64,000 bases of DNA from Hydrogenobacter sp. T-2 (lineage in GTDB: Bacteria; Aquificota; Aquificia; Aquificales; Aquificaceae): NCBI RefSeq assembly GCF_033971325.1, contig NZ_CP117180.1, forward strand, positions 998,041 through 1,062,040, in the 5' to 3' direction. A program made the translations under genes and the position numbers. Below, one piece after another: positions 1-64,000 of this stretch (positions are counted from its first letter, which is position 1; every line of letters starts with the position of its first letter). Under the pieces are notes generated by a model. It saw only the letters and a program-made list of their open reading frames with translations, was not told the DNA's origin and did no database searches.

Positions 1-2079
1 CGCATAGGGGACACCAGCCTTTTTCTGGTCATAGGGATAATCATGAGCCATGGAGGGGAACATGCCCGTGCAGTGATATTTCGAAGCTATAAACTTAAAC
101 CAGGGCATTTTTGCGGGATAGGGGTTTTTACCTTCCATCTTTGCCCTATAGTAGAAGGCGGTCTCTTCGTAGTTTTTCTGAGTTCTATGGAGCTTTAGAC
201 CCCATGGCTTTCTTCCCCCACCAAGGTCATACCTGCCCTTACCCCTCTCACCAGTTCCCACTCGCCATATCATTCCGCCCTTATGTCCTATGTTTCCTAT
301 AAGCATGTTTATGGAGTCTATAAGCCACTGTGTAATAGAGCCGTTCATGTGCATCACTGGACCCCTGTAACTAACAACGCAGGCTTTCTTTCCGTAGGAT
401 GTAAGCTCATCTGCGGTATCTATGACATCTTTTGGGTTCACTCCTGCTATCTTACACCAGCCTTCTACGGTTTCTACAGATACAAAGTCCTTTAGAAGTT
501 GTAGGGCGGTGGTTACATAAACTGTAGACCCATCTTTGAGCTTGACCTCTAAACCCTTCGTCTTCTTGGGATACTTTTCTGCCCTCTTTGGGTCTGTATC
601 CTCTTCATCGTATAGGTTGTTTGGTATCTCTTTTGCTTCCTTGTATTCATCCATAAGGATGTATGCACTTTTTGACCGGGTATTTGCTTTTAAACTGCCC
701 GTATCCTTGTCTACCACCACAAACTCATCTTCACCGCCAAGTCCCAGCTCGGAAGCCCTTAGGAGCTTCCTAAAGTGTGGGCTGTCCTTTGGACCAACTA
801 CCACAAGATGGCTCGCATTAGAAAAGACAGCTTCACCATCTTCTTTTGCCGCATTAAGGTTTGGGTTTTCCAAAAATCTTCTGTCAAAGGATTGCTTTTC
901 AAATATGCGCCTTATGATGGCTGAAGCTGCCGCAGCATCCTCACCGGGTTTTGGCATTATATGCCTGTGAGAATAGGCTACCACTCCATTATGAGCCCTT
1001 ACATCCACCCAAACAACTTTTAGGTCTCCATTCCCTCTTCTATAATGGAATATACTCCATACTGGCACTGCAGGGTTGAAGGCTTCTCCGATTTGAGCAC
1101 CCCAAGCTACTATATAGTGGGCGGACTTTATGTCTGGTCCCACGTGTGGTCTGTCAAAGGCAAAAATTTGACCTGCCCACTTGGGCCACTGGCAAACGTC
1201 CGCGTGTCCAAGAAAGTTACTAGAACCTACAGTTCCATAAAGGAAACGTTCAAGAAACTCAACCCTGCCCTCTGTGAGTCTACCACCGACAACTAAGACA
1301 AAGTTTGACTTTGGACCAAGGGCTGGCATCTCAGGGTCTATTAGCTTTCTCTTTATGTCTTCGGGGAGCTTCTCCGCTTCCTCTTTTGGTAGCCAGAGTT
1401 TGTCTATGTTTTCCTCTAAGAACTTTTTCCAGTCTTCAACGGGCTTCCCATGGGTTATGGCATTTGCCCACTTTTTGAGAAAATCCATGCTAACATGTTT
1501 CAGAACCGCTTCTATGACCTCTTCCTCAGACACATAAAGGTCCGCATACATCTTAAAGCCAGGCAGTTTTTCACCCGTTTCTTCTATAACTCCACCGTTC
1601 ACTACCTCATTTATGAGCTGTTCCCAGCTTATGGGTTTAAACTTTCCTTCTCCGCGCTTTCCAGCCCTCTTTAGTGGTGTTACTATTCTATAGGGGTCGT
1701 ATGTATAGTGGGCTATGGATTGCCCTTTGAGACACATCTGTCCTACATGCTTAAAACTTTCTTCCAAAGGTGTATCCATGGGAAGAGGTTCCCAGAAGCT
1801 GTTTGACATGCAGTAGGGATTTCCTTCTACCTTGTAGACCATACCGTCGTAGACCCTTGCTCTTAATCCGCACCTTGCATTACAACCGAGGCACAGGGAA
1901 TGAACTACCTTCATCTTCTCCGCATCAGCCATAGACAGTGGTGCAGCGTTGGCGTAGGGTATGGGCTTGAAGGGACCCTTTATTATATCCTTGAGGGCTG
2001 AGCTTCCAAAGGCAAGAAAACCTACACCTGTTCCTGCCAAAGCTGCGTTTCTTAGAAAGTCTCTTCTTGTTGCACTCAT
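1..2079 (-). CDS. ttrA: TtrA-like molybdopterin oxidoreductase catalytic subunit (partial, runs off left edge)
   Basis: The reading frame is open for 693 codons from the ATG at 2079 to the left edge, so the C-terminus is missing. The N-terminus has a twin-arginine signal (TRRDFLR, residues 4-10) and a hydrophobic stretch, so the enzyme is predicted to be exported folded with its cofactor. A [4Fe-4S] site follows: CLGCNARC near residue 63 and a fourth Cys in the QMCLKG segment, as in DMSO-reductase-family enzymes. Later segments (RGPVMHMNGS, IGHKGG) fit the TtrA/SrrA/ArrA branch. It is downstream of the FeS and NrfD-type subunits, the ttrB-ttrC-ttrA order of Salmonella. Tetrathionate is the best guess for substrate; thiosulfate, polysulfide, selenate or arsenate cannot be excluded. 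The start has a good ribosome site (GAGGAGG, 8 bases upstream). Confidence 0.82.
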   Translation of the reverse strand, partial: MSATRRDFLRNAALAGTGVGFLAFGSSALKDIIKGPFKPIPYANAAPLSMADAEKMKVVHSLCLGCNARCGLRARVYDGMVYKVEGNPYCMSNSFWEPLPMDTPLEESFKHVGQMCLKGQSIAHYTYDPYRIVTPLKRAGKRGEGKFKPISWEQLINEVVNGGVIEETGEKLPGFKMYADLYVSEEEVIEAVLKHVSMDFLKKWANAITHGKPVEDWKKFLEENIDKLWLPKEEAEKLPEDIKRKLIDPEMPALGPKSNFVLVVGGRLTEGRVEFLERFLYGTVGSSNFLGHADVCQWPKWAGQIFAFDRPHVGPDIKSAHYIVAWGAQIGEAFNPAVPVWSIFHYRRGNGDLKVVWVDVRAHNGVVAYSHRHIMPKPGEDAAAASAIIRRIFEKQSFDRRFLENPNLNAAKEDGEAVFSNASHLVVVGPKDSPHFRKLLRASELGLGGEDEFVVVDKDTGSLKANTRSKSAYILMDEYKEAKEIPNNLYDEEDTDPKRAEKYPKKTKGLEVKLKDGSTVYVTTALQLLKDFVSVETVEGWCKIAGVNPKDVIDTADELTSYGKKACVVSYRGPVMHMNGSITQWLIDSINMLIGNIGHKGGMIWRVGTGERGKGRYDLGGGRKPWGLKLHRTQKNYEETAFYYRAKMEGKNPYPAKMPWFKFIASKYHCTGMFPSMAHDYPYDQKKAGVPYA

Positions 2080-2080
2080 G

Positions 2081-3205
2081 TTATGCCACCTCCTCTTTAT
2101 GTGATGCACTCTTCCATCCTGCTATGGATACAAACAGGAAGAAGAGGAAAAACACTAAGAAATAAAGTGCTATAACCTCCGTTACCCCCTCCCTTCCTAT
2201 CAGCTTTATATGTGGTTCTACGATGCCCCTATGCCCCTTATCTATCATCTGGGCTGGTATGACCATAGTCCACCTTGCGGCATAAATCGAGATAAGTGAG
2301 ACTATGCTTAGAAGTGATACACCTCCTACGGTGCGATTTAGAGAGGTAAAACCACCTATCAGCACAAAGAGAAGACCAATGACCTCCACAAGGTAAAAGA
2401 GCATGTTTGCCTTTATCGCCATAGCTATAAGAGGCCATTCCGCGGTATTCCAATACCATTCAGAAACATACTTTATGAAAAGCACAAAAAGGTCAAAGCC
2501 TGCAAAGCTTGCCATGACAAGGGTTGGCACTTTTAGAACCTGAGGGTTCACCTTCTCACCAAGGATAGCCTGCCCTACTATGTAAAGCAGTAAGGTCGCA
2601 CCAATACCAGAAACCACTGCGGATATTAAAAACACAAGGAGAAGTATAGAAGTTCCCCAAAGGGGCATAGAATGCATGGCGGACATGAGAAAACCCACAT
2701 AAGCATGGAAAAACATGGCAACTGGCACGCTAACCCCAGCCCAGAATTTTACCTTCTTATCATCCTCTTCAGGTTTAACATCCTTTGCACCAAAGGTTAG
2801 AAAACCAGCTATTGAACCCCAAATCCCACCTTCTTTAGCCTTTTGAATAAAATCTCTTCTGAAAAGGAAGTAGCTCTTTAAGAACATCACAAGCAAAAGG
2901 ATAGTCCAGAGGATGAAGAAGAGGATTATGGGTGAGGAGAAATTAGGATAAAATGGGACTTTAAAGGCTCTTGCGGGTTGGGTGAGGTCAAACATGGGAG
3001 CAAGGGGTGCAACGAGCATTAGGGCTATAGCCAAGAAGTGTCCTACCCTTTCTAACTGCTCCAGTTTTCTTAGACCAAAAAGATAAACAAGGGCGGTTAT
3101 AACTGTAGAACCCGCAACTATACCAGTGAAGTAGGGGTAGGTTACTATAAGAACACCCCACTCCACTGTGTGGTTGGGCAACGTGGGTCCATGAGTTACT
3201 ATCAT
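2081..3205 (-). CDS. ttrC: NrfD/TtrC-type quinol-oxidising membrane subunit
   Basis: The 374-residue protein is very hydrophobic with about nine predicted membrane helices, typical of the NrfD/PsrC family that exchanges electrons between the quinone pool and an FeS subunit at the outer face of the inner membrane. It lies 1 base before the catalytic gene and 11 bases after the FeS gene, so the three are one transcription unit. An AAGGAGG ribosome site precedes the ATG. A soluble loop around residues 125-150 (GGIWGS...KPEEDDKK) separates the helix groups. TtrC is named from operon order; a PsrC- or SrrC-like role is also possible. Confidence 0.8.
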   Translation of the reverse strand: MIVTHGPTLPNHTVEWGVLIVTYPYFTGIVAGSTVITALVYLFGLRKLEQLERVGHFLAIALMLVAPLAPMFDLTQPARAFKVPFYPNFSSPIILFFILWTILLLVMFLKSYFLFRRDFIQKAKEGGIWGSIAGFLTFGAKDVKPEEDDKKVKFWAGVSVPVAMFFHAYVGFLMSAMHSMPLWGTSILLLVFLISAVVSGIGATLLLYIVGQAILGEKVNPQVLKVPTLVMASFAGFDLFVLFIKYVSEWYWNTAEWPLIAMAIKANMLFYLVEVIGLLFVLIGGFTSLNRTVGGVSLLSIVSLISIYAARWTMVIPAQMIDKGHRGIVEPHIKLIGREGVTEVIALYFLVFFLFFLFVSIAGWKSASHKEEVA

Positions 3206-3216
3206 GGCTTACCTCC

Positions 3217-4059
3217 TTATCTTGATTCTCTAAACATGTTGTGTTGCATACGCACGTTGAAAGTGTATACCTTACCGCTTGCAGGGTCTGTCCACACCGC
3301 AGGTGGGTGCTGGTTTTCTGTAGAGCTTCCCGTGCCTACGTAGATTCCCTCTATGCCTTCCAACCCTATGTAAAACACTCTTGGCTTTGTGCCTTCTTCT
3401 GGCTTTAGGACCTGAATGCTGTTTTTCTTTATCAACTCCCATATGGGGTCGTTTGGGTTTGAAAGGTCTCCAAAATCTCTTGCTTTTGTGGGGCATACAT
3501 CTACACAAGCAGGCTTCAAACCGTTTCTCGTTCTGTGGTCGCACCAACTGCATTTGTTCATCACCATCATTATCGGGTCTATGTATCTCACGCCATAGGG
3601 ACATGCCTGCTCGCAAAGTCTACAGCCTATGCACCGCTCATATCTTTGGAGCACAAGACCATCGCCCTCGTCCCTGTATGTTGCATACACAGGACAGACC
3701 TTAACACAGGGTGGGTTTTCACAATGGTTGCACAACTTTGGAACATTAAGAACCTTTACCCTTGTTTCACCAGTGTTAGGGTCTGTATACCCTACTTCCC
3801 ACTTTTCTACCCAGGTATTGAAAACGCCAAGTGGAGTGTTCCTTTCTGCCTTGCAAGCAGCAACGCAAGCATCACAGCCTATGCACTTGCGCACATCCAC
3901 CACAAACACAAAGCGATGTTTCCCCTTCTGCTCAGGGAAGTTCCTCTCCGCCCTTGCACTTTCAAGCACCGCACCACCGCAGGTAGCGGCCGCACCAACC
4001 ACAAGAGCCTTTATAAAACCTCTCCGTGATGCCTGTTTTTCTTTCAGCTCTTGACTCAT
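3217..4059 (-). CDS. ttrB: TtrB-type four-cluster ferredoxin subunit with Tat signal
   Basis: The protein (280 residues) would carry electrons from the membrane subunit to the molybdoenzyme. A Tat signal (SRRGFIKALVV, residues 10-20) is followed by four cysteine groups for [4Fe-4S] clusters: CIGCDAC, CNHCENPPC, CIGCRLC and CSWC...CVDVC, the standard pattern of DmsB/TtrB/PsrB subunits. The ATG at 4059 is chosen over an upstream ATG at 4113 because an AGGAGGT ribosome site sits directly before it and the Tat motif is then correctly near the N-terminus. It is the first gene of the ttrBCA-like operon; palindromic sequences lie upstream at 4089-4102 and 4158-4179. Confidence 0.85.
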   Translation of the reverse strand: MSQELKEKQASRRGFIKALVVGAAATCGGAVLESARAERNFPEQKGKHRFVFVVDVRKCIGCDACVAACKAERNTPLGVFNTWVEKWEVGYTDPNTGETRVKVLNVPKLCNHCENPPCVKVCPVYATYRDEGDGLVLQRYERCIGCRLCEQACPYGVRYIDPIMMVMNKCSWCDHRTRNGLKPACVDVCPTKARDFGDLSNPNDPIWELIKKNSIQVLKPEEGTKPRVFYIGLEGIEGIYVGTGSSTENQHPPAVWTDPASGKVYTFNVRMQHNMFRESR

Positions 4060-4088
4060 AATATACCTCCTGAAAAATTCTCTCGTGG

Positions 4089-4102
4089 TTTGCATATGCA
4101 AA
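4089..4102. promoter_or_regulatory. 14-bp perfect palindrome upstream of the ttr-like operon
   Basis: TTTGCATATGCAAA reads the same on both strands and is 30 bases upstream of the ttrB start, a usual position for an operator. A second imperfect inverted repeat (TGAAC around a CCATTATGG core, then GTTCA) is at 4158-4179. No convincing -35/-10 pair was found in 4060-4217. An operator role is inferred from symmetry and position only. Confidence 0.3.
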
Positions 4103-4217
4103 AAACATGCCAAAGGGTAACGCGGTTTTAATTATGGAATATCAAGGGTTTCCATTGTGAACCCCATTATGGATGTTCAATTTTTTATCAGGACAACTGC
4201 TTAAATTTTTATCACCT

Positions 4218-4751
4218 TTAGTGAGAGGGTTCTATCCGAAGTTGTTTCATTAGAAAGGCTTTGTGGTCTCTTAAAAAGGAGGTAAGAAAAGAAAGGCAGT
4301 CTTTCAGTGCCATTAAGCCTTTGCCCTTAAGGGCATCTTCAAGGTGTCTTAGCCATGATAGCCTATTATGGATGAACCTATACTGATTTATATAAGCCTT
4401 TGTTATATCCTCTTCCACACACAATAGGGCTAAGAACTTAAGCTCTATCCCAATATGGTCAGGCTCATAACCTTCGTCAAGACGATAGCCGAAGTGCTCA
4501 TAAGACATGATAAGTTGGTTTTTGTCAACCTCTCTGTAATCTCTTTCCAGCAAAGAGACCTCATCAATAAAGTCAAGCTCTGCAGGAAGCCTTCTACTGT
4601 TTATGTGTTCAAGTATTCTTAGGGCATACTCTGAGTAGTCAGAGGTTGTCATATTTTCACAAAGTTGGTTTAAATAGTAATAATCCTTTGTGAGAAATAA
4701 CTCAGAAAAGGTATTGTAAAAAAAGGCTATACCCTTTATACCCTCTTCCAT
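4218..4751 (-). CDS. TorD/DmsD-type molybdoenzyme maturation chaperone
   Basis: This 177-residue all-helical protein fits the TorD/DmsD/NarJ chaperone family, whose members bind the Tat signal of a molybdoenzyme and hold the apoprotein until cofactor is loaded. The segment near residues 93-110 (YEPDHIGIELKFLALLC) matches the family signature with Pro-Asp-His followed by a Glu-containing helix. It lies directly upstream of the ttr-like operon on the same strand, so its client is probably TtrA. There is no ribosome site; a TATAAT at 4760-4765 ends 8 bases before the ATG, suggesting a nearly leaderless transcript starting just after the tRNA-Ala gene. Confidence 0.78.
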   Translation of the reverse strand: MEEGIKGIAFFYNTFSELFLTKDYYYLNQLCENMTTSDYSEYALRILEHINSRRLPAELDFIDEVSLLERDYREVDKNQLIMSYEHFGYRLDEGYEPDHIGIELKFLALLCVEEDITKAYINQYRFIHNRLSWLRHLEDALKGKGLMALKDCLSFLTSFLRDHKAFLMKQLRIEPSH

Positions 4752-4772
4752 GGAGACTAATTATAAAACAAA

Positions 4773-4844
4773 TGGAGACGAGGGGAGTTGAACCCCCGAC
4801 CTCCTGCTTGCGATGCAGGCGCTCTCCCACTGAGCTACGTCCCC
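4773..4844 (-). tRNA. tRNA-Ala (anticodon CGC)
   Basis: The minus strand folds as a full cloverleaf: acceptor GGGGACG/CGTCTCC (one G-U pair), D arm GCTC...GAGC, anticodon stem CCTGC/GCAGG with loop ATCGCAA, and T arm GGGGG-TTCAACT-CCCCT, then discriminator A. The anticodon CGC reads GCG (Ala). CCA is not encoded. It starts 13 bases after the priA stop on the same strand and may be transcribed with it. Confidence 0.95.
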
Positions 4845-4857
4845 GTAGGGGTTAAAA

Positions 4858-6867
4858 TTATAACACTTCCAAACGCATAGGTCTTATGGACCTTAGGAAC
4901 TTCAAAACCGAGGCAAAGTTTTTAGTGTCTACTTTTATAAGTAATTCCTTTAGGTCTCCCACCCTTCTTTTGCTTACCTCCACAGGAAGCCCGCTAAGGT
5001 CTGGCTCTTTTCTTACCTCAAGTCTTATGAGCCTCGTGTAGGGTGGTAGGTTTTCTTCCCTTCTTCTTTCAAGCTCCTCTTTGCAAAAGCCTTCCCAGTC
5101 CTTTGTTTTCAAGAACTCCAAAAGAGGGTTATGCTCTAGGACTGTTTGGACTATTAGCCTTTTCTTGCTTACGCTCAGAGCCTTCCACATATAGGAGAAA
5201 TACTCCTCCGCAGAGTCATACCATGGGACAGAGAGAATATTGTCCGCATGTAGCACAAGCACGTTATCGTAGGTCTTACCGAGCTCTGGCTTTGTTTGAA
5301 AGGTTATGTTTTCCCTTAGTCCTATGAGTCTTTCCACCTCTTCCACCGCTTTGTCTATGCCAAAGCCAAGTTCTTGAAGTTCTCTTCCACACTCAGGACA
5401 ACTTGCCAATCCCTTATATCCACAGGAAGTGCAAAAGACCGTGCTTTTGTCCTTACTAAGGGTTAAAAAGCTACCGCACCTTGGGCACTCCACTATATAG
5501 CCACAAGCCTTGCAGTAGGCATAGGCATAACCCACCTTGTTTACAAGGATAAGGCTCTCTTCTTTTGTGTTTTCCTTTAGGAGTTTTAGTGCGGTATCTG
5601 TAAGAACCTCTTCTGGCTTTCTCTTTATTACTGTTACCTCCGCAGAGGGTATAAACACCTCACGTTGCCAGCCCTCTCTAAGACACAGGCTAAGAGGTGG
5701 CAGTGGACTTGCCACACAAAAGTTAGCACCATAATAGCGAGAAAGCTCAAAGAGAAAATGCCTTAGGTCCGTCCCATCTTGAAGCCTTGAGGCTCTGTCT
5801 CCAAGAACAACCACAAGCCTTAGGTCTTTTATAGGAGATAGCAAGGCTATCCTGCTTCCCAGCACCACAAGACCCTTCTCTTCGTAAACTCTGAACCAGT
5901 TTTTCACAAAGTCCTTTTCCCTCTGAAAGGAGCTAAGAAGCACAAGCCTATCGCCAAAAACAGCATACATCTCCTCGTAAAGGTTTCTGAGTAGCTCACC
6001 TTGGTCGCAAAAGATAAAGAGAGATTCCCCTCTATCTATGTGAGCCATAAACTCCTCAAAGAGCCTCTCTTTTATCTCCCGCCAGCTACCCATCAAAATG
6101 CTTTTACTTCCAAGAGGTCTAAACAAGGGCTTTTTTTCCTGTCTTAGCTTAGTAAGATTTGGGTTTGTGTAGGGTATGACCTCTTCTGCTTGTGAAATTA
6201 TACCCTTGTTTAAGAGAGTCCTTATCTGTGCAGAACTAAAGCCTTGCTCTTTTAGCTCCTCTAAGCTCGCATAACGTTTCTCAAGCAAAAAGTAAACAAG
6301 TTTAGAGACTTCCTCCTTATTTTTTAACCTTTTGAGCCTTTGCAGAGCTTCCTCCAAAGGGACACATAGCCTATAAAACTTCTCCACAAGTTTTGGACTT
6401 TTCCATTCTCTCTTTTTTGTGAGAAACCCAAGCTCCAAAAGATACTTTACTGGCTCGTTTCCAAAACGCTTTTTTAAGTTCTCCTCCCTTACTTTGCCTC
6501 TTGCTTTTACCCAGCTTAGTATTTCAAGGCTTTTTTTATCCAGAAAGGCTATTGGTTTTTCAGAAAGGCTTATATACTCTTCCAACCTCCAATCAAAGAC
6601 AGAGGGTAAGAGCTTATACAAAAGATGCCAAGGTATAAGTCCGTAATAGTTTGCGGTATCAATAAGAGCCCTTATGTGCTTTTCTGTTGTAAAGGGTTTT
6701 GTATCTGGAAACTCAAGACCTACCTCCTGCCCTTCGTTGGCAAGACCTACCACTATTGCGGTCTTTCCCGAGAATAAGACCCTGTAGCCTACAGGACTGT
6801 CTTCATAAGGAAAGTGAGCCTTTACCTTTATAGTTTTTCCACCAGGTAGAGCCAGCCTTAGGTTCAT
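4858..6867 (-). CDS. priA: PriA-like primosomal protein with degenerate helicase motor
   Basis: PriA restarts stalled replication forks. At 669 residues this is near the usual size. The zinc-binding insert is intact, with four CxxC pairs (CKAC, CPRC, CTSC, CPEC) around residues 450-495, and the C-terminal part has the PriA-like PPYTRLIRLEV segment. The helicase motor is not intact: where GxTGSGKT is expected (around residue 250) the sequence is RPLGSKSILMGSW, and the DEEH box is replaced by VVLGDRASRLQDG. It probably acts as a fork-binding or DnaB-loading scaffold without ATP-driven unwinding. The start overlaps the queD stop by 4 bases (ATGA). Confidence 0.82.
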   Translation of the reverse strand: MNLRLALPGGKTIKVKAHFPYEDSPVGYRVLFSGKTAIVVGLANEGQEVGLEFPDTKPFTTEKHIRALIDTANYYGLIPWHLLYKLLPSVFDWRLEEYISLSEKPIAFLDKKSLEILSWVKARGKVREENLKKRFGNEPVKYLLELGFLTKKREWKSPKLVEKFYRLCVPLEEALQRLKRLKNKEEVSKLVYFLLEKRYASLEELKEQGFSSAQIRTLLNKGIISQAEEVIPYTNPNLTKLRQEKKPLFRPLGSKSILMGSWREIKERLFEEFMAHIDRGESLFIFCDQGELLRNLYEEMYAVFGDRLVLLSSFQREKDFVKNWFRVYEEKGLVVLGSRIALLSPIKDLRLVVVLGDRASRLQDGTDLRHFLFELSRYYGANFCVASPLPPLSLCLREGWQREVFIPSAEVTVIKRKPEEVLTDTALKLLKENTKEESLILVNKVGYAYAYCKACGYIVECPRCGSFLTLSKDKSTVFCTSCGYKGLASCPECGRELQELGFGIDKAVEEVERLIGLRENITFQTKPELGKTYDNVLVLHADNILSVPWYDSAEEYFSYMWKALSVSKKRLIVQTVLEHNPLLEFLKTKDWEGFCKEELERRREENLPPYTRLIRLEVRKEPDLSGLPVEVSKRRVGDLKELLIKVDTKNFASVLKFLRSIRPMRLEVL

Positions 6868-7358
6868 TCACCGTAATACTCCGCCTTTGAGGTGGCGGTT
6901 TCCCAAAGGACTACTTTTACCACCTTCACATCTCCTAAAAGACCAACCTCAGAGAGTTTCTTCACCAAAAAGTCATAGAAAAACTTGGCAAGAGCTTCTG
7001 CGGTAGGACAAAAGTCCACAGGGAATATCTTTAGAGCTCCGTATTTCTCTGCGACAGTCTTGAGCTCCTCATACATAGGGTCATTAATGTCTATTATGAA
7101 GCTGTGGTCCATAGTGTCTATAAGGTCCTTTAAGGCGTTTTTTACATGATAAAAGTCCATAACCATATCCTGCTCTGAAAGGGTATTAGAACCCAAGACC
7201 ACCTCAAGCACATAGCCATGTCCGTGGAGATTTACACATTTGTTTACTGGGACTTCTTTACCTATGGTAAAGTCCGCACCTCTTCCACAGGTCAGGTTTT
7301 GCTTCCAAACCCTATGTCCTGCTTCAAACCTAAAAGTCTTTGAAATCTGCCATCTCAT
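6864..7358 (-). CDS. queD: 6-carboxy-5,6,7,8-tetrahydropterin synthase (QueD/PTPS family)
   Basis: The 164-residue protein has the PTPS-fold features: FRFEAGH near the N-terminus, a catalytic Cys followed by NLHGHGY (zinc histidines), the MVMDFYHVK segment, MDHSF, and a late Glu (WETATSKAEYY). QueD makes carboxytetrahydropterin for the 7-deazaguanine (queuosine) pathway. The ATG at 7358 is preferred over TTG/GTG codons just upstream because it makes a TGATG overlap with the preceding DsrH-like gene. No other queuosine gene is in the window; neighbours are a sulfur relay and priA. Confidence 0.88.
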   Translation of the reverse strand: MRWQISKTFRFEAGHRVWKQNLTCGRGADFTIGKEVPVNKCVNLHGHGYVLEVVLGSNTLSEQDMVMDFYHVKNALKDLIDTMDHSFIIDINDPMYEELKTVAEKYGALKIFPVDFCPTAEALAKFFYDFLVKKLSEVGLLGDVKVVKVVLWETATSKAEYYGE

Positions 7359-7597
7359 CACCAAACTACCACTCTCTCACATTTTACCATAAGCTCCGCT
7401 ATCTCCTCGTAGCTTTTCGTGAGGTTTTCGGGTATTTTTATGCTCCTTGCCTGTGCATCTTCCCTGCAGGCATACCAGCCCTTCTTTGTGGGAAACCTCA
7501 GAACACCATCTTGAATTAACACCACTATATCCTCCTCCTCCACAAGGTCAGAGCTAAAATCTCCCAGCTTTCTCACAAGCCAAAGGGTCTTTACCAT
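7358..7597 (-). CDS. DsrH/TusB-like small protein
   Basis: At 79 residues this has the size and pattern of the DsrH/TusB family: an N-terminal beta strand (TLWLVRK), a middle VVLIQDGVL segment and a C-terminal strand (CERVVVW). DsrH is the third partner of the DsrEFH heterohexamer in sulfur transfer. Assignment rests largely on position after the DsrF-like gene, which it overlaps by 7 bases. The family's usual conserved Cys in the DGV region is absent; the only cysteines are at CRED and KCER. Confidence 0.6.
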   Translation of the reverse strand: MVKTLWLVRKLGDFSSDLVEEEDIVVLIQDGVLRFPTKKGWYACREDAQARSIKIPENLTKSYEEIAELMVKCERVVVW

Positions 7598-7932
7598 ATC
7601 ATAACCGCCTCCGAGCTTGCTATAATGCTTCTTATATCTTCTGTGCTTTTGACCTCAACCTCACAAAGAAGGTCTTCTGGCTTTAGACCCCTCTCTTCAA
7701 GGGATGTGTCCTCCACATAAACCTTTACTTTAACATAAGCCATATTCTCTATAAGCCGGTCAAAGCCTTGAATACCCAAGTTTTCTGGATGCCATCTGCT
7801 AAGGGCATACACACCGTCCTTGATAAGTATAAGACTCACTTCACAGCTTATTCCAAGAGCCATAGCTACCCTTAGGGCTTCGTGGCACTTCCACGAAAAG
7901 GGGTCTCCCTTTATCACAAAAGCGACTTTCAT
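7591..7932 (-). CDS. DsrF/TusC-like sulfur relay protein
   Basis: The 113-residue protein has a DsrE-like fold pattern: MKVAFVIKGDPFSWKCHEALRVAMA at the start (short basic strand, then a helix) and a C-terminal strand. The order DsrE-like, DsrF-like, DsrH-like after TusA matches the DsrEFH/TusBCD arrangement. These complexes take persulfide sulfur from TusA, either for tRNA 2-thiolation or, in sulfur oxidisers, for oxidation by Dsr or Hdr-like enzymes. Which applies here is not shown. Confidence 0.6.
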   Translation of the reverse strand: MKVAFVIKGDPFSWKCHEALRVAMALGISCEVSLILIKDGVYALSRWHPENLGIQGFDRLIENMAYVKVKVYVEDTSLEERGLKPEDLLCEVEVKSTEDIRSIIASSEAVMIW

Positions 7933-7933
7933 C

Positions 7934-8236
7934 TTAGTTAAAGTTTAACACCTTATCGTATTCTCCTATAAGCCTTGAGAGGTTGTAGGTGGAACTGCTT
8001 TCAAAAAAGTCAAGAGGCTTTTCTATACCCCGTTGGTGGGCGGAGTGGGCACAATATAGAAGTCTAACTCCCATTTCCTTTAGCTCCCTTGTTTCTGGTC
8101 TTATGGTGTAGTAGGCACCGTTTCCTGAGAAAAATATGGTGACTTCTCCCTTTTTTATGAGTTCCCTTGTGAGGTTTAATATGGTGCTGTAGTCCTTAGC
8201 AAAGGGGTTGCTGGTTACTATGATAAGAAACTTCAT
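7934..8236 (-). CDS. DsrE/TusD-like sulfur relay protein
   Basis: The 100-residue protein begins MKFLIIVTSNPF, then a helix and a second strand with EVTIFFSGNGAYY, the arrangement of the DsrE family. A single Cys (LLYCAHSAHQRG) lies after the third strand, close to where DsrE/TusD carries its persulfide Cys. It overlaps tusA by 4 bases (ATGA-type junction) and is followed by the DsrF-like gene after 1 base. Confidence 0.7.
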   Translation of the reverse strand: MKFLIIVTSNPFAKDYSTILNLTRELIKKGEVTIFFSGNGAYYTIRPETRELKEMGVRLLYCAHSAHQRGIEKPLDFFESSSTYNLSRLIGEYDKVLNFN

Positions 8237-8481
8237 CTTACCTTTCTTATTAGTATCTCCCAGCTATTTTCTGAAATCTGATTAACACCAAGCACTTCCT
8301 GACCTTCTTCTTTCATGCTTTTTGGAACGCTCTCTGCAGAAGGCTTGTAGTCCACTATGACCCTTAGCACTTGACCCACTTCCATCTGCTCCAGAGCCAG
8401 CTTGCTCTTTACAAAGGTAAAGGGGCATATATCACCTCTTATGTCCAGCTCCCTGTCGTGTTTAATGGCTTTTGTCTCCAT
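8233..8481 (-). CDS. tusA: TusA-family sulfur carrier
   Basis: This 82-residue protein has the TusA/SirA signature LDIRGDICPFTFVKSK, where the Cys-Pro carries a persulfide, followed by the KLALEQMEVGQVLRVIVD core. It starts the four-gene relay tusA-dsrE-dsrF-dsrH-like, expected to pass sulfane sulfur in the cytoplasm. A TATAAT (minus strand, about 8492-8497) ends 10 bases before the ATG and there is no ribosome site, so the leader would be very short. A second TusA domain is fused to DUF3343 at 29160. Confidence 0.87.
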   Translation of the reverse strand: METKAIKHDRELDIRGDICPFTFVKSKLALEQMEVGQVLRVIVDYKPSAESVPKSMKEEGQEVLGVNQISENSWEILIRKVR

Positions 8482-8508
8482 GGAGTTTTTTATTATAAGA
8501 CCCTTGGT

Positions 8509-10209
8509 CTATTTTGCAAGCACCCTTTCCACCTCAGCAAGGGAAGTTATACCCTTTCTTACCTTTAGTATGCCAGCTTCGTATAGGGTTCTCATACCCT
8601 TTTTTCTGGCAAGGTCTCTTATGTCTTCTGCGGTGGCCCCCTTTACGATGAGCTTTCTTAGTTCTTCGTCCACTTCCAGTATCTCATGCACAGCGGTTCT
8701 GCCCTTGTAACCAGAGCCATTGCAGTATTCACAACCCTTAGGATTTGCCTTATAGATAACTATGTCCTCATCAGGCGATTTTAGGACACCGAGCCTGTAG
8801 AGTGCTTCTTTAGGTGTATCGTCCGGCATTTTACACTTGGTGCAGAGCTTTCTCACGAGCCTCTGGGCTACGATGAGTATTACAGAAGAACCTACCAAGA
8901 AAGGCTCTATACCCATATCTACAAGCCTTGTTATGGAAGAAGGTGCGTCGTTGGTGTGCAAAGTGGAAAAGACCAAGTGTCCTGTAAGCGCTGCCTTTAT
9001 GCCTATCTCCGCAGTTTCTGTATCTCTTATCTCACCTATGAGTATGATGTCTGGGTCTTGTCTTAGAAAGGCTCTCAAAACACTTGCAAAAGTAAGTCCT
9101 ATTCTCTCGTTGACTTGCACTTGATTTAGTCCAGGAATGGCTACCTCAACTGGGTCTTCTGCGGTCATTATGTTTACATCAGGAGTATTGCGTTCCATTA
9201 GGGCTGCATATAGGGTAGTGGTCTTACCAGAACCTGTGGGTCCAGTAACCAGTATCATACCCCAAGGGGTCCATATGGCTTTTCTGAATTTCTCAAGGTC
9301 ATCGGCTTCAAAGCCAAGGTCGTCAAGTTTCACACTTAAATACTTCTCCGCCTCCTGAATTCTCATAACAACCTTCTCTCCATAGACGGCGGGCACGGTA
9401 GAAACCCTAAGGTCTATCTTCTTACCTTTGAACCTTGTTCTTATCCTTCCATCCTGAGGTCTTCTCTTTTCTGCTATATCAAGGTTTGCCATAATCTTGA
9501 ACCTTGCTACCAAAGAGTCCTTTATCCTTACAGGAAACTCATGGTATATTCTCAAAACACCGTCCACCCTGTATCTTACCAAGAGCTTTTTCTCCTGAGG
9601 CTCTATATGCATGTCCGAAGCTCCAAGGTTTACCGCCTCCGCTATAAGGAAGTTCGCCAATCTAACGATAGGTCCCTCTCCTGCTTCCGCCATCAGCATC
9701 TCGGGGGATAGTTCCATCCCCTCTGCTTCTATTTCTACCTCATCACCCATTTCAAAGCTCTCCACAATTCTGTCTACCGCAGGATACAGCTTGTTAAGCA
9801 GGTCTTCTATAGACTTTTTCGTGGAAACAAAGGGTATTATGGTGTTTATCTTTGTCCTAAACCTTAGCTCGTTTATGGCGGTTTGATTAAAAGGGTTTAT
9901 GGTCAAGACATAGAGTTTCCCATTCTCATACTTGACGGGTGCTATGGCATGTTTTCTCAGCAGGCTCTCTGGAAGTTTTTCTTTTAATCCTTCGGGAAGG
10001 TCTATATTTTCAATGCTACCTCTCCACAACCTCTGTGGCATATATTTCTGATAGAAATCTATTAGGCGAACATCATCAATAAAGCCGAGTCTTAGAAGCG
10101 TGCTTATTATATCCTCCTCCTTCTCCTTCTTAGCTTGTGCCTCCACCGCCTTATCCCTGCTTACGTATCCTAACTTTACAAGAAGCTCAAGAATCTTTGC
10201 CTCATCCAT
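8509..10209 (-). CDS. pilB: PilB/GspE-type secretion or type IV pilus assembly ATPase
   Basis: The 566-residue protein has an N-terminal MshEN/GspE-N type domain (residues 1-150), then the hexameric ATPase core: Walker A GPTGSGKTTTLYA, AspBox/Walker B (DPDIILIGEIRDTETA), a His box (HLVFSTLHTNDAPSS) and a tetracysteine zinc site (CTKC...CEYCNGSGYKGR) before the C-terminus. These power pilus extension or type II secretion. No pilin, PilC or PilT gene is in the window, so PilB versus GspE is not settled. It overlaps panB by 8 bases. Confidence 0.88.
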   Translation of the reverse strand: MDEAKILELLVKLGYVSRDKAVEAQAKKEKEEDIISTLLRLGFIDDVRLIDFYQKYMPQRLWRGSIENIDLPEGLKEKLPESLLRKHAIAPVKYENGKLYVLTINPFNQTAINELRFRTKINTIIPFVSTKKSIEDLLNKLYPAVDRIVESFEMGDEVEIEAEGMELSPEMLMAEAGEGPIVRLANFLIAEAVNLGASDMHIEPQEKKLLVRYRVDGVLRIYHEFPVRIKDSLVARFKIMANLDIAEKRRPQDGRIRTRFKGKKIDLRVSTVPAVYGEKVVMRIQEAEKYLSVKLDDLGFEADDLEKFRKAIWTPWGMILVTGPTGSGKTTTLYAALMERNTPDVNIMTAEDPVEVAIPGLNQVQVNERIGLTFASVLRAFLRQDPDIILIGEIRDTETAEIGIKAALTGHLVFSTLHTNDAPSSITRLVDMGIEPFLVGSSVILIVAQRLVRKLCTKCKMPDDTPKEALYRLGVLKSPDEDIVIYKANPKGCEYCNGSGYKGRTAVHEILEVDEELRKLIVKGATAEDIRDLARKKGMRTLYEAGILKVRKGITSLAEVERVLAK

Positions 10210-11002
10210 AACTCTCCTCCTCTGATGGGAAAAGTCCTGATTCTACCTCGCTTTTAAACCTATTTAGGGCATTCCTAAAAAGCTCCGCTCCTTCAAGGTA
10301 TCTTTTTACAAACCTTGGCTTTATATCCTCCACAAGACCCACAAGGTCATGAAATACCAAAACCTGACCATCGCAGTAAGGTCCTGCACCTATGCCTATG
10401 GTTATGGCTCTTGACCCTTCTGTAAGCTCTTTTGTAAGTCCCTTCGGTATGCTCTCAAGCACCACCATAAAAGCTCCCGCTTCTTCCAGTGCTTTAAAAT
10501 CACTTTTGACACGTTCCGCCTCTTCCACTGCCCTTCCCACTACCCTATATCCACCCAGTGCATGCACGCTTTGAGGTGTAAAACCAATATGTCCTACCAC
10601 GGGTATGCCGATGTTTACAAGCCTGTATACTAACTCCGCCACCTCTTCACCACCCTCTATCTTTACTGCGTTTGCTCCCGTTTCCTTTATAACCCTTCCA
10701 CAGTTTCTTATGGCTTCCTCAATGCTTACCTGATAGCTCATAAAGGGCATATCCACGATAACAAAGGTGTTTTTTGCACCCCTTCTGACCGCCTTTGCAT
10801 GGTATATCATCTCTTCAAGGCTAACAGGCAAGGTAGTATCCTGCCCCTGAAAGACCATTCCAAGAGAGTCTCCCACGAGTATACAGTCTATACCTACCTG
10901 TTCGCAGAGTTTTGCGGAGATATAGTCATAGGTAGACACCATAACTATCTTCTTGCCCTCCCGCTTTTTCTTAAAAAGGCTTCTTACGGTTATACCATCC
11001 AT
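10202..11002 (-). CDS. panB: 3-methyl-2-oxobutanoate hydroxymethyltransferase
   Basis: PanB adds a hydroxymethyl group from methylene-tetrahydrofolate to 2-oxoisovalerate in pantothenate synthesis. The 266-residue sequence shows family features in order: VSTYDYISAKL, metal-binding VGDSLGMVFQGQDTTLPVSLEEM, VVGHIGFTPQSVHALGGY, the catalytic Glu in LESIPKGL, and GIGAGPYCDGQVLVFHD. Length is standard. It starts 2 bases after the upstream hypothetical gene. Confidence 0.96.
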   Translation of the reverse strand: MDGITVRSLFKKKREGKKIVMVSTYDYISAKLCEQVGIDCILVGDSLGMVFQGQDTTLPVSLEEMIYHAKAVRRGAKNTFVIVDMPFMSYQVSIEEAIRNCGRVIKETGANAVKIEGGEEVAELVYRLVNIGIPVVGHIGFTPQSVHALGGYRVVGRAVEEAERVKSDFKALEEAGAFMVVLESIPKGLTKELTEGSRAITIGIGAGPYCDGQVLVFHDLVGLVEDIKPRFVKRYLEGAELFRNALNRFKSEVESGLFPSEEESYG

Positions 11003-11004
11003 TC

Positions 11005-11319
11005 TTAGCCTTCTTTCTTCTGCGTGGAGGCTTCTTCCACCTCCTTAAGAAGCTCAAGGAGTTTCTTAATGGTTCCCCTAATACCGTTCATATCTGACAA
11101 CTCTCTCATCTCTTTTACCAGTTTTAGTAGGTTTTCAAGGAGTTCTTCCCTGTATGGACCCTCACCGACCCTTATCTGGTATGCGGATGCGGTGATAGGG
11201 TGAATTATGCTGTTAACTATCCTTCTGGCAGTTAGCTTGTCCTGAGCCTGAGCAAGCTCTTCCAATTCCCCTTGAAACCTTTTAAGCAAGTTTATACCTA
11301 TCTCAAACTCCTTGGTCAT
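11005..11319 (-). CDS. Hypothetical helical protein
   Basis: This 104-residue protein is not recognised. It is predicted to be all helical and rich in Leu, Glu and Lys, with heptad-like runs (LLKRFQGELEELAQ, LLENLLKLVKEMREL), suggesting a coiled coil or helical bundle. There is no signal peptide or Cys. A GGAG ribosome site precedes the ATG. It precedes panB by 2 bases and is probably cotranscribed. Confidence 0.75.
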   Translation of the reverse strand: MTKEFEIGINLLKRFQGELEELAQAQDKLTARRIVNSIIHPITASAYQIRVGEGPYREELLENLLKLVKEMRELSDMNGIRGTIKKLLELLKEVEEASTQKKEG

Positions 11320-11352
11320 TTAGCTCCTCCAATGGCGAGTGTTAAGAAAATT

Positions 11353-11766
11353 TTAACATTTTTTCATGTAGTCTAAAAGTATGCTTTTATGGTCAAAGAC
11401 CAAAAGGTCAAGAGGCAGGTCTTCAAGTTTGTAAACCCTTACCCTTTTTGCATCGTCTCCAGCCTTTGGTTCACCCTCCGCATCGCACACAAAGACCACA
11501 GAAACCACATGAAACCTTGGGTCCCTCTTTGGGTCAGAATAGACTCCAAAAAGCCTGTTTATCCTTGCATCAAGACCCGTTTCTTCCTTTATTTCTCTCA
11601 ATACTGCGGATTCTACAGTTTCTCCCACCTCCACAAAGCCTCCGGGCAGGGCTAAACCCTCTGGAGCGTATAACCTTTCTATAAGCACTATGCCTTTAAA
11701 TCTTTCACCTTCCCAGAGCCTTAGTATACCATCCACTGCAAGATAGGGAGTTTTTGGTTCTTTCAT
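11353..11766 (-). CDS. Nudix hydrolase
   Basis: A complete Nudix box (GX5EX7REUXEEXGU) is present from GGFVEVGET to REIKEETGL near residues 40-62 of 137. The pattern and the following segment resemble ADP-ribose/NAD-type pyrophosphatases that sanitise nucleoside-diphosphate derivatives. Substrate cannot be read from sequence. No ribosome site is present; a TATAAT at 11774-11779 (minus strand) ends 7 bases before the ATG, consistent with a leaderless transcript. Confidence 0.88.
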   Translation of the reverse strand: MKEPKTPYLAVDGILRLWEGERFKGIVLIERLYAPEGLALPGGFVEVGETVESAVLREIKEETGLDARINRLFGVYSDPKRDPRFHVVSVVFVCDAEGEPKAGDDAKRVRVYKLEDLPLDLLVFDHKSILLDYMKKC

Positions 11767-11795
11767 AGGGAGTATTATAGATGATTTTCGTCATC

Positions 11796-11823
11796 TTGAC
11801 TTTTGAGAGGAGGGTTCTATAAA
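11796..11823 (+). promoter_or_regulatory. Promoter for the DUF2325-ferritin operon
   Basis: TTGACT at 11796-11801 and TATAAA at 11818-11823 are separated by 16 bases (or TAAAAT at 11820-11825 with 18). The DUF2325 ATG, with an AGGAGG ribosome site, follows at 11857. It lies in the short gap next to the divergent Nudix gene. Confidence 0.6.
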
Positions 11824-11856
11824 ATTGATATCAGATTTCAATATAGGAGGTGTGCT

Positions 11857-12156
11857 ATGCGGTTGTTGGTTCTTGGAGGACACGACAGGATGAGGGCAAG
11901 GGTTAAAGAGCTTTCCAAGAGGTATGGAGTAAACATCAAGTTTATCAACCAAGAAACACAGCAGAACATTGACAACGCATTGGCATGTGCGGACTGGGTG
12001 ATAGTCTTTACCAGTCTTGTGGGGCACAACATGGTGAGACTTGCCAAAGACTACGCCAAGGATAGGTGTATCTTTTGCCACTCTCATGGTGTGTGCAGTC
12101 TGGAGAGGGAGATAAAGAGGCTGGTAAAAAATGAGGAGAGTAGCATTGATATTTAA
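11857..12156 (+). CDS. DUF2325 family protein
   Basis: The 99-residue protein opens with RLLVLGGHDRMRARVKEL and contains a second strand-helix unit (CADWVIVFTSLVGHNMV) followed by FCHSHGVCSL, the usual layout of DUF2325 proteins. His and Cys near the C-terminus (C-H-S-H-G-V-C) could bind metal. Function in the family is unknown. The ATG at 11857 is chosen for its AGGAGG site over an upstream in-frame ATG at 11803. It is first in a set with a membrane peptide and a ferritin-like gene, hinting at redox or metal homeostasis. Confidence 0.8.
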   Translation: MRLLVLGGHDRMRARVKELSKRYGVNIKFINQETQQNIDNALACADWVIVFTSLVGHNMVRLAKDYAKDRCIFCHSHGVCSLEREIKRLVKNEESSIDI

Positions 12157-12196
12157 TTTTAATTTTTGTGCTACGATGTGTAAGAGGAGGTGAGCC

Positions 12197-12274
12197 ATGG
12201 AATGGGGCAAAGCCTTTTGGCTTTTGGCTTTTGACCTGCTTTTTGTGCTTTATGTGGTGTCAACCATACTTTAG
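12197..12274 (+). CDS. 25-residue single-span membrane peptide
   Basis: An ATG with a strong AGGAGGTGA ribosome site starts a 25-codon frame: a short MEWGK head, then an almost wholly hydrophobic helix (AFWLLAFDLLFVLYVVSTIL) and TAG. The stop codon overlaps the ribosome site (TAGGAGG) of the ferritin-like gene, so translation of the two is probably coupled. No homologue is recognised. It could be a membrane anchor or regulator for its neighbours. Confidence 0.62.
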   Translation: MEWGKAFWLLAFDLLFVLYVVSTIL

Positions 12275-12285
12275 GAGGTATAGAC

Positions 12286-12729
12286 ATGGACAAGACTGCA
12301 GTCATCCAGAAACTCAACCGTATACTTGAGCTGGAGCTGGCGGGCGTGGTGAGATACACTCACTATGCACTTATGGTATATGGGGTGAACCGTATACCCA
12401 TCGTCAAGTGGCTTGAAAAACAGGCAGAAGACTCGCTTCAGCACGCCAGAGAGGCAGGAGAGCTCATTACCTACCTTGGCGGACATCCATCTTTGGGTAT
12501 TGGTCCTCTACTTGAGACCTACAGGCACGAGATTGAGGAAATACTAAAGGAGTCTTTGGAGCATGAACTCAAAGCCTTTGAGGAGTATAGGGCACTGCTT
12601 GAGCTTGTAAAGGACAAGGACCCAAGGCTTGAAGAATGGGTAAGAGAAAAGCTCAAAGAGGAGCTTGAGCACTACGACGAGGTTAACAAAATGCTCAGAA
12701 AACCTGGACAGATTGAGGTTTACCAGTGA
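12286..12729 (+). CDS. Ferritin-like / bacterioferritin-type diiron protein
   Basis: The 147-residue four-helix protein carries regularly spaced diiron ligands: Glu in LELELAGVVRYTHYAL (helix A), Glu and His in AEDSLQHAREAGE (helix B), Glu in EHELKAFEEYRAL (helix C) and Glu/His in KEELEHYDEV (helix D). This is the bacterioferritin/Dps-like layout for iron oxidation and storage or peroxide removal. A haem-ligand Met cannot be assigned with confidence. It ends an operon with the DUF2325 protein and membrane peptide, followed by a clear terminator. Confidence 0.85.
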   Translation: MDKTAVIQKLNRILELELAGVVRYTHYALMVYGVNRIPIVKWLEKQAEDSLQHAREAGELITYLGGHPSLGIGPLLETYRHEIEEILKESLEHELKAFEEYRALLELVKDKDPRLEEWVREKLKEELEHYDEVNKMLRKPGQIEVYQ

Positions 12730-12748
12730 CTTGCAGGTTCTTGCTCAT

Positions 12749-12780
12749 GGGAGGCTTGCCTGCCTTGCCTCCCCCTTTTT
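12749..12780 (+). terminator. Rho-independent terminator after the ferritin-like gene
   Basis: A GGGAGGC stem (12749-12755) pairs with GCCTCCC (12767-12773) across an 11-base loop and is followed by CC and five T. It separates the ferritin operon from the TonB-receptor operon starting at 12799. Confidence 0.82.
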
Positions 12781-12798
12781 ATAGGATGGAGGTATAAA

Positions 12799-14793
12799 AT
12801 GAGAAAAAAGCTTTTCTTGCTTGCGGTTTTTAGCTCCACAGCCCTTGCCCAAGAGACACTTGAAGATGTGGTAATATCCGCCACAAGACAGGAGCTGGAG
12901 CAAAAGCTGGCACCACCACCGGTGAATGTGATAAGGGACAGGGACCTAAAGGACTTGGGAAAGAGTCAAAAACTCTCAGACCTTTTACTTTTTGATAGCA
13001 GTGTTTACTTGCTTAGGTCGAGGGGAAGGAGCTTTTTTAGCATAAGAGGCTTTGATGCGGACAAGGTCTTGGTGCTTGTGGATGGCAGGAGGTTGGCTTC
13101 TGAAACGGATAGGGACTTTGAACCTTTTAGGATAGGGCTTGATAGGGTGGAGAGGGTGGAGATATTGAAAGGTCCTGCCAGCGTGCTATACGGCTCGGAC
13201 GCCTTGGGTGGTGTGGTAAACATAATCCTAAAAGAACCTCTAAAGCCAGAGCTTAGCTACAGCCTCAAGTATGGCAAGTATACCTCTTCCAATAAACCAG
13301 AAGCCTTTGACCTATCTCTTAGTGCCTTTAGTGGTCGTGTTGGAAACTTTAGCGTGGGTGCTTATCTGCGGTCTTCTACAGAGAGGAGCTTTCTCTTTCC
13401 TCCCACCAGAACAAGCCTTGAACCTAAAAACCAAGTTGCAGACTTTGGAGTGAGTCTTTTCTACTACTTGGATGAGTCCTCAAAGAGCAAGCTAAGGCTT
13501 GACCTTGAAAAACAAAAACACGAATCAGAGTCAAGGATTTCCACCTTTGTGCCAGGAACAAGACCGCCTCAGAGAACCACTGCAACAGGTAAAAACGAAA
13601 ACCACAGGCTTAATGCATCCCTCTCTCTAAACCTTGACAGGGGAACATGGAGAGGATTTGTAAGGGCTTATCTTTCCAACTTAGAGGCGGACTTCAGACA
13701 GCGTGAGGTAAGCACCAACAGGCTTTTGAGGTCTGATGACCAAAAGTTTTACCTTTGGGTTTTGGAGGGCAATCTCTCCTTTGACCTTTTTGAAAGCCAT
13801 AGGCTTACCTTTGGTGGTGAGTTTAGAAGGGAGGGATTGGAGAGCACAAGGATAGGTAGAGGCAAAGACAAGGGGCTCGTAGACAGGGGAGCCCTTGAGG
13901 GACCAAAAAGAAAATACAAGGTGGATGACGACTTTTATGCCCTATACCTGCAGGATGAGTGGTTTGTAAGCGATAAACTCTTTCTAACCGCTGGCATAAG
14001 ATACGATGGCAGTAAGGATGGGGATGATAACTTAAGCCCGAGGGTGGGACTTACCTATAGCCTTCTGCCAGACCTAAGGTTAAAGGCAAACTACTCTCAG
14101 GGCTTTAGAAACCCACCTCTTAGAGACAGATACATCTTCTTTCAGATGTCCAACTACTATGTGGTGGGTAACCCAGACCTCAAAAGCGAGAAAACTCAAG
14201 GTATAGACCTTGGCATAGAAAAGGACTTTACTCATAGGGGCGGCATAAGGGCTAACTACTTCTACATGAAGGCAAAGGACCTCATAGAAGTCCAGACAGT
14301 ATGCGACAACATAAGAGGAACCGCACCAGCTTTGTGTCCTATTTTGGACTTTCCTCTACCACCAGGCTTTTTTGCAGCAACATACAGGAATATTGGAAAG
14401 GCTAAGTTTACTGGTTTTGAACTTTCTGGCTTTTATGAACCTTTAAACTGGCTTCGTCTTAGGACTTCCTACACTTACCTTGAGGCAAAGGACGAGAGCC
14501 AAGACCAAAGGCTTTTACAAAGACCCAGACACAGGGCGGTGGGTGAGTTGGCACTTAAGCCTCTTGAGAACACAAAGATAAGCCTTACAGTCCAGCACTC
14601 TTCTGACGTGCTTTACCTTATAAACAACAGACCTCAAAAGAAGGACTTTACGCTCCTCGGCTTGGCTGTAAACCAAAGGGTCTTCAGAGGGCTTGAGCTC
14701 TTTGGTGGTGTGGATAACCTAAACAACAAAAAGGACTATGACATTGGCTTGCTTGGTAGCTTCTACTACGCAGGCGTAAGAGGCACTTTCTAA
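12799..14793 (+). CDS. TonB-dependent outer-membrane receptor
   Basis: The 664-residue protein has a signal peptide (cleavage after TALA), a TonB-box-like EDVVISATR segment, a plug domain (DKVLVLVDGRR, ERVEILKGPASVLYGSDALGGVVNII) and a beta-barrel ending in an aromatic residue (VRGTF). It would import a scarce ligand using TonB energy. Barrel segments GFRNP and NPDLKSE resemble the FRAP and NPNL boxes of haem receptors, but the His usually between them is absent and similar boxes occur in BtuB-like receptors. Ligand is therefore open: haem, corrinoid or a metal chelate. It opens the cluster with ExbB, TonB and the CobN-like protein. Confidence 0.92.
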   Translation: MRKKLFLLAVFSSTALAQETLEDVVISATRQELEQKLAPPPVNVIRDRDLKDLGKSQKLSDLLLFDSSVYLLRSRGRSFFSIRGFDADKVLVLVDGRRLASETDRDFEPFRIGLDRVERVEILKGPASVLYGSDALGGVVNIILKEPLKPELSYSLKYGKYTSSNKPEAFDLSLSAFSGRVGNFSVGAYLRSSTERSFLFPPTRTSLEPKNQVADFGVSLFYYLDESSKSKLRLDLEKQKHESESRISTFVPGTRPPQRTTATGKNENHRLNASLSLNLDRGTWRGFVRAYLSNLEADFRQREVSTNRLLRSDDQKFYLWVLEGNLSFDLFESHRLTFGGEFRREGLESTRIGRGKDKGLVDRGALEGPKRKYKVDDDFYALYLQDEWFVSDKLFLTAGIRYDGSKDGDDNLSPRVGLTYSLLPDLRLKANYSQGFRNPPLRDRYIFFQMSNYYVVGNPDLKSEKTQGIDLGIEKDFTHRGGIRANYFYMKAKDLIEVQTVCDNIRGTAPALCPILDFPLPPGFFAATYRNIGKAKFTGFELSGFYEPLNWLRLRTSYTYLEAKDESQDQRLLQRPRHRAVGELALKPLENTKISLTVQHSSDVLYLINNRPQKKDFTLLGLAVNQRVFRGLELFGGVDNLNNKKDYDIGLLGSFYYAGVRGTF

Positions 14794-15218
14794 TGTGGGT
14801 TGAATATGTGTTTATGGGCATTATGCTGGGTATGAGCCTTGTTGCGGGCTATGTCTTCTTTGAGAGGCTCTTCTTTTACAGAAGGGTGGATATATCCTCC
14901 TTTTCCACAAGGGCTGGGCTGGAGAGGGAGCTCACCAAGGGGCTATACATAATAGCTTCTGTTGCTTCTAACGCACCCTATGTGGGGCTTTTAGGCACGG
15001 TTATAGGCATAATGCACACCTTTCAGGTCATGGGAAGGGAGGGTATAGGGGATACTCTAAGGATAATGGTAGGGCTTGCACTTGCCTTGAAGGCTACCGC
15101 CATGGGTCTTTTGGTCGCCATACCTGCAGGCATAGCCTATAACTACCTCCTTAGAAGGGCAAGAGACCTCCTCTACCAGTGGGAAGACACAAGACAAAAA
15201 GAGGGTCCAAAGACATGA
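14793..15218 (+). CDS. exbB: ExbB-type proton channel protein
   Basis: The 141-residue protein has three membrane helices and the ExbB/TolQ signature: NAPYVGLLGTVIGIMHTF (second helix) and a long third helix with ALKATAMGLLVAIPAGIAYNYL. ExbB forms the pentameric channel that drives TonB by proton flow. Its start shares one base with the receptor stop (TAATG). No classical ExbD follows; the only ExbD-like protein here is DUF2149 at 16977. Confidence 0.9.
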   Translation: MWVEYVFMGIMLGMSLVAGYVFFERLFFYRRVDISSFSTRAGLERELTKGLYIIASVASNAPYVGLLGTVIGIMHTFQVMGREGIGDTLRIMVGLALALKATAMGLLVAIPAGIAYNYLLRRARDLLYQWEDTRQKEGPKT

Positions 15219-16024
15219 AGTTAGACCTTAGGGCTTTTACCTTGTCCTTTTTAGTCCACTCCTTGGCTGGCTTTATAGCCTTCCAGATGATACGCTTTGA
15301 GCTGGTGGAGAAGAAGGTGGTAGAACTTGACCTGTCTATGTTAGAGGTGAGGAAGGAAGTCCATAAGGATACATCACAAAAACCAATTCAAAGCATAAGG
15401 GATAAGGTAGAACCTCAAAGTCCTATGAGAGAAAACACAAGGGAAAGGGTAGAGACCCTGCCAACCCATACCTCCATAAAGACTGTAGAAAGGGAAGAGT
15501 CAAAAAGCCAACCCTTGGGAGTTCTGGAGGAGGCTACAAGGGAGGAAACCCAAGAGGTAAAACCCACACTCTCAGGAGAAGGCATAGAGCCAAAGGATAA
15601 AGGAGAAGTGCATGCAGGTCAGCCAATTAAAGAAGGCTCAAAGACCTTGGGTGAGGCTTCAGGTGCAAAACCCAGAGAGCTTACCTCCTCAGATAGGCAT
15701 GGTGGGGCGGGGGGGAAGGGGGAGGAAGACTACAGCGTCCTTTATAGTAGACAGAACTTTGAAAGTATAAGGTCTTTGGTTAGGAGCCACCTTGAGTATC
15801 CTACCCTTGCAAGGATGAGGGGATGGGAGGGGAGGGTGGTGGTTCTTATCTGTCTTGAGGGAAGGTCCTTGTGTGGTCTTTCTATAAAGGAGAGCTCAGG
15901 CTACAGGGTGCTTGACGACGCGGTAATAAGGGCGGTTCAAAAAGCTCATAGGGACTTTCCCTTTGCGGAAAGAAGGGTAAACCTTTCTCTTCCCGTTCAG
16001 TTCACTCTAAAGGAGGGTAGCTAA
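15215..16024 (+). CDS. tonB: TonB energy-transducing protein
   Basis: The 269-residue protein has one N-terminal membrane anchor (TLSFLVHSLAGFIAF), a long charged periplasmic linker (residues 40-180, rich in Glu, Lys and Thr rather than Pro) and a TonB C-terminal domain: LEYPTLARMRGWEGRVVVLI, then IKESSGYRVLDDAVIRAVQKA. A CxxxxxC pair (ICLEGRSLCG) inside the C-terminal domain is unusual. The ATG at 15215 overlaps the exbB stop (ATGA). It presumably energises the receptor at 12799. Confidence 0.9.
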   Translation: MKLDLRAFTLSFLVHSLAGFIAFQMIRFELVEKKVVELDLSMLEVRKEVHKDTSQKPIQSIRDKVEPQSPMRENTRERVETLPTHTSIKTVEREESKSQPLGVLEEATREETQEVKPTLSGEGIEPKDKGEVHAGQPIKEGSKTLGEASGAKPRELTSSDRHGGAGGKGEEDYSVLYSRQNFESIRSLVRSHLEYPTLARMRGWEGRVVVLICLEGRSLCGLSIKESSGYRVLDDAVIRAVQKAHRDFPFAERRVNLSLPVQFTLKEGS

Positions 16025-16476
16025 TGGAGAAGGTTTTCTACCAGATTGTTATGGTCTTTCAGTATCCTGTTTACGCACTTATTGTGCTTATGTTTGTCTA
16101 TTCTCTCTTTGACCTTGGCTTTTTTACCGCAAGAGCCATAAAGAGGGCTTTGGGCAAAAACCACCCTCCCCCACTAAAACCAGGGGACCTATACATGAAG
16201 GCACTAAAATCCTTGGAAATACCAAGGCTTGTCTCAAGGGTTGCACCCCTCTTGGGACTTGTGGGAACTCTTATACCCTTGGGACCTGCCCTGCTTGCCC
16301 TTGCGGAGGGGAATACCCAAGAACTTGGCAGAAAGCTCTCCTTTGCCTTTGGTGCAGTGAGCCTCTCCCTAATATCTGCAAGCATTAGCTACTACACCTC
16401 CACGGTGCGAAGAAGGTGGCTCTTGGAGGACATTAAGAAGTTGGAGGAGAAGGATGTCAGTCCTCAAGAAGGCTGA
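16024..16476 (+). CDS. Second MotA/TolQ/ExbB-family proton channel protein
   Basis: The 150-residue membrane protein carries RVAPLLGLVGTLIPLGPALLALAEGN, a variant of the ExbB/TolQ core in which GTVIGI is replaced by GTLIPLGPAL. To my knowledge this variant sits beside DUF2149 and CobN-like genes in Bacteroidetes haem-uptake (hmu) loci and in some archaea. Its last 20 bases overlap the convergent hicA gene. It probably pairs with DUF2149 (16977) to form a channel serving the CobN-like protein rather than TonB. Confidence 0.78.
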   Translation: MEKVFYQIVMVFQYPVYALIVLMFVYSLFDLGFFTARAIKRALGKNHPPPLKPGDLYMKALKSLEIPRLVSRVAPLLGLVGTLIPLGPALLALAEGNTQELGRKLSFAFGAVSLSLISASISYYTSTVRRRWLLEDIKKLEEKDVSPQEG

Positions 16477-16687
16477 GGAATTGGTCTTTATCAATGAGAA
16501 GTTGTTTTATTATAGCGTTAACTGTTCCTTTTTTAAGAGGTCTCTTACTCCAATCTGGTATAATTGTAGACCTTCCTGTGTTTGGATTATACCATTTCCT
16601 ATGCGAACCTCCACCTTTTCTTTCCAGTTCATAGCACCCAAGCTTCCTAAGTATATATGTCAATTCTCTATATGTGAGGTTTTTCAT
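16457..16687 (-). CDS. hicA: HicA-family mRNA interferase toxin
   Basis: The 76-residue protein has the HicA double-stranded-RNA-binding-like layout: TYRELTYILRKLGCYE, then the catalytic GGGSHRKWYNP segment with its His, then IPDWSKRPLKKGTVNAIIKQL. HicA toxins cleave mRNA when free of HicB. It is downstream of hicB by 3 bases and overlaps the 3' end of the convergent exbB-like gene by 20 bases. Confidence 0.88.
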   Translation of the reverse strand: MKNLTYRELTYILRKLGCYELERKGGGSHRKWYNPNTGRSTIIPDWSKRPLKKGTVNAIIKQLLIDKDQFLSLLED

Positions 16688-16690
16688 CCT

Positions 16691-16942
16691 TTAAGGTTTG
16701 AAGGGGGCTATATAATTTTCCTCCGCACCATTAAGGTAATCTCCAAACTTTTCTGGAAGAGGTTTTTCAAGCTCCATATAAAGTTCCAAAACCGCCCTAA
16801 GGCTGTCTTCCAGCACCTCTGGAAGCTCTTCAAGCTCGTCTATCTCTGTAATGAGTTCAGGAAAGTCTGGACTAAGCACAAGCCAACCGCCCTCTTCCTG
16901 AGCTATAAGCTGAAGGTCAAGTTTTTTAAGTATTTCCCTCAT
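16691..16942 (-). CDS. hicB: HicB-type antitoxin
   Basis: The protein resembles HicB/DUF1902-type antitoxins: a short beta domain with GGWLVLSPDFPEL followed by helices (LEELPEVLEDSLRAVLELYMEL). It should bind and silence HicA and repress its own promoter. The start at 16942 (83 residues) is preferred over an ATG at 16978 (95 residues) because a strong promoter (16950-16978) covers the upstream codons and its -10 ends 7 bases before 16942. There is no ribosome site at either start. Confidence 0.78.
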   Translation of the reverse strand: MREILKKLDLQLIAQEEGGWLVLSPDFPELITEIDELEELPEVLEDSLRAVLELYMELEKPLPEKFGDYLNGAEENYIAPFKP

Positions 16943-16949
16943 ATGACTA

Positions 16950-16978
16950 ATTATAAGCCCACGTGGAGGTTTCGTCAT
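16950..16978 (-). promoter_or_regulatory. hicBA promoter overlapping the DUF2149 start codon
   Basis: On the minus strand ATGACG (16978-16973) and a perfect TATAAT (16955-16950) are spaced by 17 bases. The -35 lies on the start codon and the spacer on the ribosome site (GGAGG) of the plus-strand DUF2149 gene. Transcription would start at or beside the hicB ATG at 16942. Confidence 0.65.
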
Positions 16979-17309
16979 GAACTATAAAGAGCTTGTGCGT
17001 CAAGAGTTAGAGAGGTTAGAGGAAGAGACAGACCCCATGCTGTCGGTGGTAAACATGATTGACGCCTTTTTGGCGGTGGTTATAGCCCTGCTTTTGGTCT
17101 TGGTAAACAGCCCCTTTAACCCTTTCACCAAGGAGGACTATGTGCTTGTTAAAAACCCTGACAAGGAAAACATGGAAATCCTCATAAAGAAGGGAGAAAA
17201 ACTTGAAAGATACGTAAAGACTCAAAGCGTAGGTGAGGGGAAGGGAGTAAAGGTGGGCATAACCTACCGCTTAGAGGATGGAACTCTCATATACGTGCCG
17301 GAGGAGTAA
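16977..17309 (+). CDS. DUF2149 protein, ExbD-like
   Basis: The 110-residue protein has a cytoplasmic head, one membrane helix (NMIDAFLAVVIALLLVLV, residues about 26-43) and a small periplasmic domain, the topology of ExbD/TolR. Asp29, just inside the helix, sits where ExbD has its essential proton-carrying Asp. It is therefore likely to be the ExbD-type partner of the ExbB-like protein at 16024, separated from it only by the inserted hicBA. A GGAGG site precedes the ATG. The stop is 2 bases before the CobN-like start. Confidence 0.78.
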   Translation: MNYKELVRQELERLEEETDPMLSVVNMIDAFLAVVIALLLVLVNSPFNPFTKEDYVLVKNPDKENMEILIKKGEKLERYVKTQSVGEGKGVKVGITYRLEDGTLIYVPEE

Positions 17310-17311
17310 GG

Positions 17312-20300
17312 ATGAGGTTTGTTGTTGCTTTGCTTTTTCTCCTTAGCTTTGCCTTTGCTCAAAGAGTGGTTTTTGTAATGAGTTTTCCAAACCCTCCAAA
17401 GAAGCTCCAGCTTTTGCTCCAAAGTGCCAAGGAGGAAGGGCTTCCTGCGGAGGGCTTTTACCTTACCTCTCAAAACTACAGGTCCTTTATCCCTCCACCT
17501 GCGGACTTATACATAATAGACGCTCCGCCGGAGGAGATAAGAAGTTTTTTGGAAGAAAACCTTAGGGACAAAAGGTATATCCTCCTTAGTCAGCCACCTT
17601 CGGGACAAGACAAGGAGCTACTTGACAAGCTCTACCCCTACTACCACTCTGGAGGTAGGGAAAACTTCAGAAACATGATAAGAATACTGCTTGGGCTTCC
17701 TGCAGAGCCACCAAGGGAGCTACCTATGGTGGGCTTTTATCATCCAAAGAGGGGTGTAATGGACAGGATTCCTACAGAGGTGCAAAAGCCTTTGCTTGTG
17801 CTTTTTCACAGGTCAGACCTTACCGCAGAAAACACGGAGATAGTAGACCAGCTTATTCTCTCTGCGGAGAAAAGGGGTATAAGTGCCTTTGGCTTTTACT
17901 ACCCAGAAAGGGAGGGTCTTAGAAGGCATTTGCATCTTCTTACCTCAGAAGGCAAGCCCATACCCTCTGTGCTTATAAACCTCAGGCTTATGTATTTTGC
18001 TCCCGATGACGAGAGAAAAGCCTTTGAAGAGCTTGGTGTTCCTGTGCTTTTGGGTCTTACCTACAGGGGTAAGCTGGAGGATTGGGAAAACTCAAAGGAA
18101 GGCATACCCATAGCCCTTATACCCTTTTACTTTGCCCTGCCAGAGTATGTGGGTGCCATTGACCCTACCGTAGTAGGCTACGACCACCACATAAAAAGAC
18201 CAATAGAGCGTATGCTGGAAAACCTTGTGGAAAGGGCTATAGGCTGGAGAGAGCTACAAGACCTTGAAAACTCTCAAAAGAGTATCGCTCTTGTCTATTA
18301 TAACTACCCACCTGGGGATAGGAACATATTAGCTTCAAACCTAAATGTGATTAGAAGTTTTGAGCTATTACTAAAAGAGGCAAAGGCACGCGGATACAAG
18401 GTGGAGGAGCTTTCAGAGAGACAAATAGAGTCAAAACTCACCCACCTTATAGGTTTTTATTACCGCAAAGCTGTAAACAGGCAATTTTTGGAGTGCTTAC
18501 CCTTAGAGGACTATCTTAGCTGGTATGAGAGCCTACCTCAAAGGATAAGAGAGGAAATAGAGCTTTATTGGGGAAAGCCTCAGAAGGACCCCTATCTTAA
18601 AGGTTCTTGCTTTCCAATACCCATCTACAGGACAGGGAATTTTGCCTTTTTGCCCCTTGCACCCAGGGGAGTGGACTATCTAAAAAACAGGGAGCTTTAC
18701 CACAGCACAAAAGTCCCACCCTCTCACTATTACCTTGCCTTTTATCTTTTTCTGCAGAAACATTTCCATGCCATAGTGCATTTTGGAACTCATGGCACTC
18801 AAGAGTGGACTCCGGGCAAGGAGAGGGGTCTTGACCTTTGGGACTATCCATACCTAACCCTCGGCGGTAGACCTGTTATATATCCCTACATTGTGGACAA
18901 CGTGGGAGAGGCTGTAAACGCCAGAAGAAGAGGCAGAGCCCTTATCATATCTCACCAAACTCCTGCCTTTGCACCCTCTGGCACATACGGGGAGCTTGAA
19001 GAGCTTCACCAACTTCTTCATAAGGAATCTCAAGCAGAGGGAAGACTGAAGGAAACACTACGCAGGGACATAGCCCAAAGAGCCATAAAGGCTCGCATAG
19101 CTCAGGATATGGGATACAAAAGCCAAAGGGAAATCTTGAGAAACTTTGAAGACTTTTCAGAAAGACTGCACAACTACCTGCATGAACTGGCAAGTCAAAA
19201 CATCCCACTGGGGCTTCATACCTTTGGAAGAACAAAGGACAAGGAGCTTATAGCCCTAACCTTACTGCAGATGCTGGGAGAGGATTGGGTAAGAAAATAT
19301 GAAGAGGAAGACTACAAAGAGTTTCTCGCAAGACCCATTGAAGCCATAAAGACCTCCCAAGCCTACAGGAAGCTCCTTGAATGTATAGAAAAGCCAGCTC
19401 AAGAGGAGTGCGGTAAGGTGCAGGAGCTATACACGAGGTTTGATGCCAGCACAGAGACAAAAGCCTTTTTCTCAGCCCTTGAGGGCAAGTATATACCCAC
19501 TTCCTATGGCGGAGACCCTATTAAAAACCCCGACGCACTGCCTACTGGCAGAAACCTCTACAGTTTTGACCCCTCTCGTGTTCCCACTCCTCAGGCTTGG
19601 AAGACTGCGGTGCAGGTCAACCAAGAGTGGCTAAGGCAATACTACCAAAAACACAAAGCCTACCCTCAAAAGGTAGCCTTTACCCTCTGGTCTACGGAGA
19701 CCATGAGGCACTTTGGCGTGGTAGAAGCCCAGATATTGCACCTGCTTGGTGTAAAGCCAAAGTGGGATGAAGGAGGGAGGGTGGTAGGTCTTGAGGTTAT
19801 ACCAAAAGAGGAGCTAAAGAGACCGCGCATAGATGTGGTGGTGTCTGCGACAGGTCTTTATAGGGACCACTTTCCTAACCTTATGAACCTCATAAACCAA
19901 GCGGTTAGACTTGTGGCAGGGCTTGAAGAGGAGGAGAACTTCGTAAGGGAGAACACTCAAAGGCTAAAGGAAATGCTCTTAAGAAGGGGCTTTGACCAAG
20001 ACAAGGCTTTTGTGCTTGCTACCGTGAGGAGCTTTTCCAACGAGAGCGGTGCCTATGGTAGTGGTCTTGATGAAGCGGTTTTTCAAACAAGAAACAAGAA
20101 GACCCTCTCTGACCTCTTTCTGCATCGCATGGGCTATGCCTACGACACAAACCTATATTCAGAAAAGGTAGAGGGTCTCTTTGAAGAGAACCTAAAAGGC
20201 ACAAAGGCGGTAATTTTGTCAAGAAGCTCCAACCTATATGGCATGCTTACCACCGACGACCCCTTTCAATACTTAGGCGGGCTTGCCCTTGCAGTAGAGA

Positions 20301-20881
20301 CCATAAGCGGTCAAAAGCCAGAGGTTCTTATTGCAAACCTCAGAAGTAATGCAAAAGTCCAAACCGCAGAAGAATTTCTCATACAGGAGGTAAGAGCAAG
20401 GTATACAAACCCGCAGTATGTAAAAGCTTTGATGCAGGAGGGCTATTCGGGGGTAAACGAACTGCTAAACACTCTAAACAACCTCTACGGCTGGCAAGTG
20501 GTAGCACCTCAGGTGGTAAAGGACTACATCTGGCAGGAGTTTAAAGAGGTATACCTTGAAGACAGATACAACCTTGGCACAAAGAGATGGCTCATGCAAA
20601 ACTTCTCCGCCATGAAACAGATACAGGAAAGGCTTTCTCAAGGCATAGGTCTTTCTGGCTACTCTCCAAACCAAGGAAGGATAAGGGAAGGCACAGATAC
20701 ACCACAACCTGCAGGCGTCTCTGAGCTACTTAAAGGCTCTGTCCTACAGAAGGTAAGTCAACAGGCAGAGCCTATGGAAAATTCTCACGAAGCCAAATCC
20801 TATAGCATCTTTTTGGCTTTTATCTTAGCCCTTTATATGCTCGGCTTGGTGGAGGGTCTAAGGAGGAGAAGCTACGCATGA
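17312..20881 (+). CDS. Exported, membrane-anchored CobN/HmuS-like chelatase
   Basis: The 1189-residue protein is of the CobN/BchH large chelatase-subunit family. The core motif HFGTHGTQEWTPGKERGLD (around residue 490) and the following YPYIVDNVGEA...RRRGRALIISHQTPAF segment are family hallmarks, as are TLWSTETMRHFGV and the SATGLYRDHFPNLMNLIN region. Unlike cytoplasmic CobN it starts with a signal peptide (cleavage near AFAQ) and ends with a membrane helix followed by RRR, so the catalytic part should be periplasmic and anchored at its C-terminus. No CobS/CobT or ChlI/ChlD ATPase gene is nearby. With the TonB receptor and ExbB/DUF2149 genes it resembles the hmuRSTUV arrangement, where HmuS is a CobN-like protein implicated in removing iron from haem. 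Cobalt insertion into or removal from corrinoids is the alternative. Confidence 0.85.
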   Translation: MRFVVALLFLLSFAFAQRVVFVMSFPNPPKKLQLLLQSAKEEGLPAEGFYLTSQNYRSFIPPPADLYIIDAPPEEIRSFLEENLRDKRYILLSQPPSGQDKELLDKLYPYYHSGGRENFRNMIRILLGLPAEPPRELPMVGFYHPKRGVMDRIPTEVQKPLLVLFHRSDLTAENTEIVDQLILSAEKRGISAFGFYYPEREGLRRHLHLLTSEGKPIPSVLINLRLMYFAPDDERKAFEELGVPVLLGLTYRGKLEDWENSKEGIPIALIPFYFALPEYVGAIDPTVVGYDHHIKRPIERMLENLVERAIGWRELQDLENSQKSIALVYYNYPPGDRNILASNLNVIRSFELLLKEAKARGYKVEELSERQIESKLTHLIGFYYRKAVNRQFLECLPLEDYLSWYESLPQRIREEIELYWGKPQKDPYLKGSCFPIPIYRTGNFAFLPLAPRGVDYLKNRELYHSTKVPPSHYYLAFYLFLQKHFHAIVHFGTHGTQEWTPGKERGLDLWDYPYLTLGGRPVIYPYIVDNVGEAVNARRRGRALIISHQTPAFAPSGTYGELEELHQLLHKESQAEGRLKETLRRDIAQRAIKARIAQDMGYKSQREILRNFEDFSERLHNYLHELASQNIPLGLHTFGRTKDKELIALTLLQMLGEDWVRKYEEEDYKEFLARPIEAIKTSQAYRKLLECIEKPAQEECGKVQELYTRFDASTETKAFFSALEGKYIPTSYGGDPIKNPDALPTGRNLYSFDPSRVPTPQAWKTAVQVNQEWLRQYYQKHKAYPQKVAFTLWSTETMRHFGVVEAQILHLLGVKPKWDEGGRVVGLEVIPKEELKRPRIDVVVSATGLYRDHFPNLMNLINQAVRLVAGLEEEENFVRENTQRLKEMLLRRGFDQDKAFVLATVRSFSNESGAYGSGLDEAVFQTRNKKTLSDLFLHRMGYAYDTNLYSEKVEGLFEENLKGTKAVILSRSSNLYGMLTTDDPFQYLGGLALAVETISGQKPEVLIANLRSNAKVQTAEEFLIQEVRARYTNPQYVKALMQEGYSGVNELLNTLNNLYGWQVVAPQVVKDYIWQEFKEVYLEDRYNLGTKRWLMQNFSAMKQIQERLSQGIGLSGYSPNQGRIREGTDTPQPAGVSELLKGSVLQKVSQQAEPMENSHEAKSYSIFLAFILALYMLGLVEGLRRRSYA

Positions 20882-20892
20882 GAAAAATCATA

Positions 20893-20921
20893 TTGACAGC
20901 GGATTTCAATTTATTTATACT
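20893..20921 (+). promoter_or_regulatory. Strong promoter for the porin gene
   Basis: A consensus TTGACA (20893-20898) and TATACT (20916-20921) are separated by exactly 17 bases. The porin ATG at 20964 follows with an AAGGAGG ribosome site. This is the best sigma-70-type match in the window, fitting an abundant outer-membrane protein. Confidence 0.82.
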
Positions 20922-20963
20922 TTATTGCTACAAAATCTCAATTTTAGTGTAAGGAGGTTTGGC

Positions 20964-22364
20964 ATGAAGAAGGTGCTTTTAGCCACCGCACTCTTTTCCA
21001 CTGCAGTTTTTGCCCAAACGCCAGAGGATAGGGTTCGTCAGCTTGAGGAGCAGATAAGGATGCTCCAGCAGGAGGTTCAAAAGCTAAAAGAGGAGCAAAA
21101 GAAGGCAGAAGAAACAAGGAAGGAAACAGAAGCCCTCAAGGAAGAGATAAGACAGCTCAGGCTTGACATTGCCATGCCACAACTTGAGATTAAGTCCTAT
21201 TCTGGACTTGGTCCCGCAGCCTCAAAGGTGCACTTTAACCCAAGGGGTGTGTCCATAGGTGGTTATGGTGAGCTCGTATTTAGACGCAACGATGTGGATG
21301 CAAGAGGTCGTGCAAAAAATATAGCCAATATGCAGAGGATAATCCTATACCTTGGCTACGCCTTTGATGAAAAGCTAAAGTTTAACTCGGAGCTTGAGTT
21401 GGAGCATGCCTCTACCTCTAAAGACCATGGAACGGAGGGAGGATACTTCAAGGCGGAGCTTGCCTATCTTGACTACCAGTTTAGACCCGAGTTTGGAGTA
21501 AGGGGTGGTCTACTGCTTATGCCCGTGGGTATAGTAAACGAAATCCACGAGCCTCCTACCTTTCCCTCTGCGGAAAGACCCTTCTTTGAGCGTAGGATAA
21601 TGCTGTCCACATGGGAAGAGATGGGTCTTGGAGTGTATGGAACGGTGGGTCCTGTAGACTACAGGTTTTATCTGATAAACGGACTTATGCTGAAAGGTGG
21701 TGGAGGCTACAATGCACTTGAGCCTTTAAAAACTGTCAGACAAAGGGGTGCAAGGGCTGTGGCAGACAGGCTTGGTTACACAGGAAGAGTGGATATAGAC
21801 CTGCCTCTTAACGTGAAAATTGGAGGTTCTTTTGTCTACGCAGATGTGCAGTCTAAGGGTGATTCAGATTCTCAGCTTGGTCTCAGAAGAGGTTCAAAGG
21901 TGGGCTCAGTTACCATGCTTTCTCCTCACCTGTGGTGGCAGTATGCGGGATGGGACGTGAGGTTTGTAGGAGCATTGGTGAAAATCAATGATGCTTTAAA
22001 GATGTCCAGAGACCTTTTTGGAAACGATATCCAGAACCCAAGCACTGGTGATAACAGAGATAAAATAATGCCAAGGGAACAGCAAGGCTTTTATGTGCAG
22101 GTGGCTTATGACCTCTTTAGGCTCTTTGGACCAGAAAACCAGGAGCTTTATGTCTTTGGGATATACGAGGACTTTGATACACACAAAAAAGTGCCCTCTG
22201 GCTATCTAAAGCCTAACGGACATAAGCTAAGGGTTTATAACGTCGGTATTTCCTATAAGCCCCACCCTCTCGTAGCCATAAAAGCGGACTATGCGAAGTT
22301 GGACTACAGCAAGCCAAGAAAGGATGAGAACGAATACAGGCTCACGCTTGGTTTCATGTTCTGA
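20964..22364 (+). CDS. Outer-membrane porin with N-terminal coiled coil
   Basis: The 466-residue protein has a signal peptide (cleaved after AVFA), a periplasmic coiled coil (residues 23-75, Glu/Lys/Gln heptads beginning EDRVRQLEEQIRMLQQEV) and a predicted beta-barrel with alternating aromatic strands ending in Phe (TLGFMF). This layout is common for Aquificota and deep-branching porins in which the coil tethers the barrel to peptidoglycan. Specificity is not evident; an OprO/OprP-like phosphate porin is one possibility. The ATG at 20964 is chosen for its AAGGAGG site. It has its own promoter and terminator. Confidence 0.82.
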   Translation: MKKVLLATALFSTAVFAQTPEDRVRQLEEQIRMLQQEVQKLKEEQKKAEETRKETEALKEEIRQLRLDIAMPQLEIKSYSGLGPAASKVHFNPRGVSIGGYGELVFRRNDVDARGRAKNIANMQRIILYLGYAFDEKLKFNSELELEHASTSKDHGTEGGYFKAELAYLDYQFRPEFGVRGGLLLMPVGIVNEIHEPPTFPSAERPFFERRIMLSTWEEMGLGVYGTVGPVDYRFYLINGLMLKGGGGYNALEPLKTVRQRGARAVADRLGYTGRVDIDLPLNVKIGGSFVYADVQSKGDSDSQLGLRRGSKVGSVTMLSPHLWWQYAGWDVRFVGALVKINDALKMSRDLFGNDIQNPSTGDNRDKIMPREQQGFYVQVAYDLFRLFGPENQELYVFGIYEDFDTHKKVPSGYLKPNGHKLRVYNVGISYKPHPLVAIKADYAKLDYSKPRKDENEYRLTLGFMF

Positions 22365-22383
22365 TGGCTCTTCCTCATGTTGT

Positions 22384-22408
22384 GCCCTCCCCCTCGGGAG
22401 GGGCTTTT
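22384..22408 (+). terminator. Rho-independent terminator after the porin gene
   Basis: CCCTCCC (22385-22391) pairs with GGGAGGG (22396-22402) over a CCTC loop and is followed by a TTTT run. It closes the single-gene porin unit. Confidence 0.88.
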
Positions 22409-22473
22409 AGTGTAAAAGTGAGGTCTTTCAAGTTATGATTTCTGGAATAGAATTAAAAGTTTAGGAGGTCAGA

Positions 22474-23016
22474 ATGGCTCTGTTGACCCTTTTATTTCTT
22501 ATTGTTTACACTCTCTTATCCACTGACTCCTTGCAAGCAAAAGAGTTCAAAAGACCAGAGCAAGCCCTTTCTCAGATTTATCCCGGCTCTCAAATAGAGG
22601 TTAGGAATATTACCCTCACAAGAGAGCAGGTGGAAGAGGTTCAAAGGATATCTGGCGTCAGGTTAGAATCAAGGCTCGCCTCATGGTATATAGTCAGAAA
22701 AGGTGGACAAATAGTAGCCTATGGCTATGCGGACATACACAGAGTTAGGACGCATCCAGAGGTAGTCCTATATACAATTACCCCAGACGGAAGGCTTGAC
22801 GTGGTAGAGGTGCTTGCCTTTTATGAGCCTCTTGAGTATATGCCAGAAGACCAATGGCTTAGGCTCTTTGCAGGCAAACAGCTAGGCAAAGACCCCATAA
22901 GACTTAGGAGAGATATTCCCAATATAACAGGTTCTACTTTGACAGCAAGAGCTATAACTGACAATGCCCGTAAGGTGCTTGCCATGTGGCAGATACTTTT
23001 TGGAAGTGCAAGATGA
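22474..23016 (+). CDS. Exported FMN-binding domain protein (RnfG/NqrC-type flavinylation site)
   Basis: The 180-residue protein has an N-terminal signal or anchor and an FMN-binding domain with the C-terminal motif TGSTLTARAITDNARK, which matches the S/T-G-A/S-T-x-T sequence where ApbE attaches FMN through a Thr. Such proteins carry electrons across or along the outer face of the membrane. A GGAGG ribosome site precedes the ATG and a TAGAAT -10 lies about 20 bases upstream. It overlaps the next gene by 4 bases (ATGA), so the two products probably act together. No apbE gene is in the window. Confidence 0.82.
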   Translation: MALLTLLFLIVYTLLSTDSLQAKEFKRPEQALSQIYPGSQIEVRNITLTREQVEEVQRISGVRLESRLASWYIVRKGGQIVAYGYADIHRVRTHPEVVLYTITPDGRLDVVEVLAFYEPLEYMPEDQWLRLFAGKQLGKDPIRLRRDIPNITGSTLTARAITDNARKVLAMWQILFGSAR

Positions 23017-23963
23017 GGTTTTTCATATCTGCCAACATAAAGAAAAACACACCCCTATACTACGCAGTGCTCTTTTTCTTGGTTTTTGCCTTGCTTTTCT
23101 GGCTTGCCTCTTGGGTTCATTTCTATTCCAAGTATGGCTTTTCTCAAGAGAGTCTTGTGAGATATTTCTTTATGGACCCAGAATTTCCCGAAAGGGTCTC
23201 CATAGCACAGGTCTCGGAGGACTTTCATGTGGGAGTTTTTATCCATGGAATGCTTTTGATAACCCTTTTTTCTTTGCTAAATATAACAGCCTTATCCAAG
23301 AAAGTCAAGTTAATGTTTATAACTTCCACAAGTTTCTTTGCCCTTTTGTTTTTGCTTTCTGACTTCCTTATACTTCTGCTTGGCACCAAGACGGTTATGT
23401 TAAAGCTCCTTTCCTTCTTGGCTTACCAGCTTAATTTTTTAATTACATGGTTTTTGACCACCTTCCACATCCTAAGAGATAAACAAAACTCGCCGAAAAC
23501 AGACACTCTAAAGCTTATAAGCCTTGCCTTTGCTTTTTTTTCTCTTTTTTTTCTCTTTTCTAATTTTTTGAACTTTCATGCTAAAATGGGCTTTGGGGTT
23601 GAGGGCATAAGAGACTACTTTCTTGGCAATCCAGACCTCTTCATTAGGGCTAAGAGTTTTAATGGCGTTTTCAAAGTTTTTTATCCCCATCTTATAGCCA
23701 TGGCGGTTTATTCTCTTGCCTTGGCTCATCTTTTGTCTTTTGTAGGAGTAAAGAGAAAAACAGCCCTTTGGATAGGTCTTTTTCTGTTTCTCTTTTCCTT
23801 TTTAGATAATCTTACAAGTCTGCTTTTGCTTTTTCTTGGTTCACCCCTTGCCTACCTTAAACTGCTTAGCTTTTGGAGCTTTCAGCTCTTAGCTGTTGGC
23901 TCTTCCCTTGTGCTATTAGTGGGTTCTTTGAAAGGGGGCGAAGGGGCAAAGCTATATCTTTGA
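23013..23963 (+). CDS. Internally duplicated membrane protein coupled to the FMN-binding protein
   Basis: This 316-residue protein of about eight helices is not recognised. It is a clear tandem duplication. Each half has a helix, then K-x-GF...E...YF...P...S...F-x-V, then a His-containing helix (FIHGM in half one, PHLIAM in half two), then a helix with LKLLSF followed by an aromatic and QL. The repeated His on a membrane helix could ligate haem b or line a quinone site, but this is a guess. The ATG at 23013 overlaps the stop of the FMN-binding gene, the only sensible partner; the convergent leuS stop is 2 bases beyond its end. Confidence 0.75.
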   Translation: MRFFISANIKKNTPLYYAVLFFLVFALLFWLASWVHFYSKYGFSQESLVRYFFMDPEFPERVSIAQVSEDFHVGVFIHGMLLITLFSLLNITALSKKVKLMFITSTSFFALLFLLSDFLILLLGTKTVMLKLLSFLAYQLNFLITWFLTTFHILRDKQNSPKTDTLKLISLAFAFFSLFFLFSNFLNFHAKMGFGVEGIRDYFLGNPDLFIRAKSFNGVFKVFYPHLIAMAVYSLALAHLLSFVGVKRKTALWIGLFLFLFSFLDNLTSLLLLFLGSPLAYLKLLSFWSFQLLAVGSSLVLLVGSLKGGEGAKLYL

Positions 23964-23965
23964 GG

Positions 23966-25792
23966 TTAGCTCTTTGAACCCATATCCCTTTCCATTAACT
24001 CTTTTAGCTTTTCCACGTCCTCTTCCAAAAGGCTTTTCACTCCATACTTTTCTTCCAAATACTCCAAATACCTCTCTACGCTTACCCACCTTTTTAGCAC
24101 CATACCTTGAGTAATAAGCCTAAGGAAGGGCTCTTTGTCCTTTACCAATCCAAGGTCATAAAGGAACTTTTGGAAAAACCTTGCATAAAGAAGGTGCAAG
24201 ACCGCATGCTCTATACCGCCTATGTATAGGTCTACGGGCATCCAGAACTCCACCCTTTCTGGAGAGAAGGGCTTTTCTGAGTTTTTGGGGTCGCAAAAGC
24301 GCAAGAAATACCAGCTTGAGTCAAAGAAGGTATCCATTGTATCCGTCTCTCTTTTTGCAGGTCTTCCACACTTGGGGCAGGTGGTGTTGACAAACTCTGG
24401 AACTTTTTCAAGAGGGTTTCCATGACCTGTTATCTCCACCCTTTGAGGTAAAAGCACGGGAAGTTGGTCCTCTGGGACTGGCACTATTCCACAGTGGTCG
24501 CAGTAAACTATGGGTATAGGCGTGCCCCAGTATCTCTGTCTTGAAATGTTCCAGTCCCTTAGTCTGTAGGTTATTTTAAAGTCTCCAAGACCCCTTTCCT
24601 TAAGCCACTGGGTTATGGCTTTCTTTGCTTCTGTGGACTTTATACCATTAAACTGTCCAGAGTTTATGAGAATACCCGGCTCTTCGTAGGCTCTGTCCTT
24701 TGGAAGCTCTCCCTCCGAAGGTTTAACCACATACCTTATGGGTAGTCCATACTTTATGGCAAACTCGTAGTCCCTTTGGTCATGGGCTGGCACGCACATT
24801 ATGGCACCCGTGCCATACTCATAAAGCACATAGTTGGCGGTCCAGACGGGTATATTTTCCCCTGTGGCAGGGTTTACCGAATAAACTCCAAGAAACACAC
24901 CTTCTTTTTCTTCCTCTATTCCCCTTTCCCTTGTGGATTTTTGTTTCATACGCTCCACAAAGCTCTTGACCTCTGAGAAGTTTCCCCTCTTTGCCAATTC
25001 AAGGGTAAGAGGATGCTCTGGTGCAAGCACTACAAAGGTAGCACCAAAGACCGTGTCTGGTCTTGTGGTAAAAACCTCTATGGGAATATCATCCACAAAG
25101 AATTTAAGGATAGCACCCTCTGACCTTCCTATCCAGTTTCTTTGCTGTGCTATAACCCTTTCTGGCCACTTGCCTTCAAGCTCCTTGAGGTCTTCCAAAA
25201 GCCTCTCCGCATAGGCGGTTATATTCAAATACCAGGAGGGCACTTCCCTTCTTACTATGGGCGTGCCACACCTCCAGCATCTTCCCTCTATAACCTGTTC
25301 ATTGGCAAGCACCGTTTCATCGTTAGGACACCAGTTTACCTCTGCGGACTTCCTGTAGGCTAAGCCATGCTCAAAAAACTTGAGAAAAATCCATTGATTC
25401 CAACGATAATACTCAGGGTCGCAGGTGGTTATCTCCCTATCCCAATCGTAGGAAAAGCCAAGGCTCTTTAACTGCCTTTTCATATAGGCTATGTTTTCGT
25501 AGGTCCAGTTGGCAGGGTGGACTCCATGCTTTATGGCAGCGTTCTCCGCAGGCAATCCAAAGGCATCCCATCCCATAGGATGAAGCACCGAGTAGCCTTT
25601 AAACCTCATAAACCTTGCTATGGCATCTCCTATAGTGTAGTTCCTCACATGTCCCATATGTATCCTGCCAGAAGGGTATGGAAACATCTCAAGCACATAG
25701 AGTTTTTTGCCCTCTTCCCTTGCTTTGAAAATACCTTCCTCTTCCCAAACTCTTTGCCACTTGGCTTCTATTTCCTGAGGCTTGTAGTCCAT
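23966..25792 (-). CDS. leuS: Leucyl-tRNA synthetase alpha subunit (split LeuRS)
   Basis: The 608-residue protein has the class I HMGH motif ([20 protein letters not shown]), the zinc-type CRRCG/CPKCG segments and the CP1 editing domain ([21 protein letters not shown]). It stops after ITQGMVL...[12 protein letters not shown], before the KMSKS loop and anticodon-binding domain. In Aquifex aeolicus LeuRS is likewise made of alpha and beta chains from separate genes, so this is a natural subunit rather than a broken gene. The beta gene is not in the window. Of two near ATGs the one at 25792 is chosen because a TATAAT (25804-25799) ends 6 bases before it and there is no ribosome site. Confidence 0.93.
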
Positions 25793-25798
25793 ATTCAT

Positions 25799-25806
25799 AT
25801 TATAAT
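25799..25806. promoter_or_regulatory. Overlapping divergent -10 elements (leuS / hypothetical gene)
   Basis: The 8-base sequence ATTATAAT contains a TATAAT on each strand: 25801-25806 for the plus-strand gene at 25833 and 25804-25799 for leuS. RNA polymerase cannot occupy both at once, which would make the two transcripts mutually exclusive at any moment. No good -35 was seen for either. Confidence 0.5.
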
Positions 25807-25832
25807 TTTTCAAAACTAAAAAGGAGAGTGTC

Positions 25833-26084
25833 ATGGAAGAACAACTTTACGCAGTGCCTTTCAGCCTCGTGGGTTTCTTCTTCACCAACAAGCCTATAGA
25901 AGAGAGCATAAGGGGAGACCTCAGCCCAGAAGAGCTGGAGAAGCTCCAGGAGATAATAAGTAGGTTTCTCTTCACCGAAGGCATTCAAGTAGCTCTTTAT
26001 CCTTCAGTGGTGCCACCAGACCAAGCGGAAGAGGCAGTGGAAGAGCTTGAGGATATGATTTTTGGAGAAGAGGAGGAGGAATGA
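25833..26084 (+). CDS. Hypothetical acidic protein
   Basis: The 83-residue protein is not recognised. It is acidic, ending in a Glu-rich tail (FGEEEEE), with a central [19 protein letters not shown] helix and no Cys or signal. A GGAG ribosome site precedes the ATG. It overlaps dapB by 4 bases, so it heads the dapB-archease-pdxJ run. Confidence 0.75.
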
Positions 26085-26875
26085 CAAAGGCGGTAGTCTG
26101 CGGTGCTCTTGGTAGAATGGGTAAAAGCATCCTAAGGCTCTCCCTTGAGTATTCCGACTTTCAAGTAGTTGCAGGAGTGGAACATCCAGACTGTATAAGG
26201 TCTCATGACCTTGGTGAAGCCTCTGGTATAGAAGAGCTAAAAGGTCTTCCTCTCACTCCAAGGCTTGAAGATGTGCTCGGTCTTTGTGATGTAGTTATAG
26301 AATTTTCAGGCAACACCACTGCAGCGATTTCTCATGGAAAACTTTCTGCCCTTGCAGGAAAGGGTATGGTAATTGGAACTACTGGCTTTAAGGAGCATGA
26401 GCTTGAGGAGCTAAAATCCTACTCAGAGCAAGCTCCCATACTTGTCTCACCTAATATGAGTTTGGGTGTGAACCTGCTCTTTAGGCTTGTGGAAATAGCG
26501 AGCAGTGTCCTAAAGGGCAGAGGCTTTGATGCGGAGGTGCTTGAAATTCATCACAGATACAAAAAGGATGCACCAAGCGGAACCGCGCTAAAACTTGAGG
26601 AGATACTCCTAAGGACTATGAACCTACAAAAGAAAGTCCACTGCAGGGACGGAATTGCACCAAGAGAGTTAGAAGAGGTGGGGGTTATGTCCCTTAGGGG
26701 TGGAGATGTGGTGGGTGAGCATACCGTCTACTTTTTTGGTTTTGGAGAAAGGCTTGAACTTACCCACAGGGCAAGCTCAAGGGATATATTCGCCAAGGGT
26801 GCAATAGAGGCGGCGAGATGGATAAAGGGCAAAAAGCCTGGTTGGTATTCCATGTTTGATGTTTTGGGGCTATGA
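26081..26875 (+). CDS. dapB: 4-hydroxy-tetrahydrodipicolinate reductase
   Basis: DapB reduces the dipicolinate precursor in lysine and diaminopimelate synthesis. The 264-residue sequence has the N-terminal nucleotide site (CGALGRMGKSILRL), GTTGFKEHELEEL, SPNMSLGVNLLF and the substrate signature EIHHRYKKDAPSGTALKL with catalytic His and Lys, followed by SLRGGDVVGEHTVYFFG. It overlaps both neighbours by 4 bases. Confidence 0.96.
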   Translation: MTKAVVCGALGRMGKSILRLSLEYSDFQVVAGVEHPDCIRSHDLGEASGIEELKGLPLTPRLEDVLGLCDVVIEFSGNTTAAISHGKLSALAGKGMVIGTTGFKEHELEELKSYSEQAPILVSPNMSLGVNLLFRLVEIASSVLKGRGFDAEVLEIHHRYKKDAPSGTALKLEEILLRTMNLQKKVHCRDGIAPRELEEVGVMSLRGGDVVGEHTVYFFGFGERLELTHRASSRDIFAKGAIEAARWIKGKKPGWYSMFDVLGL

Positions 26876-27288
26876 GCTTTTATGAGACCATAGACCGTAT
26901 AACTGCGGATGCGGGCATAAGAGTATGTGCTAAAAGCCTTGAGGAGCTTCTATGCAAAAGCATACTGGCAACCTTTAACGAAATAACGCCTATAGAATCC
27001 ATACCACCAACAGAAGAAAAGGTCATAGAGGTAAATTCAGAGCTCCCCTTCTTGCTTGCAGACCTAATAAATGAATCAATTGTCCTGCATGAAGCGGAGC
27101 TGTTTGTAGCTTCAAAATGTGAACCATTGGAGGTCAGGGAAGATTATGCAAGGTTAAAACTCATTGGAGATAGGTTTGACCCACAGAAAAACGAGCCAAA
27201 GCTGGTAATAAAAGCGGCTACTTACCATGACCTTAAGGTAGAAAAGCAAGGGGACCTCTGGATAGCGGAGGTTATATTTGATATATGA
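26872..27288 (+). CDS. Archease-like protein
   Basis: The 138-residue protein fits the archease family: an early ITADAGIRVCAKSLEELL segment, a middle beta-rich part and the late VIKAATYHDLKVEKQGDLWIAEVIFDI ending with an acidic C-terminus. Archease activates the RNA ligase RtcB by promoting its guanylylation. No rtcB is in this window, so the partner must be elsewhere if present. It sits between dapB and pdxJ with 4-base overlaps. Confidence 0.85.
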   Translation: MSFYETIDRITADAGIRVCAKSLEELLCKSILATFNEITPIESIPPTEEKVIEVNSELPFLLADLINESIVLHEAELFVASKCEPLEVREDYARLKLIGDRFDPQKNEPKLVIKAATYHDLKVEKQGDLWIAEVIFDI

Positions 27289-28016
27289 TGAAGCTCGGTG
27301 TAAACATAGACCATGTGGCAACCCTTAGGCAGGCAAGGAAAACCTTTGAGCCAAGTCCACTTTTTGCAGCCTTGATTGCCCAGCAAGCGGGAGCACACCA
27401 GATTACCCTTCACTTAAGAGAGGACAGAAGGCATATACAAGAGGAAGACTTGGAGCTTATAAAAAAGGCGGTGCATGTGCCAGTGAACCTTGAAATGGCA
27501 GCAACGGATGATATGAAGGCTATAGCCCTAAGGGTTAAGCCCAACAGGATAACCCTTGTACCAGAAAGAAGAGAGGAAATAACCACAGAAGGCGGGCTAA
27601 ACGTAGTTGCCATGAAGGACCATCTAAGGGAATATATAAAAGACTTCAAGGAAGCTGGAATAGAGGTTTCCCTTTTTATAGAGCCTGAGGAATCACAGGT
27701 ATACGCAAGTAAGGAAGTGGGGGCTGACGCTGTGGAACTTCACACGGGGAGGTATGCAAACCTTTTCAACTCACACAAAATTGAGGAAGCAAAGAAGGAG
27801 ATACAAAGACTAAAAGAATCCAGTCTAAAGGCAAGGTCTCTGGGCTTAAGAGTTTACGCAGGGCATGGGCTTACATACAAGAACACCTCTCTTCTTGTGG
27901 AGTCTTTGAGAGGTGTGGTGGAAGAGTTAAACGTAGGTCATTCTATAATCTCCAACGCACTTCTATGGGGTATAGAAAGGGCTGTCAAGGAGTTCTTGCA
28001 ACTTCTAAAAAAGTAG
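27285..28016 (+). CDS. pdxJ: Pyridoxine 5'-phosphate synthase
   Basis: PdxJ condenses deoxyxylulose 5-phosphate with amino-acetone phosphate to make pyridoxine phosphate. The 243-residue TIM-barrel shows LGVNIDHVATLRQAR, QITLHLREDRRHI, NLEMAAT, TLVPERREEITTEGGL, ELHTGRYA and AGHGLTYKN, all family hallmarks. Two ATGs in tandem (27285, 27288) overlap the archease stop. pdxA, for an earlier step, is at 62459. Confidence 0.97.
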   Translation: MMKLGVNIDHVATLRQARKTFEPSPLFAALIAQQAGAHQITLHLREDRRHIQEEDLELIKKAVHVPVNLEMAATDDMKAIALRVKPNRITLVPERREEITTEGGLNVVAMKDHLREYIKDFKEAGIEVSLFIEPEESQVYASKEVGADAVELHTGRYANLFNSHKIEEAKKEIQRLKESSLKARSLGLRVYAGHGLTYKNTSLLVESLRGVVEELNVGHSIISNALLWGIERAVKEFLQLLKK

Positions 28017-28031
28017 CTATATTTACACATT

Positions 28032-28289
28032 ATGGCAGAGAGGGAAGAGCTAAAAGAAGAGAGCCTTGAGGAGCAAGTGGAAGAACTCAGAAAGGACATG
28101 TTCAAGCTCTTTGAGGTTTTACTTCCTCCCAAGGAGGTTAGAAGAGAAGTTATGAAAAACCTTTACACTATGGAGCTTTCCTTTTGGAAGATAATCAAGA
28201 CCATAGTAGACTACGAAGTGCAGAGGCTTGAAAGCAGAGTGGAAGGAAGGGAGAAAAAGGAAAAGGTGAAAAGGATACAGGTGGAGTAA
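28032..28289 (+). CDS. Hypothetical helical protein
   Basis: This 85-residue charged, helical protein (EREELKEESLEEQVEELRKDM at the N-terminus, KKEKVKRIQVE at the end) is not recognised. There is no signal or Cys. A TATATT ends 8 bases before the ATG and no ribosome site is seen. A DNA- or membrane-associated accessory role is possible but unsupported. Confidence 0.65.
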   Translation: MAEREELKEESLEEQVEELRKDMFKLFEVLLPPKEVRREVMKNLYTMELSFWKIIKTIVDYEVQRLESRVEGREKKEKVKRIQVE

Positions 28290-28298
28290 AATATTCTC

Positions 28299-29150
28299 GT
28301 GCTTAGAGATATTGGTCTTATATTCCTTGCTTTTAGGGTTTTGCTTTTTGCCTTCTTTCTTGGGCTATCTATTGATAAGTCTCCGTGGGAGCAAGCTATC
28401 ATAATTATACCTGCTGGTGTCTACTTATCTCTTGGTATACATATGTTTCTCTATCCAGGCAAGCTAAAGCTATTTAAAAGCTATGGAGACCTTGTTTTTC
28501 TACCTTTGCTTACACTTCTCTCTGATCATAAAGAAGCAATACTCGCCCTTACCGCACCAATAGCTCTCTACACTAGCAGAAACGTCTTTAGAGGTATGCT
28601 TTTCCTTTGGCTTTTCATAGGCTTAGGCTTTTATTACTATGGTGTCTGGGGATTTGTTCTTTTGCCAGTCTCCCTTACCCTTTTTATGGCATCCTTGCAT
28701 CCAGACCTTGTGGAAGCTCTGAGAAAGGAGAGGCTCTACGTAAGAAACTTAAGAAAGTCCTACTCTAAACTAACAAGCGAATACGCAAGATTGGAAAAGG
28801 GTTCTCAAAATGCCTTTAGAGAGGGACTGCTTCTTGACCAGCTTATCCAAAGCAAGGATATTTACGAGTATCTAAGAAATTTAAAAGAGACATATGAATT
28901 GAAAATGGTAAGCATAACACCTTCCAAGGGGGAATTTATGAAAAAGCCAGTGGTTGACGTGGATAATCAACGTTTTTGTGTTCCTGTAAGGCTTGAGAGG
29001 GGAGAGGTTAATGTGTGCTTTTATGTAAATAGTCCTATGCAATTCTACGATAAGGAGTTAATGAAAACCCTTGAAAGGGCAGGAAAGCTTATAAATTTAT
29101 ACATAGAAGGTCTTGAAGAAAGACCTCAGACAAAAGTTATAGCGGTGTGA
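28299..29150 (+). CDS. Membrane protein with coiled-coil linker and GAF-like C-terminal region
   Basis: The 283-residue protein starts with GTG. About six membrane helices (residues 1-135) precede a coiled-coil stretch (residues 140-175, LRKERLYVRNLRKSYSKL region) and a soluble C-terminal region whose pattern, including FCVPVRL, FYVNSPMQFYDKELMKTLERAGKLINLYIE, resembles a GAF domain. That layout suggests a membrane signalling or sensor protein without an output domain. A TAAAAT ends 6 bases before the GTG and there is no close ribosome site. The TusA-DUF3343 gene follows after 9 bases. Confidence 0.7.
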   Translation: MLRDIGLIFLAFRVLLFAFFLGLSIDKSPWEQAIIIIPAGVYLSLGIHMFLYPGKLKLFKSYGDLVFLPLLTLLSDHKEAILALTAPIALYTSRNVFRGMLFLWLFIGLGFYYYGVWGFVLLPVSLTLFMASLHPDLVEALRKERLYVRNLRKSYSKLTSEYARLEKGSQNAFREGLLLDQLIQSKDIYEYLRNLKETYELKMVSITPSKGEFMKKPVVDVDNQRFCVPVRLERGEVNVCFYVNSPMQFYDKELMKTLERAGKLINLYIEGLEERPQTKVIAV

Positions 29151-29159
29151 GGTGATAAC

Positions 29160-29744
29160 ATGGAGGTTCTAGAGGAAAAGGAAGAGGTTCTTGACCTTAC
29201 AGGGCTCATGTGCCCTTTGCCTGTGGTGATGACTTCAGAAAAAATGAGGAAGCTAAAGGAAGGTCAAAAACTCATTGTTATATCCACAGACCCAGGCTTT
29301 GAAAGGGATATACTAAGCTGGTGCGGTCAGACGGGTAATGAGCTTGTAAGTCTCAAGAAGGAAGATGGCAAAGTGGTTGCGGTCTTAAGAAAAGGCTCTC
29401 AAGCCATAGAACCCTCTCTATGGTATTGGGTCAAGTTCCACTCTCTTGGAGTAAAGCTCCATGTAAGGCACATCCTCATGAGCTTAAATCCTTTTATCAA
29501 AAAACCTGACCACTTTATAACCTTTACCGCCATATCGGAAGGCACAAGGGCGGAGAAGTTTCTAAAGGGCAGAGCCAAGCTCATACCCATACCCGATGAG
29601 ATTGACCCAAGATGCGGTGTGGTGCTTGCGGTTCATGGCTACAAGGAGGCAAAGGAGATATACGACCAACTACAAAAAGAAGGCTTTGGTGTAGAGGCTA
29701 TATACAAGAAGGAAGGTAAGGAATACAGGAGGGTCTATCCATAG
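29160..29744 (+). CDS. TusA domain fused to a DUF3343 (Se/S carrier-like) domain
   Basis: Residues 10-80 form a TusA domain with the persulfide Cys in LDLTGLMCPLPVVM. After a linker, residues 120-190 match DUF3343: FITFTAISEGTRAEKFLKGR, then LIPIPDEIDPRCGVVLAV with the conserved Cys-Gly. DUF3343 has been proposed to carry sulfur or selenium. The fusion gives one protein two chalcogen-carrying Cys sites and implies transfer between them. A GAGGTGA ribosome site precedes the ATG. trpC follows 5 bases after. Confidence 0.82.
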   Translation: MEVLEEKEEVLDLTGLMCPLPVVMTSEKMRKLKEGQKLIVISTDPGFERDILSWCGQTGNELVSLKKEDGKVVAVLRKGSQAIEPSLWYWVKFHSLGVKLHVRHILMSLNPFIKKPDHFITFTAISEGTRAEKFLKGRAKLIPIPDEIDPRCGVVLAVHGYKEAKEIYDQLQKEGFGVEAIYKKEGKEYRRVYP

Positions 29745-29749
29745 GAGTT

Positions 29750-30520
29750 TTGGAAAGAATAGTTGAGAACAAGAAGACTGAGATAAGGAAAGACCCAGAC
29801 TACATAAAGGCTTTGGAGGAAAGGGTAAGCCTTAGGGACTCCTTCTTTTCCTTTGAGAAGGCTCTTTGCTCCTGTAGGACAAGGATAATAGCGGAGGTCA
29901 AAAGGGCTTCGCCTTCCGAAGGCAGAATAAAAGACATATCCGCGGTGGAACAAGCCAAACTATACGAAAAAGCCGGCGCGGTAGCCATATCTGTGCTTAC
30001 AGATAAGAAGTTCTTTAAGGGCTCTCTTGAGGACTTGTATGAAGTCAGACAGATAGTAAACCTTCCCTTGCTTAGAAAGGACTTTATCCTTGACCCTGTG
30101 CAGGTTCTTGAAGCAAAGGCTTATGGTGCGGATATAGTGCTTCTAATAGTTAGGATTTTAGAGGATGGGCTACTGAGAGACCTCTTGGAATACTCCAAAA
30201 AACTGGGACTTTCTCCTCTTGTAGAGGTCTTTAGCCTTGAGGAAGCGGAAAGGGCTCTAAAAGTTGGTGCTTACATAATAGGCATAAACAACAGAGACCT
30301 TGACACCCTTAAGGTAGACATAAGCCTTTCTGAAAGGCTTGCACCAAAGATAAAGGAGATGGGAGCAAGGTTTGTGATAGCGGAGAGCGGTATAGAAAAC
30401 CGTGAGCAGGTTCTAAGGCTTGAGAACTCGGGAGTTGACGCTTTTCTTGTGGGGACGAGCCTTATGAAAAGCCAAGACCCTATAAAAAAGCTAAGAGAAT
30501 TAATGGGTTATAATTTCTAA
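29750..30520 (+). CDS. trpC: Indole-3-glycerol phosphate synthase
   Basis: TrpC closes the indole ring in tryptophan synthesis. The 256-residue barrel shows IIAEVKRASPSEG (catalytic Lys), AVAISVLTDKKFFKGS, LPLLRKDFILDPVQVLEAKAYGAD, IIGINNRDLDT and FVIAESGI, as expected for the family. The start is TTG at 29750 with an AGGAG only 2 bases upstream, so the exact start is uncertain. No other trp gene is nearby, usual for Aquificota, whose biosynthetic genes are scattered. Confidence 0.94.
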   Translation: MERIVENKKTEIRKDPDYIKALEERVSLRDSFFSFEKALCSCRTRIIAEVKRASPSEGRIKDISAVEQAKLYEKAGAVAISVLTDKKFFKGSLEDLYEVRQIVNLPLLRKDFILDPVQVLEAKAYGADIVLLIVRILEDGLLRDLLEYSKKLGLSPLVEVFSLEEAERALKVGAYIIGINNRDLDTLKVDISLSERLAPKIKEMGARFVIAESGIENREQVLRLENSGVDAFLVGTSLMKSQDPIKKLRELMGYNF

Positions 30521-30534
30521 AAGGAGGTAGTCCC

Positions 30535-30867
30535 GTGAAAAACACCCTTGACCTAAACCTCATGGAAGAATTATCAAACCTTGAATACTTTATTGTCAAA
30601 GCTCCAGTCAATACTCAAGAATTTTGGAAGGAATGGCAGGAGAAGTATTCAAGAGCCTTTGTGTCAAGAATAGCAATAAAGAAGCTCTTAAGGACAAGAA
30701 AACTGAGCTATGAAGATATAAAAAGATACAAGGCACTCCTTGAGGTTTACGAGGATATAGTCTTTTACCTTGAGAACATCAAAAGACTTGCTTTGAATTT
30801 GAGAGGCATCTTTGAAACAAACGGAAGCCCTGAGTTTGATGACGAAGATATAGACTTTGACTTTTAG
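30535..30867 (+). CDS. Hypothetical protein with acidic tail
   Basis: The 110-residue helical protein starts at GTG with a perfect AGGAGG site and is not recognised. It has several aromatic and basic residues in the middle (RIAIKKLLRTRKLSYEDIKRYK) and a strongly acidic end (EFDDEDIDFDF), reminiscent of proteins that bind polymerase or other nucleic-acid enzymes. A TATAAT at 30509-30514 inside the end of trpC could start its own transcript with pgk. Confidence 0.72.
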   Translation: MKNTLDLNLMEELSNLEYFIVKAPVNTQEFWKEWQEKYSRAFVSRIAIKKLLRTRKLSYEDIKRYKALLEVYEDIVFYLENIKRLALNLRGIFETNGSPEFDDEDIDFDF

Positions 30868-30878
30868 GAGGTGGAGCT

Positions 30879-32069
30879 ATGCCATTTAGAAAGAAAACAC
30901 TTAGGGATGTGGAGCTAAAGGGTAAAAGGGTTTTAGTAAGGGTGGATTTTAATGTGCCTATGGACGAGCTTGGGAACATAGAAGATGATACGAGAATAAG
31001 GGCAAGCCTGCCAACCATTGAGTATCTGCTGGACGCAAAAGCGAAGATAATTCTTATGTCTCATCTTGGAAGACCAAAGGGAAGAGATGAAAAGTTTAGC
31101 CTTGCACCTGTGGCAAAGAGGCTCTCAAGATATCTCAACCGAGATGTTAAACTCCTTCCTGACTGTGTAGGTGAAGAGGTGGAAAAAGAGGTTATGAGCA
31201 TGCAAGAGGGGGATGTGGTGCTTTTGGAAAACTTGAGGTTTCACGAAGGAGAAAGTAAAGGGCAGGAGGAGTTTGCCAAAAGTCTGGCAAAACTTGGAGA
31301 GGTCTATGTGAGCGACGCCTTTGGCACCTGCCACAGAAAGCATGCTTCTGTATACCTTGTTCCACAGATTCTAAAACCTGCGGTGATGGGCTTTTTACTT
31401 GAAAAGGAGATAAGCTACTTTGAGAAGGCTATGGTAAACCCACAAAGACCTGTGGTTGCCATAATAGGGGGTGCAAAGGTCTCCTCAAAGCTGGGAATTA
31501 TAAAGAATCTTCTCAAAAGGGTGGACAAGCTCTTTATAGGTGGTGCTATGGCTTTTACCTTTATAAAGGCTATGGGCTACAAGGTGGGGAACTCTCTTGT
31601 GGAGGACGATCTAATTCCAACCGCAAAGGACATTTTAGAGGTCGCTCAAAAGCTGGATGTGAGGCTCTATCTTCCTGTAGACTTTGTCATAGGCAGAGAG
31701 GTTTCAGACAATACACCCACAAGGGTAGTCCCATGGCAAGAAATACCAGAGGGTTGGATGGGTCTTGACATAGGTCCTGTCTCTGTAGCTCTTTTGAGGG
31801 AGATAGTGTCGGACGCTCAGACCATAGTGTGGAACGGACCCATGGGTGTGTTTGAGCTTGATAGGTTCAAAGATGGCACCTATGAGACCGCAAAACTCCT
31901 TGCTCAATCTCCCGCTCTTACCATAGCAGGTGGAGGAGATACAGACCATGCCATACACAGAGCTGGAGTGTATAACGCCATAGACTTTGTCTCCACAGGT
32001 GGTGGTGCCTTTTTGGAGCTCTTAGAGGGCAACAGCCTTCCTTGTATAGAAGTGTTGGACGATGCGTGA
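30879..32069 (+). CDS. pgk: Phosphoglycerate kinase
   Basis: The 396-residue enzyme interconverts 1,3-bisphosphoglycerate and 3-phosphoglycerate with ATP. Signature segments are RVDFNVPMDELGNIEDDTRI, SHLGRPKG, LENLRFHEGE, DAFGTCHRKHAS, GGAKVSSKLG, VWNGPMGVFE and GGGDTDHAI, with FVSTGGGAFLELLEG at the end. It serves gluconeogenesis in this autotroph. An AGGAGG site precedes the ATG, and the 3' end overlaps the next gene by 8 bases. Confidence 0.98.
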   Translation: MPFRKKTLRDVELKGKRVLVRVDFNVPMDELGNIEDDTRIRASLPTIEYLLDAKAKIILMSHLGRPKGRDEKFSLAPVAKRLSRYLNRDVKLLPDCVGEEVEKEVMSMQEGDVVLLENLRFHEGESKGQEEFAKSLAKLGEVYVSDAFGTCHRKHASVYLVPQILKPAVMGFLLEKEISYFEKAMVNPQRPVVAIIGGAKVSSKLGIIKNLLKRVDKLFIGGAMAFTFIKAMGYKVGNSLVEDDLIPTAKDILEVAQKLDVRLYLPVDFVIGREVSDNTPTRVVPWQEIPEGWMGLDIGPVSVALLREIVSDAQTIVWNGPMGVFELDRFKDGTYETAKLLAQSPALTIAGGGDTDHAIHRAGVYNAIDFVSTGGGAFLELLEGNSLPCIEVLDDA

Positions 32070-32862
32070 GCTTGAGCTTTTCCTAAGGGTCGCAAAAGAG
32101 GCAAGCCTTTTGGGAGGACAAGTCCTAAAGGAGTTTTACAGAAAAGAAGACAACCTTGTAATGGAAAAGGGGGAAAAGGACATATACAGCCTTGCGGACA
32201 AGCTATCGGAAGAAAGGATTAGAGAACACATACAAAAACACCTACCAGACCACAAGATAGTAGGAGAAGAAGAGGGAGGCTCTGCGGACGGTGAATATGT
32301 GTGGTATATAGACCCTCTTGATGGGACAAAGAACTACATAGCAGGCTTTCCAATTTTCGGAACTTCTGTGGGGCTTTTATACAGAGGAGAGCCTATTGTA
32401 GGAGCGGTATACTTACCTGCCTTTGACAGCCTCTACTGGGCTCTAAAGGGGGGTGGTGCCTTCAAAAATGGAAAGCCTATAAGGATAAGGCAAAAGGCTC
32501 AGCTCAAGCAGTGCTATGTTGCCTATGGTTATCCCTCAAGGGCAAAAAGGAACTTGAATTCTTATTGGAACATATTCAGAGAGGTCTTTGACAAGGTAGG
32601 TGCAATGAGAAGACCCGGCGCTGCAGCGGTAGACCTTTGCTTTCTTGCAGAGGGTGTCTTTGATGGGTTGTTAGAATTTGAGCTAAACCCATGGGATGTG
32701 GTTGCCGGCTCTCTTATAGCCAAAGAGGCAGGTGCCAAAGTGGCACTAACCAAAGGCTTCTCTATGGGAACGGATGTTTATGCGGGGAACGACCTATGCT
32801 TTCCCTTTATACAGGGAGTGCTTAAATTAAACCTCGAGGAGTTTCATGAGCTTAGCCTATAA
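32062..32862 (+). CDS. Inositol-monophosphatase family phosphatase
   Basis: The 266-residue protein has the metal-dependent phosphatase motifs: GEEEGG, WYIDPLDGTKNYIAGFP (two metal Asp residues) and NPWDVVAGSLIAKEAGA (third Asp). Family members hydrolyse inositol monophosphate, fructose-1,6-bisphosphate or related sugar phosphates. Next to pgk in an autotroph, a fructose bisphosphatase role is plausible but not demonstrated by the motifs. Confidence 0.9.
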   Translation: MRELELFLRVAKEASLLGGQVLKEFYRKEDNLVMEKGEKDIYSLADKLSEERIREHIQKHLPDHKIVGEEEGGSADGEYVWYIDPLDGTKNYIAGFPIFGTSVGLLYRGEPIVGAVYLPAFDSLYWALKGGGAFKNGKPIRIRQKAQLKQCYVAYGYPSRAKRNLNSYWNIFREVFDKVGAMRRPGAAAVDLCFLAEGVFDGLLEFELNPWDVVAGSLIAKEAGAKVALTKGFSMGTDVYAGNDLCFPFIQGVLKLNLEEFHELSL

Positions 32863-33385
32863 GTATAGACCACACTATACGGTGGAAGATTATCTTAGAT
32901 GGCAAGGGGACTGGGAGTTAATAGAGGGCATTCCATATGCTATGGCTTCGCCAAGACCTATAAACCAATACCTTCTTAACGAACTTGGTGCTTTTTTAAG
33001 GAATGTTTTTTTGCAGGAAGAATGTAGCACTTGCAAAGTTTACGTGGAGCTTGATTGGTATGTATCCTTTGACACGGTCATAAGACCAGACTTAATGGTA
33101 TTGTGTGGAGAAATTCCAGAGAGGGTGGAAAGCCCGCCACAGATGGTGGTGGAGATAGTTTCTCCAAGTAGTAGGCAGATGGATGAAGGTCTTAAGTTTG
33201 AGCTGTGTGAGATGCAAGGCGTGAAATACTTTGTCCTTGTTTATCCTGATGAGAAGATGGTAAAGGTCTTTGAGTTTGTGGATGGGAAATACAGAGAAAA
33301 GTTAGATAGGGTTTTTAAACTAGATGGATGTGAAGTGAGTGTAGACTTCTTAGAGCTTTTTAGTAATTTTGAAGGGAGGAGATGA
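32846..33385 (+). CDS. Uma2 (DUF820) family putative nuclease
   Basis: The 179-residue protein has the Uma2 layout: TVEDYLRWQGDWELIEGIPYAM, then VIRPDLMVLC and QMVVEIVSPSSRQMDEGLKFELCEMQGVKYFVLVYP, which form a PD-(D/E)xK-like core (Asp in RPDL, Glu in VEIVSPS). The biological role of these nucleases, abundant in some bacteria, is unknown. A GAGGAG site precedes the ATG, and it overlaps the IMPase gene by 17 bases. Confidence 0.85.
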   Translation: MSLAYKYRPHYTVEDYLRWQGDWELIEGIPYAMASPRPINQYLLNELGAFLRNVFLQEECSTCKVYVELDWYVSFDTVIRPDLMVLCGEIPERVESPPQMVVEIVSPSSRQMDEGLKFELCEMQGVKYFVLVYPDEKMVKVFEFVDGKYREKLDRVFKLDGCEVSVDFLELFSNFEGRR

Positions 33386-33387
33386 AG

Positions 33388-34266
33388 ATGAAATTCCTTG
33401 CACCAGTTGACTTTACGGAGATAACAAACCCGCTTATTAGAGTAGTGAAACTCTTTGCCCAAGCCCACAATGCCAAGGTCCATCTTCTTCATACAGTGTC
33501 TCCCGTGCTTTACCTTCCCTATCCAGAGAGCTTTGGTATGAGCACAGTAGACCTTGAGCTACTGGCAGAGCTTCAGGAGAGAAAGAAGGAAGAGGCAAAG
33601 GAGAGGTTAAAAGGTCTCGTGGAATTTTTAAAGCCTCTGGAAGTGGAAATTCTCGTAGAAATAGGAGAGCCTGCGGAGGTGGTGTTAGAGAAAGAAGAGG
33701 CATACGACCTTGTCTTTATGGGAAGTCACAAAAAGGGTCTTGTGGAAAGGATATTAGTTGGCTCAACAACAGAAAAGGTTGTGAAGTATTCAAAAAAGCC
33801 TGTTTTTGTGCTAAAGGGAAAGGAACCAGAGGGTATAAAAAAGGTCCTTATAGGATATGACCTCTCGGAGCATGCAAAAAAAGCCCTTGAATTTGCTGTA
33901 AACCTACTAAAGCCCTTTTCTCCTCATATAGTTCTTCTACATGTGGAAGAAACTATTGAACTGCCACTCGTTGAAGGAATAAGGGATGTTCTAAGTGAAA
34001 AATACAGGGAAGAAAAGTTAAAACATATTGAAAAAATTAAGGACTGGCTTAGAGAATCCGGCTTTACAGCCTCAGCCTATATACTTGAGGATAGGTCTCC
34101 TGCAGATGGTATAAGGAACTTTTTGAAGGAAGACCCAGACATAGACATAGTGGTATTGGGAAGTAGAGGTCTTTCTGGCTTAAAGAGGGTGCTTCTTGGA
34201 AGCACATCCTCGGAGCTTCTGAGGTCTTTGGAAGTTTCTCTTATTATACATAGGAGTTTAGAATGA
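33388..34266 (+). CDS. Tandem universal stress protein (UspA)
   Basis: Two UspA domains lie in one 292-residue chain (residues 1-145 and 150-292). Each starts with a beta strand followed by D-x-(T/S) (LAPVDFTE and VLIGYDLSEHAKKAL), and ends with the nucleotide-binding GxxGxxxxxxGS(T/S) type motif (MGSHKKGLVERILVGSTTEKV; LGSRGLSGLKRVLLGSTSSEL). ATP binding is therefore likely. The ATG at 33388 has better ribosome-site spacing than the one at 33382. Confidence 0.92.
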   Translation: MKFLAPVDFTEITNPLIRVVKLFAQAHNAKVHLLHTVSPVLYLPYPESFGMSTVDLELLAELQERKKEEAKERLKGLVEFLKPLEVEILVEIGEPAEVVLEKEEAYDLVFMGSHKKGLVERILVGSTTEKVVKYSKKPVFVLKGKEPEGIKKVLIGYDLSEHAKKALEFAVNLLKPFSPHIVLLHVEETIELPLVEGIRDVLSEKYREEKLKHIEKIKDWLRESGFTASAYILEDRSPADGIRNFLKEDPDIDIVVLGSRGLSGLKRVLLGSTSSELLRSLEVSLIIHRSLE

Positions 34267-35900
34267 GAGTGCTTTTTTTCCTTTTGCTCTTTGGTGTATC
34301 CTTAGCTTACAATCCATACACCGATTATGTTTTCTGCAGGCTCTATCAAGAGAAAGAACCACTCAAAGCTGAAAGCTATTGCCTGAGAGCCCTTGGAAGA
34401 GCACCAACGCCATCCTTGTATGTGGACGTTGTGAGGTTAGCCCTTCAGCTGAAAAAAAACGATATGGCACTCAAGGTTGCCAACGAGTTTAAGTCAAAGT
34501 ATCCTAATATGCCTGACCCATATCTTCTGCTCCATAGTGTATACAGTATAAGAAGAGAAGGAGAAAAAGCCTTGAGAGCCCTTGAGGATGGATATTCAAA
34601 GAACCCAGAGTCAAGGGAGATAATGGTCTTTTTAGCGGAGGAATATCTTAGAAGAGGACATATCCCAAAGGCTCACAGTGTGCTTACAAGGCTGGCAGAG
34701 GTCAGTCCAGAAAACCCTCTACCCTATTTTATGCTTGCAAGAATTGCCCTTTCTGAGGGTAAACAGCAAGAAGCCATAGAATACCTTGAGAAATCTCTAA
34801 AGGTAAGAGGAGACTTTGAAGCTGGCTTTATAACCCTTGGAAGCATATACGAACAGCGAGGAGAATACTCAAGGGCGGAGAGCTTATACAAGGACATACT
34901 CAAACAAGACCCAACCAACAGAAGTGCCTTAGAAAGGCTTGCAAACATATATGCAATAACAGGCAGATATGAAGAAGCAAAGGATGTTTACCAAAGGCTG
35001 GCAGAAGTTTATCCCGACGGCGATTATCTGTATCAGTATGCCCTTATCCTTATAAGGTCTGGAGATACAAAAAAGGCTAAAGAACTTTTAGAGAATCTGT
35101 ATAGGGAAAACCCAGATAATCCAGACGTGGCTTATAGCTATGCACTCCTTCTTGAGTTTGAAAAGGAAACTGACAAAGCTCTTGAAATATATCTTAACCT
35201 TCAGCAAAAGGTAGGCAACAACCCAAAGATCCTTGAGAGACTGGCAGTTATATACATAGATAGGAAAGAATACCAAAAAGCAGAAGACTTACTCAAAAAG
35301 GCTCTTGCGGTAGACCCAAACAGTTATCAGCTAAACCTTATTACGGGAAGCCTTTACAGTGAGAAGGAAGAACTTGAGGAGGCTCTTAAATACGTAAACA
35401 AAGCAGTGGAAATAAACCCGAGAGATTACAGAGGTTATTTCCTAAGAGCAATAATCTACGACAAATTGGGCAAGATACTGTCTGCGGAAGAAGACCTCAA
35501 AAAAGCTCTTGAGCTAAACCCCGATGACCCAGAGCTTTTGAACCATCTTGGATACTCTCTTCTCCTTTGGTATGAAGGTGCAAGATTGGATGAAGCGGAA
35601 AAGCTCATAACAAGAGCTCTTGAAAAGGACCCAGAAAACCCCGCATATATAGACAGTATGGCGTGGGTTTTGTATTACCGTGGAGATTACATAAAGGCTA
35701 AGGAGCTTCTTCTCAAGGCTCTTGAAAAGGAAAAGGAAGACCCTGTGCTATACGAGCATATGGGAGATGTCCTCCTCAAGTTAGGAAAGGAGGAGGAAGC
35801 ACAGGAATATTACAAAAAAGCCTATAACCTGCTTATGCAAGGTAAAAGAGGAGAACCAAACCAAAAGGAAAGGCTAAAGGGTAAGATAAAAGTCCAATGA
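34263..35900 (+). CDS. Exported tetratricopeptide repeat protein
   Basis: A signal peptide (residues 1-16, cleaved near SLAY) precedes about twelve TPR units over residues 35-525, visible as repeated A-L-x-x-x-P and Y-x-x-G patterns (for example EEALKYVNKAVEINPRDYRGYF). TPR arrays are scaffolds for protein complexes; here probably in the periplasm. It overlaps the UspA and LptF/G genes by 4 bases each, and the latter suggests a role in envelope assembly. Confidence 0.88.
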   Translation: MRVLFFLLLFGVSLAYNPYTDYVFCRLYQEKEPLKAESYCLRALGRAPTPSLYVDVVRLALQLKKNDMALKVANEFKSKYPNMPDPYLLLHSVYSIRREGEKALRALEDGYSKNPESREIMVFLAEEYLRRGHIPKAHSVLTRLAEVSPENPLPYFMLARIALSEGKQQEAIEYLEKSLKVRGDFEAGFITLGSIYEQRGEYSRAESLYKDILKQDPTNRSALERLANIYAITGRYEEAKDVYQRLAEVYPDGDYLYQYALILIRSGDTKKAKELLENLYRENPDNPDVAYSYALLLEFEKETDKALEIYLNLQQKVGNNPKILERLAVIYIDRKEYQKAEDLLKKALAVDPNSYQLNLITGSLYSEKEELEEALKYVNKAVEINPRDYRGYFLRAIIYDKLGKILSAEEDLKKALELNPDDPELLNHLGYSLLLWYEGARLDEAEKLITRALEKDPENPAYIDSMAWVLYYRGDYIKAKELLLKALEKEKEDPVLYEHMGDVLLKLGKEEEAQEYYKKAYNLLMQGKRGEPNQKERLKGKIKVQ

Positions 35901-36745
35901 TATTTAGTTGGTTTTTTTGGAGGGTTTTTAGACTTGCTTTGATTATCAGCCTTTTATTTACTTTTTTATTTCTCATATTCCAGATAATCAGACTTGACCA
36001 AATACTGTTTCAACTGCCCTTGAGAGACTCTTTGCCTTTTCTTTTGTTATGGTTTTTGTTTTATTTCTCTTACATGCTTCCAACCGCACTATTTATAGCT
36101 TTTGCCTTCCAGCTTTTTGAATTAAAAGAAAGCAAAAAACTCCATGTTATACAGTCCTTCGGAATAAGACCTATTAATCTGTATACAAGAAGCATTTTTA
36201 TGCTACTTCCTGTTATTTTTGCCCTTTCCTTTGTGTTTAGCAAACTAAACGAAGAGGATATTGGTTTTGTAAGGAGACATCTTACGCTAAAATACTACGC
36301 TATTCTATTAACTTCCGTTCCTTCAAAGAGCTTTCACACCTTCGGACAGTTCACCTTATATGTGGAAAGGAGAGATGGAAACATCCTTGAAGGTATATTT
36401 TTCAAGTTTAATGAGGGCGTGGTTGTGGCAAAGAAAGCAAGAGTGGAAGCGGGAACACTCACCTTTGAGGATGGTTCACTTCTTACCCAAAGGGAAGGAA
36501 AGACTTTTGCTACAGATTTCAAAGTCTACAAACTGAGCCTTAATAGGATAGTTGGTGACGACAAGAAAACCTCTTCAAGAGAACACTTAATTGGCATTTT
36601 TAATGCATTGTCTCCTCTAATTCTTATGGCTGTTGCCTACAGGCTTATATGGTTTATAGAACATCATCACAGTTTTTATTACGCAGTGGGTTTAACCTCT
36701 GTGCTTTATCAATTAGTCCTCTTACTTCTCAAGCAAAAACTGTAG
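35897..36745 (+). CDS. LptF/LptG (YjgP/YjgQ) family permease
   Basis: The 282-residue protein has N-terminal helices with LPTALFIAFAFQLFELKESKKLHVIQSFGI, a variant of the LptF/G coupling region, a periplasmic beta-jellyroll-like middle (residues 140-220, LYVERRDGNILEGIFFKF) and C-terminal helices. LptFG and LptB extract lipopolysaccharide from the inner membrane. It is shorter than the usual 350-370 residues, lacking some C-terminal helices, and may pair with a full-length partner elsewhere. Confidence 0.82.
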   Translation: MIFSWFFWRVFRLALIISLLFTFLFLIFQIIRLDQILFQLPLRDSLPFLLLWFLFYFSYMLPTALFIAFAFQLFELKESKKLHVIQSFGIRPINLYTRSIFMLLPVIFALSFVFSKLNEEDIGFVRRHLTLKYYAILLTSVPSKSFHTFGQFTLYVERRDGNILEGIFFKFNEGVVVAKKARVEAGTLTFEDGSLLTQREGKTFATDFKVYKLSLNRIVGDDKKTSSREHLIGIFNALSPLILMAVAYRLIWFIEHHHSFYYAVGLTSVLYQLVLLLLKQKL

Positions 36746-36857
36746 AGTTTTCATAGAATTTTCAAAAACCTATTACAAAGCCAGCAAATTTAGCCCAATC
36801 TGCTCAAGAAAAGAACAAGAGGGAGTATAAGAAAGAACTCTTGGAAGCTATATAACC

Positions 36858-37619
36858 CTACCTTTTTGCACTTAAGACACTCCTAAGAAGATTTTTATCT
36901 CCATCTACCCTCTCAAGCCTCGCGGACGCAGAACCTATAGCAAATTTTAATTCCATCCTAACCGGCAGGTTCGTTTCCTCATCTATCCACAAATACCATG
37001 TGCCTCTGGGTTTTAGTAGACCCTTTGTCTCTATATTAGGATGCACTTCTATCTTTCTTGCAATAAAAGAGCCCGCTGGCGTGTCTATTTTTTCTCTTCC
37101 TACAACACCGTAGGGTAGCAGGTATTCCTTATCGTCATAAAACATCTTTACTGTGCCCTTGTTTACCCTTGCACTATCTCTATACAGTATTAAGCTGGCT
37201 GTATAAGGGTCTACATAGCCTCTGTAGTTATATTCCTTCTCTTCTTTCTTTTCAATTTGTTCACTCAGTTTTACATATTTTATCTCAGTTGTCTTTATCT
37301 TACCACCACCAAAGATGTATTCTTGATATCTCTTAAACTCCCCCTCTTCTTGATAGTAAACAAAGCGTCTTGGAGAAAGGTCAGGAAGCTCTATCTCCGC
37401 ATCACCCCTGTTGTATACCCTTTTTACCGCCTTACCCACATTTATGGTTCTCACAAAGCTTTCAACTTTAAGGTTGTTGTTTTGCTGTTTGTAAGTTATG
37501 CATGTCTCTGCCACAGGCATAAAGAAAAGATAAGCTCTATAGCAGGCTTTTAGCTCCTGGGCGAAGGAAAAACCCACAAACCCTAAAAGGACTGCAAAGA
37601 CCTTAAATGCTCTATCCAA
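36858..37619 (-). CDS. Exported DUF3108 protein
   Basis: The 253-residue protein has a signal peptide (cleaved near FSFAQ) and a DUF3108 domain: mainly beta, with FVRTINVGKAVKRVYNRGDAEIE, Y-x-x-Y-rich strands, and VHPNIETKGLLKPRGTWYLWIDEETNLPVRMEL towards the end. The fold resembles lipoprotein carriers such as LolA/LolB. Function is not established. It overlaps the upstream TPR gene by 37 bases and ends 113 bases from the convergent LptF/G gene; that gap (36746-36857) shows nothing convincing. Confidence 0.85.
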   Translation of the reverse strand: MDRAFKVFAVLLGFVGFSFAQELKACYRAYLFFMPVAETCITYKQQNNNLKVESFVRTINVGKAVKRVYNRGDAEIELPDLSPRRFVYYQEEGEFKRYQEYIFGGGKIKTTEIKYVKLSEQIEKKEEKEYNYRGYVDPYTASLILYRDSARVNKGTVKMFYDDKEYLLPYGVVGREKIDTPAGSFIARKIEVHPNIETKGLLKPRGTWYLWIDEETNLPVRMELKFAIGSASARLERVDGDKNLLRSVLSAKR

Positions 37620-37906
37620 GACCTAAACTCCTCCGCCATGCTTGGATGGTTGTGCTTTAGAGCCTTTTGCACGCCTTCCTGTAGGACTTCTATAGCCTTT
37701 TCGTATTCGCCAAGCTCTTCGTAGCACTTAGCAAGAACGCGATAGCCTGCACCCTCATCTTCCTTTAGGCTTATATACTTTTCCATATGCCTTATGGTGT
37801 TTTGGTAATCTCTTAGCTTGTAGTATTCCAGTGCTAAAGAGTAATGCACCATAGGATTGTCTGGTGTCTTTTCCAACAAACTTTTAAAATACTCAAGCCT
37901 GTCCAT
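37583..37906 (-). CDS. Small tetratricopeptide repeat protein
   Basis: The 107-residue protein holds about three TPR units (residues 15-95; VHYSLALEYYKLRDYQNTIRHMEKY, GYRVLAKCYEELGEYEKAIEVL). There is no signal peptide, so it is cytoplasmic. It lies between the disulfide oxidoreductase (14-base overlap) and DUF3108 (37-base overlap) genes in one transcription unit. Confidence 0.85.
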   Translation of the reverse strand: MDRLEYFKSLLEKTPDNPMVHYSLALEYYKLRDYQNTIRHMEKYISLKEDEGAGYRVLAKCYEELGEYEKAIEVLQEGVQKALKHNHPSMAEEFRSWIEHLRSLQSF

Positions 37907-38567
37907 TTTCTCTCCTTAGCTTTTCGTAGGCGGATATTACATACCCGAGGAAACTGTTTTCTGGCTGTGCACCCACAAACTCCGCAAGCCCTCTATTTAT
38001 AACTATCTTTGGCACGCCCACAACCTGAAACCTCTCTGCCAGGTCCATGTTCTCGCTGGCATCAACTATTAGCGCGGTTATGTTATCGTTTGCCATGGCA
38101 AAATTCATAGCAGTTATGGCTGCGGAAGGACAGTATCCACAGGAGGTGGTAACAAAGACCATAATCTCCATGGGTAGGTCTATGCCTTTTAGCATTTCCA
38201 CAGTCTTCTCTGATAGCCTTGGCTCTCTCTTTGATACTTGCACTATGCCCTGAACCAAAGTAGTAAACTCAAGCCCTGCAGGAAGACCTATGTAGCGTAT
38301 GCCATAGTCCTTGTCGCCCTCTATCACTATAGTAGGCACCCTGTCAATACCATACTTCTGGCTTATTTCCTTGTCTACAAGAGGAGAGTAGACCTCCAGC
38401 TTTATCTTTTCTTGTTCCACATCCGCAAGTTCCTTCAAAAGTTCTTCCGCCACTTGGCAGGTCTCACAGCCTATAGCTTGAGAGAAGAGCTTTAGGTTTA
38501 CTTGCTCCTTTAGCTCCTTTGAAAATATGTCTTTGAGCTGAGTCCTTACCTCAAGGTTAAGAAGCAT
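37893..38567 (-). CDS. Glutaredoxin-like protein disulfide oxidoreductase (PDO)
   Basis: The 224-residue protein has two thioredoxin folds, each with a CxxC: CETC (about residue 34) and CGYC (about residue 146), followed by cis-Pro segments VPTIVIEG and VPKIVINRG. PDO proteins are typical of hyperthermophiles, where they make or shuffle disulfides in cytoplasmic proteins. A GGAGG site precedes the ATG. Confidence 0.94.
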   Translation of the reverse strand: MLLNLEVRTQLKDIFSKELKEQVNLKLFSQAIGCETCQVAEELLKELADVEQEKIKLEVYSPLVDKEISQKYGIDRVPTIVIEGDKDYGIRYIGLPAGLEFTTLVQGIVQVSKREPRLSEKTVEMLKGIDLPMEIMVFVTTSCGYCPSAAITAMNFAMANDNITALIVDASENMDLAERFQVVGVPKIVINRGLAEFVGAQPENSFLGYVISAYEKLRRENGQA

Positions 38568-38612
38568 TTTCTACCTCCTTCAGGTCCTTATTATATCCTT
38601 AAAATATAAACC

Positions 38613-39296
38613 ATGAGAGACAAGAGAGCCATAATAACTGGTGGAAGCAAAGGTATAGGAAGGGCAATAGTAGAAAGACTTATAAAGGAGGGTTGGCAAG
38701 TTTGCACCTGTTCAAGAAAAGAAGAAGACCTAAGAAGATTAAAAGAAGAGCTGGGAAACCCTCAAAGTCTATACATAAGAGCCTGTGATGTGGGAGATAG
38801 GGTTTCTGTTATGGAATTTGTCCGCTTTTGCGTTCAGAATATGGGACGCATTGACCTTTTGGTAAACAACGCAAGCCTTCTGGGTGAAAGAGTTTCTATT
38901 GAGAACTATCCCGAAGATGTGTGGGAAGAGGTTATAAGGGTTAATGTAAATGGAGTTTTCTACATGACAAAATATGCAATTCCTCACATGAACTCTGGCT
39001 CGGTTATAGTTAATATGTCTTCTGGTGCTGGCAAAAGACCTGCACCCTACTGGGGAGCTTATGCGGTCTCCAAGTTTGGTATAGAAGGTTTTAGTCTACT
39101 CTTGGCAGAGGAGCTAAAAGATAAGAACATAAGGGTTTACGCCTTTAACCCCGGTGCCACCAAAACACAGATGAGAGCAAAAGCATATCCACATGAAGAC
39201 CCAACGACCCTAAAGCCTCCAGAAAAAGTAGCGGACTTTATCCTAAGACTAATAAGCTCTAAAGTTCCAAGTGGTTCTTACGATTATAATGAGTAG
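38613..39296 (+). CDS. Short-chain dehydrogenase/reductase
   Basis: The 227-residue SDR has the nucleotide motif TGGSKGIGRAI, the NNAS motif, catalytic Ser in VNMSSGAGKRP and YWGAYAVSKFGIEGF (YxxxK). A basic residue after the first strands (CSRKEEDL) suggests NADP(H). Substrate is unknown; a fatty-acid 3-ketoacyl or cofactor reductase is possible. There is no ribosome site; a TAAAAT at 38600-38605 ends 7 bases before the ATG. Confidence 0.9.
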   Translation: MRDKRAIITGGSKGIGRAIVERLIKEGWQVCTCSRKEEDLRRLKEELGNPQSLYIRACDVGDRVSVMEFVRFCVQNMGRIDLLVNNASLLGERVSIENYPEDVWEEVIRVNVNGVFYMTKYAIPHMNSGSVIVNMSSGAGKRPAPYWGAYAVSKFGIEGFSLLLAEELKDKNIRVYAFNPGATKTQMRAKAYPHEDPTTLKPPEKVADFILRLISSKVPSGSYDYNE

Positions 39297-39306
39297 AATA
39301 TAAGTT

Positions 39307-42255
39307 ATGACTAAATATTTAGGCTACTTAATCTTAAGCGTAGGCTTTATAATATCTCTTATAGCCTATATCTTTCAAGATAATCTTGTCCTTACGAAGC
39401 AAGCCTTTGCGGTAAGTATATCTATCTTTAGAATAAGCACCTTTTTTCTTCTCTTATACTTGAGCCTTACGCTAATTTCGCTTGGTCAAAGAGTTGTAAG
39501 TAGAAGGCTATACTTACTGGGAATTTTCCTAATACCCGCTTTAATTCCAGACCTTTTTCATATACTATCCTTTTCCTTTTTTCCTGATTTTATAACGGAA
39601 AACAAGAGACATAAAACCGCCTACCTTTATCTTTTTTCAAGAACTATGGTTATAGTAGCTCTTTATCTAAGCATATTTAGTGAAAAATTTTTCTCAAGAG
39701 AGGTGAACCAGAAGGTGCTTCCAGTAATTCTTACACTATTTTCCCTTTTTACCTCCTTAGGAATTGTCCTATATTACTCCCATCTTCCTCCCATATTCCT
39801 ACAGATGGATAGTGTCAAGCCAACTTGGTATAAGACTGCCTACGATGTTATAAGTTTTGTGCTTTTATCCTTTATTGCGGTTTACATATACAGAAAAAAG
39901 GTCTTTGGAGAAAGGGTATCGCCCTATGTAAGTCTTTCTGTAGGTTTTCTCGCCCTTTCGGTTTTTACCTTTTCTCTTGCTCTCCACAAGCACGTGTTTG
40001 ACTTCATGGTTCCTCTTGCCTCCTTTTATAGAGCGGTGGGTTATGGACTCTTTACCTTTAGCGTGCTCTATCTAAGCGTAAGAAAAGAGTCAAAGGCTAT
40101 AATGGAATCTACAAGAAAGCTCTTGTTTCTCCTAATGAAGGAAAAGCCTTTCAAGGAAGGAGATATTTTCTACATAAAGTTGGGAAAAGGCACAACCTAT
40201 GGTATTTCTAACCTTTTTATTTACGACCTCAAAGATAAAAAATGGCTTGCTCAGGCTTATGAAGAGGAAAAGAAGGATATGCCTGCTATAGAGCCTATGG
40301 AAATGGGTAAGTTTTTGCAGAATCTTGGTAAGACTTATCTGGATAGAGAATATCACTATAGCCTTTATGAAGATTATTTAGTCATAACAGAGATAACCTC
40401 TGAATACAACAGAGATGCGGAAAGCCCTCTTAAAAACCTACATATCCTCAATGTAGAGAGGCTTTTATTGGGATACTTTCTCAATTTGATAAATTTTGAA
40501 AGAGTAATAGAGGAAAAGACCAGAGAACTTCAAAGGCTTTACCTTCTTTTAGAAACCTCAGAATACGCTACTCAGGCATACAACAACATAGATACCTTTT
40601 CCAAACAGGTGCTTGAAAGGCTTGACTATACCCTTAAGATGGATGGAAGTGTTTTCTACATGTGGAACAAGAATGCAGAGCTTCCAGAAAGAGTGGTTTT
40701 TTCAAGTGGTTTCTTGCAGAACTTTCCTGACTTTAAACTTCACCAACTTTTGGAAAGGGTAATGGAAAGTCCAGATATGTATGGAGCGGGAGATAAATAC
40801 ATTTACTGTAAATTTGAAAGCAATTATTACCAGTCGGGCTTGTTAGGACTTAGGAAAGACAAAGGCTTTGACAAAGAGGAGTTTCTCTTTTTGAAAACGG
40901 TAAGCAATCAACTTTTCCACGTGGTGAGACTTATGAAAGTCATAGAAGACCTTGAGAAAGCCCAGGCAAGTATAAGATTCTTGACCGAATACGACCCACT
41001 GACCATGCTATATAACAGAAAAAGCTTTGAAAAGATTCTTGAAAATGAAATAGAAAGTGCTAATAGGTCTGGAGAGTCCTTATGTTTGCTCTTTATTGAT
41101 GTGGATAACTTCAAGATTATAAACGACACTTATGGATATCACGTGGGAGATATGGTTCTTAAGCATGTTGCGGAAGTGCTCAAAAAGAAGATAAGAAGGC
41201 TTGATACCGCTGGTAGGTTGGGTGGAGATGAGTTTGGCGTAATACTGCCAAAGGCTAATAAGGGTGTGGTGGAATATATAGCAGAGAGGCTAAGGCAAGA
41301 GGTCCTCAATACGCCGATAACCTTTGGAGATACGGAAATCCGTGCAAGTTTAAGCGTGGGTATAGTATGTTATCCTCTGGATGCTAAGAATAAGGAAGAG
41401 ATACTATCACTCGGTGAAGCCCTTACGCATAATATAAAAAGGGAAGGTAAAGGAAGGGTAAAGAGTGTAGAGGAATCTGTAAAAGAAATTTATACATCCT
41501 TTAGAAGGATTGAGAGAAAGGTTCTTGAGAGCCTTGAAAAGGCATCTATAGAAGTATTCTTGCAAGACATAGTTAATCTAAGCACTGAAAAAGTTGAGGG
41601 TTTTGAAGCACTGATGAGGCTAAAAGTGGACGATGACCTTCTTCCTGCGAGCAGGTTTATAAACATAGCAGAAGATATGGGGCTTGTTCAAAAGCTGGAC
41701 ATTGCCATGATAGAAGGATTGTTTCAGAAGATAGCTTCTGTTAAGGATAAAAAGGATATCCTATTGTTTATTAATCTTTCTCCTCAGGACCTTACGGATG
41801 ACTTTATAAAGGATGTGGTGCAAAGGGCAAAGACTTATGGCGTTGAAACTGCTCGTATAGTCTTTGAGATAACAGAAAGGGAGGCGATACAGGATATAGG
41901 TAGGATGAGTAGTTTTCTAAAAGGCTTAAAAGAGGCAGGTTTTAGGTTCGCCATAGACGATTTTGGCTCTGGTTATGCCTCTTTTCTTTACCTTAAGTAT
42001 CTTCCTGTGGATTTTCTTAAAATAGAAGGTGAATTTATAAAGAGTATGAAGAGGTCTCATGTGGACAGGATATTTGTAAAAAGCATAGTGGATGTGGCAA
42101 AGGGTCTTGGCATAAAAACAGTAGCGGAATATGTGGAAAATGTAGAAACCATTGATATTCTCCTTGACTTAGGCATAGATTACGCACAGGGTTATTACAT
42201 AGGAAAGCCTGGACCTGCGGAAGAGAAGCTCAGGAACTTCTTCTCCAAAGGATAA
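39307..42255 (+). CDS. Membrane GGDEF-EAL c-di-GMP enzyme with MASE3-like sensor
   Basis: The 982-residue protein begins with about eight helices (residues 1-260) resembling MASE3, including PDLFHILSFSF. A soluble middle region (270-560, with a possible GAF-like part) leads to a GGDEF domain (RLGGDEFGVIL) with an RxxD inhibition site five residues before it, then an EAL domain. All key EAL positions are visible: EALMRL, INLSPQDL, FEITERE, IDDFGSGY, LKIEGEF, VAEYVE and QGYYIGKP, so both synthesis and hydrolysis look possible. Its 3' end overlaps the convergent DUF1461 gene by 26 bases. No ribosome site; TAGAAT ends 7 bases before the ATG. Confidence 0.92.
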   Translation: MTKYLGYLILSVGFIISLIAYIFQDNLVLTKQAFAVSISIFRISTFFLLLYLSLTLISLGQRVVSRRLYLLGIFLIPALIPDLFHILSFSFFPDFITENKRHKTAYLYLFSRTMVIVALYLSIFSEKFFSREVNQKVLPVILTLFSLFTSLGIVLYYSHLPPIFLQMDSVKPTWYKTAYDVISFVLLSFIAVYIYRKKVFGERVSPYVSLSVGFLALSVFTFSLALHKHVFDFMVPLASFYRAVGYGLFTFSVLYLSVRKESKAIMESTRKLLFLLMKEKPFKEGDIFYIKLGKGTTYGISNLFIYDLKDKKWLAQAYEEEKKDMPAIEPMEMGKFLQNLGKTYLDREYHYSLYEDYLVITEITSEYNRDAESPLKNLHILNVERLLLGYFLNLINFERVIEEKTRELQRLYLLLETSEYATQAYNNIDTFSKQVLERLDYTLKMDGSVFYMWNKNAELPERVVFSSGFLQNFPDFKLHQLLERVMESPDMYGAGDKYIYCKFESNYYQSGLLGLRKDKGFDKEEFLFLKTVSNQLFHVVRLMKVIEDLEKAQASIRFLTEYDPLTMLYNRKSFEKILENEIESANRSGESLCLLFIDVDNFKIINDTYGYHVGDMVLKHVAEVLKKKIRRLDTAGRLGGDEFGVILPKANKGVVEYIAERLRQEVLNTPITFGDTEIRASLSVGIVCYPLDAKNKEEILSLGEALTHNIKREGKGRVKSVEESVKEIYTSFRRIERKVLESLEKASIEVFLQDIVNLSTEKVEGFEALMRLKVDDDLLPASRFINIAEDMGLVQKLDIAMIEGLFQKIASVKDKKDILLFINLSPQDLTDDFIKDVVQRAKTYGVETARIVFEITEREAIQDIGRMSSFLKGLKEAGFRFAIDDFGSGYASFLYLKYLPVDFLKIEGEFIKSMKRSHVDRIFVKSIVDVAKGLGIKTVAEYVENVETIDILLDLGIDYAQGYYIGKPGPAEEKLRNFFSKG

Positions 42256-42865
42256 AACCAAGGGTCTGAAGGAAAAGATTTACAAGAAAAACTCCTACCG
42301 CAGTATACAAGGTTGCCTTAAACCAAAAGTCCATGGGATAGACTCTCAAAAGCATGTCTTCGTCTCTAAAACGCCAGGAATAAGGGTCAAAGAAAAGGTT
42401 ATGAAAGGCAGTAAAAAGCCAATCGTAGTTAACCGCAGAAGCAATTAACACAAAGAGGACAAATACCTCAAGAAGAAGTCCTCCAAAGAACAAAACCTTT
42501 CCCATATCTTTTCTATTCTTTAGGCTAAAAAAGCCCAAAAGCCAAATAGGAAGAGTAATATACAAAAAGCCAAAGAAAAAACTCAATAGCCTTTTTACAT
42601 CCTCCATATGTTTTATCTCTCTTTCGTTAAAAAGTCCAGAGCTTTTAAACTCCTCCATGCCACTGTCTGAAAGAACAGACCTAAGCCCAAGTTTGGCTAT
42701 GCTTAGTCTTAGCTCATAGGGCATTGGGTCTGGTGGCAGGTCTACTCTTTTATATAGGAACTCCACAAAAAGGTCTGTAAAGGCAAGGCGAACTACAAGC
42801 AGTGTGAGGAGAATAGGAAAAAGGACTATGAGCAAAAGGCTCACAGCCCACTTCTTACTCGCCAT
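42230..42865 (-). CDS. DUF1461 (Lit-like) integral membrane protein
   Basis: The 211-residue protein with about four helices has the DUF1461 pattern: FNEREIKHMEDVKRLL after the first helix and FHNLFFDPYSWRFRDEDMLLRVYPMDFW near the end. In Firmicutes this family includes Lit, which moves an acyl chain within lipoproteins and needs conserved His residues; both His (HMEDV, FHNLFF) are present. Whether this homologue acts on lipoproteins is unknown. A TATACT ends 6 bases before the ATG, with no ribosome site. Confidence 0.82.
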   Translation of the reverse strand: MASKKWAVSLLLIVLFPILLTLLVVRLAFTDLFVEFLYKRVDLPPDPMPYELRLSIAKLGLRSVLSDSGMEEFKSSGLFNEREIKHMEDVKRLLSFFFGFLYITLPIWLLGFFSLKNRKDMGKVLFFGGLLLEVFVLFVLIASAVNYDWLFTAFHNLFFDPYSWRFRDEDMLLRVYPMDFWFKATLYTAVGVFLVNLFLQTLGFILWRRSS

Positions 42866-42879
42866 AGGTTAAGTATAAC

Positions 42880-43848
42880 CTACTTGTAGCCTCTTATTGT
42901 TGTAGGTCCCGCATGACAAGCTATGCAGGATTTTTCTGTGCCTATTACCCTCACAAGACCAAAGCTCTCTGCTATTTGCTGGTGTTTGGCGTGTATGCTC
43001 TCTATAGGTTTGAACCTTCTCACTTGTGGCACGTTTATGCCTTGATGGCACTGGTAGCAAGTAAGCATGGCTTCTTTCCAGAGGTTAACCGCCTTTTCTT
43101 TATCCTTTGCCTCAAGGGCTTTTGGAAGCTCATTGTAGAGGATGTTGTTTCTGTGTCTGACAACTGCCTTGAGGTCATCTCCCCACTGGGCTACCATCGG
43201 ACCTGCCAAAGCCATGTTCTTTCCACAGGCGGACAGCCCCATGGGGCTTCTTATGAGCCTTAGCCCTGCGTCAAACTCACCCTTTTCTATATACCCCCTT
43301 AGAGCTACAAAGGAGAAAAAGGTTCTGTATGCACCCGCTTTGAAGTTGAGCCTCACATCTGCAAGATACCTACCTGCCTGCATTATCTGTTCCTTGTTGG
43401 CACCACCTACGATTAGTATGTTTTTGCCATCTTTTTGCACCATCTTTATAGTGGGCTTTTCAAAACTCAAACCCACCTCTTTCACTATGTCATTGTTTAC
43501 TCCCACCACTATGAGATTTTGGTAGTTTATACTCTTTAGCCTTTGGTCGCTTACGAGAAGCTCTGGCATTTTAGATTGACGAACATCCTCTGCGGTAAAG
43601 CCTATGTCCTCCGTCCATTGTCCAAGATAGTAGGCTATCCTGCCAGCAAGGGCGACTACGTCAGGGTCTTCCTTTGAGCCATAGACCACAAGGGTGTTTG
43701 GGATAGTTGCATCCTTAATCACCGCAGGCGTGCCTGTCCAAACCTCTCCATAGGTTACATAGGGAAAGAGCCTATCCACAAAGGGTGGGTCAATCACTGG
43801 CTGTGCCAAGGAAACGCTAACTACACTAAGGACTAAAAGCCTTTTCAT
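42880..43848 (-). CDS. Exported dihaem c-type cytochrome with extra N-terminal domain
   Basis: A signal peptide (cleaved near SLAQ) is followed by an unusual domain (residues 20-190) with alternating strands: TLVVYGSKEDPDVVALAGRIAYYLG and NLIVVGVNNDIVKEVG, reminiscent of polysaccharide-binding or S-layer-type modules. The C-terminal third holds two CxxCH haem sites (CYQCH, CIACH) and Met/His residues as distal ligands. It is 322 residues long and likely periplasmic. An AGGAGG site precedes the ATG. Electron partner unknown. Confidence 0.85.
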   Translation of the reverse strand: MKRLLVLSVVSVSLAQPVIDPPFVDRLFPYVTYGEVWTGTPAVIKDATIPNTLVVYGSKEDPDVVALAGRIAYYLGQWTEDIGFTAEDVRQSKMPELLVSDQRLKSINYQNLIVVGVNNDIVKEVGLSFEKPTIKMVQKDGKNILIVGGANKEQIMQAGRYLADVRLNFKAGAYRTFFSFVALRGYIEKGEFDAGLRLIRSPMGLSACGKNMALAGPMVAQWGDDLKAVVRHRNNILYNELPKALEAKDKEKAVNLWKEAMLTCYQCHQGINVPQVRRFKPIESIHAKHQQIAESFGLVRVIGTEKSCIACHAGPTTIRGYK

Positions 43849-43967
43849 ACCTGTCCTCCTGTGCTTTTGAGAGGAAAATTTAAACTATGTAGGTGTAGCT
43901 AAGCTATAAAATTTGATTGCAATAAAGATTACGAATGCTTATTTAAGGATATCAGCACGTCTTTAAA

Positions 43968-44040
43968 TCGGGGTGAGGGGACTTGAACCCCTGACCTCCT
44001 GCTCCCGAAGCAGGCGCTCTGCCACCTGAGCCACACCCCG
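43968..44040 (-). tRNA. tRNA-Pro (anticodon CGG)
   Basis: The minus strand gives acceptor CGGGGTG/CACCCCG (the unusual C1-G72 pair of bacterial tRNA-Pro), D arm GCTC...GAGC, anticodon stem CCTGC/GCAGG with loop TTCGGGA and T arm AGGGG-TTCAAGT-CCCCT, with discriminator A. CCA is not encoded. Its first base directly follows the mtaD stop codon. Confidence 0.95.
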
Positions 44041-45336
44041 TCAGAATAGAATTTTACTCTTTAAAAAACCTTGTATTTTTTCCTTCCACTTGTTGGCAAC
44101 GAAGAGAACCTCTTCTTGGTCTATGGTTTTTAGCTCTCCCTTTTCCATCAAGACTTTTCCTTTGCATATGACCGTGTCTATGTCTGAGGACTTTGCGGAG
44201 TATACAAGCTGGGCAATGGGGTCATAAAGGGGTTGTAGATGAGGCTTGTTAGGGTCAAGGAGTATAAGGTCTGCGTCGTATCCTACCTCAACCCTTCCTG
44301 CTTTTATACCCACCGCTCTAAAGCCTTCTTCACTTGCTATTCTAAGGGCGGTTCTTGCATCCATTGCCTTTGCGTCAAGGTTTGCACCCTTTTGCAGTTT
44401 TGCCATAAGGCTTAACTCTTCAAGCATATCAAGGTTGTCATTGGAAGCTGGTCCGTCAGTGCCAAGACATACATGAATGCCTCTTCTTATGTAGTCGCTT
44501 ATGGGTGCTATACCAGAGGCGAGTTTTAGGTTGCTCTCAGGACAGTGCAAGACCTTTGCACCCTTCTCCTTTATCATTTCCCTTTCTTCCTCTGTGGTCC
44601 ATACTACATGAGCCATCAAAGTCTTGTCTGTAAGTAGACCGAGACTGTATAGGTGTTCCACAGGTCTTTTGCCAAACTTTTCTAAGGATGCGTCCACTTC
44701 TTGTTGGGTTTCCGCTACATGGATGTGAATGTATACTTCCTCTTCAAGGGCAAGCTGAAGGGTTTTTCTCAAGGTGTCTGGAGAGCAGGTGTAGACCGCA
44801 TGAGGACAAAGGGTTGGGAATATTAGCTCCTGTCCTTTGAAGTCTCTTATAAATTCTCTTGCCCTCTTTAGGTATTCCTCTTGAGTTTTTGCCACTCTTG
44901 TGGGAAAGTCAAGGATACCAAAACCAAGCCCTGCTCTTATTCCAGCCTTTTGGGCAACTTCCGCTATGCTCTCCTCAAAGAAATACATATCCATAAACAG
45001 GGTTGTCCCTGAGCGTATGGCTTCCGCAATTCCTATAAGTGCACCGTCCCTTACAAATTCTGGAGATACAAATTCACCTTCCAACACCCATATAACCTTC
45101 TGAAGCCAATCCATAAGGGGAAGGTCTGCACCCAGACCTCTCAGTAGGCTCATGGATATGTGCGTATGCATGTTAGCAAAGGAGGGATAGAGGACTTTAC
45201 CTTTTGCCTGTATAACATACTTTGCAGGAGACTGTATATCTTCGGAGATTTCCACTATCTTGCCATCTCTTACAGCCACATCCACATACTGGTTCTTCTC
45301 TGCTAAAAGGGCGGACTTAATTAGAAGGTCAAACAT
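44041..45336 (-). CDS. mtaD: 5-methylthioadenosine/S-adenosylhomocysteine deaminase-like amidohydrolase
   Basis: The 431-residue amidohydrolase has all expected metal and catalytic residues: HTHISMSLLRG, HAVYTCSPDTL, HIHVAETQQEVDAS, HVVWTTEEE and GTDGPASNDNLDMLEE. This is the MTA/SAH deaminase pattern (TrzA/AtzB branch), with salvage of methylthioadenosine the likely role. The ATG lies 7 bases after a TATAAT (45349-45344), with no ribosome site. The stop touches the tRNA-Pro gene. Confidence 0.9.
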   Translation of the reverse strand: MFDLLIKSALLAEKNQYVDVAVRDGKIVEISEDIQSPAKYVIQAKGKVLYPSFANMHTHISMSLLRGLGADLPLMDWLQKVIWVLEGEFVSPEFVRDGALIGIAEAIRSGTTLFMDMYFFEESIAEVAQKAGIRAGLGFGILDFPTRVAKTQEEYLKRAREFIRDFKGQELIFPTLCPHAVYTCSPDTLRKTLQLALEEEVYIHIHVAETQQEVDASLEKFGKRPVEHLYSLGLLTDKTLMAHVVWTTEEEREMIKEKGAKVLHCPESNLKLASGIAPISDYIRRGIHVCLGTDGPASNDNLDMLEELSLMAKLQKGANLDAKAMDARTALRIASEEGFRAVGIKAGRVEVGYDADLILLDPNKPHLQPLYDPIAQLVYSAKSSDIDTVICKGKVLMEKGELKTIDQEEVLFVANKWKEKIQGFLKSKILF

Positions 45337-45342
45337 GGCTTA

Positions 45343-45349
45343 TATTATA
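45343..45349. promoter_or_regulatory. Overlapping divergent -10 elements (mtaD / zinc-ribbon gene)
   Basis: The minus strand has TATAAT at 45349-45344, 7 bases before the mtaD ATG, and the plus strand has TATTAT at 45343-45348, 7 bases before the GTG at 45356. The two starts are only 19 bases apart, leaving no room for leaders or ribosome sites. Confidence 0.45.
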
Positions 45350-45355
45350 TTCTTT

Positions 45356-46063
45356 GTGAAGGCGGACATACTTAAAAAAATGCTAAGGCTTCAACAAGTA
45401 GAGCTTGAAATACTAAGGGTGCAAAGTGCTCTCAAAAAGGTTCTATCTCAGATATCAGAAGTGAGCGGGAAGATAGAAGAGCTGAAAAGGCAAAGAGAAG
45501 GTGTGGAAAAAAGCATAGAGGGTCTAAAGGCGGAGATAAAGAGGCATAGAGAAGCCATCCAAGAGTGTAAGGAGGGTGCGAAAAGGGCAGAAGAGAGACT
45601 AAGCTTAGTCAAAAAGGCAGAAGAGTACAAAGCACTCCTTAGGGAAAAGGCAAGACACGAAGATTGTGTTATAAAGCTCACCAAAAGCCTAAAAGAGCTT
45701 GAAGAAAAACTAAAAAAACTCCAGAAAGAAAGGGAAGATAAAAAACTCGTAAGAGAGCTACAGGATTTAGAAGAAGAGCTTTCGGACTTGAGATATTCCC
45801 AATCAAGGCTCACGAACAAGTTAGATGAGTTAACAAAGGAATTTCAAAAAATAAAGGAGAGCACAGAGCCAGACGTGGTCCAAGAATACGAGGTCCTAAA
45901 GAAAAAACACGGCTTGCCAATAATACTTCCCATTGACTCCTTTGGTGCTTGCACCCACTGTGGGACAAAACTACCATCCGCTCTTTACTCAAGGCTAATC
46001 AAGGGAGAAGTGGCAGTTTGTCCAAGCTGTGGAAGGCTTGTATATTATGAAGAGGAAACTTGA
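45356..46063 (+). CDS. Coiled-coil protein with C-terminal C4 zinc ribbon (DUF164 type)
   Basis: Residues 10-190 of about 235 form a long coiled coil (LQQVELEILRVQSALKKV and following heptads) and the end carries a zinc ribbon, CTHCGTKLP...CPSCGRLVYY. This matches the DUF164/CT398 family, proposed to act with nucleic acids or secretion machinery; function unsettled. The start is uncertain: candidates are ATG 45335, GTG 45356 (chosen, 7 bases after a TATTAT) and ATG 45380. Its 3' end overlaps rodA by 17 bases. Confidence 0.8.
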   Translation: MKADILKKMLRLQQVELEILRVQSALKKVLSQISEVSGKIEELKRQREGVEKSIEGLKAEIKRHREAIQECKEGAKRAEERLSLVKKAEEYKALLREKARHEDCVIKLTKSLKELEEKLKKLQKEREDKKLVRELQDLEEELSDLRYSQSRLTNKLDELTKEFQKIKESTEPDVVQEYEVLKKKHGLPIILPIDSFGACTHCGTKLPSALYSRLIKGEVAVCPSCGRLVYYEEET

Positions 46064-47156
46064 AGATATCCTAAGGAGCTACGACCCATACCTCTTGGTA
46101 GCCCTTTTCCTCCTTTGCCTAATAGGACTTTTAGGCATATACAGTGCCACATACAGAGGAGGTCCTTCTCCACTTTTTATAAAGCAAAGCCTTTATTTTG
46201 TAGCTGGTTTGTTGGTGATTTTTATCTTCTCAAGAATAAACTTTAGAACCATTTACGATACTGCACCTGCGATATATTTCCTCAATCTTTTTCTTCTCAT
46301 TCTCGTGCCAATTTTAGGTAAAACGGTATATGGAGCAAAAAGGTGGATTGACCTTGGTCCTGTTAGCATACAACCTTCAGAGTTTATGAAGTTTTCCCTT
46401 TTGCTTTTTGCTTTATACACGCTCAGTTATATGAAAAAACTCATAAGTAAGGAAGGTCTTATACTTCTTATGGCTTTTTCCATGCCTGCGGTTTTAACAC
46501 TAAAACAACCAGACCTTGGCACTGCGGTAATATATGGTGTGATAGTAATTCTCCTCCTATTTCTAAAAGGGCTTAGTCTTAGATACTTTATAATCGCTGG
46601 CATCTTGTTGATTTTTATGTCTCCAATTTTCTGGCACTTTCTAAAAGACTATCAGAAAGCTCGCATACTTGCGGTTCTTGACCCATACCAAGATTATCAT
46701 GGTAGTGGCTATCAGCTAATCCAGTCTGTTATAGCAATAGGTTCTGGTGGCTTTCTGGGAAAGGGCTTTTTGCAGGGCACACAGGCACATCTTCTCTTTC
46801 TTCCAGAAAAGCACACAGACTTTATATTCTCCGTTATAGCGGAGGAGTTGGGCTTTATAGCTGGATTTTTACTTTTGGCTTCCCTCCTCGTTATATTTTA
46901 TAGGCTGGTTTACCATGCCATAGACAACCCTCATCCTACAGAAAGGTTGTATCTTGGGGCTTTTGCTGGACTTTGGCTCTTTCAGACTGGGGTAAACCTT
47001 CTCATGACTATGGGATTAACTCCTGTTGTAGGCGTGCCTCTACCCTTTGTAAGCTATGGTGGTAGTAGTATACTCACCTTTTCTCTGTTTATGGGTGTAG
47101 CCTTCTCCATTATTAGAGAGAATAAAAACAGACCCATAAGGTTTGAGCATGGTTAA
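46047..47156 (+). CDS. rodA: RodA-type peptidoglycan polymerase (SEDS family)
   Basis: The 369-residue protein with ten helices shows the SEDS features: GAKRWIDLGPVSIQPSEFMK, KQPDLGTAVIYG, LDPYQDYHGSGYQLIQSVIAIGSGGFLGKGFLQG, FLPEKHTDFIFSVIAEELGF, and PLPFVSYGGSSILTFS. Lengthwise glycan polymerase for rod shape is more likely than FtsW because of the GYQLIQSVIAIGSGG variant, though the two are hard to separate. The ATG at 46047 lies within the end of the zinc-ribbon gene. Confidence 0.9.
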   Translation: MKRKLEDILRSYDPYLLVALFLLCLIGLLGIYSATYRGGPSPLFIKQSLYFVAGLLVIFIFSRINFRTIYDTAPAIYFLNLFLLILVPILGKTVYGAKRWIDLGPVSIQPSEFMKFSLLLFALYTLSYMKKLISKEGLILLMAFSMPAVLTLKQPDLGTAVIYGVIVILLLFLKGLSLRYFIIAGILLIFMSPIFWHFLKDYQKARILAVLDPYQDYHGSGYQLIQSVIAIGSGGFLGKGFLQGTQAHLLFLPEKHTDFIFSVIAEELGFIAGFLLLASLLVIFYRLVYHAIDNPHPTERLYLGAFAGLWLFQTGVNLLMTMGLTPVVGVPLPFVSYGGSSILTFSLFMGVAFSIIRENKNRPIRFEHG

Positions 47157-48252
47157 GGCTCTATACTTTCACATTCCCTTTTGCTCTCATAAGTGTACTT
47201 ACTGCGACTTTGTTTCTGTAGTAGAGCCTGTGGTAGAACCAAAGGAGTATATGCGCTTTCTTTTAAAGGAGCTTGAGCTATACAAAGATTTGAGCATAAA
47301 AGCTCAAACCCTCTACTTTGGAGGTGGAACGCCTTCCCTTATAGAGCCAGGGGTTTATGAGGTATTCCTTGAGCGACTTAGCAGTTTCTTGGACATATCT
47401 TCTGTAGAGGAAATTACCCTTGAATGTAATCCAGAAAACTACTCCTATGAAGACTATAAAAGGCTAAGGCGGTTGGGTTTTAACAGAATAAGCATTGGAG
47501 TGCAGAGTCTAAGAGAGGAGGGTTTAAAGGTTCTTGGTAGGCTTCACTCTGTAGAAGACTCTATTAGGGCAGTTGAGCTTGCACACAAGGCTGGTTTTGA
47601 AAACATAAACATAGACCTCATATATGGCTATCAGGGACAAAGCCTAAAAGACCTACAGCATGAGCTAAAAGCCCTAAAAGACTTACCTATAAGCCACGTA
47701 TCCTTTTATCTCCTAACACCCTATGAGGATACTCAATTTGGCTTTCTGTATCAAAGAGGACTCCTTGAGCTTCCGGATGACCACATTATAGCGGATATGT
47801 ATGAGCTTATATGTGAAAATCTTGAGGATATGGGCTTTTTGCAGTATGAGGTCTCCAACTTTGCCCTCCCTGGGTATGAATGCAAGCACAACATGGTCTA
47901 CTGGACTCATGAAGAGTTTTTAGGTCTTGGTGTGTCCGCATGGAGTTTTGTAGAAAGGGTAAGGTTTGGAAATACGAAAAACCTTAGGTTTTATGTAGAA
48001 AGAGTTAGAGGGGGTCAAAAGCCAGTGGAGTATGAAGAAAGGCTTGAAGGTATAGACCTACTTTATGACTACCTTTTTACCGCACTTAGAACCACAAGAG
48101 GTGTGGAAAAAGAAATTTTGTCTGAGCTACCTCAAGGTCTTGAAGAGTTCTTTTTAGAAGAAGGGCAGAGGCTAAGATTAAACAGAAGGGGTATGCTTCT
48201 CATTAACGAGGTGTTGTGGAGGCTCAGAAAGGTTATATTATTAAAGACATGA
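47149..48252 (+). CDS. hemW: HemW-like radical SAM protein
   Basis: The 367-residue protein has the radical SAM motif CSHKCTYCDF in FHIPFCSHKCTYCDF, then TLYFGGGTPSLIE, ITLECNPE, RISIGVQSL and INIDLIYGYQ, the HemN/HemW family order. At this length, and without the HemN N-terminal extension, it is HemW, a haem chaperone, rather than coproporphyrinogen oxidase. The ATG at 47149 overlaps the rodA stop. Confidence 0.9.
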   Translation: MVKALYFHIPFCSHKCTYCDFVSVVEPVVEPKEYMRFLLKELELYKDLSIKAQTLYFGGGTPSLIEPGVYEVFLERLSSFLDISSVEEITLECNPENYSYEDYKRLRRLGFNRISIGVQSLREEGLKVLGRLHSVEDSIRAVELAHKAGFENINIDLIYGYQGQSLKDLQHELKALKDLPISHVSFYLLTPYEDTQFGFLYQRGLLELPDDHIIADMYELICENLEDMGFLQYEVSNFALPGYECKHNMVYWTHEEFLGLGVSAWSFVERVRFGNTKNLRFYVERVRGGQKPVEYEERLEGIDLLYDYLFTALRTTRGVEKEILSELPQGLEEFFLEEGQRLRLNRRGMLLINEVLWRLRKVILLKT

Positions 48253-49508
48253 AGGTTTTTGTCGTCCTCCTTGCCTTTTTCTTTCTTGGTTGTGCGGACG
48301 TATCTGCAAGAAGAACCTTTCTAAACCTCTTGCCTGAGAACAAGGAAATAGAGATAGGTAAGGCTTACGTTCCTTACGCTATTGAGGAGTTTGACGGTCT
48401 ATATCCAGATAGGGAAGTGCAGGAGTATGTAAGAAGTGTGGGGATGAGATTAGTCAAACACACAGAGAGAAAAGTGCCTTACGAGTTTTATGTGGTTAAC
48501 TCCTCTCAGATAAACGCCTTTGCCCTTCCTGGTGGTCCTGTTATGATAACTAGGGGGCTTTTGCTGAGGTTAAACTCTGAAGGTGAGCTTGCGAGCGTCT
48601 TGGGACACGAATTGGGTCATATAAACGCAAGGCATCATGCGAGGTTTCTTGAAAAGCAGTTTGGCTTAAGCTTGCTCCTCAATATAGGTGCTCTATTCGT
48701 GGCTGAGAAACCCTATGGACAAGCTTTGCTTCAATTTGGACAGGTAGGTGCTGGTCTTTTGAGCCTGAAGTTTAGCAGAGACCAGGAAAGGGAAGCTGAC
48801 CAACTTGGCATCCTATACACTTACAGAGCGGGTTATGACCCAAATAGTATCATAGGCGTCTTTGAAATGTTCAAATCTATGGAAAGGGGTGGTAGACCTC
48901 CAGAGTGGCTCTCCACACACCCTCTTCCAGAAACCAGAATAGCGGAAGCCAAAGCACAAATACAGAGACTGAGACCTCAGGGAGCTCTTGTGCAAGACAC
49001 AGAAGATTTCCATAGGGTGAAAGAAAGGCTCAAGAGAACGCAACCCTCCTTTGAAGAGTTTGAAAAGGGTAAGAAAGCCTTCGCTAACAATAACCTAAGG
49101 CTCGCTCTTGAGCATTTCCAAAGAGCGGTAGAGTTATACCCAGAAAACTACATGGCAAGAGCATATATGGCTTATGTGCTCGCCAGAGATCAAAGACTTG
49201 ATGAGGCGGAAGGGCACTCAAGAAGGGCTCTGGATACGATGCCAGATGTTTTTCTTACCAACTATGTGTATGGTTATGTGAAGTTTTTGCGTGGAGATTA
49301 TCAGGGATCTCTAAGATATCTCCAGAAGGCAAACAATCTTATACCAGACCATGCAAGCACGCATTACTATTTGGGTAGAAACTACGAAATTTTGGGACAA
49401 AGGTCAAAAGCCATAGAACACTACAGAACCGCTCTTGAGCTATCTCAAGGAAAAGCGGAATGGGCATCGGATGCCAGAGAAAGGCTAAGAAGACTCGGTG
49501 GGATGTGA
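48249..49508 (+). CDS. M48 metalloprotease lipoprotein with TPR domain (BepA-like)
   Basis: The 419-residue protein has a lipobox (FFFLGC, residues 10-16), an M48 catalytic domain with HELGHINARHH and the downstream metal Glu in READQLG, and a C-terminal TPR region (residues 270-415). This is the layout of BepA/YfgC, which monitors outer-membrane protein assembly and degrades stalled ones. The ATG at 48249 overlaps the hemW stop (ATGA) and places the lipobox correctly. Confidence 0.92.
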   Translation: MKVFVVLLAFFFLGCADVSARRTFLNLLPENKEIEIGKAYVPYAIEEFDGLYPDREVQEYVRSVGMRLVKHTERKVPYEFYVVNSSQINAFALPGGPVMITRGLLLRLNSEGELASVLGHELGHINARHHARFLEKQFGLSLLLNIGALFVAEKPYGQALLQFGQVGAGLLSLKFSRDQEREADQLGILYTYRAGYDPNSIIGVFEMFKSMERGGRPPEWLSTHPLPETRIAEAKAQIQRLRPQGALVQDTEDFHRVKERLKRTQPSFEEFEKGKKAFANNNLRLALEHFQRAVELYPENYMARAYMAYVLARDQRLDEAEGHSRRALDTMPDVFLTNYVYGYVKFLRGDYQGSLRYLQKANNLIPDHASTHYYLGRNYEILGQRSKAIEHYRTALELSQGKAEWASDARERLRRLGGM

Positions 49509-49520
49509 TAGAATTTTCCT

Positions 49521-50651
49521 ATGGATATTCTTATGTGTGTTGGACGGGCGGGGTTAAAGTCGGGGGGAAAACCTGACCTCCTTGTAGTATTGCTTCCTCA
49601 AACTTGCACTGCCTCTTTCCTTTTTACAAAAAATCACTTCAAATCCGCAAGCGTTCTTTACTCTCAAAGGGTTTTTAAGGGAAAAGTGAGGGCGATGGTG
49701 ATAAACAGTGGAAACGCCAACTGTGGAGTGGGCAAGGAGGGGCTAATTCATGCGGAGCTTATGGCAAAAAGAGTAGCGGAAAGGTTGGACCTTGAAGAGG
49801 ATGAGGTCTTGGTTTTTTCCACAGGCGTCATAGGAAAGCCTATGCCTATAGTTGATGTCTTGAATGCCATAGACTCTGCCTGCGGACTTCTTGAACCCCT
49901 TGACCTAAAAAGGGCGAGCGAAGTAATCTCAACCACCGATAACTTTCCCAAGTATGACTTTGTAAAAAAGGGTAAACTTGAAGCCTTTGGTTTTGCGAAG
50001 GGGGCAGGCATGATACATCCCAACATGGGGACTATGCTTGCCTTTGTGTTTACCAACGCAGACCTCAGGGAGGATACAATAGAGAAACTTCATAGGGATA
50101 TAAACGAAAGGACCTTTAACTCTATTAGCGTAGATGGTTGTATGAGCACCAACGATAGCTTTGGACTTATAAGCCTTGGTCTCATAAAGGAAGACTTGCA
50201 AGTGGTTAGCCAGGCAGTAGAAGAGGTTTCACTAAATCTCGCCAAAAAGATAGTCCAAGACGGTGAGGGTGCCACCAGGGTTATAAAGGTTCATGTAAAA
50301 AACGCCTCCATACAGCTCAAGGCAAGGCTTATTGCTCAGGCGATAGCCACTTCAAACCTTGTGAAAACGGCGGTGTTTGGTAAAGACCCAAACTGGGGAA
50401 GGATAGTAGCTTCCGCAGGTTCTACGCCCTTTCCTATAGACCAGTTTAAGCTAAGGGTCTACATAGGAGGGCATCTCCTATACGACGGAAGGGTTCATCC
50501 AAAGGCGGTGGAAAAGGCAAAGAAGTATCTTGAGGAATCTCAGGAGGTGGAAATAACCCTTGACCTTATGGAAGGAAAGGAAAGCTGGACCTACTATAGC
50601 TCAGACCTTACCTACGATTATGTAAGGATAAATGCGGAATACACCACTTGA
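49521..50651 (+). CDS. argJ: Glutamate N-acetyltransferase / ornithine acetyltransferase
   Basis: ArgJ recycles the acetyl group in arginine synthesis. The 376-residue chain has AMVINSGNANCGVG, STGVIGKPMPI, GAGMIHPNMGTMLAFV (self-cleavage before the Thr), DGEGATRVIKV and KTAVFGKDPNWGRI. It should split into alpha and beta chains at Thr around residue 172. There is no ribosome site; TAGAAT (49509-49514), preceded by TG as an extended -10, ends 6 bases before the ATG. Confidence 0.95.
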   Translation: MDILMCVGRAGLKSGGKPDLLVVLLPQTCTASFLFTKNHFKSASVLYSQRVFKGKVRAMVINSGNANCGVGKEGLIHAELMAKRVAERLDLEEDEVLVFSTGVIGKPMPIVDVLNAIDSACGLLEPLDLKRASEVISTTDNFPKYDFVKKGKLEAFGFAKGAGMIHPNMGTMLAFVFTNADLREDTIEKLHRDINERTFNSISVDGCMSTNDSFGLISLGLIKEDLQVVSQAVEEVSLNLAKKIVQDGEGATRVIKVHVKNASIQLKARLIAQAIATSNLVKTAVFGKDPNWGRIVASAGSTPFPIDQFKLRVYIGGHLLYDGRVHPKAVEKAKKYLEESQEVEITLDLMEGKESWTYYSSDLTYDYVRINAEYTT

Positions 50652-50660
50652 AAAGTGGTG
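50642..50660. other. Inverted repeat at the end of argJ
   Basis: CACCACTT and AAGTGGTG form an 8-pair hairpin with a GAA loop, covering the argJ stop. The following sequence (ACAGTCTATTAGATTTTTT) has a T run 14 bases further, too far for a standard terminator. It may stabilise the argJ 3' end. Confidence 0.4.
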
Positions 50661-50682
50661 ACAGTCTATTAGATTTTTTATC

Positions 50683-51201
50683 ATGTTTAAGTTTCTCCCC
50701 TATGTGCTTGCAGGCTTTCTAATCTCTATGCTGTTGATTTTTGGACTCAGGCAAAAGCAGGAAGAGGTCCTACAGAACTCCTATAGACCACCGGTGGAAC
50801 AGAGCTTATCAGATTTTACCTTTAAAACCCTTGATGGAAGAGAGTTAAGACTATCTGAACTTCACGGGAAGGTAGTCCTTGTAAACTTCTGGGCAACATG
50901 GTGTCCACCTTGCAAAGAAGAAATGCCTATCTTTGAGAGAGAATACAAGAGGTGTAAAGACAAGGGCTTTGAAATACTCGCAGTAAACATGGATAGCTCG
51001 GAGAGCAACCTGCAAAAGTTTTTAAAGGAAAACAGATATTCCTTTAGCATAGTCCGACCCTCAAAAGACCTTGAAAAGGAACTAAAGCTCATGGGCTTTC
51101 CCACCTCATACCTTCTTGATAGAGAGGGCAATATATATCGTATAAGGCTTGGAGTTTACAGGGAATTAGAAGAAGACCTCAAAAAGCTCCTTGGGTGCTA
51201 G
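50683..51201 (+). CDS. TlpA/ResA-type membrane-anchored thioredoxin
   Basis: The 172-residue protein has an N-terminal anchor (residues 4-22) and a thioredoxin fold facing the periplasm with WATWCPPCKEEM and the cis-Pro segment GFPTSYLLDREG. TlpA/ResA proteins reduce apocytochrome c cysteines before haem attachment, which fits a genome with exported c-type cytochromes. A TAGATT ends 7 bases before the ATG, without a ribosome site. Confidence 0.88.
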   Translation: MFKFLPYVLAGFLISMLLIFGLRQKQEEVLQNSYRPPVEQSLSDFTFKTLDGRELRLSELHGKVVLVNFWATWCPPCKEEMPIFEREYKRCKDKGFEILAVNMDSSESNLQKFLKENRYSFSIVRPSKDLEKELKLMGFPTSYLLDREGNIYRIRLGVYRELEEDLKKLLGC

Positions 51202-51204
51202 TTG

Positions 51205-51213
51205 TGGTATAAT
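51205..51213 (+). promoter_or_regulatory. Extended -10 promoter of rpmI
   Basis: TG followed by one base and a perfect TATAAT (51208-51213) lies 20 bases before the rpmI ATG, with a GGAGG ribosome site between (51222-51226). No matching -35 is evident, as expected for an extended -10 type. Confidence 0.55.
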
Positions 51214-51233
51214 CTTTAGCCGGAGGTTTTAAT

Positions 51234-51437
51234 ATGGCGAAGGTTAAGATGAAAACTAACAGGTCTGCAAAGAAGAGGTTTAAGATAACCGCAACAGGAA
51301 AAATAAAGAGGCAAAAAGCAGGGGGTTCACACTACAACACGCATAAGGCAAAAGATAGAAAAAGAAGACTAAGAAAGGCAACCCTTGTCCACCCAAGCTG
51401 GGAAGACAAGGTAAAGGGAATGCTGAAAGAGTTTTAA
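51234..51437 (+). CDS. rpmI: 50S ribosomal protein L35
   Basis: The 67-residue basic protein has the L35 pattern: KMKTNRSAKKRFKITATGKIKRQKAG, then the His-rich middle and LRKATLVHPSWEDKVKGML. In many bacteria rpmI is followed by rplT and preceded by infC; here neither is present and the next gene is convergent, its stop overlapping by 4 bases. Confidence 0.96.
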   Translation: MAKVKMKTNRSAKKRFKITATGKIKRQKAGGSHYNTHKAKDRKRRLRKATLVHPSWEDKVKGMLKEF

Positions 51438-52690
51438 CTAAAGAGGTCTCTCCATAGACCTCTTGCCCACTCCTCATACCTTTTGGCGGTGCTCTCTTTT
51501 CTTTGGTTGTCCTCTCTGTGAGTTGGGACGAACCTCTTTGATACCGTATCGTATCTGAAGGCGGTTTCTGTCATTATGGCTTCTTTGTCGCTTACCATTG
51601 CGTAGCATATCATCTGCAGGTATTCTTCCTTTACCTCTTTGCCTTTCATCCTTGCGTTTATAATCTTTGCCACCATCTTGCCTTCTGAATGTGCTGCGTA
51701 TCCGCTCTTCGGCAGATAGCTTTGACATGCATCACCTATAACGAACACATTCTTCACAGAAGATTCAAAGGTTAAAGGATTGACTTCTACCCACTTTTGA
51801 CCCTTCCTCAAGAGCCCGGTTTTTTCAAGAAGACTGTTTGCCTTCATTGGTGGGATTATGTTTGCAAGATCATACTTGAAGTCTCCATGAGAAGTTTTCA
51901 CCATCCTTTTGTGAACATCTATATCTCTTACCTGTGCTGAGGTTATGTAGGTGGCTATGTCCTTATAGAGGTCATAGTAGGCGGATAGAAAGCCCTCTGA
52001 GTTTATTATGGGTCTTTCATTGGCATCAATAAAGTAAATATGAGCTTTTAGCTTGTTTTTCTTTATCATACTGGCTATTAGAGCTGCACGCTCATAAGGT
52101 GCTGGTGGGCATCTGTAAGGCGGTGGCGGAACTGTGATTAAAATATCACCCACTTCAAAGTCTTCTATAAGCCTCTTAAGATATATATGCTCTGAACCTG
52201 GTTTGAAGGCTGGAGGGTTGTAAACCAAGGAATCTTTATAAAAGGGTTTGTCTTCCACATCGTAGTCTATACCAGGAGAGAGCACAAGGTAGTCATAGGC
52301 TATATAACCAGAGGAAGTTCTCACGGCTTTTTTGTCAAGCTCCACACCAAGGATCTTGTCGTTTATGACTCTTACTCCATACCTTGTCTCTAACACATTG
52401 TAAGAAAAGCAAAGTGGCGTGAGCTCCATAAGACCGGTCAGAAAATGGTTTGACATGGGACAGGACATGAAAAAGGGTCTTTCCTCAATGAGCACCACAT
52501 CAAGGTTTGGGTTTTCCTTTTTCAGATACTTGGCGGTTGTAACGCCTCCATAGCCTCCGCCCACTACGACTACTTGAGCTTTTTGTCTTTTTTGCAGTTT
52601 TGCGTAAGCCATCAGTGGTGCGGTCAAGCCAAAGGCTACAGCTCCTCCTATCAACTCCCTTCTGTTAACACCTGACCACTGCTTGGACAT
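51434..52690 (-). CDS. Flavocytochrome c sulfide dehydrogenase-type flavoprotein 1 (FccB/SoxF-like)
   Basis: The 418-residue protein has a Tat-like signal (NRRELIGGAVAFGL), an N-terminal FAD site (VVVVGGGYGGVTTAKYLKKENP) and FccB features: FFMSCPMSN (the Cys that binds FAD covalently in Allochromatium), YRCPPAPYERA and GDACQSYLPKSGYAAHSEG, supplying both cysteines of the redox disulfide. It should oxidise sulfide in the periplasm. No cytochrome FccA partner is adjacent; instead it overlaps the Rieske gene by 26 bases. The ATG at 52690 is preferred to an upstream one. Confidence 0.87.
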   Translation of the reverse strand: MSKQWSGVNRRELIGGAVAFGLTAPLMAYAKLQKRQKAQVVVVGGGYGGVTTAKYLKKENPNLDVVLIEERPFFMSCPMSNHFLTGLMELTPLCFSYNVLETRYGVRVINDKILGVELDKKAVRTSSGYIAYDYLVLSPGIDYDVEDKPFYKDSLVYNPPAFKPGSEHIYLKRLIEDFEVGDILITVPPPPYRCPPAPYERAALIASMIKKNKLKAHIYFIDANERPIINSEGFLSAYYDLYKDIATYITSAQVRDIDVHKRMVKTSHGDFKYDLANIIPPMKANSLLEKTGLLRKGQKWVEVNPLTFESSVKNVFVIGDACQSYLPKSGYAAHSEGKMVAKIINARMKGKEVKEEYLQMICYAMVSDKEAIMTETAFRYDTVSKRFVPTHREDNQRKESTAKRYEEWARGLWRDLFS

Positions 52691-53384
52691 ATTTATCCAC
52701 CTCCATAACAATGCATTTATCTACAAGCTCTCTGGCTTTTGCGGTAGAGCCATACTGTTGTCTTAGTTCTGTTCTGTAGTTATCAAAAAATTGCTGAAAC
52801 TGGTCTCTGCCCAAGACGCCAACCGCATAAAAGTTTCCACCTTCTTCCTGAAGCACTATGGATGCGAGAGGAAAGTCCGCAGGACCGTCTATTACGCTAC
52901 CTCCTGCCTTAGGGTCATACAAGGCAAGATGAGCACAGCACTGGATTATTCCAGCCTTTTTTGTAGTCTCCGAAGGTGTGTCTGGTGGGTAATAGTTAAT
53001 AAAGGAATATTGTGGAGTTGGATAGCTCCACTGGTGGGCACATATGGCAGAGTAAGCAACTATGCTTTTCTTTGAGCCAACGCCACCACCCCACTGGTAG
53101 CTTTTACCATCTTTGAGCTTTATCTCTGCAGGTTGGACCGCTTCTCCGAGATTAAGTAGATAACAAGGAGTAGAAGCGTGCGGATAAAAGAATATGTAGC
53201 TTGCATGAGGCTTTATATCCTCTTCCTTCAGAGGAGTTCCGTCCTGTTTCACCAGAAGTGCCTTCTTGTATGCTTGAAACATACCATCCTTTTGCTGGGC
53301 AAGTGCCTGAGAGAAAAAGCTGGCGTCTATCATAGAAGCTACCGCGACAGTACCACAAGTCTTTATAAAATCCCTTCTATCCAT
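52665..53384 (-). CDS. Exported Rieske [2Fe-2S] protein
   Basis: The 239-residue protein has a Tat signal (DRRDFIKTCGTVAVAS) and a Rieske site of unusual spelling: box one CAHQW and box two CCAHLALYDPKAGGSVIDGPA, giving two Cys and two His ligands. The loop between the boxes is long (about 34 residues). It sits between and in the same direction as two FccB-like flavoproteins, so it may accept their electrons in place of a cytochrome, or belong to a sulfur-oxidising complex. A GAGGTG ribosome site precedes the ATG; a TATAAT is about 25 bases upstream. Confidence 0.85.
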   Translation of the reverse strand: MDRRDFIKTCGTVAVASMIDASFFSQALAQQKDGMFQAYKKALLVKQDGTPLKEEDIKPHASYIFFYPHASTPCYLLNLGEAVQPAEIKLKDGKSYQWGGGVGSKKSIVAYSAICAHQWSYPTPQYSFINYYPPDTPSETTKKAGIIQCCAHLALYDPKAGGSVIDGPADFPLASIVLQEEGGNFYAVGVLGRDQFQQFFDNYRTELRQQYGSTAKARELVDKCIVMEVDKYVQAVVRC

Positions 53385-53499
53385 ATGCTACACCTCTTTG
53401 GGTATTATTATAAACCTCTTGCTTTGGTATTTACGCAAATTCAGTACCATAAACAAAGAGGCTTGAAAACATAACTCCACACTTGAAAATTGTTCTCTT

Positions 53500-53517
53500 T
53501 TGCAACATATGTTGCAA
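53500..53517. promoter_or_regulatory. 18-bp perfect palindrome upstream of the Rieske-flavoprotein operon
   Basis: TTGCAACATATGTTGCAA is a perfect 18-base palindrome, about 116 bases upstream of the Rieske start and 25 bases past the end of the preceding flavoprotein gene. Its TTGCA/TGCAA ends also occur in the palindrome at 4089-4102, upstream of the other sulfur-type operon, but with a different centre. An operator is likely; the regulator is unknown. Confidence 0.45.
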
Positions 53518-53535
53518 CGGGGCAAAAATGCCCCG
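53518..53535 (-). terminator. GC-rich hairpin after flavoprotein 2
   Basis: CGGGGCA and TGCCCCG pair with an AAAA/TTTT loop just after the stop of the 53542 gene. No T run follows on the minus strand, so it could be an attenuator or processing site that lets some transcription through to the Rieske gene. Confidence 0.5.
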
Positions 53536-53541
53536 CTCTAA

Positions 53542-54870
53542 TCATACAAACATGTCCCTATATATTGCCCTTGCCCATTCGTATGTTGCCTTTGCGAGGG
53601 CTTCTGACCTTTCGTTTATGGTTCTGGGTCTTGGGACTATCTTGTTTTCTTGCTTGTTGTATTCGTAGCTCACATTTATAACTATCGCCTCCTGTGGAGA
53701 ACCGTTAACCATAGAGTAGCATGTATTGTCTGGTAGTGCAAGTGGTGCTTCTTTACCTGCTATCCTTGATGCTATCACTTTTGCCACTATCTTTCCTTGT
53801 GCGTTTGCTTGGTGTCCACTCTTGGGATATGCGGTTCCAAGAGCTGGAGATATAACGTCTCCCACAAGGAACACTCTTGGGTCTGCCTTTGCTTGGAAGG
53901 TAAGCGGGTCTTGGTCTGCCCAGCCTGTGAGTTTGCCCTCCTTGTCCTTCGCTATAAGGTCCGCCATCCATACAAGCTCTCCTGCCTGGTGAGGTGGAGA
54001 TATATTAGCATCAGTAAACTTAAAGTCTCCTGCGGTGGTCTTTATGACCTTATTTACTGGGTCAATCTCCTTTACGGAAGCCCTGGGCACATACTCAATA
54101 ATACCAAGATAAACCTGCTCAAAGGCTGCTCTAAAACCAGGGCCCTTGGGTGCTATATCTTCCTTGGGGTCAAGGACTATTACTCTACCCTTAACCTTGT
54201 TTCTCTTAAATACCTCTGCCACCATACAAGCTCTTTCGTATGGAGCTGGTGGACACCTGTAGGCACCTGGTGGGACCACTATGATAAAGTCTCCTTCTTC
54301 AAATTCGTGTATCTTTCTCTTAAGAGCCAAATGTTCAGAACCGGGTATATATGCAGGAGGGAAGTTGACCTTGGTAAGTCTTGCAAGCTCTCTGTTATCT
54401 CCAAACCATGCGGAATAGTTATACCTTATACCGGGTGCTAAAACAAGATAGTCATATTGTATATACCCTCTGGTGGTGTATACTCTTCTTTTGTCTCTCT
54501 CTATGGCTATAACCCTGTCGTTCATGAATGTATAGCCATATTTGGCTGCGGGTTGGAGATAATCGTGTTGTAGAAAATCAAGACCTACAAGGTCCGCAAG
54601 CCAGGGGTTGGATATGGGACAAGAGAAAAAGACAGGCCTTTGTTCTACTAAAATTACCTCTATGTTGGGGTTTTCCTTCTTTAGATATTTTGCCACCGTT
54701 AAACCGGCCCATCCACCACCGCATACAACTACTCTGTTGCCCTTTGGTGGAGGCATAAGAGCTTCCATCTTAACTACCCTTTCTGCTGCTGCAAAGACTG
54801 GTTGAGAGACTGCTCCAATGGCAATAGCTCCTACTCCTGCGGACTTTAAAAGGTCACGCCTTGTAATCAT
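53542..54870 (-). CDS. Flavocytochrome c sulfide dehydrogenase-type flavoprotein 2 (paralogue)
   Basis: The 442-residue paralogue of the 51434 gene has a Tat signal (TRRDLLKSAGVGAIAIG), FAD site VVVCGGGWAGLTVAKYLKKENP, the covalent-FAD Cys position (FFSCPISN) and YRCPPAPYERA. The region holding the second redox Cys reads GDVISPALGTAYPKSGHQANAQG and lacks that Cys, unlike paralogue 1. It may therefore not perform the standard disulfide-mediated sulfide oxidation. It has its own promoter (54901-54930) and a GGAGG site. Confidence 0.86.
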   Translation of the reverse strand: MITRRDLLKSAGVGAIAIGAVSQPVFAAAERVVKMEALMPPPKGNRVVVCGGGWAGLTVAKYLKKENPNIEVILVEQRPVFFSCPISNPWLADLVGLDFLQHDYLQPAAKYGYTFMNDRVIAIERDKRRVYTTRGYIQYDYLVLAPGIRYNYSAWFGDNRELARLTKVNFPPAYIPGSEHLALKRKIHEFEEGDFIIVVPPGAYRCPPAPYERACMVAEVFKRNKVKGRVIVLDPKEDIAPKGPGFRAAFEQVYLGIIEYVPRASVKEIDPVNKVIKTTAGDFKFTDANISPPHQAGELVWMADLIAKDKEGKLTGWADQDPLTFQAKADPRVFLVGDVISPALGTAYPKSGHQANAQGKIVAKVIASRIAGKEAPLALPDNTCYSMVNGSPQEAIVINVSYEYNKQENKIVPRPRTINERSEALAKATYEWARAIYRDMFV

Positions 54871-54900
54871 ACTACACCTCCCTTAAAGGATTTGGTTAAG

Positions 54901-54930
54901 ATCATAAACCTTTAAAAGTGAACCTGTCAA
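54901..54930 (-). promoter_or_regulatory. Promoter of flavoprotein 2
   Basis: On the minus strand TTGACA (54930-54925) and TATGAT (54906-54901) are separated by 18 bases, 30 bases before the ATG at 54870. The -35 is perfect and the -10 matches five of six. Confidence 0.72.
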
Positions 54931-55007
54931 TAAGAAGATGTGAAGTCAATTATTAATTTTTCTTATTTAAGCTAATTCTTATAAGCTTATGCTCCAATGA
55001 AGAATAC

Positions 55008-55036
55008 TTAACAAAATTTAAACAGTTGCGTATATT
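55008..55036 (+). promoter_or_regulatory. Promoter of ilvB
   Basis: TTAACA (55008-55013) and TATATT (55031-55036) are separated by 17 bases, 35 bases before the ilvB ATG, which has a GGAGG site. No leader peptide or T-box-like structure was seen between. The divergent flavoprotein promoter is about 80 bases away. Confidence 0.65.
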
Positions 55037-55071
55037 TTATATCTTTACAGATTCTGAAACGGAGGTTTGAT

Positions 55072-56826
55072 ATGCTACGAAAGGGTGCGGATATTGTTAT
55101 ACAAACCCTAAAGGAAGAAGGTGTGGAAATTGTTTTCGGTCATCCCGGTGGTGCCATAATGGAAGTCTACGATGCCCTCTATAGAGATGGTGGAATAAGA
55201 CACATCTTGGCAAGACACGAGCAAGGTGCAGGACATATGGCAGAAGGCTATGCCAAGGCAACGGGCAAAGTTGGTGTTGCCATGTCTACCTCTGGACCTG
55301 GTGCCACAAATTTAGTGACCGCTATAGCGGACGCCTATATGGACTCTGTTCCTGTGGTCTTTATAACCGGTCAAGTTCCAACCCATCTTATAGGCAATGA
55401 CGCCTTTCAGGAAGTGGATATAGTAGGCATAACAAGACCTATAACCAAGCATAACTTTTTGGTAAAAGGCATAGAGGAGCTTCCCCTTGCCATCCGTCAA
55501 GCCTTCTACATAGCAAGGACTGGAAGACCAGGACCGGTGCTTGTGGATATTCCAAAGGACATTACCCAAAAGCTCAGCGATGTGTCAATTCCTTCCCTTG
55601 AGGAGTTAAAGGAATCCCTCCCTGGCTACAGACCACACCTTGAGGGCAACCTTCAGCAGATAAGAAAGGCGGTAAGGCTCATAATGGAAGCTAAAAGACC
55701 AGTTCTATATGTAGGTGGCGGAGCAGTTCAGGCAGAGGCACAAAAGGAGCTGGTGGAACTTGCGGAGCTTATGAAGATACCAGTGGCCACCACCAATATG
55801 GGTAAGGGTGCCTTTCCAGAGCTCCATCCTCTGGCTCTCCACATGCTTGGAATGCACGGCACATATTACGCCAATATGGCGGTATATAACTGCGACCTAC
55901 TTATAGCGGTAGGTGCGCGCTTTGACGACAGAGTTACAGGAAAGGTAGAAGAATTTGCTCCTCAGGCAAAGATAATCCACATAGACATAGACCCAGCCTC
56001 TATCTCAAAGAACATAGTGGTGGATGTGCCAATAGTGGGTGATGTGAAAATAGTCCTAAGGAAGCTCCTTGAGGAAATAAAGAGAGAAGGCGCAAAGCTC
56101 TATTTTCCAGAAGAAAGACAAAAATGGCTTGAGCGTATAGAGGGCTGGAAGAAAAAGCATCCTCTCACCTATAGAAAATCCAACACGGTTATAAAACCCC
56201 AGTATGTAATAGAGCAAATATACGAAGCGACAAAGGGCGATGCCATAATTTCCACAGGTGTGGGACAGCATCAAATGTGGTCTGCAATGTTTTATAAGTA
56301 TTCTTTCCCAAGGCAGTTTATAAACTCTGGTGGTCTTGGGACAATGGGCTTTGGCTTTCCTGCAGGCATTGGGGCAAAGCTGGGTAGACCAGACAAGGAG
56401 GTGTTTGTAATAGACGGAGATGGCTCTTTTATGATGACCATGCAGGAGCTTATAACTGCGGTGCAATACAAGGTGCCAGTGAAGGTTGCCATAATAAACA
56501 ATGGATATCTTGGTATGGTAAGGCAGTGGCAAGAACTATTCTACGAGAGAAGATACTCAGAAGTAGACCTTTCTATTCAGCCTGATTTTGTAAAACTGGC
56601 GGAAGCCTGTGGTGCGGTGGGCTTTAGGGCGGAAAAACCCTCAGAGGTGAGAGAAATAATAGAAGAGGCTCTCAAAATCCAAGACAGACCAGTTATAATG
56701 GACTTCCATGTGGACAGGGAAGAGAACGTGCTTCCTATGGTTCCTGCAGGAAAGTCTTACAGAGATATGATATTAGAAGATGGCAAAAAGGCTGTAGAAG
56801 CAGAGACCATGTATTTAGTAGGCTAA
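55072..56826 (+). CDS. ilvB: Acetolactate synthase large subunit
   Basis: The 584-residue ThDP enzyme condenses pyruvate with pyruvate or 2-oxobutyrate for branched amino acids. Features: [16 protein letters not shown], the catalytic Glu in [19 protein letters not shown], the STSGPGATN loop, [20 protein letters not shown] and the ThDP site [17 protein letters not shown]...[16 protein letters not shown]. It leads the ilvB-ilvH unit and has its own promoter. Confidence 0.97.
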
Positions 56827-56838
56827 AGGAGGTAAAAG

Positions 56839-57414
56839 ATGGCAGACACCATCGGAAGTGCTGAGCTTAATGCGGTAAAAACTCCCATCTTCAGGGAGGT
56901 GAAAAAGGGAGAAGTGCGTAAGCACATAATAACCCTTACTGTGCGTAATGAGCTTGGTGTTCTTGCTCGCATTGCAACCCTTATAGCAGGCAAGGGATAC
57001 AACATAGAAGACCTTTCTGTGGGAGAAACTCACGAAAAGGGCATCTCTCGTATGACCCTTGAAGTAATAGGCGATGATGTGGTAATAGACCAAGTGGTAA
57101 AACAGCTTAGAAAACTCATAGATACCATAAAGGTAAAAGACTTAACAGACACGCCTCATGTGGAAAGAGAGCTTGCACTTATAAAGGTTCATACCGCCAC
57201 ACCGAGGGCAAGGGACGAGGTGCTTAGGCTCGTAGAGATATTCAGGTGCAGGATAGTAGATGTTTCTCCAGAAACTTACAGCGTTGAGATAACAGGAACA
57301 GAGGATAAGGTCAACGCCTTTATAGAACTTGTTAGACCCTTTGGCATAAAGGAGATGGCAAGGACGGGCAAAGTAGCCATGAAAAGAGAAAGCATACCTC
57401 AAGAGGAGGAATGA
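56839..57414 (+). CDS. ilvH: Acetolactate synthase regulatory (small) subunit
   Basis: The 191-residue protein has the ACT domain (HIITLTVRNELGVLARIATLIAGKGYNIEDLSVGETHEKGISRMTL) that binds valine for feedback inhibition, and a C-terminal domain from ELALIKVHT. An N-terminal extension of about 25 residues precedes the ACT domain. It lies 12 bases after ilvB and overlaps the nucleotidyltransferase gene by 4 bases. Confidence 0.96.
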   Translation: MADTIGSAELNAVKTPIFREVKKGEVRKHIITLTVRNELGVLARIATLIAGKGYNIEDLSVGETHEKGISRMTLEVIGDDVVIDQVVKQLRKLIDTIKVKDLTDTPHVERELALIKVHTATPRARDEVLRLVEIFRCRIVDVSPETYSVEITGTEDKVNAFIELVRPFGIKEMARTGKVAMKRESIPQEEE

Positions 57415-57716
57415 ATTTAAGGCTATCAGAGGAAGAAATAAAAGCCATAAAGGAAACTGCCTATGAAGTTTTTGACAGAGATGTGGAAATCGTTCTCTTT
57501 GGCTCAAGGCTTGACCCAAACAGACGCGGTGGAGATATAGACCTTTTGGTTAAAACCTCTATGACGCCTAAGGAGTTTGTCGAGAAAAAGTTTGAATTTA
57601 TATATAAACTTTGGCAGAGGATAGGACAGCAGAAGATTGACGCGGTTTACTATAACCCAGAAAAGGGAGAGCTACCAATTCACAAGAAAGCCCTTGCGGA
57701 AGGCATAAAGCTATGA
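57411..57716 (+). CDS. MNT-type minimal nucleotidyltransferase (MntA antitoxin-like)
   Basis: The 101-residue protein has the Pol-beta-type motif GSRLDPNRRGGDIDLLV (Gly-Ser, then Asp-x-Asp) near residues 30-47. In MNT/HEPN modules this enzyme neutralises the HEPN toxin by adding AMP. It overlaps the ilvH stop (ATGA) and is itself followed by a HEPN gene with a 4-base overlap, so the module is translated with the ilv operon. Confidence 0.85.
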   Translation: MNLRLSEEEIKAIKETAYEVFDRDVEIVLFGSRLDPNRRGGDIDLLVKTSMTPKEFVEKKFEFIYKLWQRIGQQKIDAVYYNPEKGELPIHKKALAEGIKL

Positions 57717-58159
57717 AGGAAGAGCGTTCATACTATCTTGAAGCCTGTGGGAGGAATGTGGAATTTTTGGAAAAACTTGAAGAGAAAATTTCTCACTTGT
57801 TTCCTTTGAAAAGCTACTACAATACGGAAGTTGAGAGCAAAGTTTTCATAGATGCCTCTATATACAGGATAGCAAAGCTACAAGAACTCCTTGGGAAACC
57901 ACTCAGAATTTATCTAAGAAAAGTAGGCTACGATGTGGATGTTATGTATCCTATAGATATGATAAACCTTGCGGAGAAATTAGGCATAGTTGACTCTTTA
58001 AAGGAGTGGTTTGAGTTAAGGGAGCTCAGAAATGCGGTCAATCACGATTATAGCCTACTTGAAGAAGAGCTGGTAGAGACTATAAATAGAATATTCAGCA
58101 AGAGGCAGTCTTTAATCAAAATCTACGAAAGGCTCAAAGCCAAGATTGAATTAGAATAG
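57713..58159 (+). CDS. HEPN-domain protein (HepT-like RNase toxin candidate)
   Basis: The 148-residue helical protein carries the HEPN catalytic signature Rx4H followed by Tyr (RNAVNHDY, around residue 105), the RNase site of HepT toxins and also the Tyr that MntA modifies with AMP. It is longer than many HepT proteins, with an N-terminal helical part. It is the partner of the upstream nucleotidyltransferase; pepA follows. Confidence 0.85.
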   Translation: MKEERSYYLEACGRNVEFLEKLEEKISHLFPLKSYYNTEVESKVFIDASIYRIAKLQELLGKPLRIYLRKVGYDVDVMYPIDMINLAEKLGIVDSLKEWFELRELRNAVNHDYSLLEEELVETINRIFSKRQSLIKIYERLKAKIELE

Positions 58160-58180
58160 TTATATCTCTGGAGGTGAAAG

Positions 58181-59641
58181 ATGAAAGTAGAAGCAAGAGA
58201 GTTTAAAGTAGAGGAAGTAAAAGAACCTATCGCCATCTTTCTCTTTGAAGATGACAGAGAAAACCTTAATTTTCTTGGTTCTCTTAGAGGACAAGTGGAG
58301 AAGATGCTTTCTGCGGAGGACTTTAAGGGTAAAGAGGAGACCCTTGCAAAGGTTAGCCTGTTGGTGGGCGATGATGTAAGGGTCTTTTATGCGGTAGGGC
58401 TTGGGAAGAAGGAAAAGGCAGGTGAGGATAGCTACAGGATTGCTTCCGCCTTAGCCTCTAAGAGGGCAAACAAGGACAAGTTCAAAACTCTGCACATATA
58501 TGCGGGAAGCCTTGACTATAGGCTCAGTAAGGCGATTACTGAGGGTGCAATCCTTGGAAGCTACCGTTTTGATAAGTATAAGACAAAGAAGGAGGGGGAG
58601 AAGGACCAAAAACTTGAGGAGGTTTATATACACGGCGCGGACTCAAGGACGGTGGAAGTGGGGAAGGTTTTCGCTCAGGCACAGAACTTTACAAGAGACC
58701 TTGTAAATGAGCCTGGAAATGTCATAAACCCTATAAGCCTTGCGGATATCGCACAAAGGGTCGCACAGGAGTATGGGCTTGAGTGTAAGGTATACGATGA
58801 GAAGGAAATTCAGGAGATGGGTATGCAAGCCTTGTGGAGCGTAGGAAAGGGTTCCGCAACTCCGCCGAGGTTTGTCCATATGGTATACAGACCTCAGGGT
58901 GAGCCAAAGGAGAAAATTGCCATAGTGGGTAAGGGGCTTACCTTTGACAGCGGTGGGCTTAACATAAAGACTGGAGACTACATGAGAACCATGAAGATGG
59001 ACAAGTCTGGTGCCTGTGCGGTTATAGGAATAATGAAAGCACTTGCACAGTTAAAGCCTCAAGTGGAAGTGCATGGCATCTTTGGTGCTGCGGAGAATAT
59101 GCCAAGCGGGACTGCCTACAGACCCGATGACATAATAAGGGCTATGAACGGAAAAACCATAGAGATAGACAATACGGATGCGGAGGGAAGGGTAACCCTT
59201 GCGGACGCCCTGTCTTACGCCTCAAAGCTTGGAGTGTCAAGAATAATAGACATGGCAACACTGACTGGTGCCTGTATGGTAGCCCTTGGAGAATACACTG
59301 CGGGGTTGTTTACCAATGATGATGAGTTTGGGGAGGAAATTCTAAGCCTTTCAAAACTTACAGGAGAAGGCATGTGGAAACTACCCATGGATGACAAAAG
59401 ACTTAGAGAAAAGATAAAGAAAGGTGAAGGCGATGTGCTTAACTCTGGAGGTCGCTACGGAGGTGCCATAACTGCTGCCATGTTCCTTGAGGAGTTTGTG
59501 GGTGAGGGAATAAAGTGGGTGCATCTTGACATTGCAGGACCTGCACATCTAAGAGAGGAGTTCTCCTACTATTCAAAGGGTGGCACAGGCTTTGGCGTGA
59601 GGACATGCTTGGAGTATATTCTTAAACTTAGTGAAAGATGA
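58181..59641 (+). CDS. pepA: Leucyl aminopeptidase
   Basis: The 486-residue M17 peptidase has the two-metal site: VGKGLTFDSGGLNIKTGDYMRTMKMDKSGAC (Lys, Asp and Arg/Lys) and NTDAEGRVTLADALSYA (Asp, Glu, catalytic Arg), after the N-terminal macro-like domain. It releases N-terminal residues from peptides; some members also bind DNA. A GGAGG site precedes the ATG. Its 3' end overlaps the flavoprotein gene by 4 bases. Confidence 0.96.
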   Translation: MKVEAREFKVEEVKEPIAIFLFEDDRENLNFLGSLRGQVEKMLSAEDFKGKEETLAKVSLLVGDDVRVFYAVGLGKKEKAGEDSYRIASALASKRANKDKFKTLHIYAGSLDYRLSKAITEGAILGSYRFDKYKTKKEGEKDQKLEEVYIHGADSRTVEVGKVFAQAQNFTRDLVNEPGNVINPISLADIAQRVAQEYGLECKVYDEKEIQEMGMQALWSVGKGSATPPRFVHMVYRPQGEPKEKIAIVGKGLTFDSGGLNIKTGDYMRTMKMDKSGACAVIGIMKALAQLKPQVEVHGIFGAAENMPSGTAYRPDDIIRAMNGKTIEIDNTDAEGRVTLADALSYASKLGVSRIIDMATLTGACMVALGEYTAGLFTNDDEFGEEILSLSKLTGEGMWKLPMDDKRLREKIKKGEGDVLNSGGRYGGAITAAMFLEEFVGEGIKWVHLDIAGPAHLREEFSYYSKGGTGFGVRTCLEYILKLSER

Positions 59642-61023
59642 GAGTGGTTATAGTAGGAAACGGACCAGCTTCTGCCAGTGCCATAGAAGCCTTTAGGAAG
59701 GTGGACCAGGATTCTGACATAATAGTGCTTTCTGATGAGGAGTTTCCCACATACGCACCTAACTGCATGGAAAATGTGATAAGAGGAGACATATCCGAAG
59801 AAGCCCTTTTTTATAAGGGAGGCTTTGACTTTTACGAAAGGTATAAGGTAGACTTCAGACCTAAAAAGGAAGTGGTGGGAATAGACAATAAGAGAAAGGT
59901 TGTTATTGTCAGAGGCGGGGAGGAGATACCCTATGACAAGTGCCTTTTGGCTGCTGGAGCTTACGCCTTTGTGCCACCCATACCGGGGGTTGAGCTCGGT
60001 GGAGTAACCACCGCCAAGAACCTCTACGATGCAAAGAGGATAAGGGAGTGGGTTCTCTCTGGAAAGGTCAAAAGCGTGGTTATAGTGGGTGCGGGTCCTA
60101 TAGGTGTAGAGGATGCGGAAACTTTGAGGCATATGGGTCTTGAGGTGCATGTGGTAGAGTTCTTTGACAGGGTTCTTCCGAGGATGTTGGACAAGTTTAT
60201 GGCGGACAAGTATATGAAGCCTCTTGAGGAGGAAGGCATTCACTTTTATCTAAACCATCAAGTGGTAGCCATACACGGTGAAGACCAGTGGGTGGAAGCG
60301 GTTGAGATAAGACCAAATGGCACGGACAAGAGCAAGTTTATAAGGGCGGATATGGTTATTCTTTCAACGGGCGTAAGACCAAGAACTAACCTTGTGGCGG
60401 ACACTGACATAAAGCTCCATATAAACGAAGCAACTGGTAGAGTTGTGGGTGGTATATTGGTAAACGGATATCAACAAACCTCAGACCCAGATGTATATGC
60501 AGCGGGTGATATATGCTCTGGTATAGATGCTTGGGGAAACCACCGCTGGATAGCACTTTTCCCACCCGCACAGCAAGGAGGGGCAATAGCAGGCTTTAAT
60601 ATGGCAGGGCTAAAAGTTAAAAACCCAGGGCTTGTGGACTACAATGCGGTAAAGACAAGAAGCGCCACTGCAGGAAGTGGAGGAACTTTTGAAGACTCAG
60701 ATGGCTCTTTTAGTTTTGAGTGGGAGGGCAAACTGGTAAAGGTTTTCCTAAAGGAAGAAAGCGTATGCGGTTATCAGTTCCTTGGATTAGGGAAAAGCAG
60801 AGGGTTAAACTCAAGGAATAGATTTCTCAAGTCTCAGACCATAAAAAGCTGGTCTGAAAAACTTCTTCTTGACAGGGGGCTTGGTCTTGAGGCAAGCGGT
60901 GTGCTTTTTCACCATTTTATAAGGTTCAAAGACAGAAAATTTGAGGACACGGTTCGCAAGGCGATAAAGTTTGGTATGCTTAGGGCTTTGTCCAATCCAG
61001 TCTTTGAAGTGGCCATATTTTAA
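59638..61023 (+). CDS. Class III-type FAD/NAD(P) pyridine nucleotide-disulfide oxidoreductase
   Basis: The 461-residue protein has two Rossmann sites (VVIVGNGPASASAIEAFRKV at the N-terminus; VVIVGAGPIGVEDAETLRHMG near 145) and the VYAAGDICSGID FAD segment. Cys43 in TYAPNCMENVI sits where CoA-disulfide reductases and NADH oxidases hold their single redox Cys, though the surrounding sequence differs. A C-terminal region of about 120 residues is longer than usual. Substrate is unknown; sulfur or CoA-persulfide reduction would suit this organism. Confidence 0.82.
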   Translation: MRVVIVGNGPASASAIEAFRKVDQDSDIIVLSDEEFPTYAPNCMENVIRGDISEEALFYKGGFDFYERYKVDFRPKKEVVGIDNKRKVVIVRGGEEIPYDKCLLAAGAYAFVPPIPGVELGGVTTAKNLYDAKRIREWVLSGKVKSVVIVGAGPIGVEDAETLRHMGLEVHVVEFFDRVLPRMLDKFMADKYMKPLEEEGIHFYLNHQVVAIHGEDQWVEAVEIRPNGTDKSKFIRADMVILSTGVRPRTNLVADTDIKLHINEATGRVVGGILVNGYQQTSDPDVYAAGDICSGIDAWGNHRWIALFPPAQQGGAIAGFNMAGLKVKNPGLVDYNAVKTRSATAGSGGTFEDSDGSFSFEWEGKLVKVFLKEESVCGYQFLGLGKSRGLNSRNRFLKSQTIKSWSEKLLLDRGLGLEASGVLFHHFIRFKDRKFEDTVRKAIKFGMLRALSNPVFEVAIF

Positions 61024-62468
61024 GCGTCGTAAACCTCTATTCTGTTTCTTCCCAACTCCTTGGCTTTGTAAAGGGCTTCATCCGCCATTCTTATAATGTC
61101 GTCTATGCTTTCCACACCTGCCTTATAACCTGCCAGGCCAACACTCAAAGTAGCTCTTACTTCTTTTCCCTCGTAAACTATAAGACTATTTTGGAAAGCA
61201 GACCTGATCCTTTCCGCAACCACCTTACCCCGCTGGAGATTTGTGTTGGGCATGAGGAGAACAAACTCCTCTCCTCCAAGCCTTGCGGAGAGGTCTGATT
61301 GTCTTATGTTTTTTCTCAAAATGTCCGCAAAGCTCTTTAACACAAGGTCACCAGCCTCATGTCCGTAAGTGTCGTTTATCTTTTTAAAGTGGTCTATATC
61401 TATGATGAGAAGGCTGAGGGGATTTCCGTATCTTTTTGAGCTTTCGAGAATAAGGTTTGCATGGTCAAAGAAGAACCTTCTATTGGGAAGTCCAGTAAGC
61501 GGGTCGTAATATGCAAGCTGTTCAAGTTCAGATTTCTTTTTTTCAAGCTCTTCAAAGGTAGATTTTAGACTTAAAGCCATGTTGTATATGCTGTGTTTTA
61601 GCTCATAAACCTCATCTTTCCATCGTTCCTTTGAGTTTTCAAGGAGATGTGCTACTGTAAAGTCCTTTTTCTCTATTCTTGCAGTTATATCTTTTAGGAA
61701 AACTATTCTGTTTACTACCGTAGATACTATCCTAAAGAGCACCACTGCAAGAAAAGACAGCACAAACACTGAGTAAAGGGCAAGCACAAGAAAGACCATG
61801 TAAGCTTCCCTATATAGTGCTGAAACATCTTTAATAAGAATAACCCTACCTATGGGCACTCCCTTTATGTTTGTAAGGGGAACTTCCATAAGTAGGATTT
61901 TTTCAAGAAAGCTACCGTAAAGCATGTATCCTCTCACATTGAGAGTCAGAGTAAGGACGTACTGCTTAGAAAACCGATCAATAACCATATTGCTTATAAC
62001 CACCTTGTCTTTCATGAAAGCATCTAAGTTTCCCCCTGAAATCTCAGGGACGAACTCTCTGTCGTAATATATCACCCAATCTATACCCATCAGGCTTTCC
62101 ATAAACCTAAGTATTTCCTCAAGGTTTACACCCATAAAGAAGCAGCCTTCAGGGTATTGCCTGCTTATACCGTAGTAAGGTCCAGTAGAAGTTATACGGT
62201 AATAGGCTACCTCTTCGCATTTAGTCTCAGAAAGTATTTCTCTGTAGTAGTAAGTGGAATAGGGTGGAACGTAGCTCACCAATATGGAGAGGTTTTTCTC
62301 TTCTCTTTTTAATAGCTCTCTGTAGTTATCATATACGAGCCTATAAGTTTCCTTAATCCTCCTTTCAAGTATCTGGGAGGATATTAGGTAGAGAGTAAGG
62401 AAGGAAACCGCAAGGGTAAAGGCAAGGGAAAAAGCCAAGCTGAGGCTCACTCTCTTTTTTATTCCCAT
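61020..62468 (-). CDS. Membrane diguanylate cyclase
   Basis: The 482-residue protein has an N-terminal helix (residues 8-32), a periplasmic sensor region (35-230), a second helix (about 235-260), a HAMP-like coiled linker and a GGDEF domain (RLGGEEFVLLMP) with an RxxD inhibition site five residues before it, so it should make c-di-GMP under product control. It overlaps the upstream pdxA by 10 bases and the convergent flavoprotein gene by 4 bases. Confidence 0.92.
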   Translation of the reverse strand: MGIKKRVSLSLAFSLAFTLAVSFLTLYLISSQILERRIKETYRLVYDNYRELLKREEKNLSILVSYVPPYSTYYYREILSETKCEEVAYYRITSTGPYYGISRQYPEGCFFMGVNLEEILRFMESLMGIDWVIYYDREFVPEISGGNLDAFMKDKVVISNMVIDRFSKQYVLTLTLNVRGYMLYGSFLEKILLMEVPLTNIKGVPIGRVILIKDVSALYREAYMVFLVLALYSVFVLSFLAVVLFRIVSTVVNRIVFLKDITARIEKKDFTVAHLLENSKERWKDEVYELKHSIYNMALSLKSTFEELEKKKSELEQLAYYDPLTGLPNRRFFFDHANLILESSKRYGNPLSLLIIDIDHFKKINDTYGHEAGDLVLKSFADILRKNIRQSDLSARLGGEEFVLLMPNTNLQRGKVVAERIRSAFQNSLIVYEGKEVRATLSVGLAGYKAGVESIDDIIRMADEALYKAKELGRNRIEVYDA

Positions 62469-63421
62469 ACCTTTTCCGCCAACCTTTCACACAATCTGAG
62501 GGCACTAAGAGATGGACCTTCATCCGCTATATCCTTCCAAGCTATGTCATAGGCTACTCCATGGTCTGGGGAGGTTCTCACAAAGGGTATTCCAAGCGTT
62601 AAATTCACACCTTCCCTGAAGGCGAGCATTTTAAAAGGTATAAGCCCTTGGTCATGATACATACACAGATAAACATCGTAGTTTATGTTCAAAAAGGCAC
62701 TATCCGGAGAGAGAGGACCTTCAACCTTGTAGCCTTCCTCCTTTAGAGCCTCTACCGCAGGTGCAATCTCTTTCATATCCTCTTCCCCTATAGCCCCCAT
62801 ATCACCCGCATGGGGGTTAAGACCAAGAATGCCAACTACTGGCTCAAGTCCAAAAAGTCTTTTGAACTCTCTGTCTATTAGCTTTACCTTCTTAAGGATA
62901 TCGTCTTTTCTTATTCTCTCTGGCACTTCTCTTAGAGGTATATGTGTGGTAAAGGGCACTACCCTTAACTTTTCCGAATACATGAGCATAGCATACTCTC
63001 TCACATTGCAAGCCTGAGCTAAAAACTCCGTTTGCCCCTCATAGGAAAACCCTGCCAGCTTTGCCCAGAATTTGTTTATAGGCATGGTCAAAAGTCCATG
63101 TATCTTTCCATAAACAGCATCCACCACCGCCCTTCCCAGGTATGCAACCGCCACTTTTCCTGATGTCAAAGATGGCAATGGTCTATCTGTTTCGCTTATG
63201 TTTAAGTCCGCTATATATACACCAGGAGATTTAATCTCCTCTACCGTGTATATCTCCGAAAATTCAAAGTCCACACTTAGCTCCCTTTTGACCGCTTGTA
63301 TTATCTTCTTCTCTCCGTATATTATGTATGCCTTTTGAGGGTCAAAGTATCTGGAAAGCCTTACTATGAGCTCAGGTCCAACTCCCGCAGGGTCGCCTAT
63401 TGTTATACCGATTTTTACCAT
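62459..63421 (-). CDS. pdxA: 4-hydroxythreonine-4-phosphate dehydrogenase
   Basis: PdxA oxidises phosphohydroxythreonine in vitamin B6 synthesis. The 320-residue protein has GITIGDPAGVGPELIVR, metal His in FTTHIPL and YHDQGLIPFK, GLNPHAGDMG, and FVRTSPDHGVAYD. The ATG at 63421 is chosen because the family's N-terminus is MxKIGITIGDP; longer in-frame starts run through the divergent gene's promoter. A TATACT (63433-63428) ends 6 bases before it. Confidence 0.95.
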   Translation of the reverse strand: MVKIGITIGDPAGVGPELIVRLSRYFDPQKAYIIYGEKKIIQAVKRELSVDFEFSEIYTVEEIKSPGVYIADLNISETDRPLPSLTSGKVAVAYLGRAVVDAVYGKIHGLLTMPINKFWAKLAGFSYEGQTEFLAQACNVREYAMLMYSEKLRVVPFTTHIPLREVPERIRKDDILKKVKLIDREFKRLFGLEPVVGILGLNPHAGDMGAIGEEDMKEIAPAVEALKEEGYKVEGPLSPDSAFLNINYDVYLCMYHDQGLIPFKMLAFREGVNLTLGIPFVRTSPDHGVAYDIAWKDIADEGPSLSALRLCERLAEKVWE

Positions 63422-63427
63422 ATATGT

Positions 63428-63435
63428 AGTATAAT
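63428..63435. promoter_or_regulatory. Overlapping divergent -10 elements (pdxA / CoA-binding protein)
   Basis: AGTATAAT holds TATACT on the minus strand (63433-63428) and TATAAT on the plus strand (63430-63435), sharing four bases. The pdxA and CoA-binding starts lie 6 and 7 bases beyond, just 21 bases apart. No ribosome sites fit between. Confidence 0.5.
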
Positions 63436-63442
63436 ACTTCCC

Positions 63443-63862
63443 ATGAAGGAACTTCATCATCCACATCAAGACGATGCTCTGCAAGTATTAAAAGAGTCAA
63501 AGGTTGTGGCGGTAGTTGGTATATCTCCAGACCCAGAGAGACCTTCATACTATGTAACTGAAAGGCTAATATCAAAGGGTTTGCATAAGGTTTATCTTAT
63601 AAACCCCAAGTATGCAGGAGAGGAAATACTGGGTCATAAGGTGGTTTCCTCCCTTTCTGAAGTGCCAGAGCCTATAGATATTGTAAATGTCTTCAGGAAT
63701 CCAGCACACATAGGACCCATTTTTGAGGAAGCCCTAAGGGTGGGTGCTAAATGTGTGTGGCTACAGCCCGGTTGTGAGAATTTAGAGGTCATAGAAAAGT
63801 ATAAGGACAAGATAGGTGTGGTTTGGAATGCATGTATAGGTGTTGAGGCGGGGTATTTATAA
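63443..63862 (+). CDS. CoA-binding domain protein (YccU family)
   Basis: The 139-residue protein has the CoA-binding Rossmann pattern: KVVAVVGISPDPERPSYYVTERLISKG, YLINPKYAGEEILGHKVVSSLSEVPEPIDIVNVFR and WLQPGCENLEVIEKY, like YccU and the nucleotide domain of succinyl-CoA ligases. Function of these stand-alone domains is unknown. The ATG at 63443 gives the family's normal length and lies 7 bases after TATAAT, without a ribosome site. Confidence 0.9.
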   Translation: MKELHHPHQDDALQVLKESKVVAVVGISPDPERPSYYVTERLISKGLHKVYLINPKYAGEEILGHKVVSSLSEVPEPIDIVNVFRNPAHIGPIFEEALRVGAKCVWLQPGCENLEVIEKYKDKIGVVWNACIGVEAGYL

Positions 63863-63865
63863 ACT

Positions 63866-64000
63866 CTAAACCTGTATCGAAAGTCTTTCCAGTCCATCTA
63901 TGTTTGCTTGCATAATTATACATTCAGTTATGCTTATTTCACAAAATTGTTCGTTATGAGGTAAAGTAGCTATTTTCTCTGCGAGAATCCAATACCAAAC
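63866..64000 (-). CDS. 3' end of an unrecognised gene (partial)
   Basis: The minus-strand frame is open from the right edge to a TAG at 63868-63866, giving 44 residues that look protein-like (LAEKIATLPHNEQFCEISITECIIMQ) and end in LERLSIQV. It converges on the CoA-binding gene with a 3-base gap. No family is recognised. The codon and base use look somewhat more AT-rich than neighbours, but the piece is too short to judge. Confidence 0.5.
   Translation of the reverse strand, partial: VWYWILAEKIATLPHNEQFCEISITECIIMQANIDGLERLSIQV

Follow-up and report, generated by a model that had tools for sequence, protein, structure and literature searches.

An ExbB-like/DUF2149 pair accompanies an exported CobN-family protein in a Hydrogenobacter gene cluster and in other bacteria and archaea

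In a six-gene cluster of Hydrogenobacter sp. T-2 (12799-20881), genes for a receptor, ExbB, TonB, a second ExbB-like protein (HmuU type), a DUF2149 protein (HmuV type) and a CobN-family protein follow each other in this order. The cluster was analysed in a window of 64,000 nucleotides (contig NZ_CP117180.1, positions 998,041 to 1,062,040) and compared with hundreds of genomes, including methanogenic archaea that have no outer membrane. What is new here is that the DUF2149 protein and the ExbB-like protein follow the exported CobN, not the receptor: the linkage of HmuU, DUF2149 and tail-anchored CobN is near-obligate in bacteria and archaea. An exported CobN travelling with its own ExbB-like/DUF2149 pair suggests that the proton gradient is used as the drive instead of ATP. 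We give about an even chance to the reading that the locus is a system of the BtuS/HmuS kind for acquiring metal chelates, with an exported chelatase or dechelatase run by an HmuU-DUF2149 proton motor.

Results

The gene cluster and its borders

All six genes proposed by the first-pass annotation were present in the same order, and their families were confirmed by Pfam matches (Table 1). The host is a heat-loving bacterium. The best NCBIfam match of the receptor was the haem/haemoglobin receptor TIGR01785, with 195.6 bits, under the cut-off of 316.9. The absence of a His between the FRAP- and NPNL-like boxes, already annotated, was seen again on inspection of the receptor sequence, in which the boxes read FRNPP and NPDL.

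Table 1. Features of the cluster and its neighbours (window coordinates)
Feature	Coordinates	Strand	Details
Ferritin-like gene, neighbour outside the system	12286..12729	+	own terminator-like hairpin 3' of the gene
TonB-dependent outer-membrane receptor	12799..14793	+	664 aa, signal peptide, TonB-box-like EDVVISATR; PF00593 9e-57, PF07715 1e-21
ExbB proper	14793..15218	+	141 aa; PF01618 1e-28; TIGR02805 132 bits, just under cut-off 135
TonB	15218..16024	+	268 aa; TonB_C PF03544 1e-10
HmuU-type ExbB-like protein	16024..16476	+	150 aa; GLVGTLIPLGPAL signature; PF01618 2.4e-6
HicA toxin gene	16457..16687	-	PF07927 4.9e-15; part of hicAB-like insertion, outside the system
HicB-like antitoxin candidate	16691..16978	-	weak Pfam match; overlap between its start codon and the DUF2149 start codon
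DUF2149/HmuV-type protein	16977..17309	+	110 aa; PF09919 3.5e-26
Exported C-tail-anchored class I chelatase, CobN/BtuS/HmuS superfamily	17312..20881	+	1189 aa; CobN-Mg_chel PF02514 1e-276
Porin-like gene, right border of the cluster	20961..22364	+	own promoter-like site at 20893-20921

A sister species (G046) retains the same cluster at the same genomic place; therefore, the grouping of these genes is more than chance. Genome comparison showed that the porin-like gene is kept across the genus where the cluster is absent, and in a genome without the cluster (G042) the ferritin-like gene adjoins the same porin. The ferritin-like, porin-like and FMN-binding-like neighbours were rejected as parts of the system, since the genus retains all of them without the cluster.

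State of the locus in this strain

A hicAB-like pair on the minus strand sits between the second ExbB-like gene and the DUF2149 gene, and is missing from the sister locus. An ExbD gene is present in the G046 cluster and was lost from the window cluster; neither this loss nor the insertion had appeared in the first-pass annotation. In G036, the cluster was deleted and a receptor stub was left. Insertion, ExbD loss and the G036 deletion would all agree with a cluster that works in relatives but decays in this strain, ExbD being gone and the operon split by hicAB. However, all remaining reading frames of the window are intact and well conserved (identity with G046 of 85% for HmuU, 84% for DUF2149 and 68% for CobN), and two other ExbD genes are found elsewhere in the host genome, so that we regard decay as very unlikely.

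The CobN-family protein is exported and separate from cytosolic CobN

By sequence reading, the N-terminus of the window CobN (MRFVVALLFLLSFAFA, followed by Q) is a signal peptide, and its C-terminus (SIFLAFILALYMLGLVEGLRRRSYA) is a hydrophobic stretch that ends with RRR. In the AF2 model (pTM 0.82), a disordered linker (1116-1165) precedes a helix (1164-1186), in line with the export and anchoring first proposed. A C-terminal transmembrane segment was present in 81 of 84 DUF2149-linked CobN proteins, the other three being short or cut ORFs, and in 0 of 10 cytosolic ones.

A single branch (SH-aLRT 100) had all tail-anchored CobNs on one side and the cytosolic CobN and ChlH proteins, archaeal ones included, on the other. 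The exported group stood apart from cytosolic CobN and ChlH in two trees (SH-aLRT 99 and 100), the larger CobN tree being built on HMM columns. The window protein thus does not cluster with cytoplasmic CobN, a grouping that, with CobS/CobT genes elsewhere in the genome, the first-pass annotation had named as a refutation; together with its G046 counterpart it is sister to a proteobacterial clade that contains the Zur-linked PA1923 type.

A whole-genome family search found no other CobN-family protein in the host. The annotated lack of CobS/CobT or ChlI/ChlD genes nearby extends to the whole complete genome, where only sub-cut-off generic AAA matches were obtained (TIGR02442 among the families searched). 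No cobJ/cbiH, the one pathway gene searched for corrin-ring synthesis, scored above cut-off in this genome. The Pfam and NCBIfam name CobN, the active-site motif DDxFQYxGG, as in CobN, and the closest structural match of the model, M. tuberculosis CobN (7c6o), would fit an ordinary cobaltochelatase of cobalamin synthesis, wrongly taken as exported. This is extremely improbable, given the signal peptide and C-terminal transmembrane segment common to the clade, the separate branch, the missing CobS/T and cobJ/cbiH, and scores under every CobN equivalog cut-off.

The window CobN carries the motif HFGTHG, in agreement with the HFG(T/A)HG pattern of HmuS, and its His494 corresponds to the catalytic His538 of HmuS. 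At the positions of HmuS Met79 and His254 (His254-Gly-Arg), which are the axial ligands of the head/neck haem (PMC12583661), the window protein and that of G046 have Pro and Leu. Where HmuS has LSLDHxxEFMGG, the window protein has LTTDDPFQYLGG, Asp and Gln replacing His1209 and Glu1212. The HmuS-type Met-rich insertion of domain IV is absent from the Aquificota pair (<=4 Met per 60 aa). Identity of the window protein with HmuS was rejected, as it has no Met79, His254, His1209 or Met-rich insert.

HmuU and DUF2149 follow the exported CobN

The co-occurrence survey suggested by the first-pass annotation gave a uniform result: in DUF2149-centred sampling, HmuU and CobN were adjacent to DUF2149 in 17 of 17 Pseudomonadota and 20 of 20 Methanobacteriota stretches. 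DUF2149 was present in 93 of 295 Methanobacteriota genomes. HmuU and DUF2162 were present at each of the 30 archaeal DUF2149 loci viewed, where no match to a TonB-dependent receptor, TonB or ExbD was found; no metal genes were consistent neighbours of archaeal loci. In CobN-centred sampling, DUF2149 was found in 71 and HmuU in 70 of 80 loci, most exceptions lying at contig ends. Because the pair goes with the exported CobN in archaea, without outer membrane, TonB or receptors, it probably serves the chelatase, as had been proposed; the same association was seen in every proteobacterial DUF2149 locus examined.

The published view, stated for B. theta, is that HmuU/HmuV energise the receptor (PMC10100974, PMC12583661). 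HmuU and DUF2149 would then be a mere ExbB/ExbD variant that acts on the outer-membrane receptor via TonB, and CobN would be motorless. A receptor lies within the stretch in 15 of 17 proteobacterial DUF2149 loci, and DUF2149 could substitute for the missing ExbD of the window locus. However, in the archaea the pair and CobN occur without receptor, TonB or outer membrane, two bacterial stretches (L226, L228) are without receptor, and a separate, complete ExbB-ExbD-TonB set is found besides HmuU-DUF2149 at many bacterial loci (e.g. L007, L027, L030, L031, L069, L075, L082 and the sister species G046). We consider it unlikely that the pair only energises the receptor.

Alternatively, the pair and CobN could form a proton-driven inner-membrane translocator without chelatase chemistry, in which CobN binds a tetrapyrrole or metal that the pair moves, with DUF2162 or HmuT where present. 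Pfam predicts that DUF2162 is a transporter; it is linked at each of the 30 archaeal loci and also at L007, L052 and L060. In addition, haem occupies the head/neck site of HmuS (PMC12583661). Translocation alone is nevertheless improbable: every exported protein sampled retains the active-site His of HFGTHG, HmuS loses its activity with the H538A mutation (PMC12583661), and the clade of the window has neither DUF2162 nor HmuT. Homology of DUF2162 with Bacteroidota HmuT was not supported (hhalign probability 0.9%).

HmuU and DUF2149 as an ExbB/ExbD-like pair

HmuU belongs to the MotA/TolQ/ExbB family. Its TM2 Thr (Thr82) was invariant in 100 of 100 sequences; the TM3 position of the second channel Thr of ExbB was occupied by Val in 63, as in the window, and by Thr in 37. 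The DUF2149 protein is predicted to have one transmembrane helix (20-43) with Asp29, then a small all-beta domain; the transmembrane Asp was conserved throughout the DUF2149 sequences compared. Alignment with ExbD by hhalign matched 17 transmembrane columns centred on this Asp, with a probability of only 9%, and a structure search with a moderate-quality model gave no PDB match at E<=0.001 that would indicate an ExbD/TolR fold in the ectodomain. The original description of DUF2149 as ExbD-like thus holds for the helix with its invariant Asp and not for the ectodomain. A search of PDB sequences with the DUF2149 profile gave one odd match (8.6e-7), chain sc-CC-6-95 (8qag).

Regulation and metal

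No cobalamin riboswitch, another element proposed for checking, was found in the window. No Fur or Zur boxes were recognised for the window or G046 in a survey that took hmuU as operon start for both, the receptor upstream being covered by a separate search. In relatives, the clusters are preceded by Fur boxes, Zur boxes or cobalamin riboswitches, and therefore the engine would be shared while the metal differs. Iron is the likeliest metal in this species, because Fur-like boxes are frequent in the sister proteobacterial clade (13 of 41) and a ferritin gene is adjacent. The residue at the 1209 position was rejected as a simple rule for substrate class, since Fur-type proteobacterial members have Asp and HmuS has His.

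Discussion

We propose that the receptor, powered by ExbB and TonB with an ExbD from elsewhere in the genome, would move a metallo-tetrapyrrole or similar chelate to the periplasm. There, the exported class I chelatase, which its C-terminal helix would tether to the inner membrane, would take off (or exchange) the metal. The linkage suggests that HmuU and DUF2149 may form a stator-like, proton-conducting complex dedicated to the chelatase; proton flow through this complex would drive the conformational cycle of the chelatase, replacing the ATP-driven CobS/T or ChlI/D motor. The released metal would then reach an ordinary inner-membrane importer. Complex formation, proton coupling and the direction of the reaction are what we infer here, gene linkage alone being no proof of a complex.

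Several observations count against this proposal. First, no ExbD fold was detected in the DUF2149 ectodomain, the profile match was low and Val frequently replaces the second channel Thr in HmuU. Second, purified HmuS with NADH converts haem to protoporphyrin IX without HmuU/HmuV (PMC12583661); therefore, this conversion does not strictly depend on a motor. Third, protoporphyrin is still released in a B. fragilis btuS1 btuS2 mutant (PMC6460266). In this strain, hicAB parts hmuU from DUF2149-cobN, ExbD is lost and no regulatory box was recognised.

It is an evenly balanced question whether there are two kinds of class I chelatase that differ in their mechanics, one cytosolic and AAA+-driven, the other extracytoplasmic, extending from Aquificota to methanogens, run by a rotary-type HmuU-DUF2149 proton motor and recruited, with control by Fur, Zur and cobalamin riboswitches, to haem iron, zinc and corrinoids. 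If this is true, the published assignment of HmuU/HmuV as receptor energiser would be wrong. HmuS is a major gut route of haem iron; a pair that follows the chelatase even without an outer membrane offers a specific, testable answer to how an extracytoplasmic chelatase, HmuS itself included, could work without ATP, and would reassign HmuU and HmuV. Many archaeal 'CobN' proteins, called functionally unclear in the HmuS paper (PMC12583661), gain an operon context from this linkage, and the scavenging of iron, zinc and cobamide would have a common engine.

Comparison with known systems

CobN-CobS-CobT and ChlH-ChlI-ChlD have the catalytic-subunit fold and HFGTHG-type motif in common with the window protein; they are cytosolic and driven by ATP motors, whereas the window protein is exported and the motor genes are absent. 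To call the cluster a candidate new system, as the first-pass annotation did, was too strong, since loci built from the same components have already been published for BtuS/HmuS, for P. aeruginosa (PA1922-1925) and for Geobacter lovleyi (pSZ77) (PMC12583661, PMC6460266, PMC4542158, PMC9431628, PMC3403914).

The cobN-exbB-exbD-tonB cluster of Geobacter (Trichlorobacter) lovleyi pSZ77 (PMC3403914) shares receptor, HmuU, DUF2149 and exported CobN with the window, and also carries a classical ExbB-ExbD-TonB set. Unlike the window cluster, it lies behind cobalamin riboswitches among cobamide genes, has DUF2162 and belongs to a distant clade. The Zur operon PA1922-PA1925 of P. aeruginosa (PMC4542158, PMC9431628) has in common a receptor, a CobN-like protein, an ExbB/ExbD-annotated protein and DUF2149. 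In the clade of this type, Zur boxes were found in 11 of 15 members, while none was recognised at the window, and His occupies the His254 position in 15 of 15 and the His1209 position in 14 of 15, where the window has Leu and Asp.

Among known kinds, the BtuS/HmuS ('hmu') type comes closest; of this type, HmuS dechelates haem (PMC12583661). Unlike Bacteroidota hmu loci, the window has no HmuY or HmuT and has its own ExbB and TonB, and its CobN differs from HmuS at Met79, His254, His1209/Glu1212 and the Met-rich insert described above and lies in a separate clade. The likeness to these loci that had been pointed out stands: Bacteroidota hmuYRSTUV with HmuS (PMC12583661) and B. fragilis BtuS1/BtuS2 (PMC6460266) share with the window the receptor, the exported anchored CobN homologue, HmuU and HmuV (DUF2149), and the models predict a common six-domain fold. 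With its signal peptide and C-terminal anchor, its separate branch and its linkage to HmuU and DUF2149, the window protein falls within the exported BtuS/HmuS type in the broad sense.

The gene cluster and its exported CobN

All six genes reported by the first-pass annotation (receptor, exbB, tonB, hmuU, DUF2149 and cobN) were found in that order, with clear family matches. The second ExbB-like protein carries the GL[GA]T[ML]IP[ML]GPAL signature of the HmuU kind. A HicA + HicB-like pair, missing from that annotation, separates hmuU from DUF2149; as the start codon of hicB overlaps that of DUF2149 on the opposite strand, expression of DUF2149-cobN may require read-through or a promoter inside hicB. 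Similarly, about 14 nt separate the end of the ferritin gene's terminator-like hairpin from the receptor start downstream, too few for a promoter, and the receptor may depend on read-through.

Features of the window and of the corresponding genus-mate loci
Feature	Position	Strand	Remarks
Ferritin-receptor junction with terminator-like hairpin	window 12726-12802
Receptor-to-cobN cluster	window 12799-20881		CobN of 1189 residues
Site lacking exbD	window 15210-15220
HicA + HicB-like pair	window 16457-16978	-	HicA PF07927, 4.9e-15
DUF2149	window 16977-17306
FMN-binding-like (periplasmic) and unassigned membrane proteins	window 22474-23963		after porin, both conserved across the genus; FMN-binding-like by a weak Pfam match, E 0.012
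exbD, sister species (G046)	L092 13373-13750
DsrE/DsrF-like, G046	L092 16106-16519		small, exported
Receptor remnant junction, G036	L162 2850-3143
Frame similar to DsrE/DsrF-like, G036	L162 ~3137-3551

The CobN protein begins with MRFVVALLFLLSFAFAQ and ends with SYSIFLAFILALYMLGLVEGLRRRSYA. In its AF2 model (pLDDT 85.9, pTM 0.82), a disordered linker (1116-1165) connects the chelatase body to a helix at the C-terminal end (1164-1186), and the best solved-fold matches are M. tuberculosis CobN (7c6o, TM 0.74) and HmuS (9d26, TM 0.73). It is the only CobN-family protein of the complete host genome (1.69 Mb, one contig) and no CobS/CobT/ChlD-type partner scored over cut-off in the whole genome; absence of CobS/T was also noted for G. 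lovleyi (PMC3403914). A cobalamin-synthesis CobN was rejected because of this missing partner, because cobJ/cbiH gave no match over cut-off in the genome, and because the protein scores below every CobN equivalog cut-off. HmuS, whose structure is solved and which is an active enzyme, is defined by Met79, His254-Gly-Arg, His538, His1209/Glu1212 and a Met-rich insertion (Nath et al., PMC12583661). This identity was also rejected, as only His538 is kept (His494 in the window protein); Met79 is replaced by Pro, His254 by Leu and His1209/Glu1212 by Asp/Gln, and the insertion is absent. The genome encodes a ferrochelatase; haem is therefore probably made by the host itself, which would then have no need to take it up as such.

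BtuS was proposed as a third CobN type by Rodionov (2003), as cited in PMC6460266. In two unrooted trees (LG+G4, short searches, sampling guided by likeness to the exported type), the placement suggested as a check on the annotation set the window CobN apart from cytosolic CobN. Among 95 proteins, the exported set formed one side of one branch (SH-aLRT 99); three Bacteroidota HmuS grouped as a separate clade (100), and the pair of proteins from the window and G046 was sister (100) to 58 further rows including the Pseudomonas type, all proteobacterial except one Campylobacteraceae protein. The other tree, which included archaeal cytosolic CobNs, showed the same split (100), with all 63 C-terminal-TM proteins and one without on one side and 17 cytosolic proteins on the other. 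A divergent proteobacterial subfamily (L226-L230, CobN-HmuU-DUF2149) occupies a deep separate branch; its DUF2149 is a short variant with the helix N[LI][VIM]D[IV]MLVFA.

HmuU and DUF2149 accompany the chelatase

HmuU and HmuV (DUF2149) have been assigned to receptor energising (PMC10100974, PMC12583661), or their role left undecided (PMC13227078); in the literature accessible without subscription, no paper was found that connects them with the chelatase or with archaea. In a CobN-centred search, DUF2149 lay in the same stretch in 71 of 80 loci and HmuU in 70, most loci lacking either being cut by contig ends. A DUF2149-centred search, which does not presuppose CobN, found adjoining HmuU and CobN in 17/17 Pseudomonadota and 20/20 Methanobacteriota stretches; an exception is plasmid L009, in which DUF2149 is present but neither HmuU nor CobN was recognised. 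DUF2149 was present in 93 of 295 Methanobacteriota genomes. The order DUF2162-HmuU-DUF2149 was observed in all 30 archaeal loci viewed, where receptor, TonB and ExbD gave no match, and a CobN with a C-terminal TM in 19 of 20 archaeal stretches (the exception, L190, is at a contig end). Since Methanobacteriota have no outer membrane, the archaeal pair cannot serve a TonB receptor. Several bacterial loci hold a complete ExbB-ExbD-TonB set besides the pair. In some methanogen loci (L086, L180 and others), DUF2162-HmuU-DUF2149 is followed by a tandem array of two or three cobN genes of the exported type.

Regulatory sites and the metal

Planctomycetota loci (L076, L079, L082, L083, L085, L088), the T. 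lovleyi locus L007 and loci L069, L080 and L091 have cobalamin riboswitches immediately ahead of a receptor or operon gene; Bacteroides hmu-like operons with a B12 riboswitch were noted previously (PMC10100974). For each locus, box mismatch was compared with that in 100 shuffled sequences (p<=0.05 without multiple-testing correction, about 1/20 passing by chance): Zur-like boxes preceded 11/15 loci of the Pseudomonas clade versus 1/41 other proteobacterial loci, whereas Fur-like boxes preceded 0/15 and 13/41, respectively. P. aeruginosa PA1922-1925 is a published Zur operon (PMC4542158), consistent with the former. Different metals are thus handled by one engine. For the window cluster, no Fur/Zur box was recognised, nor was the cobalamin riboswitch that the first-pass annotation had proposed to seek upstream of 12799; tree position and the adjoining ferritin tentatively point to iron as the likeliest metal.

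Gain and loss within the genus

DUF2149 exceeded the cut-off in only 2 of 136 Aquificota genomes, both of the window's genus. In the second, G046, the cluster has the neighbours seen in the window but no hicAB, its gene order being receptor-exbB-exbD-tonB-hmuU-DUF2149-cobN; the window cluster has therefore lost exbD and gained hicAB. Two further ExbD genes lie elsewhere in the window's genome. The DsrE/DsrF-like gene directly upstream of the G046 receptor is absent from the window. Other genus members share these flanks but carry no cluster: in G042 the ferritin gene and its terminator-like hairpin directly precede the porin promoter, and in G036 about 45 codons from the receptor's N-terminus are joined to sequence directly upstream of porin, the whole cluster being gone, a deletion scar. 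Ferritin, porin and the genus-conserved FMN-binding-like protein are therefore neighbours, not parts of the system.

A proposed proton-driven chelatase

The TM2 Thr of HmuU is invariant (100/100), as is the Asp within N[LI]xDxF of the single DUF2149 helix, which resembles the ExbD helix (PLVDVMLVLL), the likeness being confined to that helix. The equivalent positions line the proton path in ExbB/ExbD. The simplest interpretation is an exported chelatase powered by protons through HmuU/DUF2149. However, purified HmuS is active in vitro without HmuUV (PMC12583661), and B. fragilis without both BtuS proteins still releases protoporphyrin (PMC6460266). In a proton-driven chelatase, the DUF2149 ectodomain might be the part engaging CobN. 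It was observed that the DUF2149 profile matches PDB 8qag chain A (sc-CC-6-95) over 71 residues (8.6e-7). Class I chelatases of the cytosol (CobNST, ChlHID) require an AAA+ motor; in contrast, the exported form has lost this motor and acquired instead a MotA/TolQ/ExbB-family protein and a one-helix protein.
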